From Isoetes taiwanensis (Eukaryota; Streptophyta; Lycopodiopsida; Isoetales; Isoetaceae), in NCBI GenBank assembly GCA_021234155.1, contig JAJEKV010000072.1, positions 2,664,436 through 2,728,435 on the forward strand: DNA of 64,000 bases, given 5' to 3'. A model generated the notes under the pieces. That model was not told the origin of the DNA. It saw only the letters and a program-made list of their open reading frames with translations, and did no database searches. The stretch's first letter is position 1, and each line of letters opens with the position of its first letter. The translations under genes and the position numbers were made by a program. Below are positions 1 to 64,000 of this stretch, one piece after another.

Positions 1-2014
1 AGCAGTGACGCACATTAAACCCTTGGCATCAGGCAACAATACAGCAGCTATAAAACCTGTCTTCGCATCTTCCTTGCATGCGCTCAATATCCTTTCCGAG
101 GAAGTCTGCTTGAAAATCATCCATTGCTCCAGCATTTGTCAATTGCCCTCAAGCAATATAACTGATTTTATAAATTTTTGCCATCAATTCAAACTTCTCT
201 CACCCAATCACACAGTTGGGGTTAAATAATTTGCCTGAAATGAATATGAATTTGCTTGAATTGGATCATGCTTAGCTATCTCCATGGACATTAAAAAAAA
301 CTATTTTATTCTATTCTTAACAGTTAACTATCTATTGCTCCAGCATTGTCCATAGATTTGTTCGTGCTTGCTCCTTATGGACTGGAAGTATTAGTTTTCT
401 GATCTTGCTTTTAATTGTTGTTAATCTTGCATTTCCATTTAAAACGACATATCCAATCATCTGCATTCCCATTAGCATCTGAGTAGAATGCCAATTCTTA
501 TTGCATCGGCATGAACAGCATTACACCACTATAACATTTTAGAATTTACCTTGAAGTAATCTTTATCATGAACTGCATAAACTGCTTTCAATTCAAAATG
601 TTTACAGGTTGGAGGCCATCTATACTGCAATAACTCATTTTGAAAACCTAATCAGAGCAATTTTATTTGGGCAAAATGATGAATTAAGAATGTGAGCATG
701 CTTTTATTTCTTCAAAATGGAGCTAGAACCCCTATGAATCAACATCCTGTAAAGAATTTAAGAGCGAAAACATTTGAAGGATTTTAATAGATGGATTTAT
801 ATGAGAATGTGGTTTTTGCGAGGAAATGCCAAGAATTGTAGATGTATAGACGAGTTGGGGAAGAGAAACATTCGCGGCGGCCTTGGCCGCCGCGATAAGT
901 TTCTTGTAACGGATAAACATGATAGAGTCAATTCATTTTTTTTAATGCTACGATGATTTAAGTTTGAAAAGATGCACAATGCTATTGCTGATCTTAACAT
1001 TAAGACGAAAATTTCACAACAAATCCATAAGGCAGTTGACTTCACAAACCAAATAATCTAGCAAAATTCCATAAGGCAATTGACTTCACAATGTCCACCA
1101 ATTCCCCTTAGCTGATAGCTTGTAATTTCCTGACATTTGGAGGATGCGTTGATTTTGCTGGATGACTTCTTGATTTTATATTCGTTGAGTAGGACCAAAA
1201 TTTGCAATCTTAGTCCTATAGTATAAACTCTTGACTTCTTATGCTTGGGTGGAAGATTTTGCAATCTTAGCCCTACAGTATAAACCCTTAGCTGTTTATG
1301 CTCGTACTATTATTACCCTTACCATTTACAATGCTTTACATCAACCAGTGTAATATTGTATGTAGTACATTAACTTGTGGGGTTCAAAAGGATTTAATTT
1401 AGATGTATAAATGACCATACTCAGAATCATCGAACATACCCCTAAAGCCATTGAATTTTTGTTATCTACAACTATATATAAGATGACTAGCAAAAAAACA
1501 TTATATCAGTTTTGAAATGCTTTTTTTTTTTTCCAGCCAAAAGACCCTATCCTCCCTTCGAGGCTGGGGATATTGCAAACTATCGTCCTACTCTTCCCTT
1601 TATTAGCTTCCAATTTTATGTTGGAAATTTTCTTCACTCTGCTTGAATCCCGCTGTATGGAAGAAACAACCATTGTCTTGCTTCTTTTTCTTCTTTAGTT
1701 TGCTTTGGTTATGGCATTGCAGGGATGTTTAGGGTCGATCAGAGCCTTCTGTCACTGCAAGCAATTTATTGAATTTTGATGTTCGTGGGCCAAATCAAGG
1801 CTACAGAATTCATTGTGGATCGGGCATATACAATAATTACTTGACGGGTCGCTCATGTCTCTTCTAGAATCCAAATAGCTGCGATGGCTACACCTTGGGC
1901 TCAATGCACAAAGTTTTCTTTTCCTTTCTGATCATCTTGCGCTAACTAGGTATGCTTGGATTTGCTTGCAACTCCAAAAGAAAGTGTTTCCAGAGCATAA
2001 ATGGTTATGTATAA
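1..2014. other. AT-rich intergenic DNA, no gene seen
   Basis: All six frames are short and lack recognisable domains. The stretch is AT-rich with scattered homopolymer runs and resembles old decayed repeat or intergenic DNA. The only structured item is the hairpin at 864-904, listed separately. Undetected small exons cannot be excluded. Confidence 0.5.
864..904. repeat. GC-rich hairpin, copy 1 of a dispersed pair
   Basis: TCGCGGCGGCC (872-882) and GGCCGCCGCGA (885-895) are perfect 11-bp inverted arms around TT. An outer pair AGAAAC (864-869) and GTTTCT (899-904) extends the stem. A diverged copy with the same core and flanks lies at 60,780-60,824, so this is a dispersed unit, perhaps a small foldback element. 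A GC-only stem in AT-rich DNA is conspicuous. Confidence 0.7.
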
Positions 2015-2109
2015 GGGAAAATAGCCCTCGAGGGTTTTCCGAGGGGTAATTTGCGAGGTGACGCTGCCGAGCAAATTGCCCCTGGAATACCCGAGGGGGG
2101 TATTTTCCC
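2015..2109. repeat. 95-bp near-perfect hairpin (foldback or hairpin RNA candidate)
   Basis: The 5' arm is 2015-2054, a 16-nt loop follows at 2055-2070, and the 3' arm is 2071-2109. GGGAAAATA (2015-2023) pairs with TATTTTCCC (2101-2109), and GGGGTAATTTGC (2043-2054) pairs with GCAAATTGCCCC (2071-2082) with one mismatch. The middle pairs through CCCTCG and CGAGGG blocks with small bulges. Length and shape are compatible with a hairpin RNA precursor or a recent foldback MITE; sequence alone does not decide. Confidence 0.7.
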
Positions 2110-2301
2110 GTGTGTAATCAACGGGAGGCTTAAATTTCCACTAGTATTTTGGCACATGGCATTTATCTTCCCTGTTTTCTCTGTTCTGGCGGAGCTAGGC
2201 TTGAACGATTTTCTCCGGCGGAGCTTCGCGAAGCACAGACAGCCCGTTGAATGAACTTGCCCCAGTGTTTTTTTAGTGCGCCTGTGTCTGTGACCAGTTT
2301 A

Positions 2302-2482
2302 CCCTTTTATTAAAGCCTTTATCTTTTTCTTGCCTTTTGATTTAAAAGGGCTAATAATAGGCTTCATCTAGGATAACTTTAGCTTGGATATTAATTCCAT
2401 GGCTTGGTTTAAAACAACTTGTCTTTCTTTCTTTCTCATTCTCTTGCTCTCATAGCCACACCCCCGAGCACCACCATATCAA
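2302..2482. repeat. Direct-repeat copy of the candidate LTR end
   Basis: This 180-bp stretch matches 4545-4729 with few differences, including the shared CTTCATCTAGGATAACTTTA block. The right-hand copy is the distal end of the candidate LTR at 3965-4733, so this may be a truncated partner LTR. The order of shared blocks differs on the two sides, implying rearrangement. Confidence 0.6.
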
Positions 2483-2984
2483 TTCCTTCCCTTCCCGGGA
2501 TTGATTGTTCTCGATCAAGGAATTATATGGCAAATTTAACACAACCAAGTCCATGGTTGCAACTCTGATTGAGTCCACAATCAAAAATATTCAAGTCCAG
2601 CCCTTCAGGCCAAAAATTTACAAGACCAACTACTATGCTGCAGTTATAATAGTTGTCTCACATGATATTAACATAAAGGTCTAAATGAATGAAACACAAG
2701 GTTGTTCTTATAACACAGTTTTAGCTTTAAAAGTGGAAGGAATTGAGAGGGAAACATCTTAGAATCCTGTAAGATAACTTAACTCAAATATTCAAAAGTT
2801 GGCTTTTGGTTTGGAAGGGAAGTATCGGTTTAAGGAAAGTTCAACGTAACCACTGAAGAACACTTCTCCAACAACAAACCAAATCTGAAAATTTTGTAGA
2901 AAAAGATAATTCAATAAAACCACTAGAGATTGCACTCTAGCAACAATCCAAATTTAAAGTTCAGGCTTTAGGAATTGGCTTAAG

Positions 2985-3125
2985 GGAATATCAGGAAACC
3001 GAGCGCCATCGAGAATCCAGAAGCTGCAGAGACCACTTGCCTGAAGGGGGCAGTGTGTCATGAATAGCCAGCACCCGGTAAGAAGACCGCACAAAGCAAG
3101 AAGACACAACATCCGGATGAACCTT
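2985..3125 (-). mobile_element. Fragment of the retroposon also seen at 18,520-18,650
   Basis: Read on the minus strand this stretch closely matches the plus-strand sequence at about 18,520-18,650. Both share a frame containing TGCWLFMTHCP and QASGLCSF. The fragment carries neither poly(A) tail nor upstream part. It is a truncated copy of a dispersed retroposon; the family is unknown to me. Confidence 0.6.
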
Positions 3126-3949
3126 CCAAACCTGCATTTGGATACCTGCAGACAAGGCATATGGCTTTTAATATTACAGAATAGAATTAATATCTAGAAG
3201 CTGTCTTCTGAGGCTGCCTAGCGGATCTAATATTCATTGAAGTAGGAAATGCAGTCGGAGATGTCTTGGACATATTATTTATAATATGTCCTTGAAATCC
3301 GCAGTTGAATGCAACAATGTTTCCTTTACATAAGTTGGGCCATGTGCAGAGTAGATCTACCTCTCCGCCTATCTCAATATTTACTTTCCATGGGAGCTTC
3401 CTTTCTATATGCCTGTTGCAACTCATTACAACTCCCTCTGCAAATTTTCAGTAAGCAAAAAACTGCCAATGAGTCGCCAACGAATCGCTCTCTCTAGTAG
3501 CGAATCAATCTCATCACTACTTATAATGGCATATTTCTTTAATCTTAAAATCATTCTTGCATTCTACTGCAATCTAACACATGATCATTAATAATTTCAG
3601 CTGAAAATATCATGGTAGATCAAAAATTAATTGGCTGCATCAGATTGTGCTACAAGTTTCTAAAAGAAAGTCAGAACTTCTAATCTTGCTATTCAGATCT
3701 ACCATTTCAAACTCTACTTAATTAAAAATTATAACAAAGGTGCTAACTTTGTTCACACATGCCTGAGAAACCAAAAATTGTTAATCACTTCATCATAAAT
3801 AGGGATTAGTCCAAGAGAATGACTTCATATTGGTGGATGGATGCATCGGTGCTTTAAAGAAAAAGAAAACTGCTGGGTTAAACCACCTAATTTCTATAAT
3901 TTAAATCTATAAATCTAAATTCCGCAGATCCTAGAGAAACTGGAACTAT

Positions 3950-4733
3950 GCTGTGATACCAATTTGTTACGAACCTGCAAAGTCCAGAGTAATTCTACAA
4001 AATGATTGGCAGAAAATAGAACAAATAAACATAAATCCACCTCTTAAGGGCACATCCAACCGGACTATCCTGAGCACGAGAATCTCCGAGAAAGACTGAA
4101 TTTGGAATAGGAAAGTTTTAAGGGAAAACAATTTAGCCACTAGAGATCCGCTCTAGCAAAATCGCAAATTCAAGGAGGAAAATAGGCTTAAGAACTGGCT
4201 AAGGTAGAATTCGGGTAATCGCAAAAGAACTGAAAGATTGATTCTCCAATCTATCAGTTACCATCACAAAAGCTCATACTTAAGGATTCCACAGATAGAA
4301 AATAAGAATAAGAAACCAGATTTGGGATGAAGCCAGTTGTTGAAGATTTGCTGAACATGAGTTGGATTGCATCCCTTGCCTCAGACATGTCCTTCGTTGG
4401 ATAAATAGCTGCTCGATGTGTCCGCCGTGTTCAAGATAATTGCCTATCTCTTTCTCCTGGTCAAAGTGGCAGATAGATGTTTGCCGACAATGTCTCATGT
4501 CTGCCTCTTCCTCTCCTAACTATCGCCATAATGTTCGTTTGTTGCCCTTTTATTAAAGCCTTTACCTTTTTCGTGCCTTTTGATTTAAAAAGTGTCTCCC
4601 CTAATAATAGTCTTCATCTAGGATAACTTTAGCTTGGATATTAATTCCATGACTTGGTTTAAAACAACTTGTCTTTCTTTCTCATTCTGTTGCTCTCATA
4701 GCCACATCCCCGAGCACTACCATATCAATAACA
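3950..4733 (-). mobile_element. Candidate LTR and primer-binding site of a decayed LTR element
   Basis: On the minus strand 3961-3950 reads TGGTATCACAGC, one mismatch from the usual initiator-Met tRNA primer site. Immediately beside it a block starts TGTTA (3965) and ends TAACA (4733), the short inverted ends expected of an LTR of about 769 bp. No gag or pol is recognisable to the left and no target duplication could be verified, so this is a remnant call. Confidence 0.45.
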
Positions 4734-4754
4734 CAAACCTACTACAGTCAGAGT

Positions 4755-5401
4755 CAGCCGAGTAAAAATAATAATAGCAAGATACAACTCGGATACCCAT
4801 TTCCAAGACAAGAATGCAGTTTAAAAATGAGTTGCTGCTCTTGAATAGAAAAATCGCCACGTTTTAATTGTGTATTTAAGTAATTGAGCCATCTAAGCCT
4901 GCAACTCTTACCACAATGCCATGTAAGGTTGCAAAATTCTGTGAAGCATCATGGATTGTCACAAAAATATACTATCTATCTACCTACCTATCCATCTATC
5001 TATACCAGCAATAATTAAAAAGTATACAAAGGCTGATCCCACAAAAGGCTGCAAGATTATTACTAGCTTCAATTGACACGAAGTTCCAAAGCTTAATCCT
5101 ATTAGCATCAATATAGCTCTTCAGAACAAGGTTCTTCATCTGGAGACCATAACCCCTTTTAACCTTTCACGAATCCAATGTGAGCATGCAAGCACATGAA
5201 CTCCCAGCCGACACTAGCATATGCTTTTGCAAAATCAAGTTTGAGATACACAACAAGATGATTTTGTTGGTGTGCCCAATAGATCCCCTCATATGTAGCA
5301 GCTACATTATTAAGTTTGCATCTCCTCGAAAGAAATTTTGACTGAGTTGTAGAAATGGACTCAGCCAAAACACCGGGTGGATTCATGGTATGGTGTCTCA
5401 A
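4755..5401 (-). mobile_element. LINE ORF2 fragment (reverse transcriptase), minus strand
   Basis: Minus-strand frames from 5401 downward contain the LINE reverse-transcriptase block YLKLDFAKAYASVGWEF, matching the plant LINE pattern LDFxKAYDxVxWxF. Further left, near 5,120-5,060, another frame reads ANRIKLWNFVSIEAS. The region 4755-5165 is repeated at 32,572-32,970. Stops and frame shifts show an inactive copy. A TATC-type microsatellite lies within it near 4,975-5,005. Confidence 0.65.
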
Positions 5402-5639
5402 TTTTGCTCATTTTTGCACCACAAAAATAGTCCAAAACATAGTTCAAGATTGTGGTTTGTACACACAAAAATTCAAATCATTTAGCATTTATGATAGTGC
5501 AAAAATAAAATTCCCTCTCTTTGGCATGATATCTTTCTCGAGAATAGGACTTTTTGAATTTGCCACACAAGCCAAATGCCACGGAGACCAAAATAACGTG
5601 GACCGCCAAAAAATAACCAAAAACACCAAAAAGACCTAA

Positions 5640-5960
5640 ATAGAGACCGCCGAAGAATAGCCAGATCTTGTGGATCGTAGCTTGTGGATCATAGCCAAAC
5701 AGATCTTGTGGATCATAGCCACCAAACAGAGATTGGCGGATCATAGCTTGCCAAATCATGGGAAAAGCTTTTGGGAAAAGCTTTGCTATATCAAAGGCTT
5801 CATTTTGTTTCCATTGATTTTTGACCTTGTGAAAAGACCTAAATAGAGATTGCGGAAGCACAGCCAGATCTTGTGGATCATAGCTTGTGGATCATAGCAT
5901 AAAGATTGTCGGATCATAGCTAGAGCTTGTGGCAAGCTTTTTGTTGTATGTAGTGCCAAT
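5640..5960. repeat. Imperfect short direct repeats (GATCTTGTGGATCATAGC)
   Basis: The motif GATCTTGTGGATCATAGC and shortened forms recur at least six times, in two blocks that also share GACCTAAATAGAGA and AAGCTTTT neighbours. The arrangement looks like a decayed tandem or segmental duplication. No coding function is visible; ORFs here only reflect the repeat. Confidence 0.6.
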
Positions 5961-6136
5961 TTTGATTGATTTTTGACCTTGTGGAGTTGGTTCAATCCTT
6001 GGTCTCTTAAATTTCATGGTTGTAGAAATGGAAAAAAATGTCTTGAATGATAGTGGATTATCATACGAGGGGATTTGTTAAAACATGAGGAAAAGTTTGT
6101 GGATCCATTAGAGATGCTAAGTATTGGGGACCAAAG

Positions 6137-6526
6137 GTGGAGAATAAACAATCCTATAGATTGAGGGCTCTGAAAAAAGAAAAGAAAGAGGCTTTTCTGA
6201 GCATTTATAGGGCAATCTATGAGGAAAGGAGTCATGTTCAAAATGGGCAGGTTAGTCAAGTTATGGCTGTAGCATGGTTTTTGCATGATGTTAAAGGTAA
6301 GGATATAGATTGGTTGAGTTTTTATAAGCATGCTTCAAAAAAGAGGTCTTCAATGCTAGAAGAAGATAATATACCCATCCAAGAAGATAGTGGGACTAGA
6401 AAAGCACTAAAACCTATACAAGATTCAGGCATCACTGAACCACGATTGGCTTCATCATATTCTAAAACCGTGGAGTCTAAGAGACAGAAATATGGTAATA
6501 CAAGTTGTAGTTTTTATTTTGTTTAA
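6137..6526 (+). CDS. Hypothetical ORF, 129 aa
   Basis: I do not recognise this protein. It opens with a basic segment rich in Lys, Arg and Glu and has a hydrophobic/aromatic block AVAWFLHDVKGKDIDWLSFY near residues 40-60. The C-terminal third is Ser/Lys-rich and ends in FYFV. There is no clear domain, signal peptide or membrane segment. It sits just upstream of TTGTGG-rich DNA and could be an exon of the same decayed unit as the genes at 7.3-10.5 kb, or chance. Confidence 0.25.
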   Translation: MENKQSYRLRALKKEKKEAFLSIYRAIYEERSHVQNGQVSQVMAVAWFLHDVKGKDIDWLSFYKHASKKRSSMLEEDNIPIQEDSGTRKALKPIQDSGITEPRLASSYSKTVESKRQKYGNTSCSFYFV

Positions 6527-6689
6527 TTTGCATTTTGTCAAATGAGCTTACTAAACACAATGTGGGTGGTTTCAAACAAAGTTGGAGATGCAAAAGGAGA
6601 TTTTACCTTTGGACATTCGATAGTAAGTACTTTTTGATAAACATTGTAGAGTCTTAATAATCATTGGTTTGTTCATAGCCTAACCTTCG

Positions 6690-7180
6690 GGTTATTGTGG
6701 TCATAGTTTTTGTGATAGTTTTGTCGCCAGTTCTTAAATTGTAGTTCTTTAGTAGAATTGTGGTTTGGAGTTCTTAAATTGAGTTGTGAATTTATATTAT
6801 TTGTAGTATATAATTGTGATTTAGAGTTTGTGAATTTAGATTGTAGTTTATATATTTGGATTTGTTGTTTGTGGTTTATGATTTGTGGTTTGGGGTTAAT
6901 GGATTTGGTTTATGAGTTGGGTGTCTTAGTTTGTGGATTGAGTGAATTTTATATTGTGTTCAGTAGTTTGTGGTTTGTGGTTGCATGTTTTGGTTTGTGG
7001 ATTGGGGAATTTTATATTGTGTTTTGTGGTTTGTGGTTTTGCATTTGTCTTTGGTTTGTGGTTTTGCATTTGTGATGGTTAAATTGTGGTTAAGGATTTA
7101 TACTTTGTGCTTTGTGGATTATATTTTATAGATTGGACCTGAATTATAGTGAGTGGAATATAGATTGTGGATTGAGCCTT
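6690..7180. repeat. TTTGTGG-type low-complexity DNA
   Basis: The plus strand is dominated by variants of GGTTTGTGGTTTGTGG with almost no C. Similar tracts occur at 10,620-11,240 and, in complement, at 14,725-15,130. ORFs here (for example 6758-7075) are Cys/Trp/Leu-rich artefacts of the composition. The tracts recur beside the same kinds of gene fragments, so they may be intron or terminal sequence of one repeat family. Confidence 0.6.
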
Positions 7181-7339
7181 TAATAAAGTTTCTTTAGATT
7201 GTGGAATATACTTGTATCCCCAGAAACTAATTTCTTGAATTGTTTCATTACAGATTCTTACGGGTGATGACAAAATGGAAGGAGTCCACTGAATTGAAGG
7301 TGAAAGAGGTTGATTGTAGGCTACAAGGTCATATAACAA

Positions 7340-8187
7340 ATGGAAAGAGTTGAAGAAAACCTTCAAATCATTGAGGGAGAAGAAGGAGCATTATATGCAA
7401 GAAATTGTAGACATCAAATGCTTGATGCAAGGAATGACAAAGGAAGCAAATGCGCAGTGTGCAAACAGGTGGTAGATATGAAGGAAGCCGAGGTAGTTAA
7501 AGTTGTGGCATCATTGGTTGTTGTAGAGGAAGATCTTGATGCTATTGAGAAGAGGAGGCAAGGGGACAATGATGAGATTGCAAAAACTTCGGACCGCGGT
7601 CTTGAAAGGCTTATTGAAGGCTGCAATGTCCTTGAGAACGGGATTAAACTAGATCCTTATCTACCCGAAGTCTATAGAAACAAATTTCCTATCAGACTCA
7701 CCCGAACGTGTATGTCCCTATTGTAGAAGATTCTTGGAATATGATGGGAAGCCAACGCCCTTTGTTACTACAGAGTGTAACCATCTTTACCATATTCAAT
7801 GTTTGGCCTCATTATTAAGGTATGAGCAAAAGTAAATTTTGATCTTAACAATAGTTATATTTTGATCATTAAGCTCTTTTAAATTGATGTGTATAATTTC
7901 TTGTTTTCAGTTATAGGGATAAGTGTTGTAGCCAGATTGTAACCAGATCATATCCGCCACTTGGATTCTTTGCATTTGGCGTGAAGAAAGTTGTACACTC
8001 ATATGGTATGTATAAGTGGTTAAGCAATCAACTTCTTTAACATCATTTAATGTTGATGGTTTTGTTGGTTGTCCTTTTAGATGTCCATATGAATCCCACA
8101 TATGCAAGCACAAGTAGAGATAAGGGATATCTATTCTCACAGATAGAAGAGCAAAAGATCCAAGTGGAGAATGCAACACAACTTTGA
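7340..8187 (+). CDS. RING-like protein, partial, three supported exons
   Basis: The RING-like reading lies at 7653-7819 and shows CPYC followed by ECNHLYHIQC, a Cys-x2-Cys then Cys-x-His-x2-His-x2-Cys pattern. Introns 7820-7910 and 8006-8080 have GT-AG ends, and phases (2, then 1) keep the frame open through exons 7911-8005 and 8081-8187 to a TGA. The usual last CPxC pair is not seen; DKCCSQ is the nearest, so zinc binding may be incomplete. Upstream, 7340-7650 is open in a different frame and Lys/Glu-rich, perhaps coiled coil, so a frame slip or hidden splice must join them. If functional it would act as an E3 ubiquitin ligase-type protein; a captured fragment in a transposon is equally possible. 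Confidence 0.45.
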
Positions 8188-8308
8188 AATTGAGAAAGGA
8201 GCACTTTGGACAATCGAGAAAGTGAGAAACAAGGTAATGTAAAAGTTAATAGTTTGTATTAGAATAACTTATGTTATTTTTCATTCTTCTTGTATCTTCC
8301 CTCGCATG

Positions 8309-8395
8309 CAGGCTTCAAATTGCAATCAAATCTAAATGAAGAGTCAAGTCGCGGCAGGCTTCAAATTGCGGTCAAATCTAAATGAAGAGTCAAGT
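8309..8395. repeat. Tandem duplication of about 46 bp
   Basis: CAGGCTTCAAATTGC and its following 26 bases occur at 8309-8349 and again at 8355-8395 with two differences. It lies just downstream of the RING-like gene and has no evident function. Confidence 0.7.
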
Positions 8396-9096
8396 GCAAA
8401 GATATGCCGATGCTTCCAAATTTACGTCAAGTGCGTTAGATGTCTCCAAAAGCTACAATGAACCTTCTCTATTTGGACCTCCTAGCCCTTCTAGCTTTAC
8501 CAAGCAGAAGTTTCCACCGTGATCCGAAAACCCACTTTCTAGCTTCAACAAGGAGGATAAGCTCAATAAACCCTCTAGCTCTACCAAGCAAGCTTGAGTC
8601 CATGCGATCTGAAAAACGCTTTCTAGCTTCGACAATGAGGAGAAGTTCAAGTTTGCATTAAAAAAACCACTTTTTGTAGTAGAAGTCAAAGATTTCATAT
8701 CTGGTTGGTTTAAGATACTAATTTTATTATTCCTTTGATAGTTCTAATATTATTCATCTTGAAGCTATAATTTCTTTAGGTATAGATACAAGTAGCAAAT
8801 TGGAAATCTAAAACCTAAAATGTCGAAGAGATATCTACTAGAAAAACAAAGGTATTCTTCCTTCACTTTTGTTCCATTATAGCTTAGTAAATTAGTGTAC
8901 TAATTCTCTAAATATATAGCAATTCTCTTGGCTCAAGAAATACAATTTGATGATGACAATGTAATGTCAAATAGCATTTTACCTCAACCACCATCCACAA
9001 AACAACCAAGTAAGATACACTGCATTGATTGAGTTAAAAGGTTTCATTTTTTTTCCTAGCTTCTTTTTTGTCTCATTCTTCCTCAATATTTGACCG

Positions 9097-9865
9097 TTGT
9101 ATCTTGTTGTTTTTACTAGTACCGACAATTCTGATGGAGAGTTCAAAGAGAAGAAAATGGACCTTATTATACCTGGAAGTGATTGTGCATCATCTCCAGC
9201 CATCAAGAGAATCAGGTTGTCTAAAAAACTATTGATCTTTGATTTCAATGGTGTGCTTGGAAAATTCTACGAGCAAACTAGTAGGAATGTCATACCAAGG
9301 GTGGATCCACCACTAGAACTTTTGTTGCTTTCCAAAACAAAGATGTTGGTATTCAGGAAAGATTTATTCGAGTTTCTTGGCTGGTGTATAAACCAGTTTG
9401 ACATTGCAATATGGGCTGATTTTGATGGTACCATCTTGAACCTGATAACTAAAAAGTTCTTTCCAGAAGATATAAGGAGTGCATTAATATTCCAGTGGGG
9501 TCTAAAGGAACTCACTAGAGCATGCACTAAAGTTAATAAAATCAATATTAACTTCAAGATTCTAGAGAAAGTGTACAATCACAAACCTCTTGCGGGGATC
9601 ATATAAAGTGGTCAATACACTCTTGGTTGATGACCATATGTACAAAGGTTACAAAAATGCCCGACACACTATAGTCACTCCTATCACCTTCAATCCTGAG
9701 CAAGGTGATCGAGACTATTTTACCAAAGTTTTGAAGCCATGGTTGTTGGGCCTTTCTTCTGCTGATAGTGTTGCTACATATGTACAAGATCATCCAATAG
9801 AAAATTGGTTGGATGATATCTCGAAAAAATTTATTGTGGCTATGAAGAAGAAGAACAAGATTTGA
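9097..9865 (+). pseudogene. FCP1/NLI-interacting-factor-like HAD phosphatase, frame-broken
   Basis: The 5' frame (to 9606) contains KKLLIFDFNGVLGKF, matching the first HAD motif of plant FCP1-like proteins, which often read LDLNG rather than DxDxT. Next come MLVFRKDLFEFLGWC and FDIAIWADFDG. The 3' frame (from about 9590) contains NTLLVDDHMYKGYKN, the second acidic motif, and YVQDHPIENWL near the end. The frames meet at a GGGG run near 9591-9594; a one-base difference there would make them continuous. The first nucleophile-type Asp is present but the second Asp of DxD is Asn, so catalysis is doubtful. An open stretch at 8922-9009 ending at a GT donor may be an upstream exon. Likely a decayed or captured copy. 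Confidence 0.7.
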
Positions 9866-10223
9866 TTATTACTAGAATCTATAAACTATTTTAGATCTAA
9901 TTTGTTACAAAACATTGTGTAAGATATCTGAAATCTACTTTGAAATCTAAATGTGTTAAAATGCATTTGTTTCCTTGGATTGTATTATTTACCTTAATAA
10001 CAGATTGAGGAAGAGGAGCAGATCCCTAGTAGAATTGTTCTCGACAACTTTCTACCCATGGTGTATTATACCGAGTCCAACCCAATCACTATAACGAAAT
10101 AATGTGGCGTAGACATTCCGGACAATGAGACACGATGTATTTAATAATACGATCATTGATCTGTTCATGAGGTAAATTGTTGTATACCTAGGATTGTACT
10201 TTTATTGCTAGGACCTCTTTATA

Positions 10224-10267
10224 GCATGGTGTATTTTGCTTAGAAATGGTGTATTTTGCTTAGAAAT
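10224..10267. repeat. Short tandem duplication at an exon edge
   Basis: ATGGTGTATTTTGCTTAGAA occurs twice in tandem. The second copy supplies the TTAG that looks like the acceptor site for the Ulp1-like exon starting at 10,264. Confidence 0.7.
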
Positions 10268-10552
10268 GAGTGGCTACATTTGGATGAGGAACGAAGAAAA
10301 CAAGTATACATATGTCATGCACTAACATATGGATATATAAAAATGAAAAAAGAACTTGTTATATCCAAATTGTTGCTGGGATTGGATATGGACCATTGTG
10401 CATGTTTGATTATTCCTATGTGCCATAGGAATCATTGGACTGCAGCTGTGATATTGGGTCTTTTAGCCCCTAGCAATTACACTTATCCAGTTATATTGCA
10501 CTTTGATAGCCTTGGTTGTCAAAGGTATGATTGGACACCTATAAGCAGGTAA
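10264..10552 (+). CDS. Ulp1 (C48)-like cysteine protease exon, partial
   Basis: The exon follows TTTTGCTTAG (acceptor) and ends at AGCAG before GTAAGTGG (donor). It encodes CACLIIPMCHRNHWTAAVI followed by VILHFDSLGCQRYDW. In Ulp1/SENP proteases the His-Trp block carries the catalytic His and the FDSL block the catalytic Asp; both are present. The Gln-Cys block expected downstream is not found. A further short exon may start at 10,625 after AACAG but soon enters low-complexity DNA. Plant transposons of the MULE and CACTA types commonly carry Ulp1-like domains, so this may be transposon cargo rather than a host deSUMOylase. Confidence 0.6.
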
Positions 10553-10619
10553 GTGGTCAATTTGTGAATTCAAATGTAAACTTATTTTGATTATGTAGGA
10601 ATTGACTTTCCTCTCTTAT

Positions 10620-11300
10620 AACAGGCTAATAGAAACTTTGGCCAAGTTTGTGGAGTTTAGAGTTTGGAAGTTTGAGTTTATGTAGTAACAAGCCACAAAG
10701 AGAATTAGAGTTTTAGTTTGTGGAGTTTGTGTTTGTGTAGTAACAAGTCACAAAAGAGAGAATTGAGTTTGAGTTTATGTAGTAACAAGCCACAAAGAGA
10801 ATTGGAGTTTTAGTTTGTGGAGTTTAGAGTTTGGAAGTTTGAGTTTATGTAGTAACAACCCACAGAGAGAATTGGAGTTTTAGTTTGTGGAGTTTGTGTT
10901 TGTGTAGTAACAAGTCACAAAAAGAGAGAATTGAGTTTTAGTTTGTGTAGTTTGTGTTTGTGTAGTAACAAGTCACAAAAGAGAGAATTTGAGTTTGAGT
11001 TTGTGGAGTTTGAGTTTGTGGAGTTTGAGTTTATGTAGTAACAAGCCACAAAGAGAAATGGAGTTTTGAGAAATGGAGTTTTGAGTTTGTGGTTTGTTTG
11101 TTTTTCTTTTCAAAAGAGAGAATTTGAGTTTGAGTTTGTGGAGTTTGAGTTTGTGGAGTTTGAGTTTATGTAGTAGTTTTGAGAAATGGAGTTTTGAGTT
11201 TGTGGTTTGTTTGTTTTTCTTTTTGACGTTTTGAGTTGTATAGTATAGTTAGTCTGGAGTTTGTTTTTTTTTTGGAGTTGGAGTTCTGGAGTTCATTTTC
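10620..11300. repeat. GTTTGTGGAGTTTGAG-type minisatellite
   Basis: Units such as GAGTTTGTGGAGTTTGAG and TATGTAGTAACAAGCCACAA recur irregularly over about 650 bp. Longer period copies of about 85-100 bp can be seen, for example around the repeated GTAACAAGCCACAAAGAGAA. No coding potential. Confidence 0.7.
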
Positions 11301-11367
11301 TTAAGGACACTTTTTTAAGGACCTCTCTAAGGACTTAGTCTAATGCTGCAAAGTCCCTCAATCCTGG

Positions 11368-11640
11368 CGATGGGGAAGCGCCCCCACCTCACTCATCCTC
11401 ACCGCTCGAGGGAAGCGCCCCACCTCACCTCACTCATCCCGCTTTCGAGGGGGGAAGCGCCCCACCTCACTCATCACCCCACCTCACTCATCATCCTCAC
11501 CGCTCGAGGGAAGCGCCCCCACCTCACCTCACTCATCCTGCCGAGGGGAAGCCCCACCTCACTCATCACTCATCGACCTCACTGAGGGGAGGGGAAGCGC
11601 CCCCATCTCACTACTACCTCACTCACTCACTTTCTTTTTC
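11368..11640. repeat. GC-rich minisatellite (GGGAAGCGCCCCACCTCACTCATC)
   Basis: Six or more imperfect copies of a unit containing GGGAAGCGCCCC and ACCTCACTCATC stand out from the AT-rich surroundings. The plus-strand ORF at 11,343-11,585 (repeated PHLTSLI) merely translates the repeat. No function can be inferred. Confidence 0.7.
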
Positions 11641-11853
11641 TTTTTAGTTGTTGTTTGGGATTTTATGCATGGTACCATTTTGTATGTAGATTATACATAC
11701 CTTTATACATACCTGTAAGCCTCCATGTTCCATGTCTCGCCCTCGGATGTATTCGGATGTATTCACCATCATTGTCCTGTAAATTCAATTGTCAACACAT
11801 GTATCATTCACAACACCCCACACAAGCATATCATTCACAACAAAGATATCATT

Positions 11854-12110
11854 CACAACAACCCTCTAAGACCTCTAAGACACTATACTATACACCCTCG
11901 AGGTTACACCCTCTAGGAGGCCACCCTAGAGGTTAGATCATGTGAGCCATCATAGTGGGATATCCACCGACTTTTATTGGCACAACAACCCTCTAAGACC
12001 TCTAAGACACTATACTATACACCCTCGAGGTTACACCTCTAGGGAGGCCACCCTAGAGGTTAGATCATGTGAGCCATCATAGTGGGATATCCCTCCGACT
12101 TTTATTGGGA
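11854..12110. repeat. Tandem duplication, unit about 127 bp
   Basis: CACAACAACCCTCTAAGACC starts both units, at 11,854 and 11,981, and the copies are nearly identical to about 12,108. Each unit contains CCTCTAGG and CCTAGAGG as an inverted pair. Downstream near 12,155 lies the perfect palindrome ACGGAAATTTCCGT. Confidence 0.8.
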
Positions 12111-12755
12111 CCTATCTCGGCCTCTGCCTTCCCAGTAAATCTCCGTCAGACGGAAATTTCCGTTTAAAGAGAACCCTCTAATTATATCCGATTCGAGGTC
12201 GTTAGATCTCGCACCAATGTGGCTCGACTAATTGTAGGGCATCCCCACGCAAGCACCACAGGTCCATCCCCCTTGGATGTCTCCAAAGGTTAGGCCAACA
12301 AGGCCCAATCACATGATACTTAATCACTTCTAGGTGCATCTTATATACACATGCTACTTTTGCTTCTTTGGCATGTGGGATATTGGTGTGGGATATTAGG
12401 TTTAGGGTTTTGTATTGGACTACTCTACCATGTAAGACATAGATCCAAAATTATCAAAATTCAAACTTAACATCCTTGGATTTGAACCTAACACCTATTC
12501 ATTCAATATCTATCAAATGAATAAACCAACACACCTTTTAAACATATGTTAGTTATGAATGAAACATTAATAACATAAAGTCTAAAACAATAACATTATC
12601 ATACAAGCATGAGAAAACAAGTAGAAGAATACAAGATATATCAACTCATCATCATCATCATTATCTATTAAAACATCAATACATGAAAATCATCATCGAC
12701 AACCCGGATGGCTTTGATCCATTTCATCATCATCATCCGCCACAACAACAAGTGT

Positions 12756-14705
12756 TCACTCACCATCACCATCACCATCACCATCAGCATCACCATCACC
12801 ATCACCATCACCATCACCATCACCATCACCATCACCATCACCATCACCATCACCATCACCATCACCATCACCATCACCATCACCATCCGACAACCGGTGG
12901 TAAGTTGGCTCGACCGTTTCTTCATCCTTAGGATCTAGAAGGTGAAATACAGGATGTCCTTTGATAGCATAATTTCCTTTCATTAGTGGAATTCTAACAC
13001 CACATACTTGTGTAGAGTAAACCTTTGCAGCTCCTTCTTGAGAACATAATTCATAACCCTCTTTGAACTTGGAATTTTTTGAAGTAAGTTCCTTCTAATA
13101 TACTTTCACCTTTTAAGAACCACGTTCCATTATCTTTGAAGTCTTTTTCCACTACATACTTCTCCCTTTGTACATGCAAGCAACCAAAAGTCATCCCCAT
13201 CAGGGTTGTTTTTGGTCTTTGGTGCTGCAAAGTAATCTCCACATCTGACCCGGTCAGCAATATTAACACCTGAATATAAGGGCCTTTGTGACTTTCTAAC
13301 CTCAATTGCATCACAAGTAGATGAAGAAGTAGGTTCAATTTCCACCAGTTCCCACTTATTCACATATGCCGATTCTGCATCTATCCCAATGTTCATCTAA
13401 ACAAAACTACAAAAGCATGAGAATCTTGAACTCAGAATTGAGTTGTTGATCCCAAGTGAATGCGCATACACTATGAATTTTTGAGTATCCTTCACCGTAT
13501 GTGCTCCCCATTCCTTACGCTTCTATCGACTTCTCCCCGCTTTAACTTCCCAAAAAATCTTTTAATATCTTTCTTTTTTGTTTTTGGTTCCTCTTTAGAA
13601 GAAACCGCACCAGAAAAATAACTCCTTGGCAGCCTCCACAATATCATGTGCATTCTCTATCTTAGTATCGGGGATATAGGAGTTGGACCATTCTCGATCC
13701 ATCTCTTTAATTCAGCAGACTTTGCCATCATGTTCTCCTTTCCGTGGTTTGAACCAAAGTAATTCCACATCATATGAATTAGAGTCCGATAAGAGTATCT
13801 AGCAATAAAATAAAATGGCCTTGCGGCTTTGAATTGTGATGCAAAGACCATCAGAAAAACCAGTGCCCCTCACGTGGTTTCAAATCCTTTGCTCTTCCAT
13901 ATAATTGAAGTGCATATTAAAGCAATCTTTGCATCTAATAAGGTATCATGTTTGCGGTCATCCGATATATAATAATGTGTTTCTTTTACTACTTCACCAT
14001 TCTTAGCCACATGATAAGTAATGTGGACAAGAATGGTCACCCTGACGCTTGTCCAAAGATTGAGATTGCACCTGTGTTCTCTCTTTCAATGTGTAATTTT
14101 CCATAAAATCTACCACCGACACTATGACATCCGAAGGGAGATTATCGGCATTTCACCTAAACTCATTTTATCTTGCCATTTATATTTGAAATTGTGGAGG
14201 GAAATTTTTCCAACCTGTCTTTGAGTTTGCTTATTAGCACTCTTTGGTGTGGTCTCTTTGTATTGGTGTTTCAAAACTTTCTTAGGCTCTCCACGTTTAT
14301 CCACACCTCCATGTTCATAGTCGATGTACTCCCATTTCACAACCTTCTCACTCTCTAATTCCTTGGGGCAGATTTCAAACTTCTTTATCCCACACTCACT
14401 ACAAAGTACCGTCAAGACAATCCTTACTATAGAATTCATCAATCTCACCCTTTCGGCAAACAATACATTTCCAAAGATCACTGATGTTCAGAAAATCTTG
14501 CACTCACAAGTACATGACTTTGAGTGCTTCTTCCCTGAATTTAGTTAAACCATCCAAAAGCATTTGTAACCTTGACATGATGTATGCAACAACAAGTGTT
14601 ATACTCGCTAGCTTCACTACAAACCACGGGCTTCAAATTTTGAAAAGTTGAAGCTCCAACTTTGACATTAGGATGTTTTGCTTTGAAAGCTTTATAGAGT
14701 TGCAT
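12756..14705 (-). pseudogene. Transposase-like gene, copy 1, with Asp-Gly repeat tail
   Basis: In minus-strand order: an exon starting at 14,705 after TTAG reads VKVGASTFQNLKP then CCCIHH; a Cys block reads LCSECGIKKFEICPKE (near 14,400); a core block reads SQFKAARPFYFIARY then WNYFGSNHGK (13,830-13,720); a C-terminal block reads RVRCGDYFAAP, then KGESILEGTYF, then CGVRIPLMKGNYAIKG (13,270-12,960). All have counterparts in the plus-strand copy at 19.5-22.5 kb. The S-D-G, QFK and HGK(G) spacing resembles a DDE-type core; I cannot name the superfamily. One-base slips break the frame near 13,725 and at an A6 run near 13,075. The tail runs into an in-frame Asp-Gly repeat encoded by 12,761-12,886. 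Confidence 0.6.
12761..12886. repeat. (CACCAT)21 hexanucleotide microsatellite
   Basis: There are exactly 21 hexamer units, one variant (CAGCAT near 12,785). On the minus strand it extends the frame of the transposase-like copy 1 as about 21 Asp-Gly pairs, one of them Asp-Ala. Plus-strand frames give His-rich or Ile-Thr repeats, which I regard as artefacts. A nearby CATCAT run at 12,646-12,660 is shorter. Confidence 0.9.
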
Positions 14706-16390
14706 CTAAGAACAAAACAATAGTTGATTATCAATCTCAAACCCCAAACCGCAAAACATGAACCTCAAACTATAATAATGAAATTCCAAACCACAAAATA
14801 AAACAATATCCATTAGAAACCTTAAAATCACAATCTAACCTAAAACCACAATCCATCAAACCATAATCTAGACCCACAATATAATCCACAACCACAATCA
14901 CAAGAAAATTGAAACCAAAACCACATTCCAATCCAAAACCACAATCTAATCAAAACCATAATCTAGAACCACAATGTAATCTACAACCACAACCAAGTTT
15001 AAACCACAATGCAAATTAATCACAATATGACTTGAACCACAGTTTAATCTAACCACAATGTAATCCAAAAACCACAATCTATTCCAACCATAATGCAATC
15101 TATCTTGGATCTAAAACTATAATATACTATCTACAATACACAATCTATAATCTGTTATAGAGGATCTGGAGAAAACTGTGATCAAATCAAGCTTGAAAGA
15201 GTAGATAGATAATAGAGTAGTAACTAACTTGGCTTTGCTCTAAGTAATGTGTAGCATGCTCTTCTCGATATTTCTTTTCAAGTCTCCTAGATTTCACATC
15301 CTTTGTGTTTGGAGAGACCCTAGTATTAGAAATCCAAAAATCTGTACAAAGAGCAATGATGTAAATCGAAAATGGAATCACATCTTCTTCCCCTTCTATA
15401 GTACACCCATTTTCCTGAATTGCAATTTATCTCAAATTTGTCTCTCTTTTTGCAGTGATCAAATTTCTTGGATGAACATCAAGAACTTTTTCCCATTTTT
15501 CTCAGATGCTTCGCGTTCATTGCCTATTGCCATTGCTAAACAAGATTTTTAGCGACCATACAATCTAGACTAGTTGATTGCTTCATGATATGGATTGAAT
15601 CTCTGATATTATCTATTATGGTTGTTTTTGCTTCCAGATTCTTCAAGAGATCCCCAACTATCTCTTCCATAGCTTTATGTTCTAGTACATCAATCAATAT
15701 TTCTCGTTTAACTGAGATTCATTGTTTTTGTTTGCCTCAAGAATGAATTGACGGTGTTTAACACTACTCTCCTTTTGTTGCAACCACTTTTATCCAACCC
15801 ATCTTGACCTCCAATCTTCACCAATGCCTCATTAGCTTCTTTTTGTCTTTTTCTCTGCCTTTGTTTCTTGAGGACGTTCTTGCTCTGTATATCTCTTTTT
15901 TTCTCTTCTTGATATTCTTTATAGTATTGTCCACAATACTAGGATCATGACCGATTGATATATCATCTGCATTCTCAAGATTGACACTAGAAATAGTTGC
16001 ATGTTCTAAAACCACAATCTAAAACTTCCCAGATTGAATTTCTTTCAACAATGATCTCAAACTCACTCTAACAAATGGATCTTCATTGGATGTTCGGATT
16101 TCTTCATCCGCCATATCTAAGAATACATCTTTCTCCTCCATTTTTCAGAAATGTGCTTCTAATGTAGACTTACCAAAATAATCTTGAAAGCAAAGAATGA
16201 GGAACAAACTCCCTCTACGTTTCCACCGTTTGAGCATTTGAAAAAATTCCCTCCAGCATTAATGAAGTGGTTGGTTATTATTAGAATTACTCATCGGTTA
16301 CTGGAAAAGGCATCAACGTAATCAATGTTATACAAATTCTCAAACCACAAATGCATTTCTTAAACCACAAATACAAGCTATACTTTTAAG
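14706..16390 (-). other. Low-complexity tract and possible N-terminal part of copy 1
   Basis: At 14,725-15,130 the plus strand is dominated by AAACCACAATC, the complement of the TTGTGGTTT tracts elsewhere. Minus-strand frames with acidic or basic composition follow upstream in gene order: 15,381-15,187 (with RRLEKKYREEHATHYLEQ), 16,015-15,818 (basic, KKRKKE-type) and a reading from ATG at about 16,141 starting MEEKDVFLDMADEE. Copy 2 also has an acidic opening (MEEGLDSH at 19,510). These may be N-terminal exons, but splice joins were not established. Confidence 0.3.
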
Positions 16391-18490
16391 CTATTTGGGG
16401 GGGGACATGGGGGACACCAAAACTGATCCACTATAGCGTGAATCCACCCCACCCTTCACCCTCTCTGCAAATGCCTTGGCAAATATTTTATATCCTAATG
16501 ATAAAGAGTGATGGGTCACCAATCTGCAATCATCTAGAGATCTTTGATCTTGGGGATCACCGAGATGACACCTGTATTCAAAATCTTGTCCAAGGCAGTA
16601 GACCGACAAAAGTCACAGAAGGCATCAAATACATCTGGCTCCAACCACTTCCAATACGCTTGAAAGAACTCTATTAGTATACCATCCAATCCTGGGCACT
16701 TCCCCTTTTTAAGTCACAGAAAGCATCAAATACGTCTGGCTCCAACCACTTCTAATATGCTTGAAAGAACTCTATTAGTATACCATCCAAGCCTGGGCAC
16801 TTCCCCTAGCCGAACTCAGATCAGCCGCAGTTATAGCAGCCTCCACCGATAGACATTGCCCTTCAGAAATAATGAGAGATATCCTAGACAGGACTGCGTC
16901 TCACATTTCTGATTGAAAGGCAAATGTTTCTCGGCAAAAATGCTTGAAAGTGGTCACGCAGATGCTGCTTGAGCTCAGTCGGTTGTGAGAGTACTAAGCC
17001 ATATGACCGATGCAAGGATGATATGGCATACATCATGCGAAGCCGCTTAGCTGCACGGAAGAAGAAGCCCATACAATGGTCTCCAACATGAAACTACTAC
17101 AAGCTTGCTTTGGTCTTTGCTTATTGGATTTGTTCCTCTTCCAAAGCTTGAATTTGTACTAGTATGTGACGCTCGCTCATGAATGCCTGGGAGAAGACCT
17201 TGCCAAGAGAGAAGGAGATCCTGATATAATGTATCTGGTAAAGCACGATTTGCTGCTACTGCATGTCTGCCCCGCTGTTTTGCAAAAGATTTGACTCCTG
17301 CGAATGCACATATGCCGGCGATCCCTTGACTTTGGCTAAAGGCAATTGTTCAAAAGCCCTTGCAAGCTTCTTGGAAAGTTGCATCCCAAGAATTTTACAT
17401 TCAGGCGAAAGCACATCCACCCGAAGCGGCGTCGCAGCAGAGGTTCATCTAAAAGGAACTGCAGATGATGATCTAAAACTGAGTTGTCTCTAAGGCAGGA
17501 TAAAAAAAGACTTGGAAATGCCAAAACTGCACTCGCATTCCAATAAGCTCTATCCAGCCGAGAGCTTGCACGACCTCCAGCAATCTGTCGATTGCACCAA
17601 GTGAAGGCAGCTTCACAATCTAATTTCAATAGGTTGCAATCATGGAGCAGACGATGTCATTGTTGATGCTCAAATTTAAACACAATAGTAGATGTGGCTC
17701 CTTGTCGATCATGTTCCATTTCGACCATGTTGAAGTCTCCTAAAAGAATCCATGAAATCTCCTGACTCATACCAAGCATCTTGGACTGCAAAGATGCACA
17801 TAATGAAGCTCTTTGATGAGGTTTGTTATGAGCATAAATATTCACAAGACCAAACTGGGCTCCATAGTCCTGCCATAAGAGAAAAGCCCAGCGGCCATAG
17901 CAATTCACCTCAGTGAAAGTGACTGACAATGAAGGTTGTCAAGCTACAACAACTCCAGCACTACCTGAATCAGCTGATGCCACTAACACATTGAAACCTC
18001 GGCCGATCATATCCGCAAGCTTTGTCGTATCCCCCTTGTGACATTTGTGTTCTTGCAGACATACAATCTGGACATCCAACTTAGAGAGATAGAAAGATAT
18101 CCGACTCTTCTTAAGGGGGGAAGAGGCCACCCCTTGAACATGAAGCTAACCGCATTAATGTTATGAAGGGGTTAGAGCATGGGACCCCTCTGGTGCCTTC
18201 TGAGTGGCCATGGCCAGATTCTCAACTTGGCATGATGCAGCAATCTCTTCAACCATATTAGACGACTGAAATGATGAGAAACGATCATGATGGAGATTAA
18301 TAAGAGAAGAGGCAACCCTCGATTCATGTTGCGGTAGATGCTGGGGCACTGCAAAGTTAAGATCTTTTGCTATCTTTCGAGGCTAGCAAAAAGCAGTTGG
18401 ATGCTTAGGTGGAGGGTGGACACCTTGGCGATCAATATCCATGTATTGACTACGAGCTGCCTCTGCTTGCTCTTGCATCCTTCGAATCTC
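16391..18490 (-). mobile_element. LINE fragment: endonuclease and start of reverse transcriptase
   Basis: Minus-strand frames in order give SRISFYLSKLDVQIVCLQEH (18,110-18,050; the LQE block of an APE-type endonuclease), QFGLVNIYAHN (about 17,850), ISWILLGDFNMVEME (17,760-17,700; the GDFN block), a linker with SRLDRAYWN, then the reverse-transcriptase opening with CPGLDG near 16,800. Reverse transcription would occur by target priming in the nucleus. The RT ends near 16,391, so palm and YxDD blocks are missing, and there are several frame breaks. It is dead and truncated. A plus-oriented retroposon abuts its 5' side. Confidence 0.75.
16611..16807. repeat. Tandem duplication inside the LINE, unit about 101 bp
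   Basis: AGTCACAGAAGGCATCAAAT starts unit 1 at 16,611 and a near copy starts at 16,712; both run to CCTGGGCACTTCCCC. It duplicates part of the reverse-transcriptase N-terminal coding region, so it arose after the LINE lost function or killed it. Confidence 0.8.
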
Positions 18491-18511
18491 CTCTAATTTT
18501 TGCGTACGCTG

Positions 18512-19224
18512 GTCATGAGTACCAATTTTGTGTCTTCTTGTTTTGTGCGGTCTTGTTACCGGGTGCTGGCTATTCATGACACACTGCCCCTTTCAGGCAA
18601 GTGGTCTCTGCAGCTTCCGGGTTCTCGATGGCGCTCGGTTTGGACGTGGACATGGAGCTCACTTCCCCACCGGAAGGTTAGGGTGCTTCGTGGCGGTGGT
18701 GCAATCACGGTATCGGTGAATGCCCTTGTGAGTCGATTTTAGTGGGCGTGAGCCCTCCGCCCTTGTTGTGGCCTTCATCGTGAGATGTGGAGCATTGTGC
18801 GGTTTTATGCCCTCACTTGCGGCTTTACGGGATTGGGTTAGGGCTCGTTTTGGTGAGATTGACTAGCCAACAGTTGCTACTTCATGTGTATCCTGGTGCT
18901 TGGCCGCCCTTGCGGCAGCAAGCCTTGCATCTGTGCGTGGCTTGGTTGATGTGGCTGATTTGGAAGCGGCAGCGGTTGTGGATCTTTTAGGGGAGGGTAG
19001 AAGCATGAAAGGGTGATTGAATTTTTTTGTATATTGATGTAAAAATTTGAACTGGGTTAAAGTGTTTGTAATGTACATTTTGAATTTTACATGGAGTTGC
19101 CTATCATTAATAAAGGCGGTTGACGTACAATATTCTCCATAAGTATACCAAATCCTCCCGAAATCTTGTACTAGCTTCTCTATCAATAAAATCTAAATAT
19201 CTTGCCTGCGAAAAAAAAAAAAAA
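18512..19224 (+). mobile_element. Poly(A)-tailed retroposon, plus strand
   Basis: The stretch ends in 14 A residues (19,211-19,224) preceded by AATAAA at about 19,183, as in retrotransposed transcripts. Its left part (18,520-18,650) matches the reversed fragment at 2,985-3,125, which shows it is dispersed. No complete ORF is present. It could be the 3' end of a LINE or a retroposed gene. It lies directly against the 5' part of a minus-strand LINE. Confidence 0.6.
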
Positions 19225-19503
19225 CTTTGGTGCACATTTTGAACTTTCCTTAATCGATCAAACATGACTCCGGATTCTACCTCAACGAAAACTTGGCCCG
19301 AATCGATTATAGCTGCTCCTAAATCGAATGCATTTCAAGAAACAAATGTATCTTGAAGAAATTGAAATCCCTTTCCTTCAAGCAAGTAATACAAATCCCT
19401 TCAAGCAAGAATACAAATCGGTTAATAATCTGATTTTTTTTGTGCGAGGATGTTGTATCCCTTTCAGTAATGGATCGATGTCTTAAAGCACCAGTTTGAA
19501 GAA

Positions 19504-22480
19504 GAAACTATGGAAGAAGGATTGGACTCTCATGCAAGCACCGAGGTCGAAAGATCGGGTTCAGATTTCAATCCTCCTGATGATGAAGTTTCAAAAGCAC
19601 ATCAATACAAGTGCAAAGAAAATCGAAACAGAGGGTTTGTAGGGGTGGATATGTGACAAAGCCAATTAGAAGAAAGGTGAATGCTTCAGAAATCTCATAA
19701 TGAATGAGGTATCTAATTTGACTCCAAAACAGCAAAAGTATATTTGCAAGAAGATTATTGCGGGACAAAAGATTGCAATTCCTATTTGAGCCAAGTCATT
19801 GGAAGGCCTCAAGAGGCTATCGTGAAAACGATCTGGGTAAAGAATTTAAAGGATGGCCTCCAAGACGCCAAAAATGCAAATAGCAATGACAGACTTGTCG
19901 CGAAAGCATTCTCGTACTATCTATGGTGGTTGGAGAGGAAGGAGAATTACGTAAGACTTCAATAGCAGCTAAGTTGCTGAAAATACATCCTAGAAATATG
20001 AAACTAGCGGTGGAGAGAGAAGAAAAAAGAATGTCACTAGGTGGAACAAATCGTGGGCATTAGCAGTCGAAATCCAAGAACAAATACGATAGATCGGGCT
20101 ATGAAGGATATGGTTGCTCGGTTTGGTTAGATAACTCAAAGGTTTCACCAAAAATTAGAGATGTCATGAAGAAGAGGACACAACCAATTCAATATATTGA
20201 CATTACAATGTGAAAATGATCGTAATTTAGCTGTAATTGCATCTTGTTTTGAGAATAAAGATGTTTTTATTTTGTAACACCGATGTAAAGTTTGTAGATT
20301 TCTTTACTTTTTGGCGGAATAAAGATGTCTTTTATTTTGTAACAATCGATGTAAAGTTTGTAAATGATTTCTTTACTTTTTGAATGTAATGTAGATGCAA
20401 ATCCGCCCTAGTTGTTGTTCTACATGGAAATGTCAAATTATTTCATGGCAACATGTACATGTATATTTGTTTACATGTATATTCTGGATGTATATTTGTT
20501 TACATGTATATTCTGGATGTATTGTAGATGTAGGTAGTAACTAAGAAGAAATTAGTGTGGAGATGTATTAATTGTCAAAAAATTATGTGACTTCATAGTA
20601 AATGAAATAAAATTCATGTCAGAATGTACATGTATGTGTGGGAGTTTAGGGTCTTGAATATGTAAAAAAGATTTGTATGTAATGTAATGTAATGTAATGA
20701 GGTGACTAATTTTATTTCAATTTGTAATTTTTACAGTCAATTATTCCAAATTTTGTGGATCAAGATCCGTGAGGTTCGGATTGGGCTTAGGCAATTTGAA
20801 TACTTAAAACCTTCTTGCATTAGAAAGCTAAAGGAAAGAAACACATGTTGTTGCGTGAAACATGAGCAATCGATCCGTACAAGCAGGCATTTAATTTGAT
20901 GAGGTCAAGACCCATGAAAATTATTCGTGCAATTGTGGTGTAAAAGATCAAGAAGCTCATTTGGAATATGTCAAGCCAAGGACAAGACATTTGATAATGT
21001 TAGCACATTTTGGAGGGCTATGGTATGTGACAGAGCAGCAGGCAACGAGTGGCATAAGCTACAATGTATCAAATCAGATTGTGGAAATTGTGGGAAACAA
21101 TTAATTGAGTTGTGTCCAAGAGAATACAAGGAGCAGATTGATCAAACGCTTGATTGGCAAGTCTATGGTTACGTTAATGAGCCCTCAAGAAAGGAACTTC
21201 AACGAAGACTAAAGCTAATTGACAAGAAAGGCTGACTCAAAGTGATATGTTGGATAACATGTTTGATCATATGTCGAAGTTTGTATATCATAACTTTGTG
21301 GCACATTGGCAGAGCAAACAATTCAAGGAATCCATGAAGAGTCTTCGTGATGATACCGTATTATCAGTTGTTGATTTCTCGGAGAATTATACTTTGAAGT
21401 CATTCAACGAGATTCAAGCACAACATTGGTACAATGAACAAATCAGCATATTGGTCCACATCATGATGTTCAAGGTACAGGGTAAAATGAGGAAATGTGT
21501 GCACTTCTTTATTTCAGATGACAAAACACATGATACTCACTTTGTACAAAAAGCATTCAAGATGCACCTCAATTGGCTGAAAGAAAATGGTCTTTGGTCA
21601 TATGAAATACCACTTAGTTTGGTCCGACGGGTGTGCAGCCCAATTCAAGTCAAGAAGAGCTTTCTATCATGTAACTAGGTATCATCAAGAGCATAAGATC
21701 GAATTTAATCGGAATTTCTTTGGCTCGGGACATGGGAAGGGCACACATGACGGAGAAGGAGCCATAGCCAAACTATGGCTCGAGGCGTAACAAAGAAAAA
21801 AGGATGGGAAAGTGATAAAAATGCGTAAAACCGCATGTGAGGTTCTTGAAGAGAAAATTTCGATGTGGAAAGGGTATTTTGGAAGGTGTCCGACATTGAC
21901 CGTTCCCAAAGATTTGATGTGCTCCCCAAAGTGAAAGGGGTGCAATCTCTTCATTAAGGTGATCATCCATAGATCCAAATGATCCAACAAAGTTAATGTG
22001 TAGATCCCTTTCATGTTTTTGTAAGGCATGCATCAATTTTGATTGGCCCGCTTGTGAGAATGCTTGATCATTGTGGCGGTGGGAGTTGAGAAAACTAGAG
22101 CCTACAAACAGGGACAATGTTGAAGAAGATGGGTAATGCAGGCGAGAGGACTTGTGGGCAAATGGCGTGGACAATGTGGATGAGATGGTGCAGGTTGGAG
22201 ATTATTTTGCATCATTCACATCCCCGCACAATTATGAAAGGGTGCCTTATTATCTCATCCAAAGGTAATGTATGAAACATGCCCCAAGAAGAAGACACCA
22301 AGGATGACTATGGAAATGAATTTTATTGTGGTAATGAAGTTATAGCTGGTAACTATTTTGAATTGATTCCCCGGTTGCCATCAAAAGTCCAGGCTTATTC
22401 AAGGAAAGAAAGTTCTTGTCCATCCCGTCAAGAATTGGGGTGAGATTTCCATTGGAGCCGATCAAACATAAGATTAAAGG
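19504..22480 (+). pseudogene. Transposase-like gene, copy 2, plus strand
   Basis: Blocks in order: VRIGLRQFEYLKP then CCCVKHEQ (20,780-20,870); STFWRAMVCDRAAG then CGNCGKQLIELCPRE (21,000-21,125); VVDFSENYTLKSFNEIQAQH (21,367-21,425); WSDGCAAQFKSRRAFYHV (about 21,625) and FFGSGHGKGTHDGEGAIAK (21,718-21,770), giving candidate D, D and E residues of a DDE-type core; then VGDYFAS (22,205) and GVRFPLEPIKHKIKG (22,440-22,480). The order and motifs match copy 1 at 12.7-14.7 kb. A possible start at 19,510 (MEEGLDSH) and basic ORFs at 19,744-19,965 may be N-terminal. Frame breaks occur between most blocks, so introns or decay are needed. Terminal inverted repeats were not identified. Confidence 0.6.
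20235..20390. repeat. Tandem duplication of about 75 bp in AT-rich DNA
   Basis: AATAAAGATGTYTTTTATTTTGTAAC and the following TCGATGTAAAGTTTGTA segment occur twice. A second small duplication (TGTATATTTGTTTACATGTA twice) lies at about 20,459-20,520, and (GTAAT)n at about 20,680-20,698. They sit inside the copy 2 transposase-like region, probably in intron-like DNA. Confidence 0.7.
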
Positions 22481-22489
22481 TACATCTTA

Positions 22490-23170
22490 TGCATATGAAC
22501 CGACTAACTATTGGCATGAAATGTTGTTGGGAAATTTGCCGAGATTGTAGAATCTCTCAGAATAATGCTAACCTCGTTGTTGAAGTAACTTTTCTATGCA
22601 CTAAGGCATGGACTTGCAAACCTAATGTAATCGAATGTGAACCATTAAAAACACAAACATTAATATATTGTTTATATAGTTCCAAGACTGTTATACTTAG
22701 TGTAAGTTGTAAAAACACCGTAGCGAAGGTCTCAAGATTCAAGATTCAAGACTCAAGATTCATCCGAAGGTCCCGCAAGGTGAGATCAGCAATGATCATG
22801 TTCCGAAAATTGTGAGAAGAGTGTCCGGGACGTTTGCTTGAAGTTGGTGAAGTCTAATGAAGCAAGACATGTGCTTCTTCTCGCTGCCATTTATGATAGA
22901 GATTGGTAAAAAGTATGGTTTGAGGCTATTGAATCTCCAAACCTCAGCCCTTTTCAAAGACTTTGTTGATTGCTTTTGCATGCACAACTTCCTGTTTAAG
23001 TTGAATGAGAATACTCTCTAGTTCTGCTTTAGATAATTGGGATTCCTCATCCCCCTTGTCCGCTGCTAAGTCGATCCATGCTTCCAACATTGTTAAGTCT
23101 CCTCTGTGCATCTATGTAGAACATCATAAGCAATTGTTAGATTAGGAACAAAAGCATGTTTAAGAATAGG
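22490..23170. other. No gene recognised
   Basis: Short frames only. A run of AGATTCAAGATTCAAGACTCAAGATTC lies near 22,733-22,762. No domain, LTR end or poly(A) tail was recognised. Confidence 0.4.
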
Positions 23171-23172
23171 AG

Positions 23173-23323
23173 TACCTCCGAACTCGCGGATCCTCTCCGC
23201 TTTGATTTTGTTCAATTGGTTTCCCTGTTCGGCATTGATCTCCTCAAGAATCGGGTGCGCCAGGTGAGTTTGCATTTGAATTGGGGATATGGATTGTGAT
23301 CTAGTCGTTCGATCTCCTCCCGC
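23173..23323 (-). CDS. Possible first exon of an unknown gene
   Basis: From ATG at 23,323 the minus strand reads MAGGDRTTRSQSISPIQMQ, then a charged, helix-prone segment with ILEEINAEQGNQLNKIKAER, and reaches a GTACTC donor-like site near 23,173. The small polar start and Lys/Glu-rich continuation look like a genuine N-terminus, but no following exon was found. It may be an exon of a decayed transposon gene or chance. Confidence 0.25.
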
Positions 23324-23559
23324 CATCGGAATCAATCAGTCACCACAGGTAAAAAACGAATTTTTATCCCTGTCTATTCCCTTCTCCCCTGTTTCTGATA
23401 TGGCTCGTACCATGCCAATGATTTGTTCCTTAACCAATGATTTGTGCCAATGATTTGCTCAACATCCTTTTCTCAAAATCTATCCCATCGTCCTCTTTTT
23501 TTCAACCCAATTGGCCAATGGTTGATCTTTGGCATATATCCCACAAGCCTAGCTCAAAT

Positions 23560-23830
23560 GAAAGGGCTATACTCAATGTGGAATATTCCTTTCAATGTAA
23601 TAAAGAATATTCCTTGTAACTATGGGTGCACTTAAACAAACTAAAGAATATTCCTTTCAAGGTAATAGGAATATTCCTTGTAACTATGAGTGCACTTAAA
23701 CAAACTAAAGAATATTCCTTTGAAGGTAATAAGGAATATTCCTGATAACTAGGCGCTAAGGAATATTCCTTTCAATGCAATAAGGAATATTCCTTTCAAG
23801 GTAATAAGGAATATTCCTTGTTATCTCTAT
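23560..23830. repeat. Tandem array around the palindrome GGAATATTCC
   Basis: About four units of 55-68 bp, each containing one or two AAGGAATATTCCTTT palindromic cores. Two units share TGAGTGCACTTAAACAAACT. The palindromes could form small cruciforms or bind a dimeric factor, but no gene is close enough to argue regulation. Confidence 0.75.
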
Positions 23831-24283
23831 ATTGTTGACTCACGCTTTACTAAACACAATATGCATAGGTACACAATATGCCTTAACATAATCCATTCAT
23901 TTGGCATTTGTTGATTTGGCAATTGTTGATTTGGTAACATGTGGAACATTGAATGCATGTGGGATATTTGAGCCCATTACTAAAAAAAAGGGTGGACTAG
24001 GATTACATCTTGGACAAGTTATGACACCGGGCTCAGAATCAAGATTACAAGCCGAGCCATAACTTTTCAACATCTAATCTCTATCCACACTTATCAATGA
24101 AGCAAAGAAAACCCTATTTATATATGCGCATTCCATTTTTGTGATATATGCATGTGGGATATTGCTAACTTTGTGTTAGGGTTGTGCTAACTGCATACCA
24201 AGCAATTGGTCTCATAATATGGTTCAACCTATACATTTTACATTTGCAAAAATATTGGATCGGCTCCCGAGGTGTGAAATCGT

Positions 24284-24787
24284 ATGCATGGATACATCCC
24301 TTTCCTCTTCTGCCTAATTCCCAAAACAAAATCGTATGCATGCAAACATCCCTTTTATTCCCAAAATTCTGCTGCCCGCAGCCTTCATTCCGCCCCCATC
24401 GCCTATTCCGCCATCTCCTTCACTCCTTCCCCATTCCGCCCATCTCCTTCACTTCCGCCATGGCCAAGTTCAAGACCACACTCCGCCAGAACACTATCCA
24501 AGCCATTGTGCTCGCTCCTCCCCGCCAAAGACGGTCCTCCTCTTCCTCCAGAAGGATCCGTGTCTTCCTCCGGAGAATCCGTGTCTTCCTCCAGAGGCCA
24601 CCCGGTTACAGTCAGGGCGAAGTTCACTCCACCAGAGGTGGAGAAGCTCATCATGGATCATCAGGCTGTCGCTTCATTGCGGGTGATCGAGTGGGTGCAT
24701 GAGGCTTACCTCGACGAGGAGCGACTCCTCGAAATGAAGATGTATGCCATGGAGGACGACCTTCATATAGAGCTGAAGATGGCCTGA
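24284..24787 (+). CDS. Hypothetical protein, Pro/Ser-rich with helical C-terminus
   Basis: Unrecognised 167-codon ORF. Residues 45-105 are Pro/Ser/Arg-rich and probably disordered. Residues 110-167 (with FTPPEVEKLIMDHQAVASLR, then a Glu/Met-rich helix) look like a folded domain and end at TGA 24,785. An overlapping frame from ATG 24,462 (MAKFKTTLRQNTIQ) is also open, so the true start is uncertain. T-rich DNA with TTTTTTGTAA follows and may be a 3' UTR. Could be a small host gene or an exon. Confidence 0.35.
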   Translation: MHGYIPFLFCLIPKTKSYACKHPFYSQNSAARSLHSAPIAYSAISFTPSPFRPSPSLPPWPSSRPHSARTLSKPLCSLLPAKDGPPLPPEGSVSSSGESVSSSRGHPVTVRAKFTPPEVEKLIMDHQAVASLRVIEWVHEAYLDEERLLEMKMYAMEDDLHIELKMA

Positions 24788-24831
24788 AGATCAAGCCTTG
24801 TTTTTTGTAATCCCTGGTTTCAATTTTTTTG

Positions 24832-24937
24832 GCAATAGTCCTTGTGACTATTCTTTGTAAAGCTTTTTAATTAAATACAAAACTTGTTTTGCAATAGTCC
24901 TTGTGACTCCATTTTTTGTAAAGCTTTTTCATTAATG
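24832..24937. repeat. Tandem duplication downstream of the hypothetical ORF
   Basis: GCAATAGTCCTTGTGACT, followed by TTTGTAAAGCTTTTT, occurs at 24,832 and 24,891. Period about 59 bp. Confidence 0.7.
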
Positions 24938-25389
24938 ACGTAACTCCTCTTCTCTACAAATTGTTGTGACTATTTTTTTTGCTTTAATCGTTTCTCTCGA
25001 AGTTTCCAATCGCTCTTTTAGTTAACCGAACTATTTCTATCCTTTTTCTCAGATAGATATAAGAAACATGTTTGGTACTTAGTTTGCAACTCAAGTTTTT
25101 GGTGCAACTCAAGTTAATGATGATTTTTGTCATTAATTATAAAATGCAAAGTACAACCATGAAATAGTATACCAAAACAAACATTAAAGCCAACAAGGAA
25201 TTTCAAGGTGCAGAATTTATGATCTGCGACACTAACAAAATATGGTAACCAAGCAGCCAATAGGAAAATATGTTCGAGTATTTTTCTTTAAATGCATCTT
25301 GAAGCATCCGAAGCATCACGCCAAAAATTTCGGATGTTGGTCCGTAAACCTCTTGAACAATACCATCGCATGAAATGAACACTAAACTG

Positions 25390-25950
25390 TAGGGTGTGTA
25401 TACCACACCAAACCATGCACCATACCATGCCCCACACTATCATATTCACCGTAAGCCAGCACATCCCACCACACACCACACCATTCACCACACTATTCAC
25501 CACACACCATACACCATAGACCATACACCAACTATCATATTCACGTAATCCAGCACATCCCACCACACACACCACACCATTCACCACACACACCCCACAC
25601 ACACACCCCACCATTCACCACACACCATACACCATAGACCATACACCAACTATCATATTCACCAGAACGAGCACATCCCACCACACACCACACCATTCAC
25701 ACACACCCCCCACACACACCACACCATTCACCACACACCATACACCATACACCAAATGGTGGAGTATGGAGGCGGTGGTGGGTGTGGTGGGGGGGGTGGT
25801 GTGTGGTGTGTGGTGGTGGTGGGGGTGGTGGTGGTGGTGGTGTGTAGTGGGTGTGTGTGGTGGTATGATGTGGTGTGGTGAAGTGTGGTGGGGTGTGGTG
25901 GTGTGGTGTTGTGGATTGTGGTGTGGTGTTGTGGGGTGTGGTGTGGTACA
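25390..25950. repeat. ACCACACACC minisatellite switching strand to GGTGTGGTGG
   Basis: Left part (25,390-25,757) is C/A-rich with three tandem units starting CTATCATATTCAC at 25,437, 25,532 and 25,650 (95, 118 and 108 bp). At CACCAAATGGTG (25,750-25,761) the composition flips and the right part to about 25,950 is G/T-rich. The halves are loosely complementary, so the region can fold back, and the G-rich strand has many GG/GGG runs suited to G-quadruplexes. All ORFs here are artefacts. Confidence 0.85.
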
Positions 25951-26070
25951 AGGTCACAAAATATATCAGTCGAAACAATCAAGTAACTGTTTTGATTGAC
26001 CAAAAAGGGTACAAGGCTTCTTTAAATCGAAATCTTTTTTCAAAAAAAAAAAAAACTTACATAGTCATAA

Positions 26071-26091
26071 AGTATACTATGGTAGTATACT
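26071..26091. repeat. Perfect 9-bp inverted repeat
   Basis: AGTATACTA and TAGTATACT flank TGG. It lies between the ACCAC minisatellite and the 3' end of the Ulp1-like gene. It may be a small cruciform; no regulatory role can be argued. Confidence 0.7.
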
Positions 26092-26297
26092 ATTCAAAGA
26101 TAGTGTCATTTACACATTCCTTATGATAGGAAATGTGAACACAAATGTGAACAAAAGATATATATATATAAGCCTCGTTACATAGTTCATCTTGCAAAAT
26201 CGGATACTCGGACTCATGATCATTTCGGGAAATCGAGGACTGGCCGGGTGATCACGTTCTTTCGGATTGGCATCACAATGCATGACCAAAGCATCTA

Positions 26298-28400
26298 TTA
26301 GAAATTGTCGCCGTGATGTATGTATTCATGAGAGAACCATTTAGATGTAATCTGTGACATCTATAAATAAGGTTAGAAATATTTAAAGGAACATGAGATG
26401 CAGTACATAAAAGGGAAGGCATACAACTTACTTCCATATCTCTACCAGAGACAAGAGCTTCAACATATTTGTGCATAAATCCCATCACATACAACCCACA
26501 TGATGTTAAATCGGCTCTTTGTGGCACCTCTACTTGTGAATCCGATTAACATTATTTCTCTTCATGAAATCGGCGCCTCTAGATACTTGACCGATCGATG
26601 TGGTTAACATTTGTGTGTGCAGCCTACATATCACGAAATTTAGCAGATCAATTAGCGAAGAAAAGCAAAGCAACAACTTAAAGTATTACATACCCTTTGA
26701 TTGCTTTCTCGTTCGTCGTGATAACCCCGTAAAGAGGATTCAAGGCGTGAATTCTCAGTGCGGGTAGGATCTTGAATCGATGGTGCGAAGCGTAAAACAG
26801 CCAAAGACAAAATGGTCATTCTCAAGGATAGGTGCAAGGATATGATGCCATTTAGCTACCACAATCCCCTTCATCCCTGATTTCACTATTTCAATGACAT
26901 TGATGATCCTTCAAATTTTGATTCACCCCCTTTCTTTTGCCGCTGGTAGCTTCTCTAAACCTTATATAGTTGTAAGCGGGGATAAAAAAGATTTTGCTCT
27001 TCCACTCGAAAGGCAATGTCTCATACAAGCACCTGGATTAGATTAAGATTAACATTAGAGACAAGGAATAGCAACAAATACAGCTCGGTTACAACCAGGT
27101 TATTACCTGCCATAAAGATCCACTAAGCGGCTACTCATTTTAGAGTTAGTTGCACATAAAATTGCTATGTCGATGCAATCCTTTCATTTCAGCCTACGGA
27201 CGGTTCTTGAATGGCGTGGAATGGCGTGAATTCCATAAGTTTATCCTTGTCATCATTTACATTTGTCGATCCAAGATGTTAGTGTCATATTAACAATTGA
27301 TCCATGACAATAAAGCATAAATTGATACCTTCCAATCTCATTTCAAAGTGGTTTAGACCCGCAAAAGCAGTAGAATATAATAAGCTACTTTGAAGTATAA
27401 GTAAGTCAATGTTAGTGTCATATTAACAATTGATCCATGACAATAAAGCATAAATTGATACCTTCCAATCTCTCGTTTCCAATTGGTTTAGACCTGCAAA
27501 ACGAGTAAAATATAATAAGCTACTGAAGTATAAGTAAGTCAATGTAAGCTAGCAATTACCGTTTTGCAGCGGATGTCCCTGCTCTGGTTTGCACTCTCTT
27601 TTTTTCCAGCTGTTTTGGCATCAGCTTTGACCATAAATTTAGTCGTTGCCTTGGCTGCAATCTCAAGGCTTCTTCAACATCATCTAGCTCCTTTGAATCG
27701 TCAGAAGTCTCTCAAGACAAGAAAGTGCTTCATTCTAATGTTTTGAAAGCAAGACAAAAAAGAAACACGCATCGCCAAAGAACAAGCCTTTTCCTCAACT
27801 TGAAAAACAAAGCAGCCTTCAGGATCATTTTTTCAATGTCGCCACCAACATCTTGGTAATTTTATATCGTAAAACACGCCAACGTAAGTTTCAAAATACA
27901 AAAAAAAAAAATAGAAACCCCGAAAAAGGAGAGAGAATTACTTTTCGGGCTTTCAGCTAGTTGCTCCAATAATAATAGTATTTCGGCTTCAACAGTGGGA
28001 TCTCTTTTGGAAAACAACCTCTGCTGCAAAAAATATTGAACATTAGTGAACTCTAACTACAACAGATGCAATCTTAATGTAATCAGAACGTAATCACCCT
28101 ACCTTCCACATACCCCTCTGTCTCCAAAATGATGACCGATTGCTTATGAGTTGTTGCAATTCTCAAAGGTGATGTAGATGTGGATGGACTTCCAACATCG
28201 ATAGCAAAGCAAAGATCTTTTGTGCCAGGTTCAACAATTGGGATGTCTGAGAATGGTAAATGCAACCCCTTCTCAATAACATTATTCTTTTCACCTACAA
28301 CATGAAATTTTGCTATATTCAGAACTTAAGCATAGTGCACGAAACATGAATTATTTAGTTTACCTGCAGTTTTACTTCTTCCTTTCTTGATACTACCCAT
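26298..28400 (-). CDS. Ulp1 (C48)-like cysteine protease gene, about eight exons
   Basis: Exons read on the minus strand: 28,400-28,364 (ATG, MGSIKKGRSKTA), 28,294-about 28,098, 28,023-27,942, 27,851-27,560, about 27,032-26,880, about 26,870-26,694, 26,532-26,432 and 26,360-26,298 (TAA). Most edges have GT-AG signals, and phases agree for the first four and the last two exons. The late exons carry AKWHHILAPILENDHFVFGC, the probable His block with Phe where Trp is usual, and PQRADLTSCGLYVMGF, the Gln and catalytic Cys block. Exon 4 changes frame internally, from KMILKAALFFKLRKR to DDSKELDDVEEALRLQPRQR, so a small intron or a slip is needed; the join after VVAKWHH is also unclear. Its role would be SUMO-type peptidase activity if intact. 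Plant transposons often carry such genes. Confidence 0.5.
27278..27543. repeat. Tandem duplication in an intron, unit about 133 bp
   Basis: GTTAGTGTCATATTAACAAT begins units at 27,278 and 27,411; the copies differ by a few substitutions and short indels. It lies inside the intron following exon 4 of the Ulp1-like gene, so it should not alter the protein. Confidence 0.8.
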
Positions 28401-28429
28401 GTCTGCATTGACACAATTGGGTGTCAATA

Positions 28430-29100
28430 AGAAATGTAAACACTTGATTCGTAATCAAGGGGAGATGTAGAGTAGATAGAAGCAAAATCAAGAAAAACAA
28501 TCGATGCAAATCAAAAAGTAACAAATGTTAATTACATGCAAGTAGGTTTTACTACAGGCAAACTTTTCACGATAATGTAACGACAAAATAGAAGTACATT
28601 AGTGTACATAGCTATCACAATGTAAAGGAAAACCAAATACTAAATTCAAATGTATTTCAGAACAAAATATTTTATCAATACACCCTATCAAATACATCAT
28701 TCAGCATTGAATGTAAAGGAAAGTCAAATACCAAATTCATATGCATTTCTGATCACATGTAAATGCAAAGTACAGTCAATGCAATACACCCTATTAATAC
28801 ACCCTGTAAAGGAATTCCAGAAAAGCACTTCATGGCATATGTAAATGTAAAGTACAGAAGCAAATACATTTCCTCTTTACAGTAAAGACAAAACCACGCC
28901 AAATCAAATGTTAATACAGTTATGTACATGATGGAAACTAACTACATCTAAGTACACTCAAACTAATTATGTAATCAAAATAGAAATAGATGTACCTTCG
29001 GAAGGGATTCCTAAGCAGTGTCGCAGGTCCTCGGACCATGAACAATCATGTACACATGTATTCGTCGTTGAAACCCTAAATATAAGACAAAATAGACAAT
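28430..29100. other. AT-rich DNA upstream of the Ulp1-like gene
   Basis: The stretch is rich in ATGTAAATGTAAAG-like words, with recurring ACACCCTATYAA. It would contain the 5' region of the minus-strand Ulp1-like gene. No TATA box or conserved promoter element stands out and no ORF is convincing. Confidence 0.4.
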
Positions 29101-29147
29101 ATGTATGACCACAAAGTGGAGATATTACCATGGTCGAGTCAAGGCAA

Positions 29148-29963
29148 TCATTGCAGCTGCTGCAAGTATTGCTTATACCGTCTTGCTGCGAGTATGGGAG
29201 CGGGCTGCAGGCCTATCGGGTCTGATCTTTCCAAATGCTTAGTCATCTCCTTTATTCTATTCTCACAGTTGGAATTAACTTCCAAATCCTTGCTGATTTT
29301 TTCAATGGCAGCTTCTAATTCTTGCAAATCAGCCTTTAAACAATCAATGGGAATCATTAGAGCATATAAGTCAGCAATATAACTTGATTTCTCCTCCTCT
29401 AAATGGGATGCCAAAGCCATTTGCACATCAGTTGGCTTCCCGCTTGCTTTTAAACCTGCCATAATCTTTGAATCGCTCACATATTTTTGCATCTTTACTC
29501 TGCACAAGTCTTGTCAAGAAGCTCTTATCACTCTCATGCTTCAACAATTCAATTTCCATTGTTTTTCTTTTCTCTTTTAAAGTTTGTATTTCATCAAGCA
29601 TGGAGGCAGAATCTAATGCTCTTGTTTCCCTCCACCTTTTCATCATTTCCAACTGCTGCCCCAATTCTACCTGAGGCATACATTTAATAGCTTTAACATT
29701 GGAATTTCATCAGAAGCTAATTTGCCAGTCGATTCTTTTTGAGAGCCTTTTGAATGAAGACTTGCACTTGCTTTCACCTCATCCCGATCAATGCTTACTC
29801 CTTTGTAATGAAGTGCATATGCTCTCCTACAAAAAACGTGCTCATACACAGAAAAAAAATCTGCCATCCAACCAGGCTTAATCCTGCACTCTTGATAACC
29901 CCTAACAGCAGGGGCTTCAGAACCCCAAACATCCTGCACTATTTGCACTAGCCCTCGAAACAT
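29148..29963 (-). pseudogene. Coiled-coil protein gene with two frame breaks
   Basis: Three overlapping minus frames make one logical protein. 29,963-29,667 starts MFRGLVQIVQDVWGSE and includes KPGWMADFFSVYEHVFC. 29,679-29,428 is Lys/Glu-rich (ALDSASMLDEIQTLKEKRK). 29,507-29,148 continues the coiled coil with LKADLQELEAAIEKISKDLE. The first junction lies beside CTCAGGTAG (possible donor) near 29,668 and the second at an A5 run near 29,490, so each needs only a one-base change or a tiny intron. The heptad pattern suggests a dimeric structural protein. Family unknown; transposon-borne coiled-coil proteins of this kind occur in plants. Confidence 0.4.
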
Positions 29964-30189
29964 GCTATCAAAATTGTTGCTCCTAAGTCGCCTCGATGCT
30001 TACCTTGTCAAACTCGGGCGGCAAGACCTCCCGATCCAAGAAGACCCACTCTTGAGTTTTCGGGCGATAGTTCTAGTGGGAGACCTTGGCATGGGCTTTG
30101 AGGTTTGTTAGGAGGAGATTTCCTTGGAGATGTCTTTGTTCCAAGCTTTTTTCGTCATGATCTCTTCCCCCGGTACTTCAGCTCTCTCG

Positions 30190-30350
30190 AAAATGCAAGC
30201 TTTTGGCTATGGAGGTCCTGATCTTGGCTATGGAGGTTCGAATATGGATGTCAAGCTTTCGGCTATGGAGGTTCGAATATGGATGTCAAGCTTTCGGCTA
30301 TGGAGGTTCAAATATGGATGTCAAGCTTTTCGGCTATGGAGGTTCGCGGG
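30190..30350. repeat. Tandem 35-bp repeats (GGCTATGGAGGTTCGAATAT)
   Basis: Four imperfect copies of a 35-bp unit with CTTTCGGCTATGGAGGTTCG. The long plus frame 30,124-30,651 passes through them but changes from GYGGSNMDV-type to other translations as the unit length is not a multiple of three. Not convincing as coding. Confidence 0.7.
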
Positions 30351-30489
30351 AGGAAGGTTGAACAGAAAGGCCGAGGAGGAGAGTTCAAAATTATTTGCCC
30401 TATTAATGATTCATTCCAAGAATAATAATTTCTGGGGGGGAGGGATTTCCTTACATTTTGAATTTGTAAATGTAAAATACGGGCACTTT

Positions 30490-30816
30490 TTTTGCCCACC
30501 CTTTCATGCTTCTACCCGGGATTCAGCAGCCTGCAGCCTCTCTGATTCCTCGACTCAGGTACAAGCTATTTCAAAGCTTCTTGGTGTTCCCGGGATTAGT
30601 AGAGCGGAAGTTTGCCATTTGGCGGGACTTCTTGGGTGTTGTAGATGGTGATGGTCGGTTTGTACAGCTGTAGAGTTGCAGTTTTTCTGTGAGTTTGTTG
30701 TGGAGTGTCGAGGTATCGCTGTCTCTTTGGGGCAGTTTTCCTTCCTCCTCACTTGCTTTGTAACATTACCATTCTTTTAATATATTGATGACACAGTTCT
30801 TCAAAAAAAAAAAAAA
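30490..30816 (+). mobile_element. Poly(A)-tailed retroposon 3' end
   Basis: The stretch ends with 14 A residues (30,803-30,816) after TAATATATTGATGACACAG. The upstream 300 bp are GC-richer than the surroundings and T/G-rich near the end, as in LINE 3' UTRs. No domain is left and the left boundary is approximate. Confidence 0.5.
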
Positions 30817-31029
30817 GAGCACCAATGAGGAAATTGCATTTGGGTTAGCAATGGAGTGGTTTGCAGTGGTTGGGAAACTTCCATCAGGAAAGTCCTCAAT
30901 AGCAATTTAGAATAGGGCATGTAGAGCATCTGGTTTGCCCGAAAAAAGAACCAAGAATATGTCGCGGATACAAAAGAAAATGCCTCCACAGAGGGTCAAC
31001 ACCACGTTCAATGAGCCTAGGCGGCTAGC

Positions 31030-32293
31030 TTAGGCGAACTGAACATGAGAAGAAAACATCATTGATCTTTTGTTGTGAGGTTGATGGACTGATAGACTGG
31101 AAGACGTGACTTATGAAGATGCCCAGACAAGCACGAATCCATACAGTTCAAGTCCAAGAATGGGCCAGTAAAGTGGCACACCATCAAGCATGCAACAAGC
31201 TGCTCCACATGACGCCGATGGGCCTCATGACTAATCTGCATGACTAGTGACCCAAAATGCTCAAAGGCCATTCGACACTCCTGCACTCCATAAAAGACCC
31301 CCTCTAGTGGAAGTTATACATCCATGGAGGCTTGCTTAGCATGCAGTTGCTGAAGATAGAATGCCACCTCTTTCTGGTTATTATCCACCATAGTGGATAT
31401 CGCTCTGTCATACGAGAGGATGTGGCAGGAGATGAAACAAGCACTCGCATCTTTAGCGACGCTAATCAGATGACCTCCAAAGGCTGGATGCCATGTAGGC
31501 AGAGGTGCATCAACAGAAGATGCAGGTACAAACACAAAATTTACTACAGATGTCATTTCTTTTACCCCTCTGGATGGCAATGGCGGAAAACCTTCTTGTC
31601 TGGAAGTACCTTCAAGATGCGTTGGAGGTTGCACTGGCCCAAAAGCAGCTCGAATAAGCGACTTCCCTTGGGTTGGACATATATCAATTATCATGGCCGA
31701 AAATATTAGTCAGCCTAGGGGAAGATATCATCCATCTCACACTTACCAACATATCTCTTTGGTGTATATGGGATGTGGAGTAGCCCTTGGTGGCTTAGTT
31801 ACATCAGCAGACAGAATAAAAAACCAGTTCAACCAAGAGGTGGCCCTCATGGTCCTAGCTCGACACCGTAAGTTTGGATGCAACTACAACACAGAGATGG
31901 ACAGGATTGGAAGTTTAGTAGGATTCTACTCATTCTTCAGATGTCATTGGGACTCTCATGATGGATATGTGGTACCATCCAACTCAGCAGAGGCAGACCC
32001 ATTTTGAGTTTAAATTAATTTGTAAAGGGGATATCCTTCGATCCACCCTTCTTGGAAAGTGGCCAAAAGAACTAGGTAGTGTCGGCCCTGGGAGAAGATG
32101 GGAGGTACCCTATAGTAACCTAGGATTAGAGAAGACTGGAACTGCTGCCACGAAGTACAAGACTGGACTTGAGGCTAACCCCATTTAGTGAGAATCCTTT
32201 GTATCTATCCCTAATGGGGACATTCATTGTATAATTTATTTATATTAATACATATCCTTACCCTCAAGAAAAAGAAAAGAAAAAGAAAAAGAA
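31030..32293 (+). mobile_element. Probable decayed non-LTR element with (AAAAG)n tail
   Basis: The right end is an A-rich run of AAAAAG units (about 32,263-32,293) following TATTTATATTAATACATATCC, like a retroposon tail. Plus frames at 31,332-31,709, 31,693-32,007 and 31,958-32,188 overlap by slips and might be one former ORF, but I recognise no domain. The left boundary is a guess. It could instead be a host gene remnant. Confidence 0.3.
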
Positions 32294-32571
32294 ACATCAG
32301 AAGCTCTAGTATCTACAGACATACTAGTAGAAGAGGACAGAATGTGGGGTAATGCTGCTAAGGAATTCAGATCCATAAACTTTGTACAACTTTCTCATAC
32401 ATAGTATGTATTTCTCATATGTAATGACCAATTGGAATAATCTCAATAATTATCAGTAGAAAAATGTAAATTACATGACTGCTAATGGTCCAAGCTCGTT
32501 ACATCTCATTATTAGTTCTTGGCAATTCTTTGGCAATAAAAGACCATTTGTAACAAGAATCTTCTATTGTC

Positions 32572-32970
32572 AATGTCAGCCAAGTAAAAATAATAATAGC
32601 AAAATACAATCCTAGATATCTATTTCCAAGACGAGAATGCAGCTTAAAAATGAGTTGTTACTCCTGAATAGAAAAATCACCACATTTAATTATGGACAAG
32701 TAATAGAGCCATCTAAGCCTATAATTATTATTGTAGCATTGTAATCCTACTAGCAGGTTGCAAACACCAATAAAGCATCATGGACTATCACAAAAATATG
32801 GTATCTGTCCGTCTGCCTGCCTGCTTGCCTACTATCTGTCTGTCCATCTATCTCTACTGCCATCAATTAAGAACGTTCAATTGGAACAACATTCCAATGC
32901 TTAATCCCATTAGTGTTAATATAGCTCTTCAAACAAGCATCTTCATTTGAAGACCATAACCCCCTCTTAA
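32572..32970 (-). mobile_element. Second copy of the LINE fragment seen at 4,755-5,165
   Basis: Closely similar along 400 bp to 4755-5165, including AGTAAAAATAATAATAGCAA at the left and CCATAACCCC at the right. Its microsatellite has drifted to TGTC/TGCC units (about 32,810-32,850). A minus frame reads SYINTNGIKHWNVVPIE, equivalent to ANRIKLWNFVSIE in the other copy, supporting a common ORF2-type origin. Confidence 0.65.
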
Positions 32971-33104
32971 CCATTCTAGAAACTAAACAACAAGAACAAG
33001 TCCTCATAATTTATCAACATTTAGCTCAAACTTGATACACATAGTTGTAGACCATCTTTATAGCTTGCAAGTGGCTTGTTCAATTATTAAGAAAGAAAGA
33101 AGAA

Positions 33105-33165
33105 AGAATGATTTTTATCGTCCACTGAGACCAATCGGCCTATGGGACCCTTGCTTTAAGAAGCC
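33105..33165 (-). mobile_element. Short tail fragment of dispersed retroposon R
   Basis: ATCGTCCACTGAGACCAATC, then GGCCTATGGGACCC, match the same motif at 63,755-63,800 (same direction) and 34,205-34,150 (opposite). Next to it lies an AAGAAAGAAAGAAGAAAG run, the counterpart of short simple-repeat tails on the other copies. Confidence 0.6.
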
Positions 33166-33949
33166 CTGATTATTAAGAAGCCCATGCTTTAAGCATATCT
33201 CATGTGAAAATACATTTTCATTTTAACATTAATCTAAATAATAACACACCCACGATGTAAGATTCCAAGCATGTTGTTGGTATGGATTTGTAACATGAGT
33301 TCATCATTTACATTTAAAAGGAAACATCGGCATGTTTTTTTAAATTGCACTATATCATAACATCACAACCAAATCCCAACCTCATGGACACATTAGTAAT
33401 ATATTCTTAAGTCAATATCAATTTGCACATAGTTAAACGATGAGTGGCAATTTGACTCTAAGTCTATCGAAGAATCAATAGACGATCAAGTGGATGCATA
33501 TCATGTTACCAAAACATATATAAACCAGATTGGCAAGATTCGGTTCTTCTTGATTCTTTTATACTTGCTCGAAGCAGTTCTTGGTGCTGCTTCTTCGGTG
33601 CGGCTTCTTCGGCAAGCTTTAGGATGCTGGTGCTCCGGAATCAATCAAGAAAGCACACTAACAGAACCAGATAAATTCTATGCTTGAACGAGATCCACAA
33701 TTCTACCTGCTTACATACACTTTTGCTTTTGAAGAAGCGTAGACTGATAGTGACATTCAGACATGTGTGCATCGATTCAGGATTGAGATAGGCAGAGGAT
33801 CCGAGAGACACAAGACGGCTTGCTTTGTCAGTGTTGCTAACTGGAAGTTACTGAGGATGAGTGTCAACCTCTTCAGAATTGTATGGCCTTCGACCATATC
33901 CAGGCATGCTATGTTGAGTTGGTCCCACCTAACTAGCTGCTTCATGTGA

Positions 33950-34220
33950 TGTTGGGCACGACTTCAATGGGATTACTAAGACCACATCTTCAGGAGGTGA
34001 TGGATATGCGCATTCCAATATGTCCTCAGACACTACTTTGAAATGCATTGTTGTACAGTTTATCAACATACCTATTACTACAAAGATTTTTCCCTTGAAA
34101 ACCCTACGGGATGAGGGTTTTTCATTTCTAATTGTAAACATTTGCAGTGCTTTTTGATTGGGTCTCATAGGCCTATTGGTCTTCGTGGATGATAAAAACC
34201 CATTCAATTCAATTCTAACT
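33950..34220 (+). mobile_element. Dispersed retroposon R with (ATTCA)n tail
   Basis: Plus orientation ends GGCCTATTGGTCTTCGTGG, ATGATAAAAACCC, then ATTCAATTCAATTC, a short simple-repeat tail. The copy at 64,000-63,735 matches over about 260 bp, including the sequence complementary to CCCTACGGGATGAGGGTTTT, and has an (ATTCT)n tail instead. The pattern fits a non-LTR retroposon priming with variable microsatellite tails. Upstream sequence from about 33,700 may belong to it too. Class not identified. Confidence 0.55.
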
Positions 34221-34577
34221 ATAGATACGTAGGAACATCCTCTAAGGTTCCCAAGTTATTATTGAAGAAAAAAGGCATCACGAAGAGGAAACAAAAAAAA
34301 GGGAAAAATAGGTGGGTATAGAGACTACTATCGTGGGCAAATCTGGTTGTGAAGCTGGTGAATCCATTTGTGAAATTCATGATGCACCACTAGCAAGAAG
34401 TCATACACCTATGAGCAATAGAAAGCAAATGGTCTAGAAGTTAGTTGTTGATTCGCTAAGTGATGATCCTACAATACGACATAAAAAGTTACTACTAATC
34501 AAACACCAATCAAATGGTTTTATGGCCAAGGTTTTGATGCCATTTGAATATGTCCTGCCATCACTCTGCTTTCATCT

Positions 34578-34647
34578 GGCAACAGTGGAACAGTCCAAAG
34601 ACCACCTTCCATGAACTACTGTTCCACTGTTGTCAAATAGTTCATGG
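34578..34647. repeat. Two overlapping, mutually exclusive hairpins
   Basis: GGCAACAGTGGAACAGT (34,578-34,594) pairs with ACTGTTCCACTGTTGTC (34,618-34,634), 16 of 17. CCATGAACTA (34,609-34,618), in that loop, pairs perfectly with TAGTTCATGG (34,638-34,647). The interleaved order is that of a pseudoknot or of alternative folds. No gene is adjacent. Confidence 0.7.
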
Positions 34648-34649
34648 TC

Positions 34650-35560
34650 GAAATGGAACTTGATGAGATTAGACAAGACGCCTATTTCAATCTTAGCAGG
34701 AAAAATATTACGAAAAGCATGGCATATTCACAAAGTGAAATCCAAGACTATTATGTAACGATCAGTAATTTAGTCCCCTGGTCAAGTAAACAAGTGTATG
34801 TTATAACTTGGAAGTTACCGCCATACTTCAAGGAGATGAAATGCAACATTACTATGATGGTATTAAAAAAGTAGAACCACATTGAATGATTCCAGTTACT
34901 ATGAGCGAGTGAAGTAAGATATAGGACTATAACAAGTATGAGTAGGATGAAGATAAAAATAAAGAATAAAAAAAACAACACGTATATATAAGAAGAATAT
35001 AATGAACATTGCATGTAGTATAATTTGGTATATCCTTCCGTTGGAGGATTTGACTTCTGATGGAAAGTAGCTTCGTAGCATGAACAAGAGGATGATTTGA
35101 GAATAGACGCCTACAGCAATTTGACACATGGCTATAATTTCATCGTTTGGATTTAGGACATCTTTTGCAGTCCTCTACAACTTCCTTGCCTTTTTGTTTG
35201 CAAATTCTTTCTCGTTTGTTCAACTTACGATGGTTTTCCCGTACATCTTCTAGATTTATCAATTTGCCACGTCTCTTATGCTTCTCAATTTCCTAAGAGA
35301 ATGCATCTTCGTGTATAACAGAACCAAGAGTCCTGACACAATTTGATCCCAAAGAAAAATTGTAATCACCTAGTATAATCCCTTGGTCACTATAGCTAAG
35401 TAATTGCTATATTGAGTGTGCCTAACAGGCTTATCATGTATTTACAAGGAAGAGTTATGACGAATAAAAATCTTTGGAATTAATACCAATCCCTCAGGAA
35501 ACCCGAGGAAAAAACACCGCAATGGTTCAATACAACCTTAGTGCCTTCCCTAATGAAAAG
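34650..35560. other. AT-rich DNA, no gene recognised
   Basis: Only short frames, including a Phe/Leu-rich minus frame at 35,014-34,751 that mirrors A/T composition. The right end is the distal 5' region of the ATG8 gene. Confidence 0.4.
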
Positions 35561-35562
35561 TC

Positions 35563-35853
35563 CACGTGTCGCCAAGCCAGCACACCTTCCATCACGCCAG
35601 ATAATGTTGAATAAGTTTCAATCTGAGCCATCGAGAAAGCACATCTCAGGGCATATTCTACAAACACCATTCTACAAACCCAAGAAGCAACAAGGCGAGC
35701 AATAAGGAAGGTATGTGGATAAATTTCCCACTAGACAACACATGGGCATTGTGCAAAATGTAGGCCTAGGGGTAATTTTTCGTATAATATAAAAAAAATA
35801 GTATATCCAGCGTGGCATAGCAAGCCGAATCAGCATTGTGCTGATGACGTGTC
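35563..35853 (+). promoter_or_regulatory. Two ABRE/G-box-like elements upstream of ATG8
   Basis: CACGTGTC (35,563-35,570) and GACGTGTC (35,846-35,853) are ACGT-core elements of the kind bound by bZIP factors in abscisic-acid and stress promoters. They lie 437 and 154 bp upstream of the ATG8 start codon. Stress and ABA induction of autophagy genes is well known, so the match makes sense, but the inference rests on the motif only. Confidence 0.45.
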
Positions 35854-35999
35854 GTATGCCCATTCGGCCAGGCCATCCAGCGCGACTCCTCGAGCAATAA
35901 GGGCCTCGCTTCTACGGAACGCCTTTTTCGATACCTTTTCTTTTGCTGAAGAGGGTTCCCTACCCTAGCATTCCGGCAACTCCTACTCCGGCGGCCAAC

Positions 36000-36970
<971 letters not shown>

Positions 36971-37829
36971 AATGCAATATCATTGTCGTTTAGTTACATA
37001 AATGGTCTTGCTTGAAGAAGCAATTTCCAACAGACCATCACATGTAAATCTGTATGTTACCTTCATTAGGAAAGATGTAGATTAGATGTACATAATGCTA
37101 TGCTAGAAATCTTCAATTCATGATAATTTATCCTCTTGCTTCCTTAAATCAGTCAATTACTAGATGTTTAGGGACCCAAGACCTAATAGGCAGAGGTCAT
37201 GCATGCCTTGTAAAATAATACAGTTTGAGGTTTAGAACGGTATATGCATCTTTCGTCCACGATAGATACAGATGAAACTCTTCCTGGCTGGTTAACAGCG
37301 GAAAAAAAAGGGAAAAAAAAAAGAAAAGCGTCCACTTCATTTGGCCATTATCACCTGAGGAGCAGCAAACTTAAAAGCCCCGATTAGCCCTTCTTTAATT
37401 CAATATGGTGTTTGGCATTTTGTGTCAAATTATCCACAACATGCATTACATAAAGTTTACTTTCTTCAAAATCAATCCCAATTCTCACAACTCATCTGTT
37501 TGGAAGAGGAATAAAAAGCAGGTCACGATGCCCAAATCTTCAAAATACGCACCCTATAGGATTAAATGCTGGGTTAAGAACGTTAAGATGCCCAAATCTT
37601 CAAAATACACATTCATGAAAGTTCCATGGGAACGCCCCGCTGGATGCAGGTATGCATTGCCTGGCTTATGGATCAATTGCAAGTAAGTATTTTTCAAAAA
37701 CTAGATTTTCGATTAGGGTTTCATCAAATAATAATTAAAGAAGAGGATATTCATAAGCCATTTTTCTTTCAAAAACTAGATCGGGTACCATGAAATAAGG
37801 ATATCCATAAGTCGGTTTTTAAAACCAGG
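36971..37829. other. ATG8 3' region and intergenic DNA
   Basis: The first 150-200 bp after TAA are AT-rich and probably the 3' UTR. A plus frame at 37,405-37,686 contains two copies of ATGCCCAAATCTTCAAAATA (37,528 and 37,589) and reads MPKSSKY twice; it has no recognisable domain and I do not call it a gene. Confidence 0.4.
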
Positions 37830-39643
37830 CATAGATATTATGAATTCACTATCATTCCATTTGGATTCTCAAATGGTCTCGCAATTTTTATGAGGCTGAT
37901 AAATGAAGTGAAGTTTTTATGAATTCCTAGAATAGTTTGCCAATGATTTTCTTTTATAACATCTGCATATACAATAGAACTCTGAAAGAACATGAACACC
38001 ATCTTAGAATGGCCGTGCAAAAATTGAGAACTGTAAATTTGCTACAACGAAGGTTGAATAATTAGGGCATATTGTCTCTGCTATAGAATATCAACTGATC
38101 AAGCTAAGACCAATGCTGTTATGGAATGGTCGGCTTTCCAAGGATGTTTCCTTGGATTGACGGGATATTATAGAAAGTTTGTCAAAGTTTTTGCAAGGTC
38201 ACCAACGCCTTTAACCAATCTCATTAAGCATGAAAAAGTTAGGGATTAGGCCAAACATTGGCAAGAGAAGGCTCAATAATTCTTTGACAAATTAAAGAAA
38301 GCATTAACCACGACACCTGTTCTTACAAAGGACAAGTTGATGGTAACATATGCAAGTAAAATAGCTACAAGAGGTCTTATGTTATAAGGGAAGACTCATA
38401 GCCTATGATTCCAAGAAATTGAATGATGCTAAGCAATGCTACCCTATGCAAGACCAAGAATTACTTGTAGTAGTAAGAACCCTAGGAATCTGGAGACATT
38501 ACTTGTTAGGGAGAAGATTTCATTTAGATACAGATCGTCAGAGTCTGTAGTACATTTTTAAACAGTCACATCTTAATCTCAAACAACGGCATTGGATGAA
38601 ATTTTTGAAGAAGTTATATATAAGTCTGGAAGTTATGTATAAGCCTGGAAAGCATAATGTAGTTGCAAATGCATTGTCTCGTCCAGGGAAAAAATTAAGC
38701 GTAGTATATATATTCTCATAAAAAATAGTTTGGCTACTTTTCAAAATATTATAGTATTTTATGATATAGATTTGGCTAAAGCTATTATTATCATTACGTT
38801 TATATGTATTTGGACTTGCCAAAACTTTTGAATCAAGTATTTCTTTAAACTTTCACTATTTTTCTTCACTAGAAAAAGTAAAAAAATATAAATTCTATAG
38901 TTTTAGACACATTGTACTACAATTACAAATAATAATCAACAGTCAAGGAACACGCAATAATTTGAACATACTAAGCTCACAACATAGTTCATAACATCCA
39001 TAGTATGAACTACATTCAATGCAACGACGCCCTTCGAGATATGGTGATCAAATTGCACTTATCTCTAAACCTTGAAGGAATATATTATGCAACCAACTCA
39101 AGATCTAAATAGATATTAACCATCTCTTACTATTTCTTTTTGAAGATGCATATGTGGTATATGTAATGAAAATTCATAGTTTGAAAAACTACTATAACTG
39201 ATGATGGTAGATGGGGATGTGTAAAAATCTTTGATAAGAATTCATTTTTGTTTGGCTATTAACGATTTAATATATAAATATTGTAATACAAAGAAAGGCT
39301 AATCCCCTTTTCTTTAAGGAAAAGAAGGGAAATTGTTTGGCTAATCCTAAAAAAAAAATAGAGTACTTGTTTTTTTATGATAAATTATGGCTACCAATGC
39401 CTACTCCAGACACATGGTATAATCTAGTTCTAAAATTGAGGTTTCTCATTATTAGCAGACATAATTAAAGAAGTCTATGAATATATTTTGGCACCAAGAA
39501 GTAAGAAGAGTCTAGCTGTTAAGCACAAAATCTTACAAGGATTTAACGCTGGAAAATTTGTCTAGTTAAAGATCAAAGTTAAGCAAGCAAAACCTAAAAT
39601 TGGCTATTGTAAAAAGCTAGCTCCAAGATGGGCAAGACCTTTT
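37830..39643 (+). mobile_element. Old Ty3/gypsy pol remnant, left part (outermost layer)
   Basis: Frames in order give FTIIPFGFSNGLAIFMRLIN (reverse transcriptase, 37,845-37,905), GLTGYYRKFVKVFA and FFDKLKKALTTTPVLTK (38,155-38,325), WRHYLLGRRFHLDTD and YKPGKHNVVANALSRPG (RNase H, 38,490-38,690), then near 39,540-39,640 LKIKVKQ and LAPRWARPF from the integrase C-terminus. Numerous stops. Reading is cut at 39,643 by the copia LTR and resumes at 58,501, with CTTTT on both sides. The related blocks in the 13.4-kb inner gypsy show the same lineage. No LTR was found for this old copy. Confidence 0.8.
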
Positions 39644-40221
39644 TGTTAGAAATAAGCAGTGAATAGAACCAATATCATGTAACAATGTTAGATTTTCTTG
39701 GATTGATAATCATCTATGTGTAAGAAACACCTCAATCTAATAGCATAAGATGATTTTACATTCAACTCAACAAAAAACCAATTGTATAACACTAGCCAAG
39801 TCACTTCTTCAACTTATCATTAACATTGGCAATTATGACCATTGTAAATAATCTTAGCATTACTGTTCATATGAGATCAATGAGGATACTGTAGCTTCAA
39901 ACTTCAAATAGGTCATTCAATTTCAAATCGATTCATACCTGCTTCACGATTGCTCCTGCTAATTTCCAATGAATGCTCAACCTCTGTATTACATCTTTAT
40001 TTATCTTTGCAGTCCGACGGTCAAGCCAGGCCGCCGATTGGCTCTTCATGTCTTCGTCATCTTGAATCGATTCATTTGAACCTAAATTGGCTCCATTGAC
40101 AAAAGTGCTTTAGGTGCTCAAACTTCTTAGGTGCTTTAGGTGCTTTTAGGTGCTATCTCAACTTTGTCACCGAATTTCCTTGAATATTTTTCCCATCTCA
40201 ATTATGGCATGAATTCTAACA
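39644..40221 (-). repeat. Copia 3' LTR (left copy)
   Basis: 578 bp, TGTTAGAA to TTCTAACA, matching the right copy with few differences. In element orientation it is the 3' LTR. It contains repeated TTAGGTGCTTTAGGTGCT. Its inner edge follows the polypurine tract at 40,222-40,232. Confidence 0.92.
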
Positions 40222-40232
40222 TTCCCCTTTCA
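40222..40232 (-). other. Copia polypurine tract
   Basis: On the minus strand GAAAGGGGAA directly precedes the TG of the 3' LTR, the expected second-strand primer. Confidence 0.8.
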
Positions 40233-40468
40233 TGTCATAATTCAGCATCTCTGACTCATAGCGGTTGATAATTTTGAAGTCTCTTCCGCCTTAATGCCTT
40301 GGTCATTATGTCGCAAGTTGATCTTCCGATCTTACATACTTTAGTTGAATAAATCCCTTTATTCACCATGTCCCCCGATATAGTGCATCTCCATTTCGAT
40401 ATGTTTGGTCCCTCGTGCAACATGTGGTTTTTTGTCATTGCAATACAACTTTGATTGTCACAAAATAA

Positions 40469-42342
40469 TTACTCAGGTTTGTCTTCTTGTTTTATTTCCA
40501 ACTCTTCCAAAGAACCTTTCCGCCCAAATGATTTCTTTAGCAGCAAGAGTTGTTGAGGCATACTCAGATTCTCGCAGCTTGACAAAGCAATAGATGATTG
40601 TTTCTTGCTTCTCCAACTAATCGGTGCTCCTCCTAACATTACAATGTATCCCGAAGTTGATTTATGCTCATCTAGATCTCCACACCGGTCCAAGATCACC
40701 GAACATTTTAATTTCAGATCCTTTGAACAAGAAACAATTCCTCGTGGTGTTTTGTGCCTTTCAAAAAATCTCAAAACTTTCTTAGCTGCTAGCCAATGCT
40801 CATAACCCGGATTATTGTTTATATCCGCCAACACATTTACTATGAATGCAATGTCGGGTCTTGTATTGTTGGCAATGAACAATAATCTTCCTACCAACCG
40901 CCTATATGGAATCTTACTCATTTTCTCCTTCTTCTCATCTTCACTGAGGGCAAAGTTCCTTTGACGGTTTGTTTCCACCATGATAGGTGCCTTTGCTGTA
41001 ACTGCATTCTAGCATATTGAACTTCTCCAAGACCGAAGTCTATGTACTTACCTTGATTTAGAGATATTGTCATGTTTGTTCTGTCTCTTCTTACTTGAAT
41101 TCCTGTGAACCGTGTCAACTCTCCAAGATCTGTCATTTGGTACCGGTTTTGAGCATCTCCTTGCATTTATTCAAGAAGTTCATATTATTGGATGCCGATA
41201 TCTGATCGTCCACATACACCGCCATTATACAAAATTCTCCCTCATCCTTTAGTAGATAAACGTTGCCATCATTAGCCAACTTAGTAAAGCTTTGTTCTTT
41301 CAAAAAAATTGTCAATACAAAAATACCATTGTCTTGGAGATTGCTTCAGCCAGAGACGCCTTTCTTCGGATCTCCAAACTTTGTCTTTCTCAACTTCAAA
41401 ACCTTGAGCTTGTCTCATGTAAACCTCTTCCTCCAAATGCATTAAGGAAAGTCGCACAAACATCCATATGGTGTAAATCTAGATTTAAGGCATTTGATAT
41501 GGCAATTATCATTCTAATGTTGGCTAACTTAACAACCTGGTGAGTAGGTTTCATCAAAATCTACTCCCCTCTTTTGTGAATAACCTTGAGCAACGGGGTC
41601 TTGCTTTGTGCTTTGGGCTGCCATGCATTTGTTTTCAACTTGAATACCCATTTGTTTCCTATTGCATTCTTCCCCTTTGGTAGGTCTACTAATTCATATG
41701 AGGATGTTCTTTTCGAATGACCTCATTTCCTCCATCATTGCAATTTTCCATTTGTTTCTTTGCCAAGTGAGTTTTTGCCTCCTCAAAAGTCTCTCGGAAT
41801 TCCAGATTCTAACACCATAAATATTTAAATCGTGTTATCCTCCGTGGTTTTTTGCAATCGCTACTTTTACCATTCTCTCTCCTTCCAAATTTTCTATGTC
41901 AATGGCAATTTCTGTTGCGTGACCTTTCTCCTTAGGTTTTCCTCTTCTTAACTTGATTTGTTTTTCTTTTTTTTTGGTTCATGTTCTGTTCTTCTCCTAC
42001 AACACTTCCATCCTCATTATTATCTTCTTGATTGTTTTCATTTTTGATTCATGTTTCTGTTCTTCCCCGCAACCTTTCCATCCTCATTATTATCTTCTTC
42101 ATCATTTTGGATCGGAATCTTCAAAGATCTATCTCATTTTAGTTATTGTTTTTTCCTTTGTACCGTTGGGACTCATCATATTGTCGTAATTGTGTTTTCC
42201 TTCTCCTTTTGAATTCTCCTTTTCTATCGATTGGTCCGTACAAAACATTCTCTTGAAATATTACATCTCTCGCTACCAACACTTTCCTTTTAAGTGGATC
42301 ATACATTCTATAACCTTTGGAATGCATGTCATAGCCAACCAA
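40469..42342 (-). pseudogene. Copia reverse transcriptase and RNase H, decayed
   Basis: Minus frames in order: YRMYDPLKRKVLVARDVIF (42,320-42,260, end of integrase), EEEVYMRQAQGFEVEK and LKQSPRQWY (41,430-41,330), VYVDDQISAS (about 41,220, the YVDD active site), LGELTRFTGIQVRRD, then RNase H with PYRRLVGRLLFIANNTRPDI, KSTSGYIVMLGGAPISWRSK and ALSSCEN (40,910-40,575). The active-site Asp pair is intact but the ORF is broken at several points. Would have copied element RNA in cytoplasmic particles. Confidence 0.85.
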
Positions 42343-42749
42343 ATAGGTTATCCTTGACTGTCATCCAATTTCGGGGTCTTTAATTCTCGGGAATGTGTGT
42401 GTATCCCAAACACCCAAACACTTTAAATATTTCATAATGAGGAGTTTTCCGACCAAATGACTTCGTATTTTTCCTTCTATGCTTTTTGATGGCGAGACTA
42501 TTTTGTATGAGTACAAACAGTCTTCACCGCCTCCTCCCACAAGAAATTAGGTGCACTCAAGCATGCTTCAACATAGATCTTGTAGCATTCTGAATTGTTT
42601 TGTTCTTCCTCTCAAACGACACCATTCTCACGAGGTGTATAGTCGCAAGTAAATTGTCTCTTTATACCCCTGCCTTGACAATATCTAACAAATTTTCCCG
42701 ACAAGTATTCTCCTCCCCGATCAGATCTTACACATTTGATTCTTTTTTC

Positions 42750-44044
42750 GGTTTCACACTCTACTTGGCCGCAAACATTTTGAATGCTTCAAAAGCTTGG
42801 TCTTTTGTTCTCGACAAGAGAGTCTCGCTTTTTCTCACAGAATCATCAACAAATGTTATGAAGTATCTTTTTCCCCTATTATTCCTCACATTCAATGGAC
42901 CACAAAGGTCGGTGTGAATTAAACCAAGAATTTCATTTGCTTTTCCTTTTGCCTTTGAAAAGGGCAACTGAGTGCTTACCCAACATGCAACCCCTGCAAA
43001 CATGATTTTCTATTGCTTTATCAGATGACACCAATAGTCCCTGCTTTATCATAAGTTCAATATTCTTCATATTTGTGTGCCCAAGTCTTTCATGCCACAT
43101 TGCAATATTTGGAGTTGGAGTCAGATTAATACTTTCAACTGATCGAGCATTTATACCAAACAAGTTGCCAACTCTTCTTCCAAGGAATTTTAATTCATTT
43201 CCATCAAAGATTTTACAACGAGTCCTTTCAAAAATGACTTTCAATCCCATATCAACTAATTGAGAAATAGAAATCAAATTTCTCACTAAGCTAGAAACAC
43301 ATAAAACATTTTGTAAGTTCACAATTCTCCCATTCAAATCAAATAGCTCTAGTATGCCAACATCTTCAATTCTTTGGAGGTCACCATTTCCAACTTGTAT
43401 ATGACCACCTTGACTTCCCCTTTTTTCTTTTAGGATTTTTGAACTACATGCAATGGACTTTTCTGCTCCACTATCTAGAATCATAAAATCATCATCATCA
43501 TCAATTCCAGCATTAGTAACAGTAAAAACTTTATGTTTTCTTACCTTATCCTCATCATCTTCTGTAATTTCTTCAAGCATAACTTCTTCTGCTATGTTTG
43601 CTTCTGCATATGAGCTGTTCCTGAATCTTCCTCTACCTCTTCCCCTTATGGCAGAATATCCTCTTGTTCCCCTTTCTTTCCCCTTTGAGAAGTTCTTAGG
43701 TGATGAGCAATTGGATGCATAATGTCCTCTTCCTCCATAATTGTAGCAATTTATTTCTTTAGTCATCATAGGGCAGTCTATTTTCAAGTGACCATATTGA
43801 TTACAGTTAAAACATGGGCCAAACTTACCTCTTTTCTTCTCTTCTTTACCTTTTCCTTTTGCAAATAAAACTTGTGTGGCATCTTCTTCTTCCATTACTT
43901 TGTTCTGCTCTATTTCTATCTTCAACATTCTTTCTGCCTCAATCCTTGTTCTTGCAAGGGTTCTGATAAACATGGCTATATTTCCAAGACTGGTAACAGA
44001 TCTTGAAATGGCCAACACCTGCTGCTGTTGAGAATAACACACTC
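42750..44044 (-). pseudogene. Copia gag C-terminus, protease and integrase N-terminus
   Basis: A 369-codon frame (44,042-42,933) contains the zinc knuckle CFNCNQYGHLKIDC, a second knuckle CYNYGGRGHYASNC in which the second Cys is Tyr, the aspartic protease block FMILDSGAEKSI, and the pre-integrase zinc block with MWHERLGHTNMKN and CRGCMLGKH. The next frame gives LIHTDLCGPLNVRNN and KRYFITFVDDS of the integrase core. Gag upstream continues at 57,421 beyond the gypsy insertion, whose duplicated target CACTC lies at 44,040-44,044. Confidence 0.88.
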
Positions 44045-45706
44045 GTGATCGTTCGGGACGAAGATAGGTCCCATGACGATATCTTTATCGCCGCAAATCA
44101 CGCATACACGCCCACCGACCGACGCACGCTTAACGTGTAGCCAGGTGGGTAGCCCTAGGGGGCAACGTGCCAGGAATATGTGCAACTATTAATGTGCACA
44201 TTTTCCAATGTACACATTAATGTGGGCACACATTTCCATGTGGACACTTGATGCCAAGTGGGCCACACCCATAGGTGCAATTAATGTGCACATTTTCCAA
44301 TGTACACATTAATGTGGGCACACATTTCCATGTGGGCACATTTTGCCACCTAGCCATTAAAGGCAAGTGGGCCCATTTCCAATTATCCCACATGCCTAAA
44401 GGGGATAATTGGAAACCCTAGCCACCCCCTTGTCTATTAAGGGAGGGAAACCCTAACTTGCCCAATTTTCGTTTCTAGGGTTTTGGAACCCTGTTTTGGC
44501 TGCCTCAACAGCCAAAACCGCCTCCCAGACTCTGCCTGAGAGAATTGCACCATTAGTTTCCCTCGATTCGAGCGTTTCAGCAGGATGGTCGAGCTCAGGT
44601 CAGGAGGAGCCACTCAAGGATCAGGTATTTGGCCAATTAGATAGTCTAAACCCTAATTCAGTCATAGAATCAGTAGGTTTAGCCTATTAAATTGCCCATA
44701 GCAGCCTTCTAGATCTTTAGATACCAGCCTCTAACTAAAGAACCTAACTCTATGATGTAGATTAGATATAGTTCTTTAGTTCTTCTGTGATGTATATGGA
44801 TGATGTATCTCTATGAACTCCTTGTATTGGGAAGGGGGGTAGAGACCTAAAGCTTGGTAGTAGATGCTCCTAGAGTAGCCTCTCTAGCACACTATAGATT
44901 CGGCCTGTGTACAAGAACCACACCTGGTTGTGGGTGAAGGGGCCAGACTGGCTAAGAAGGAGGTTCGTGTCCTGACTCTTGAACGATCCCTCTGGTGTGT
45001 AAGGCCTACCAGGGATCATTGTGACTAGGTCTAATGGCTCACCACTGAGTGCGGGTGAGGCATGGACTCGACACCCGTGAAGTGGTGTACACCTTCCAGT
45101 GGGTTCAGTCGAATACGGGCAGTGGCCCTCTAGTCACCTTGAGTCAGCATGTAGATCTCTGGAGGGAGTGATCCCTTCCTGCCCCATCGGAACTGGGAGG
45201 ATGAAACCCAGGAATAGCCCTTTTGGCTATGCATCCGGCGGGCTACAGTCAGGTCCCGACACTTTTCAGCCTACTCTGCAAAGTGTGCACAGGAGGGGCG
45301 GATGGAGTGGACAACCCTATGCCATGTTCATATGCCAGCCAAATCCATTGCCATGAATTCTGTCCGCAAGGAACTCTGGAGACCCAAGCCGTCAGTCATC
45401 CCCATGAGTCTGAGCCTTGGGTAGAACTCCCCATATGTATTGTGCTCACCTTGTTTATGCAGATAGGATGGACCACCCTTCGAGGTGGATATGTGCTTAT
45501 GTTATATACTGACATGTATGTTTACGCTTCCGCAGCTAGGTAGGCCCTGAGGGAGACGGGGTAAAATGACCCCTTCACTCTTCCCACTGGAACCATCCAC
45601 GGTAAAAAATGTTATGTGGAGGGCCCTCAGACGGCATGGAGCTGGTATGGGGATGAACTCCTGTTTGTATACGGTGAGCGCTTGATATGCAGTAGGGGAC
45701 GTCACA
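44045..45706 (+). repeat. Inner gypsy 5' LTR
   Basis: 1662 bp, ending GGGGACGTCACA. It starts GTGATCG, lacking the first T of the expected TGTGACG, and its first 65 bp differ strongly from the right LTR while most of the rest matches well. Inside, ATTAATGTGCACATTTTCCA plus following bases occurs twice (about 44,189 and 44,281). An 85-codon frame at 45,099-45,356 is also open in the other LTR but is probably not a gene. Confidence 0.9.
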
Positions 45707-45707
45707 G

Positions 45708-45719
45708 TGGTATCAGAGT
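45708..45719 (+). other. Inner gypsy primer-binding site
   Basis: TGGTATCAGAGT lies one base after the 5' LTR and matches the complement of the initiator-Met tRNA 3' end at 11 of 12 positions. Confidence 0.9.
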
Positions 45720-45912
45720 AATGTTCTTGGGGACCAAGAGCAAAGCACTGGCCATGTCCCCAGTAGTACTAACCTTGATAGGATCCTTAAACCTCGAAAA
45801 ATGGGAAAAATTTTTCTCATTTTTGTAGTTTATGCTAAGCTAGTAACAGTTAAAATGAATGAAAACATAAAAAGATTAAGAATTGGTGAGCCAACATCCA
45901 AAAAGTAGGGTG

Positions 45913-45979
45913 GTCTCACGTCGCGGGGCCAGACGTAAAATGAGAATTTCATTTTCGGGCTGGGCGCAACGTGTGAGAC
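45913..45979 (+). promoter_or_regulatory. 67-bp hairpin, copy 1 (module A)
   Basis: Begins GTCTCACGTCGCG and ends GGGCGCAACGTGTGAGAC. The 3' half is identical to copies 2 and 3; the 5' arm has diverged, weakening the stem. It lies 201 bp before copy 2. Confidence 0.8.
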
Positions 45980-46113
45980 ATTCAGCTTAAACACACCAAA
46001 AAGTTGTAAATTACAGTAAAATAGCTTGATAATTCTAAATTAGAGCTAAGAATCAGTAGAATTAGCAAGTTACATAATTAAAAAGTAGCAAAATTGATAG
46101 TGGACCCCACCAT

Positions 46114-46180
46114 GTCTCACACGTCGCGCCAGGACAGAAAATGGGCTTTTCATTTTCGGGCTGGGCGCAACGTGTGAGAC
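46114..46180 (+). promoter_or_regulatory. 67-bp hairpin, copy 2 (module A)
   Basis: GTCTCACACGTCGCGCC pairs with GGCGCAACGTGTGAGAC with a single mismatch. The inner GAAAATG and CATTTTC extend the stem, leaving a short loop. It lies 77 bp upstream of the TATA box of ORF-A. Confidence 0.85.
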
Positions 46181-46257
46181 CTTGCTTAGATTAAGGTGTT
46201 TTAGGTGCTCTAGATAACCTAAAAAGGTAGTTTCAAGTTTGACCTAAAAATTGCCCC

Positions 46258-46266
46258 TATAAATAG
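46258..46266 (+). promoter_or_regulatory. TATA box of the histone H3-like ORF
   Basis: TATAAATAG, 111 bp before the ORF-A start codon. The following leader shares ACCCTGC, TTCGCTCTC-like and AAGGCGATCTT blocks with the leader after the second TATA box at 48,217, which supports a duplicated core promoter. Confidence 0.7.
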
Positions 46267-46368
46267 ACCTCGACCCCCCCATTTCGCGTACCCTGCTTAG
46301 AAAATTCGCTCTCTTTGCCAAGGCGATCTTTTTGGCGCCAGTAGTTCGACGGGCGAAATCATTCGAAC

Positions 46369-47625
46369 ATGGCCCGGACGAAACAAACGCTAGAAAGCCT
46401 CGGCCAAGCACATCCTCCGCCCGGTGACCCCGCCCGATTCAAAGGGCACTTCGCGAACGCCTTCTCAATCAGGGGGAATCTTCATCAAGCGAGGGGACAG
46501 ACTCGGACCGGAGCGATCAGACGGAGATCATAGAGGAGGAGCGCCCGGACATCATGCAGCAAATCCTCGAAGAGATCGCCGAGGAGGAAAGGAGAAGCAG
46601 GGAGGAACGGGAGCAGAGGGGACAGCCGACTGTCGAACAACACCGTGCCGGGCTTGGGCCCGTCTGCAAGAGGAGGAGGAGAGACAGGAGCAGCAGCCGC
46701 CAAAGCTTACCCCTGCTGAAGAAGCAGACCTCGCGGCCTTCATCAGTAAGTATGAAGACAAGGAGCGCCGCCGGGAGCAGAGGACGAAGAACCGGGAAGA
46801 CGGTCCAACCATAGCCGGGGCCTTAAGAAGAGGAAGGCCAAGGGCACAAGGCGGGCGGAAGAAAAGTTGTGAAGGTCGGGAAGCGAAGCGGTAGGGCCCG
46901 GCCATCAATCTAACCATCAGGCTAAGAGAGACCCCGCCCTTCGACGACATTCGGACGCAGGATTACGCCCCAACCCGCAGGGGGCGAAGCTCTTCAAAAC
47001 CCCCGCCAGAGAAGGAGGTACCCGAAAGCGTGTGGCGCGCCGATGGGCGCAGCCCGACAGCCGCAGGTTCCCCACCATTCCCCGACGTGGGACAGAGTCA
47101 AAGCCCCGCCGCCGCAACGGAAAGCTTTATGTGATAGACCCCGTGAAAAGGTCTATCGAAGAGGATCAAGGAGCACAACGCTTACATGGCGGCGGGAGGC
47201 CTACAATGCCTATTACCGAGGAGCATGTGGTGAGAACAATCAAAGGCGACATCCGGACAAGAAGCCAAACCTTGAAGCCGCCACAACCCAGGCCCAAGCC
47301 TCCCCGAGCACTAGGGAAGAAGCGAAGCAAGAAGAAGAAGTCGGAGGATAGAGCTCTCAAGGAGATCCGGCACTTCCAGAAGAGTTACGGACTCTTGATC
47401 TCTGGGGCGCCGCTCCAACGCTTTGGTCCGCGGAAGTCATGCAGAGTACAACACGGACATGCGAAAGTAACCGACGAGATGTCATTGCTTGCGCAGGAGG
47501 CGCCGGAGGCAAAAATAGTGCAGCATTTTGAAGATTCGACGGCCTGCACAGTACACGCGAAGAGGGTTACCCTCATGAGGCAGGATATGTATCTTGCCAG
47601 GCACATCAAGGGAGAACGCCCTTGA
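46369..47625 (+). pseudogene. ORF-A: histone H3-like protein with long charged linker
   Basis: ATG 46,369 opens with MARTKQT, identical to histone H3 residues 1-7 counting Met; this frame stops at 46,531. A one-base slip at ACGCTAGAAAG hides an H3-like Ala-Arg-Lys reading. The middle is a charged, probably coiled-coil linker (46,520-46,800, e.g. MQQILEEIAEEERRSREERE), then Pro/Arg-rich and basic (KKRSKKKK). The frame from 47,032 ends in an H3 fold (its residues 107-197): ALKEIRHFQKS (alpha-N), LLAQEAPEAKIVQHFEDS (alpha-2), VHAKRVTLMRQDMYLARHIK (loop 2 to alpha-3) and final GERP. Between PLQR and VTDEM the reading is out of frame, but the +1 frame gives LVRGSHAEYNTDMRK, matching H3 alpha-1/loop 1. 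Canonical H3 is about 136 aa; this spans about 415 codons. If intact it could replace H3 or CENH3 in nucleosomes or steer integration. Decayed here. Confidence 0.88.
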
Positions 47626-47770
47626 GATTTTTGTAAATAACAGAAATTTTTGTTAATATAAAGAATTTTGTGGATAAATAATGTGTCTAATCTAGCTTAA
47701 TTAAGTTAAGATATAGAATTCTAGCTTTTGTTTTGATAAAATTGGAGTTTTTGAGCAAAATTGAGACGAT

Positions 47771-47837
47771 GTCTCACACGTCGCGCCAGGACAGAAAATG
47801 AGATTCTCATTTTCGGGCTGGGCGCAACGTGTGAGAC
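47771..47837 (+). promoter_or_regulatory. 67-bp hairpin, copy 3 (module B)
   Basis: Nearly identical to copy 2, with the best inner stem: AAAATGAGA against TTCTCATTTT. The arms cover about 33 bp each with small bulges. It lies 146 bp after the ORF-A stop and 199 bp before copy 4. Confidence 0.85.
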
Positions 47838-47969
47838 CATGCCCAAAAGTGCCCAAAACTGCTCCAAATCGACCAAATAAGGGGTCAATTCTGCCTAACT
47901 CGACGAGTTTAGTGGAATTACAGCCTTAAATTGCCCAAATTGATTAAGTTTAGCCCATTTAGGACCCAT

Positions 47970-48036
47970 GTCTCACACGTCGCGCCAGGGCAGATAATGA
48001 ACTTCTCAAAATCGGTCTGGGCGCAACGTGTGAGAC
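47970..48036 (+). promoter_or_regulatory. 67-bp hairpin, copy 4 (module B)
   Basis: The outer arms GTCTCACACGTCGCGCC and GGGCGCAACGTGTGAGAC are fully kept, whereas the central 25 bp have changed. Retained arms with a free centre suggest that the arms are the functional part. Confidence 0.82.
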
Positions 48037-48216
48037 CTCGCACCATTTTCTTCACCAAATGACCTCCAGTTTGCTGCAATAGGTTCATTAGTTGTTCTTA
48101 GCATGCTTTAAACCAAAAATCAGCCTTCAAACCCTCAATTGCACCTCCTAATAGGTCAGAATCGCCCAACTCCAGCAAATTCTAGGTCATCCAAAAATTA
48201 GGGTTTTTCCCTTTTC

Positions 48217-48225
48217 TATAAATAG
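48217..48225 (+). promoter_or_regulatory. TATA box of ORF-B
   Basis: TATAAATAG, 122 bp before ATG 48,339 and 180 bp after hairpin copy 4. The downstream leader resembles that of ORF-A, including CTTAGGCGATCTT. Confidence 0.7.
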
Positions 48226-48338
48226 GCCCATCATTTTTCATTTAGCACCCTGCAAGTTTGCTCTCCACTGCTTAGGCGATCTTCCAGCTCCCTGAGGCGC
48301 TTCTGCATCCGTTTGATACTCCTTTCCTTGCTAGATCA

Positions 48339-49865
48339 ATGGCCACTGCTGACTTCAGGCGATGGTACAACGCTAGTGCCCATGCTGCTGAAGCAGATGT
48401 CGATGACATCTTCCGCGTCTTCGGGAAGGAAATTGATATCCAAGCTACGCTGAATGCAACCCCAGCATATAGGCAAGTATTAGCAGAGTTCCAAGCTAGG
48501 GTAGAACCCTCCCTTGTCCGTGTTCCCCCGCGATAGGATACTTTGTTCCCCGCCAATCCTTCAAGCAGCCTTTGGGTGATGTCCCCAACATCGCCAAGTA
48601 CTTAACCAACAAAGCGCCAGAGGGTTACCGACTACATGGTCCTGACAGCTAACAGGACCAAGTACTTCTCCTACACCGCTGCTTTAGCCATTTTCTTATC
48701 CCACCGTGCCGAAAACCCAATGGGGGCAACCTCTATTCCTCCAATGGAGGTGGATCCCATAGCAGTACAGGAAGAAGAGCAGATGTTTTTGCAGTATCAG
48801 CAAGAGCAGGAAGGAGAAGATGATGAAGAAGAGGAGTCCGACGACGATAAGTACACGGAGCTCGACTCAGAGGAGGAACGGCAACAAGCAGAACAGGAGA
48901 TGATGAACTTCGAGCAGAACTGGCAGAACATCAGAGTTGCTCCCCCACTCGGGCTAGGCATCACAAGCCTAGCCCCAATTATCATCAACGGAGAGGAGTA
49001 TTTGCTCCTCAACGACATCCAGAACCTTCCCGAGTGCAGGGAGAGGGAGCTCAGATTGGACGAATTACTCCACCAACTGCGGCAGACCGACATGGACGAC
49101 TTCATCGTCCGGGGAGTCTCAGACTTCCCGCTTCAAGTCAGGGAAGCCGACACCTACACAGGGGAAGCGACTTCCGACATCCAGGCATACAGCAGCATAA
49201 GGCAGGTCATGGAGACCGGAGACCTGCCATCTGAAGAAGAGTTCCTCGCCATTCAGGAACGGATGGGGATCAGAGGCAAGACCACTAGCATCCTGATGCC
49301 GAGTCCCTCAACACCACCCCCAACAAGAGGAGCAGGAATTGACCTCAGGAGAGTCGACTCCACAATTGAAGATTATCGGGAGCTCACAGAGATCGAGGTC
49401 GACGATTATGCAGGGCGGCATAGAGCAGGGGGTCAAACAAGCGGGGAATCATCCGCGACGCACAACGACAGGTCGCTGAGGTACTACCTGCCACTGCTGC
49501 TAGACGGGAGAATAGCGGTGGTACACCGCAAATTCAGCCCCAGGGGCGAGGAAGGAGTGTTCATGCTGATTGCACTCTCAGGCTTCGGCAGGCATGCTCG
49601 AATAGCAGCAAATGTCGACTATGCTGTCCTAGTCAAGAGAGCAATGGCACTCGATCTCTTCGACTTCGCCATACCTCATCGACGGCAGGCGAGATTAGCG
49701 GTGGCCGCGGCCCTCACATCCGACCGCAGAGTGGAGGACTTGACGAGAGCCTTGCAGGGCGGCTCGTCAGCAAGCGTCTTCAGGAACTTGGGTCATACAG
49801 TAGGAACGGCCCAAGTTAAGAAGTTCCTTGAGGACAACCCGTCGTACCGGCAATTTCAAGATTAG
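48339..49865 (+). pseudogene. ORF-B: accessory protein with acidic stretch, frame-broken
   Basis: The frame from ATG 48,339 reads MATADFRRWYNASAHAAEAD and stops at 48,536. A second frame continues with YFVPRQSFKQPLGDVPNIAK, and the main 409-codon frame (48,636-49,865) follows, so one protein of about 500 aa has suffered two slips. Its residues 45-95 are strongly acidic (e.g. EGEDDEEEESDDDK), followed by helix-rich sequence and a conserved-looking C-terminal domain with EGVFMLIALSGFGRHARIA and KKFLEDNPSYRQFQD. I recognise no family. Acidic runs of this kind are typical of histone chaperones, and it sits beside a histone-like ORF with the same promoter module, so a chaperone-like role is an attractive guess only. 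No gag or pol motif is present. Confidence 0.65.
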
Positions 49866-50540
49866 TTAGACTCTTGATCCCGGAGACTTTTTGTACTAAA
49901 ATATTATATAATATATGAATATAATCTCTGTTGCACTTTAAATGTTTTGTTGATGTATTTTTGCCCCACAACTATACCAACAAACATAAACAATGCAAGA
50001 GAACAAGAAAAACTAACCATATAGCCATGAATTACTTGTGTATGCGCTAGAGGCCTAGGCTCGGGGAACGACAACGCCAAGACCTTAGGGAAGAAAGAAC
50101 CGACCAGCACCACCCCCGCAAGGAACCTATTTGAAGATATGGAACCCATGACCCCGTGAGGAGGAGATATCCCGTGATGAGGACGGACCTTGAGAAGATA
50201 AAGGCTCATAGTCGCGACAAGCTGTGAGCTGGTTCGGTGGGCAATGCTCAATTGCCACAAGCATCAGCTCGGAAAACAGGAAGAGACAAGAAGAGGAGCA
50301 AGAGAAGAAGATCCCCCAGCTCGGACTCCTCCGACTCAAGCTCAGAGTCGACCGACCGGAGGAAGAAGAAGATCAGGCCCAGGACCTAACGACGCGAAGG
50401 CAAAGGAACACCAAGAGGGAAGGCAGAGGAACACCCCGTGATGGACGACAAAGAGACACCCGTGGTTTCGATCACCGTAAGAAAGTAGATTCCGCTGGGC
50501 AAATGTATGGAAGGCCCTGAATCGAACAGCTTCGGGGAGA
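49866..50540 (+). other. Spacer and basic, charged region before gag
   Basis: 49,866-50,220 shows no ORF and may hold the ORF-B 3' end. From 50,224 several frames are rich in Arg, Lys, Glu and Gln (e.g. RKRQEEEQEKKIPQL), probably the N-terminal part of gag after frame slips. Confidence 0.4.
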
Positions 50541-51320
50541 ACACGGTGTCGATTAGAAGCAGAGGCATGGCTGGACTAAATGAGTGAGTACGGCAATGCT
50601 TATGGCATGAAGGATAAAGACAAAGGAAGAGTGGCAACAGCCAACTTGAAAGGAGCCGCACGGATTTGGTGGAAGGGTTATGCAAAGGCACATGGCTTAA
50701 GCAGGATGCTTGTAAGTTCGTAAAGTTTGCTAAAGCCTTCAAGCGCCATTACGCCCCGAGGGAACATAAGTCCAAAGATGATGCAAATAGCTTCTACAAG
50801 TTGAAAAGAAAGGCAACAAATCGGTCCAGAATATACAGAGGAATTCATGAGACCGAGGTCAGATGTGCCAAAGTTGGGTGAGAAGCATGCGGTAGAAAGC
50901 TATATTGAGGGGTGAATGAGGAGATCCGCAGTAGTTTTGTGAGGGCAATAAACCCTAAGACAAGATCGTAAGCGTGAGTCCAAGGCTATAAGCTTGCAAG
51001 GGACGGACCTCTAATAGCTGGCAGAGGCAGCAAAGATTTCCGTGACAAAGGCAAGGCGACAGAAGCTATAGCCCTAGGGCAGCCAGTTGTGTCCAAATTT
51101 AGAGCCCCATATGGTGGCAAACTGTGGGAAACAAAGAGGGAGAAGAAAGTGTGTCCTTCAAGGACAAGCAGAGGGGTCAAACTACTCCAAAGCAAAGGCG
51201 ATCCGCTTTGCAAAAGCGATGCCCAAGGAAAAAGAGACAGGAGTGCATAGAAAAGCAGCCTTTTGCTTCGTGTGCTTCCAGCCAAAGCTATAGAACAAAT
51301 GAACCCGCCTTTACGCCATG
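50541..51320 (+). pseudogene. Inner gypsy gag, decayed
   Basis: One frame near 50,595-50,680 reads KDKGRVATANLKGAARIWWK, the capsid block of plant gypsy Gag, and another (50,666-50,881) gives VKFAKAFKRHYAPREHKSK. Near 51,260-51,310 FCFVC and, in another frame, HEC may be the remains of a zinc knuckle. It would form virus-like particles; frame slips prevent that here. Confidence 0.65.
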
Positions 51321-51479
51321 AGTGCAGCTTAGCGGAGTTGGGAGATTGGGACATCCCGGCCCGGACGACGACGGGGCGAGGAAGGCCGCTGACTACATTG
51401 TGGTGAGGTCATATCTTTGCCGCAATAGATACAGAGCAAAAGCAGAGAGCCAAGATAAAGTAATCTCCACAAGAGGGAA

Positions 51480-51835
51480 GGCCAAGGCCAAGTCCTTCAT
51501 AGTCTTGATAGACTCCTGAAGTAGCCATAACTTTGCATCCCCGTAATGGTTCAAATGTTGAAGTTGAAACCGCTAAAGTCAAGCCAAGGCCCGTTGTCTT
51601 AGCAAGTGGTGCAAAGAAGGCGCACGGCGTGCAAGAGAATTAACTTCGACATCGACTTGCCGTGGATTAATATTTAGATGGGGGCAGAAGTAATGGGCAT
51701 TGGCAAGTACGACTTGATCATAGGAATGGAGTACCTTGGACCAGCAGGGCCATTATCGATTGTGGAAAGTTTTAAGGTGACCTTCCCAACACCCGACGGC
51801 AAGATCATCGAGATCACTGTGTAAAGAAGTTGTTC
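51480..51835 (+). pseudogene. Inner gypsy aspartic protease, decayed
   Basis: At 51,490-51,520 the frame reads FIVLIDS, then TGA, then SSHNFA: the catalytic DSG triplet has a stop in place of Gly, one substitution from GGA. Further on, YDLIIGMEYL and VTFPTPDGKIIEIT match the downstream protease fold. Confidence 0.7.
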
Positions 51836-52001
51836 CCATCATGCGCTGCATGACTTCTAAGCGGCCGCTCAAGTGCATCAAGATTTAACAGTGGCATACA
51901 TCTTCAAGCTTGAGATTGACGAGCCTGAAACAGAGGAAAGCAAAGAAGATTGTGGTGCTCGCAAGTTGCCGGGCAAATAGCTCACCTGATCACGGAGTTC
52001 C

Positions 52002-53565
52002 ATGATCTCTTTCCGTGACGAGATCAAGATCAAGCTTCCGCCTTATAGGGGAGTCGAGTGTGAGATAGCACTCGAACCGGGAGCAAAGCCGGCAAGCAAG
52101 GCTCCATACAGAATGACGACGCAGGAGTTGACGGAGCTAAAGAAGCAATTGCAGGAGTTGCTCGACCTAGGCTTCATTAGACCTAGTGTCTCGCCATTTG
52201 GAGCGCCCATTCTCTTTGTAAAGAAGAAGGATGGCAGTTTAAGGATGTGCATAGACTATAGGCAGTTGAACAAGCATACCATTAAGAACAAATATGCGCT
52301 CCCCAGATCAGATGACTTGATGGATCAACTCCAAGGTGCAAGGGTCTTCTCCAAAATCGACTTAAGGTCAGGTTATCATCAGATCAGGATAAAGGAAGAA
52401 GATATCCATAAGACCGCCTTCTAACGGTATGGGCATTATGAGTTCACGGTAATGCCTTTCGGCTTATCGGTCGCCCCCGCGACGTTCATGAGGCTCATGA
52501 ACGACATCTTCAGGGAGTTTTTAGACACCTTTGTGATTGTATTCTTTGATGACATTCTCGGTGTATAGCAGATCCCTTTGAAGAGCACGCATAACACTTA
52601 AGGAGAGTGCTAGAGAAGTTGAAGAGGCACCGTTGTACGCCAAGTTGTCGGCGTCACTTCAAGAATCCGAGAAGGTGGAATACCTTGGTCATGTGATCTC
52701 GCCAGAAGGAATCTCGACGGATCCCCGCCAAGATTGAAGCCGCCATTCGCTGGGTCGGCGCCAAAAGAATGTGCATGAAGTCAGAAGTTTTCGGCTTAGC
52801 AGGGTAGTACCACAGAAGTTCGTGGGAAGAACTTCGCTAAGATAGCGCCCCGCTAACGCATTTGACGAGGGCGGAGAAAGTGAAAGATTGGGCAGAGCAT
52901 TGGCACAAGAAAGCCCAAGCAGGGTTTGAATTATTGAAGGAAGCTTTAACAACCGCCCCAGTCTTAACCCTGCCGGACCCAGAGAAAGACAAGCTTGTAG
53001 CGACAGACGCAAGTAAGATAGCTACAGTGCAAAGGTTTCATGCAAGAAGAGCGCGGTGGTAGCGTGATGATTCCGTGAAGATGAACGACGCCGAAACGCG
53101 CTACCCCACCCACGATCAGGAATTGCTTGCGGTTGTCATGGCATTAAGAATTTGGAGGCACTATCTTTTGGGAAGGAAGTTCCAGTTGGATACAGACCAT
53201 CGAGCCTCCAAGATATATTCACGCGAACCACACCTCAACCCGAGGCGAGAAGGTGGATGGAGTTCCTTGAAGAGTATGACTTTGTTATAGTCTACAAGCC
53301 GTGGAAGCTCAATGTGGTAGCGGATGCTTTCAAGGCATCCCCGACACCTAGAGTGCATTGCAATGCAATTTCGACGCCTCCAAATGACTTTGGTAAGAAG
53401 GTTGAAGAGTCCTTGCCAACGGATGTGGATTTCAAGGAAGTATGGGCAAGCTCTCTAAGGAGGCTAGAACAGATAAGGAGCGGGAAGCCTTTAAACATTA
53501 TAAGAAGGAAGGCAACCCGTTATACCATAAGAACAAGTTGTAGCGCACCGAATCATCGTGTGTAA
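52002..53565 (+). pseudogene. Inner gypsy reverse transcriptase and RNase H, decayed
   Basis: RT blocks: [54 protein letters not shown] (52,160-52,400), then after a [23 protein letters not shown] and [11 protein letters not shown] (about 52,535, the active site, FFDD where YxDD is usual). RNase H blocks: EAETRYPTHDQELLAVV-like at 53,080-53,130 and WRHYLLGRKFQLDTD (53,155-53,200), then VYKPWKLNVVADAF. At least six frame breaks. The old gypsy at 37.8 kb has equivalent blocks. Confidence 0.88.
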
Positions 53566-53569
53566 GGAA

Positions 53570-54940
53570 ATTGATCCTCCATGACACGCGACAACAGCCC
53601 AATAGCTGGCCATGCGGGATTCATGAAAACATATTTCAAAAGCAGCAGCCTATTATTGGCCAGGAATGAAGAAGCAAGTAGCTCGCTACATCAAGGAATG
53701 CCAGCTATGTCGCCAGACAAAGGCGAATGAACAGCGGAATTCCGTGGGCCTTAGAGCCATTAGCTGTGCCAAACGCTAAGTGGGAGGTGATCAGCATGGA
53801 TTTCATCATGTGACTCCCAAGGACCATAAGAGGGAAAGATGCTTTGATGGTAGTAGTTCCATAAGTTGTCGAAAATGGCACATTTTGTGCCTTGCGTGAC
53901 CACGATACGGGTTATGGATACAAATAAGCTCTTCACCAAAGAGATCTTCGTGCTTCATGGCATGCCAAGGGAGATTATTCCCGACATGGGGATCCGGTTC
54001 ATGAGCCTTTTGGCAAGACCTCTTTGCGTAACCATTCAGACAAAGCTATCCATGAGCACGCATATCATCCTCGACGGATGGCCAAACGGAGCGGACCAAC
54101 AGATTTTAGAAGACATGCTACTAAACTATGTCCGAATAAGCAAGGTATGTGGGAAGAATTTATTCACTTGGTGGAGTTTGCATACAATAGCACCAAGCAG
54201 AATCATCCCAAATGTCGCCATTTATGATCAATTACGGCTATCGGTGTCTAACTCCGCACACTTGGCACAACCCCCGTCAAAAGTGGAAGTTTCAAGTAGC
54301 AGATGTTGGCCGATATGCAGCAGCTTTTGTGGAAGAAGTTCGAGGGTATTTGCTAGCAGCAAGAAGTCGATTGTAAGAGCATCGGCCGACAAGCATCGAA
54401 CAAAGAAGAGAGTTCAAAGTTGGAGATGATGTTTGGCTCAAGATCAAGGTGAAGCAGCGAAGCTCGGAATCGGAATTGCAAGAAGCTTGCTCCAAGGTGG
54501 GTCGGACCTTCAGAATAGTCAAGAGAGTAGGTAATCAATCCTACAAGCTAGACTTGCCAAAGACACCTAAAGATTCATAAGGTCTTCCACGTGAGTTTGT
54601 TGAAGAAGCACACTCCAAATCCGCATTTAAGTCTTTGGACTCTCCAACGTTGTTGGAAATGACGGAGGAGCAACCTGGAAATAGTTCCGAATTGATTCTT
54701 GATAAAGCTTTCAAGAAAACGAGGAGATCAGTAATTCCTCCAAGATTTGGTCAAGTGGAAACACTTACGCTGGAAGACGACATACGGGTACTTAAGAAAG
54801 ATTTAGTGAAGCAAAGTACCCACAGCTTTATAGAGCAATGGGACGGCAAGGTCATCTTCAAGAAATCGCCCGTGCATGTTGATTTGTGTAGATTAATTCT
54901 ATGTATAGTTAAGATTAATTCACGATGCAACCTATGCTAG
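53570..54940 (+). pseudogene. Inner gypsy integrase and C-terminal region, decayed
   Basis: Frames contain CQLCRQTKANE-like zinc-domain remains (53,700), LSKMAHFVPC and KEIFVLHGMPREIIPD (53,860-53,985, catalytic core), WEEFIHLVEFAYNSTKQNHP (54,150-54,210) and VGDDVWLKIKVKQRSS (54,425-54,470, C-terminal domain). The tail near 54,650 includes SPTLLEMTEEQPGN, nearly the same as SPTLSQMTEEQ in the old gypsy at 58,610. No chromodomain is evident. It would insert the element DNA into chromosomes; the broken frame rules that out here. Confidence 0.85.
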
Positions 54941-55740
54941 GTATGGGTCGATGCGCTAGATCGATGATGAGACCACTACGGTGATCTCTAGGGCGTGGTG
55001 TAATGTCAATGTAGGCATGACCGCATTTCCGCTTGGGCGAGTGGAAGGTAGACTAGAAAGTCTACTTCTGTCCCACGGAAGTAGACGACCTCGAGAGAAA
55101 GGAGGTCATGAAGGAATGCACTGGTAGGAAAAGCACCTCTAGCCCCATATATGCTTTGATAGGAGGAATCAGGCCTTCACGCCCCATATACGGGAAGGAC
55201 CTATCCTCCACGCTGGACAACTAGGGTGTAGGCATGAGCGGCATATAGGCATATAGGCGCTGTCTCCTCGGCCATAATGGAAGATTCACCCTCTTCCTAC
55301 GCTGGGAGATTAGCCATGCATCCATGTAGATAGGTGGGTTGGTCACCATATAACCAAAATTTTATTAATAATTAAAATGGTACTAACGTAGTGTCGACCT
55401 GCAGGCCAATAGAGCGCTCCGGAGGGCAAGAAGGTCGAGCTACGAAGACTTGCAACACAAATTTTGTTGGAATGTGTTGCAAGGAATGAAGAGTACCTCG
55501 GACGTTAATTTTAATTTGATAAACTTAATTGTCATGTTAAGTGAATTATTGCATGATGTTATGAATTGATAAGTTATTTCATAATATAACGGCGTGATAA
55601 TGTCCTAAAAATATTACCTTAAGGTAATCTTAATAAATGTGTAAGTATTATAGTAGTTATAGTATGCATCAGGTTGATTGCAGGTTAAGATGATCCCAAG
55701 GTGGGGAGACCCACGATGCTGCGGACAGCATCATTTCAAG
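54941..55740 (+). other. Inner gypsy 3' untranslated region
   Basis: No ORF. It contains alternative small hairpins: GTCTACTTC with GAAGTAGAC near 55,056-55,084, and GTAGACT with AGTCTAC just before, sharing the same segment. Motifs ATAGGCATATAGGC are repeated near 55,240. It ends in the polypurine tract. Confidence 0.6.
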
Positions 55741-55750
55741 GTGGGGAGAA
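55741..55750 (+). other. Inner gypsy polypurine tract
   Basis: AAGGTGGGGAGAA ends exactly at the TG of the 3' LTR. A near copy, CCCAAGGTGGGGAGACC, lies about 50 bp earlier (55,697) and may be a second tract. Confidence 0.85.
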
Positions 55751-57415
55751 TGTGACGTTACAGGACAGTATACGGTCCCAGGACGTATACTGTACTGCCT
55801 CGTCACGCGTACACGCCACTCCGACTGACGTGCACGCTAACGTGTAGCCAGGTGGGTAGCCCTAGGGGGCAACGTGCCAGGAATATGTGCAACTATTAAT
55901 GTGCACATTTTCCAATATACACATTAATGTGGGCACACATTTCCATGTGGACACTTGATGCCAAGTGGGCCACACCCATAGGTGCAATTAATGTGCACAT
56001 TTTCCAATGTACACATTAATGTGGGCACACATTTCCATGTGGGCACATTTTGCCACCTAGCCATTAAAGGCAAGTGGGCCCATTTCCAATTATCCCACAT
56101 GCCTAAAGGGGATAATTGGAAACCCTAGCCACCCCCTTGTCTATTAAGGGAGGGAAACCCTAACTTGCCCAATTTTCATTTCTAGGGTTTTGAACCCTCG
56201 CTTTGGCTGCCTCAACACCAAAACCGCCCCCGCATCGCCCGAGAGAATTGCACCATTAGTTTCCCCGATTCGAAAAGCTTCCAGCCAGGATGGTCGAGCT
56301 CAGTCGAGGAGCCACTCAAGGATCAGGTATTTGGTTAATTAGATAGTCTAAACCCTAATTCAGTCCATAGAATCAAAGAGGTTTAGCCTATTAAATTGCC
56401 CATAGCAGCCTTCTAGATCTTTAGATACCAGCCTCTAACTAAAGAACCTAACTCTATGATGTAGATTAGATATAGTTCTTTAGTTCTTCTGTGATGTATA
56501 TGGATGATGTATCTCTATGAACTCCTTGTATTGGGAAGGGGGTAGAGACCTAAAGCTTGGTAGTAGATGCTCATAGAGTAGCCTCTCTAGCACACTATAG
56601 ATTCGCCTGTGGTACAAGAACCACACCTGGTTGTGGGTGAAGGGGCCAGACTGGCTAAGAAGGAGGTTCGTGTCCTGACTCTTGAACGATCCCTCTGGTG
56701 TGTAAGGCCTATCAGGGATCATTGTGACTAGGTCTAATGGCTCACCACCGAAAAGTGCGGGTGAGGCATGGACTGACACCGAAGCGGAAGTGGTGTACAC
56801 CTTCCAGTGGGTTTAGAATCACGGGCAAAGTGGCCCTCTAGTCACCTTGAGTCAAGATGTAGATCTCTGGAGGGAGTGATCCCTTCCTGCCCCATCGGAA
56901 CTGGGAGGATGAAACCCAGGAATAGCCCTTTTGGCTATGCATCCGGCGGGCTACAGTCAGGTCCCGACACTTTTCAGCCTACTCGCAAAGTGTGCAATGT
57001 GAGGGGCGGATGGAGTGGACAACCCTATGCCATGTTCATATGCCACCCAAATCCATTGCCATGAATTTCGTCCCCAAGGAACGAACTCGAGACCCAAGCC
57101 GCCGGGCCATCCCCATGAGTCTGAGCCTTGGGTAGAACTCCCCATATGTATTGTGCTCACCTTGTTTATGCAGATAGGATGGACCACCCTTCGAGGTGGA
57201 TATGTGCTTATGTTATATACTGACATGTATGTTTACGCTTCCGCAGCTAGGTAGGCCCTGAGGGAGACGGGGTAAAATGACCCCTTCACTCTTCCCACTG
57301 GAACCAGTCACGGTTGCAGTGTTATGTGGAGGGCCCTGTATCGGCATGGAGCTGGTATGGGGGATGAACTCCTGTTATACGGTGAGTGCGCCGTATACGA
57401 GTAGGGGACGTCACA
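55751..57415 (+). repeat. Inner gypsy 3' LTR
   Basis: 1665 bp, TGTGACG to CGTCACA. It matches the 5' LTR over most of its length, with many one- to four-base indels and a divergent first 80 bp. TATACGGTCCCAGGACGTATA near its start is a strong inverted repeat, and GTATAC motifs recur near its end. Confidence 0.92.
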
Positions 57416-57420
57416 CACTC

Positions 57421-57904
57421 CTGCTCCCTCTAAGTCAGCAATGATATTGTCAAAGGTTTGAAAAAACTCATTGACATTGTCTTTATCATGAAACCTTAGC
57501 CTTCTCATTTCATTTTCAAGCACATCGATTTGTGAGGAGGTTTTCTCCTCATAATTAAGGAGCATATAACTCCACATCTCGCTAGGATGCAATCCTCTTA
57601 TAATTAATGAGTTTACCTTACTCATTATAATCCCTTGAGCCTCTCTTAGTTTTGCCACATCTACTGTGCCTCCTCCTTTTGTTGCTTTGGTGCTAGCTTC
57701 TGCCTCAGCTCCTTTTACTGAGCTCGAGCTTCCTTCAGCAGCAACCTCAGAGAATCTGCTCTTAGGTTCAACAATATCCCATAGCCCTTCTACTTGCAAT
57801 ACATGCTTGATCTTTTCTTTCCAAACTTGGAATCCTGAATCCCCCTTGAAGACATCAATGGCACTCAACAGGCCTGCACCAAATCTGCTTGCCATTTGTC
57901 TCAA
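57421..57904 (-). pseudogene. Copia gag, 5' part
   Basis: Minus frame starting MRQMASRFGAGLLSAIDVFK includes YQVWKEKIKHVL-like text, IIMSKVNSLIIRGLHPSEMW and RRLRFHDKDNVNEFFQTFDN, the standard copia gag capsid. It is interrupted after DLEGAGV by the gypsy element and resumes at 44,044. Confidence 0.88.
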
Positions 57905-57908
57905 CCTA

Positions 57909-57920
57909 GCTCTGATACCA
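57909..57920 (-). other. Copia primer-binding site
   Basis: On the minus strand TGGTATCAGAGC, a perfect match to the initiator-Met tRNA complement, lies one base inside the 5' LTR. Confidence 0.93.
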
Positions 57921-57921
57921 C

Positions 57922-58495
57922 TGTTAGAAATAAGCAGTGAATAGAACCAATATCATGTAACAATGTTAGATTTTCTTGGATTGATAATCATCTATGTGTA
58001 AGAAACACCTCAATCTAATAGCATAAGATGATTTTACATTCAACTCAACAAAAAACCAATTGTATAACACTAGCCAAGTCACTTCTTCAACTTATCATTA
58101 ACATTGGCAATTATGACCATTGGAAATAATCTTAGCATTACTGTTCATATGAGATCGATGAGGATACTGTAACTTCAAACTTCAAATAGGTCATTCAATT
58201 TCAAATCGATTCATACCTGCTTCACGATTGCTCCTGCTAATTTCCAATGAATGCTCAACCTCTGTATTACATCTTTATTTATCTTTGCAGTCCGACGGTC
58301 AAGCCAGACCGCCGATTGGCTCTTCATGTCTTCGTCATACTGAATCGATTCATTTGAACCGAAATTGGCTCCATTGACAGGTGCTTTAGGTGCTCAAACT
58401 TCTTAGGTGCTTTAGGTGCTTTAGGTGCTATCTCAACTTTGTCACCGAATTTCCTTGAATATTTTCCCATCTCAATTATGGCATGAATTCTAACA
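57922..58495 (-). repeat. Copia 5' LTR (right copy)
   Basis: 574 bp, same ends and sequence as the left LTR apart from a few substitutions and short indels in the TTAGGTGCT repeats and poly-A/T runs. Followed by the target duplicate CTTTT. Confidence 0.92.
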
Positions 58496-59000
58496 CTTTT
58501 GAGATTATTGAAAAGGCAGATACTCAATCTCCTCACACATCTTAAATTTCATAAGATGTTTCATCTAAGCCTTTTAAAAAAATATAAACCTAATCTGGAA
58601 GAAATCATGGAATCTCCAACATTATCGCAAATGACAGAGGAACAATTAAAAATAGTTTCTGAAGCTCTTCTTTATAGAGCTTATATAAACAGGCAAGGAA
58701 AACCTAAATATTGTAGTATTTGGTTAAATGGAAATAACTTCCCATAGAGGATCCTACTTGGGTTCTCAAAATGGATATAGATAAGACATATCCGCAGGAT
58801 CATATAAACCAAAGAACTGGATTCCTGCAAAACCCTCACCGCTAAGAACCCATCCAAAATAGAAAAACCAAGAAAACCCAGATCTGGACTGCACAAAAAC
58901 TCTGGTCGAAAAAATATTTCTTGAACCACATCCAAGAAGGCTTAGTGGGAACCAGTCGCTGGCAGCAGTGGCCGAATCCAAGCCGAAGGAAGAGCCCTAC
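58496..59000 (+). mobile_element. Old Ty3/gypsy remnant, right part
   Basis: After CTTTT the integrase tail of the outer gypsy resumes (FEIIEKADTQS), then FHKMFHLSLLKKYKPNLEEI and SPTLSQMTEEQ, matching the inner gypsy near 54,520-54,680. This confirms that the copia element split one gypsy pol. The 3' LTR was not identified; the right limit is approximate. Confidence 0.75.
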
Positions 59001-59186
59001 TACCGAGCTTCCTGGAAAAGCCAAAGAAAACTCGCAGAGAAAGGAAAAGGATGCTACATCCAATCTCAAAAGCATAGAAACGAAAAAGGACATGATCACC
59101 AGACCAGAAATTTTAGCAGATTGTGCAATAAAGATCAAACATAGGAATAGTCTTTGAACGGTAGATTATCAAACTAGTAGGATAGA

Positions 59187-59240
59187 GAAGAAGCAGAAAA
59201 CTAGCTCAAAGAAGAAGCAGAAAACTAGCTCAAGAGAACG
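59187..59240. repeat. Tandem duplication of 24 bp
   Basis: GAAGAAGCAGAAAACTAGCT occurs twice in tandem. It lies in the decayed DNA between the old gypsy and the duplicated CGATCC block. Confidence 0.75.
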
Positions 59241-59369
59241 CCGATGACGAAAAAATGAAAAGATGCTGAATAAATAGGGAGTCCGAAAAAGGGGCGCCCC
59301 CATCCAATACGTTATAGATTTCAAATAATTTGCTGAGTCTTCTAATCTCATACTATTCTCTAATAACTA

Positions 59370-59548
59370 ATGTCATCGATCCGCGTAGCGGATCGAGATT
59401 CTTGCGCAAGACGAGCATGCAATGCGTCGCATGCATGCATCGCATGCATTTTTAGGCCGTTCATCAGGTTGGGGGATCACTATTTATTGCAGAGTTCTTC
59501 ATCGACTTTTCATCAGCGCTTTCTCATCTCTCAGCAGTATCCATGGCT
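59370..59548. repeat. Direct repeat D, copy 1, with palindrome
   Basis: Starts ATGTCATCGATCC and ends CAGTATCCATGGCT; about 95 percent like copy 2 by eye. TCGATCCGC and GCGGATCGA (59,376-59,396) form a perfect 9-bp stem with loop GTA. Next comes an alternating purine/pyrimidine stretch of GCATGC and ATGCAT words, favourable to Z-DNA. Confidence 0.8.
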
Positions 59549-59750
59549 TCTATTCTTTGATCTCATGCGGAGGAGGGGCTTCTTCTTGCATGAGCTACTC
59601 TTTCTTGACCATTCCTATCCTTTCTAACCTTGTCTATCTTTGCCTTTTTGTCCGGCATAGGACAATTCTTCAACTTTTCTCCTCGGATCTAGTATTTGAT
59701 GTTCTATGGTATCGGGATGTTGTTGTTTTCATGCGAGTCACAGAGCAAGA

Positions 59751-59924
59751 ATGTCATCGATCCGCGTAGCGGATCGAGGTTCTTGCGCAAGACGAGCATG
59801 CATGCATTGCATGCGTCGCATGCATTTTTAGGTCGTTCATCAGGTTGGGGGATCGCTATTTATTGCAGAGTTCTTCATCGACTTTTCATCAGCGCTTTCT
59901 CATCTTTCAGCAGTATCCATGGCT
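59751..59924. repeat. Direct repeat D, copy 2
   Basis: Same structure as copy 1, with the palindrome at 59,757-59,777 and a reshuffled GCATGC stretch. It lies directly after the 35-bp motif at 59,719-59,753. Confidence 0.8.
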
Positions 59925-59977
59925 CCCACCCTCCCCCCCTTAAAATTATTATTTATATGTTTATATTTGTTATAATT

Positions 59978-60069
59978 GTCGCGTGGCACGTGTGACCAGC
60001 CCCTCGCTTTTTCAAAGTGTAAATATTGTTTTTTGTCGCGTGGCACGCGTGACCAGCCCCTCACTTTTC
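59978..60069. repeat. Direct repeat GTCGCGTGGCACGYGTGACC
   Basis: Copies at 59,978-60,015 and 60,035-60,069, each followed by AGCCCCTC. Contains the CACGTG or CACGCG core. Use as a transcription-factor site is possible but no gene start is nearby. Confidence 0.65.
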
Positions 60070-60199
60070 GAGATTTTTTCTCTATTGGTTTTTCTGTTGG
60101 TGATGTGCAGGTCCAGGGATGATGCGCGACTTTGGTATTCTCTGTGGAGCGTGGGTTTTTTTTGTGGGAACGTTTAGCAGCCTTGTGTTGTCCAAGCCC

Positions 60200-60283
60200 C
60201 TTGCCGAGATTTTATCGCTAGGGTTTTTCCTCAAAAGCCGAAAGGGCGGGGTTTTTTAATCCCTGCGATAAGCTCTCGGCAGG
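60200..60283. repeat. Hairpin with 23-bp arms
   Basis: CTTGCCGAGATTTTATCGCT, continuing to AGGG (60,200-60,223), pairs with CCCTGCGATAAGCTCTCGGC continuing to AGG (60,261-60,283) with few mismatches and one bulge. A second smaller hairpin, GGGTAGC and GCTACCC, follows at 60,368-60,393. Confidence 0.7.
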
Positions 60284-60779
60284 TACACTAGCCAACATCT
60301 GTAGCACACAATTTTATTTGGGGTCCAGGTGTTATAACTGGATATTCCCTATGGTTTTCATTTTTTGGGTAGCCTGCGATGTGCAGCTACCCACTCTATA
60401 CCATTATAGAAAAAACTGCTGAGATGAATGAAAAGCCTAGTTGTTGTTTTCATGCGAGTCGCAGAGCAAGAATGAATGCCAACCTAATTTTTCGAGAGGT
60501 GTTTTACCAACATTCAAGATTGTTTATCCATGGTCAATATTTTGAATGATATATTCTCCACTAGATATTTCAACTATTTCACAACTTCTACATTAGCATC
60601 TATGATAAATTTCTACGAGAGCTAGAGACTGTCTAGCCCTGATAATAGGTTTTTAGTATTCATTGAAGTCATTTCTTAAGAATATCAAGAATCCTTCACA
60701 TCATTTCGACTTTACACAGACATTATGTTATCAGATGTTGAACATTGACAGTGGATCTAATCCCACAGGTTTGGAACTA

Positions 60780-60824
60780 AAGAAATGTTCGCGGCGGTCT
60801 TGGCTACCGCTACAAAAATTTCTT
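60780..60824. repeat. GC-rich hairpin, copy 2
   Basis: AAGAAAT (60,780-60,786) pairs with ATTTCTT (60,818-60,824). The core TTCGCGGCGG matches the hairpin at 864-904, but the right arm is mutated, opening the central stem. Shared flanks TTTCTTGTAA confirm a dispersed unit. Confidence 0.65.
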
Positions 60825-62482
60825 GTAATGTTTATTATTTTAGGCAATCTTTTGATTGTAGACGAATGCCCCATTGACCTTGTAGAGTACCTCTTAATAT
60901 GAGGAAACATCACCTAGGAAATTGATGAATCCATCATGGGATGAGTTCACTGCATCGTACATTTATGGAAGGCCATTGCTCAAAACTCCATCACGCGATG
61001 AGTTTGTGGCATATATTTGTAGAAAATAGCAACATGGAGAACAATCTGTACAAAACCCTTATGGGACATATTTCATAGAAGACTCCACTTGGATGTTAAC
61101 TTTTAGAGGACCTTCTATTGGGAAAAAGTAGACGAAGACATCTTTATGCACTAATCATGCATCCTAGCGATTTGTAGGCAAAGCATATAATCTTGGCACA
61201 TTTACTCTTTTGAACAAGCAAATATATAGGGATATGGCAGCATTTATTATTTGAGCAAGTAAACTTATGGCAACATTTCATAGTTTTGTGAGCAAACAAA
61301 CTAATAGGGATATGGCAACATTACTTTGTGAGCAAGTAGGTTTTAAATATGACATTTGAGACAATTCTTTTCTTTGGTGAGCAAAATGCAGAGTCATCAA
61401 TATTATATAGTACGACCTTAGCACGTACAGTTGTCATGAGAGTATATGTCCTTGGCATATTTATTTTTACGCAAGCGAGATTGCGAAACTATTAACTTAG
61501 AATATTCCATCTTTTTAAGCAAACAATCTTACAGAAACATGACATACATTCTACTGGTTGAGTAGAGTTGTAGCACTTAACCTTGCCCCCTATGCCATTT
61601 TGAGACATGCAACCTATTATTTTGAGCAAAAAAAAAATGATGAACAAGATTATAAATCAAAAGTTGGAGCATCTAGTTTTTATTTTGAGCAAATAGATTT
61701 TCAAAACTGTATTTTGAGAAAAAATGACTCTTATTTCAATAAACAGTTTTGTTGATAGAAATATCACCATGGGCATCATTGAAATCCTAACAAATGTGAT
61801 GAAATCCAACTCAGATGCATTTCGACATGGCTGGAGTTGTGGAGCAAAAATAGAAATTACTAAAGATAATGGCATGGCAGTCTCATGGTGGCGGAGAAGA
61901 GCGCTTTTCTAGAAGCAGCAAAGTGAGATAAAAAAATAATGTGCTAACGCACTGCGGGTTGCCCTTGCAACTATTTTGTAGATGGTGTCTAGTAGCCAAA
62001 CTAAGGATATGTGGAGCTATGCTATGCTAGGAAGGCTAAGTAATAAGCACCCTATTCTACAGGCCTAATTACTAAATACCAATGTCCTACATAACCAACA
62101 TGAAATGCATGTGCTCTATTCTTGCATCAGTTCAAGAAGGTCACAGATTTCTTAAAGATGGTCATAGTAGCTCAGTGCTAGATAAGTTAAACGAGATTTC
62201 ATCTAAGAATTGAGAAATGTCAAGAAAAATAACTGGAGCTCTGATTTGTTGTCTGAACTATTTGGCCACTCTCTAGATAATTTATAGTTTTACCAATAGG
62301 AGGTCTAGCCTAAAGCAAAACTGATGTCAAAGTAGTTGATGATTCTGTGAGAATTTATGTCATCAAAATAAGAGTGGATAGAAAGGTCGTAGCACCTGCA
62401 ACTTCATCATGGAAGTGCAGCCTAGTTAGTTTAGGAACACGAAGTTCTTGACATACCAAATTACCTCACTTTCATGCAATTA
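60825..62482. other. Decayed DNA with degenerate TTTGAGCAA repeats
   Basis: Near 61,195-61,400 and 61,615-61,720 words such as TTTGTGAGCAAACAAACT and GGGATATGGCAACATT recur at 50-60 bp intervals, suggesting an old tandem array. No gene was recognised. Confidence 0.45.
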
Positions 62483-63616
62483 TCATCTGCAAAATGGCTA
62501 TCGCTCCCGGGGGGAGGGAGGGGAGGGAGGGAGAGAATCTTCATTTAGCTATGGAGAGGGGGATTCTTGGTATGTGCATTGCATACATCTTGCATTTTGA
62601 GACTGCAATCATTAGATCTCAACTTTTCTTGCGAGGCTTGGAGTTAGGCTATGCATCAATGTTTTATTCCTGCTCCTCAGATGTTTGAAGCTCTCTGTGA
62701 CAAAAAAATGATCAGAGGTCTTCAAGAAGTTCTCTCATTTCTATGCTAATAAAACATGTATTTCCATTCTCTGCTCTATTAGACTTGTCCTTATGCTTCT
62801 GCAATATTTCTTCCATGCCGAGCACTAAAGATTTCTTCAGGCCAATTCCCATAAAGTCATGGTATCAAGTATTCTATTGTCTTGAAGTAGCAATTTGAAT
62901 TGATTGTCAAAACAGGACTTTGAACTATGATTTAAGCCACTTCACCCTCCGGCCATGGAGGGCAACCCTCCATGCGCAGCACCTTGTTTATTTTCCAGGC
63001 ACCACAACCATCTAACTCTGGCCATTTCCTTTCTTGTTTTTCCTTTTTCGATTTTATTTGCCAGACACGTCATTGGATGATTCTTTTGTGTCTCTAGGTA
63101 TGATTATGCTTCTAGATATGATGTTAAGTAGAAGTTTCTACAAATAAGGAATTTGGCTATTGCTCTAATGCCCATCTCGCGGTTTCATTTATGCTTCCCA
63201 CTTGAATTCAATCTTGTTTTCTTATAAGCATCAACCAGATGATCCTATGCTTCTCTAATATCAAGTTAGGTCCTTCAAAACTGCTTCTTGTTGTTACTGA
63301 CCATTACGCTCGGATGTCTTTATATCAAATGTGCTCAAAGAGCCTTAGAAGGTCCATGCACATTATCCTCTATGTGCATATCCTCATCTACATTTTCTTT
63401 TATGGAAAGCTCCTTGTAATAAAGAAAAATAGAATTATGGCATAACACAAAGACAAGGCATATTCACTGTAATGCTAGCAGCCTCAAAATGCAAAATGTA
63501 TGCAATGCACATACCAAGAATCCCCCTCTCCATAGCTAAATGAAGATATCTCTCTCCCCCCCCCCCCCTCCCCAAAAAAAAAAAAAAAGGGAGCGATAGC
63601 CATTTTGCAGACGATG
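62483..63616. mobile_element. 1.1-kb inverted-repeat (foldback) element
   Basis: Left arm 62,483-62,609 and right arm 63,473-63,616 are inverted copies, sharing CTGCAAAATGGCTATCGCTC, ATCTTCATTTAGCTATGGAG and GTATGTGCATTGCATACAT. Both contain a purine tract that has diverged (GGGAGG units on the left, G-run plus A-run in complement on the right). The interior (about 860 bp) has no transposase and includes a perfect 9-bp stem CATGGAGGG/CCCTCCATG at 62,954-62,974. Fits a non-autonomous foldback element, or two copies of one repeat in inverted orientation. Confidence 0.6.
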
Positions 63617-63734
63617 AATATTCTGCCACATTTCTAAAATAAATACTGGCCTCCTTTAAAATCAAGAATTGAAATTGCTAAGACCCAAAGATCCATCAAG
63701 CATTTCAAAACCAAAAAATCGCTATCTATTGATA

Positions 63735-64000
63735 GAATAGAATAGAATATGATTTTATCGTCCACGGAGACCAACTGGCCTATGGGACCCAAGTACAAAG
63801 AGAGAGAGAGCAGCAGGCGTATTACTACCAGGATTAAACAACCCCCGCCCCGAAGGGTTTTCGGGGGAAAAACCTTAGTAGCAATAAGGATGCTGATATA
63901 CTGCACAGTTATATACATAATCAGAAGTACAGCTGAGGTTAATGTTGGACATGGGGGCATAGCTGAGTCCGCGTATCCATTACCTCCTGAGGTCTGATCC
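63735..64000 (-). mobile_element. Dispersed retroposon R, second copy, cut by the window end
   Basis: Read on the minus strand it ends CGTGGACGATAAAATC and an (ATTCT)n tail, the counterpart of the copy at 33,950-34,220. The GGGTTTTCGGGGGAAAAACC and TTACCTCCTGAGGTC regions also correspond. The 5' end lies beyond the window. Confidence 0.55.

Follow-up and report, generated by a model that had tools for sequence, protein, structure and literature searches.

The chromovirus (Ty3/gypsy) lineage described here in Isoetes taiwanensis carries two accessory ORFs (ORF1 and ORF2) before gag-pol, and ORF1 is a histone H3-domain fusion of about 410–460 aa across the copies. Its anatomy and the selection acting on it are best explained by an element-encoded nucleosomal H3 variant that would alter chromatin marking or silencing, a reading to which we assign a probability of about 0.5. 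One copy lies in the window, the whole stretch of 64,000 nucleotides that was analysed; this copy is a decayed member of the high-copy lineage, and its features are collected in Table 1.

Table 1. Features of the H3-bearing element in the window
Feature	Position	Strand	Evidence
Target site duplication CACTC, 5' copy	44040..44044	.	flank comparison
5' LTR	44045..45706	+	BLASTN between LTR regions
Primer binding site (PBS) GTGGTATCAGAGT, presumably initiator Met tRNA type	45707..45719	+	
Two hairpin-forming 67-nt palindromes before ORF1	45913-45979, 46114-46180	+	z -4.9 and -8.5, respectively
TATAAATA, predicted internal promoter, 111 nt 5' of ORF1 ATG	46258..46265	+	
ORF1, H3-like fusion (MARTKQT, variable charged region, H3 fold), frames broken	46369..47625	+	
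Histone H3 fold inside ORF1	47275..47610	+	Pfam PF00125, residues 82-193 of frame from 47032
Second pair of 67-nt hairpin palindromes, before ORF2	47771-47837, 47970-48036	+	z -8.4 and -8.5, respectively
TATAAATA, 122 nt 5' of ORF2 ATG	48217..48224	+	
ORF2, protein without Pfam match; ATG frame breaks, then open 48606-49862	48339..49862	+	
Decayed gag-pol	50200..54940	+	RT at 51990-52421, PF00078 E 1.2e-11
Polypurine tract (label from position and letters)	55743..55751	+	
3' LTR	about 55752..57415	+	BLASTN between LTR regions
Target site duplication CACTC, 3' copy	57416..57420	.	flank comparison

The window element has the LTRs, the target duplication and the Met-type PBS of a Ty3/gypsy retrotransposon, the PBS sequence GTGGTATCAGAGT being one that we take to correspond to the initiator Met tRNA. 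It is a bounded element, as the earlier note claimed, with a pair of LTRs, CACTC at both ends and a restorable empty site. The two LTRs are 93% identical by BLASTN over 1693 columns, with 54 mismatches and 43 gap openings; a number of gap openings so near that of the mismatches suggests that part of the indels could be assembly errors. The accessible part of the genome paper (PMC8566536) describes the I. taiwanensis assembly as built with Nanopore long reads. Owing to these possible assembly indels, frame breaks and frameshift counts of single copies may be unreliable. Joining the flanks of the element restores a 410-aa copia frame in the window; hence, the H3-bearing element lies within a Ty1/copia-like one. 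The host copia-like element occupies 42933–44042 and 57308–57904 of the window on the minus strand, and short repeats at 40000–40193 and 58278–58468, which flank both sides, may be parts of its LTRs. A host H3 gene adjoining an element is ruled out, since ORF1 sits within the LTR-bounded insertion.

The ORF1 frame at 46369 opens with MARTKQT, and the frame at 47032–47625 matches the Pfam Histone profile at E 3.5e-14 and, among PDB entries, histone H3.1 best (E 3.9e-16), so that both the H3-type start and the H3 fold claimed in the earlier note are recovered. The histone fold exceeds the curated Pfam cut-off (H3-type), and NCBIfam profiles give only weak matches, all within the fold. In the window ORF1, each of the three frames is interrupted, and the one that starts with MARTKQT runs for 54 codons before a stop. 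The position first given for the ORF, between the PBS and gag, is right in that it lies inside the element after the PBS, but the next ORF is ORF2, not gag. Chance similarity to H3 is ruled out by the Pfam and PDB matches together with the many genomic copies.

The genome searched contains 1,658,258,908 bases in 1110 contigs. With the Pfam Histone profile, the best 150 of 8705 candidates were scored: 15 places, at 164–165 bits, are host-H3-like, and the other 135 lie at 144–155 bits, with open frames up to 494 aa. With the window ORF1 protein, the best 150 of 9183 candidates were scored, and these 150 places have zero overlap with the 135 from the profile search. The ORF1s fetched, 20 from each list, are all of the element type (40/40). 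The full H3 tail exists at 16 places only, all above 108 bits, the next match reaching 53 bits. At the DNA level, the window ORF1 yields 40 places including itself (the best 40 of 1883 candidates), and 27 of the 39 others among the matches listed align unbroken over positions 1–1257 at 76–90% identity. In the family as a whole, the ORF occupies the same place in many copies and is often open; such recurrence and constant placement rule out a one-off insertion of H3 into a single element.

Two architectures of ORF1 exist, termed group A, to which the window copy belongs and whose matches spread over many contigs among those listed, and group B. The group A sample comprises 20 loci picked for open frames; the group B sample comprises 20 loci picked for open frames and score, plus L054. 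In group A, the open frame begins with MARTKQT in 14/20 loci and with MARTKQTARKP in 12/20, and about 320–370 variable residues (321–367 in 16 measured copies) separate the MARTKQT start from the H3 core. The tail keeps ARTKQTARK, usually followed by P, and thereby the K4 and K9 positions, and the remainder of the H3 tail is absent. Group B contains three subgroups, whose ORF1s start mostly with MPRFKL (B1), MEEVKQ-like (B2) and MANTKS-like (B3) sequences, and do not open with an H3 tail. All three have a common N-terminal domain, tail-like pieces, such as STGGK and RKPHRYRPGT in B1, and a nearly canonical H3 core. Some B2 and B3 fusions possess an internal RKSG motif before the H3 core (ARKSGSQYK in L025, PRKSGAQYK in L018), close to the ARKS of H3; hence, it is uncertain whether a K9-like site has been lost from group B. 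A canonical H3 N-terminal tail is found in neither group, and ORF1 may work like H3 but is not canonical H3. The fetched ORF1s match Pfam Histone at 1e-26 to 1e-27 in group A and at 1e-41 to 1e-43 in group B. Compared by hhalign, the H3 parts of the two groups align at E 9e-28, and the N-terminal parts have no detectable relation (E 0.18); Pfam finds nothing significant in the N-terminal domains of either group outside the histone fold.

ORF2 encodes about 450–500 aa between the H3 ORF and gag in both groups, as in the window, L016:4075-5520 and L054:2066-3397. Against Pfam it gives nothing significant (best line E 0.076), and the AlphaFold model of the window ORF2 is unusable, with a mean pLDDT of 35. 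The ORF2s of groups A and B are remotely related (23% identity, E 6e-7), and the capsid regions of the two groups are 56–59% identical. Downstream of the group B H3, ORF2 or capsid is present in 20/20 loci (ORF2 in 19, capsid in 17; L012 without ORF2). The group B locus L012 contains capsid, protease, RT, RNase H, integrase, SH3 and Chromo domains by Pfam; the group A locus L050 contains the same set minus RNase H, with Chromo at E 1.8e-10, and a chromodomain is also detected in L049. In the window copy, RT is the sole gag-pol domain detected, neither the pieces at 50618–50878 and 54581–54937 nor the chromodomain region giving a Pfam match. Upstream of ORF1, the PBS TGGTATCAGAG is present in 12/20 group B loci. 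With gag, protease, RT, RNase H and integrase in order and a terminal chromodomain in relatives of the window copy, groups A and B are classed as chromoviruses by the features tested. A collection of viral contigs contains no relatives for two queries.

The spacing of the H3 domain to ORF2 and to the capsid is constant. Among 99 ORF2 places, at least 35 are preceded by a listed H3, at a distance of 251–363 nt in 34 cases and 759 nt in one, and a listed group A H3 lies 2.7–3.4 kb before at least 26 of the 150 capsid places, compared with 0 (ORF2) and 1 (capsid) in the opposite-strand control. A second sample disregards H3 and takes 10 loci at even steps from the best 150 capsid matches, which share 93–100% identity with one H3-bearing element's capsid and are hence close relatives. 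In relatives, capsid homology begins about 2.9 kb past the H3 match. In this second sample, an H3 domain is located near the expected site in 8/10 loci, clearly in seven (one with a stop, one with a deletion) and badly decayed in one; the other two have no H3 match in a 701-nt stretch.

The ORF1–ORF2 cassette and the gag-pol backbone apparently have separate histories. In seven group B loci with alignable capsids (L011, L012, L013, L019, L020, L024 and L025; five B1, one B2 and one B3), capsid pS averages 0.54 for comparisons across subgroups and 0.57 among B1 loci, and the H3 pS is 0.84 and 0.49, respectively. Such differing synonymous divergence of the H3 core and the capsid points to distinct histories between subgroups and to modular exchange. 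Compared with the L012 capsid, those of L023, L024 and L025, from other subgroups, are 92–96% identical, and those of L018, L021, L022 and L026 are 49–71% identical; between B1 and the other subgroups, ORF1 is 42–45% and ORF2 35–50% identical. Recombination thus appears to have moved the cassette between gag-pol backbones, at least between some of them.

Upstream of the accessory ORFs, possible expression signals are repeated. The octamer TATAAATA is situated 108–113 nt 5' of the ORF1 ATG in 19/19 group A loci with enough flank (1/20 is too short), and 50 such octamers exist overall in 296,607 nt, the ORF1-upstream ones included. The exact octamer is not seen at the corresponding place in group B loci. 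Internal promoters upstream of ORF1 and ORF2 are predicted from this pattern. The hairpin pair before ORF2 is found also in L049, L050 and L052, and Rfam at gathering scores finds no match in the window at 44000–57500. In L051 (C1038:7676100-7684300), a second palindrome set and ORF1- and ORF2-like fragments follow the first, which suggests a tandem or nested copy.

The H3 core is under much tighter constraint than the rest of ORF1. In copies selected because their frames are open, a choice that reduces dN, the pooled Nei–Gojobori dN/dS of the H3 core is 0.038 in group A (16 copies), 0.037 in B1 (12), 0.023 in B2 (5) and 0.029 in B3 (3), and that of the N-terminal part is 0.184, 0.145, 0.151 and 0.106, respectively; 4/20 group A loci and 1/21 group B loci are left out. 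The capsid-sampled copies give a core dN/dS of 0.084 from 6/10 copies, with 4/15 pairs saturated at synonymous sites, after exclusion of the two lacking a match, the badly decayed copy and the copy that bears the deletion. With dS 0.018, the closest pair of these reaches a ratio of 1.37, which is what neutral decay following insertion would produce, and the other defined pairs have 0.04–0.16. For gag-protease, L012 and L025 give 0.097. Purifying selection on ORF1 during element replication is the simplest reading of these ratios. The proposal that an H3-like protein is carried as Ty3/gypsy cargo is accordingly borne out by the Pfam match, by the same site in many members, often with an open frame, and by purifying selection.

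Simultaneously, twelve residues (R69, R72, R83, C110, H113, R116, V117, T118, M120, D123, L126 and I130) are invariant in 17/17 group A and 19/19 group B copies, three of 20 and two of 21 copies, respectively, being left out of the comparison. R69, R72, R83, R116, V117, T118 and M120 presumably contact DNA, and we take C110, H113, D123, L126 and I130 to form the H3–H3' interface. Positions that are invariant within a group are equal to host H3 at 60/61 in group B and 43/71 in group A; group A diverges from H3 near loop 1 and the start of α2, and group B is variable at 64 and 87. The constraint on the DNA-facing and H3–H3' residues fits a protein that would work inside nucleosomes.

Strong constraint on these residues, combined with a departing tail, leads us to infer an H3 variant that alters the marking or silencing of element chromatin. 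The chromovirus lineage would encode its own H3 variant before gag, composed of an element-specific N-terminal domain and an H3 fold, and the ORF1 protein, probably made from its own promoter, would pair with host H4 and enter nucleosomes. The altered tail and the large extension would then change the marking of element-rich chromatin; as a result, silencing of the element would weaken, or its insertion or chromatin state would be steered. Marking chromatin, biasing integration and interfering with silencing are all compatible with the evidence from the sequences. Counting against this explanation are the nucleosome residues lost by group A (R63P, K79N, F84V, K122Q in 16/17 copies, and R129H), its limited agreement with host H3 (52/89 core residues), the internal RKSG motif of some B2 and B3 copies, the origin of the lowest dN/dS values in copies selected for open frame or high score, the H3-less 2/10 and one badly decayed locus of the capsid sample, N-terminal domains and an ORF2 without known match, and modest clustering in group A with none in group B.

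A rather unlikely alternative is a tether or import adaptor, in which the N-terminal domain would bind Gag, integrase or cDNA and the H3 fold would serve for nuclear entry with histone chaperones and importins, or for docking on chromatin during integration, leaving the marks unaltered. The large element-specific domain joined to the H3 fold, the chromodomain of the integrase and the tighter constraint on the H3 core than on the N-terminal part agree with such a role, and so does the clustering of group A. On 32 contigs of known length, with the best-match lists, 7/79 group A H3 places (1.8 expected, p 0.019) and 8/78 group A capsids (1.7 expected, p 0.006) have a neighbour within 100 kb; this clustering is modest and, with no other transposon as a control, may be ordinary. 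However, clustering is absent from group B H3 (0/73; 1.5 expected), and the invariant R69, R72, R83 and R116 would not be expected to be needed for chaperone binding alone. In the same test, ORF2 places have no neighbour within 100 kb either (0/51; 0.8 expected).

The source of the H3 domain bears on a further possibility, compatible with the other explanations, that CENH3, and not canonical H3, gave rise to group A and that its product works at, or is directed to, centromeric chromatin; we consider this improbable. In a 21-row tree, group A forms a clade (100/100) on a long branch (0.61) and is placed on the same side as two plant CENH3 rows (93/86), and group B forms a clade (90/83) beside canonical H3. 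Group A and Arabidopsis CENH3 also have KEIRHFQK, LLIP and RVTLM in common. However, the longer loop 1 of the CENH3 type is absent in the alignment against plant CENH3, the matches lie on many contigs, and, in the PDB, an intact group A core finds its top match in histone H3.3, which leads H3.1 by just 0.5 bits. Furthermore, a single clade of A and B is not rejected (p-AU 0.085), and the long branch itself weakens the placement. By identity, group A is about equally close to host H3 (52/89 core residues; 52/99 in the tree alignment) and Arabidopsis CENH3 (50/99), and the group B core is identical to host H3 at up to 88/99 positions; a host CENH3 was not found in the genome search. The differing N-terminal domains of A and B suggest two captures of H3, though a single capture with domain replacement may explain them instead.

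Less probable still is a histone decoy, in which ORF1 would sequester H4 or H3 chaperones (ASF1, CAF-1 or HIRA type) before nucleosome assembly and so disturb silencing-competent chromatin; the strong selection on the H3 core and the divergence of group A around loop 1 and the start of α2 would suit it, but the conserved DNA-contact residues argue against it. That the captured H3 gene is passive cargo of no benefit to the element is very improbable, since, despite the broken frames of the window copy and others, selection and fixed placement hold in two diverged groups, and the near-neutral ratio is confined to the closest capsid-sampled pair, distant pairs being well below it. For an element-encoded nucleosomal H3, a fuller scenario can be put forward tentatively: H3 was perhaps captured twice, element-owned nucleosomes made from internal promoters would package or mark element chromatin, the ORF1–ORF2 cassette would be exchanged in an arms race with silencing, and the product may be read by the chromodomain integrase of the element itself.

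Compared with plant chromoviruses, as set out in the accessible parts of PMC6317226 and PMC3350952, the quillwort elements possess the same Gag capsid, protease, RT, RNase H, integrase and chromodomain, LTRs and a Met-type PBS, but also have two additional ORFs ahead of gag, of which one contains an H3 fold; in the same parts of these papers, histones are mentioned only as chromodomain targets or chromatin marks. Ogre, Tat and Athila of the OTA clade also have extra ORFs and large non-coding regions, but they are non-chromoviruses, and the accessible description (PMC6317226) gives them no H3 domain. Other LTR elements with captured ORFs reach thousands of copies in some cases, but their captured ORFs are situated downstream of pol in the accessible part of PMC6431247. 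The word 'histone' is absent from PMC8566536, PMC10541799 and PMC6431247. Host histone H3 shares the fold, equal loop lengths and key contacts with ORF1, whereas the element protein has a replaced tail and more than 300 extra residues and sits inside transposons. Core histones are also encoded by viral genomes: Marseilleviridae and Medusavirus encode histones, and the bracovirus H4 has an extended, and thus altered, tail. Unlike these, the present case concerns a plant LTR retrotransposon with H3 only, fused to a domain of 320–370 aa and present in many copies.

In titles and abstract openings among the matches listed, with subscription papers and preprints outside the scope, there is no H3-coding LTR retrotransposon, and an H3 cargo in a chromovirus is new here as far as the searched literature shows. 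Plants silence transposons mainly by methylating H3 tails and DNA. An element-supplied H3, with a rebuilt tail and a largely constant nucleosome-facing core, would meet silencing at its substrate, and the question of whether transposons edit their own nucleosomes becomes directly testable. The ORF1s also provide naturally occurring H3 variants whose N-terminal extensions are very large, and, if expressed, such element H3s could also have shaped Isoetes chromatin.

In addition, the window contains two further repeat structures beyond the element. One is a 78-nt inverted repeat (95%) at 62537–62614 and 63470–63547, which extends over about 1 kb. The other is a direct repeat at 59348–59548 and 59729–59924, about 195 nt in length, with a short palindrome inside.
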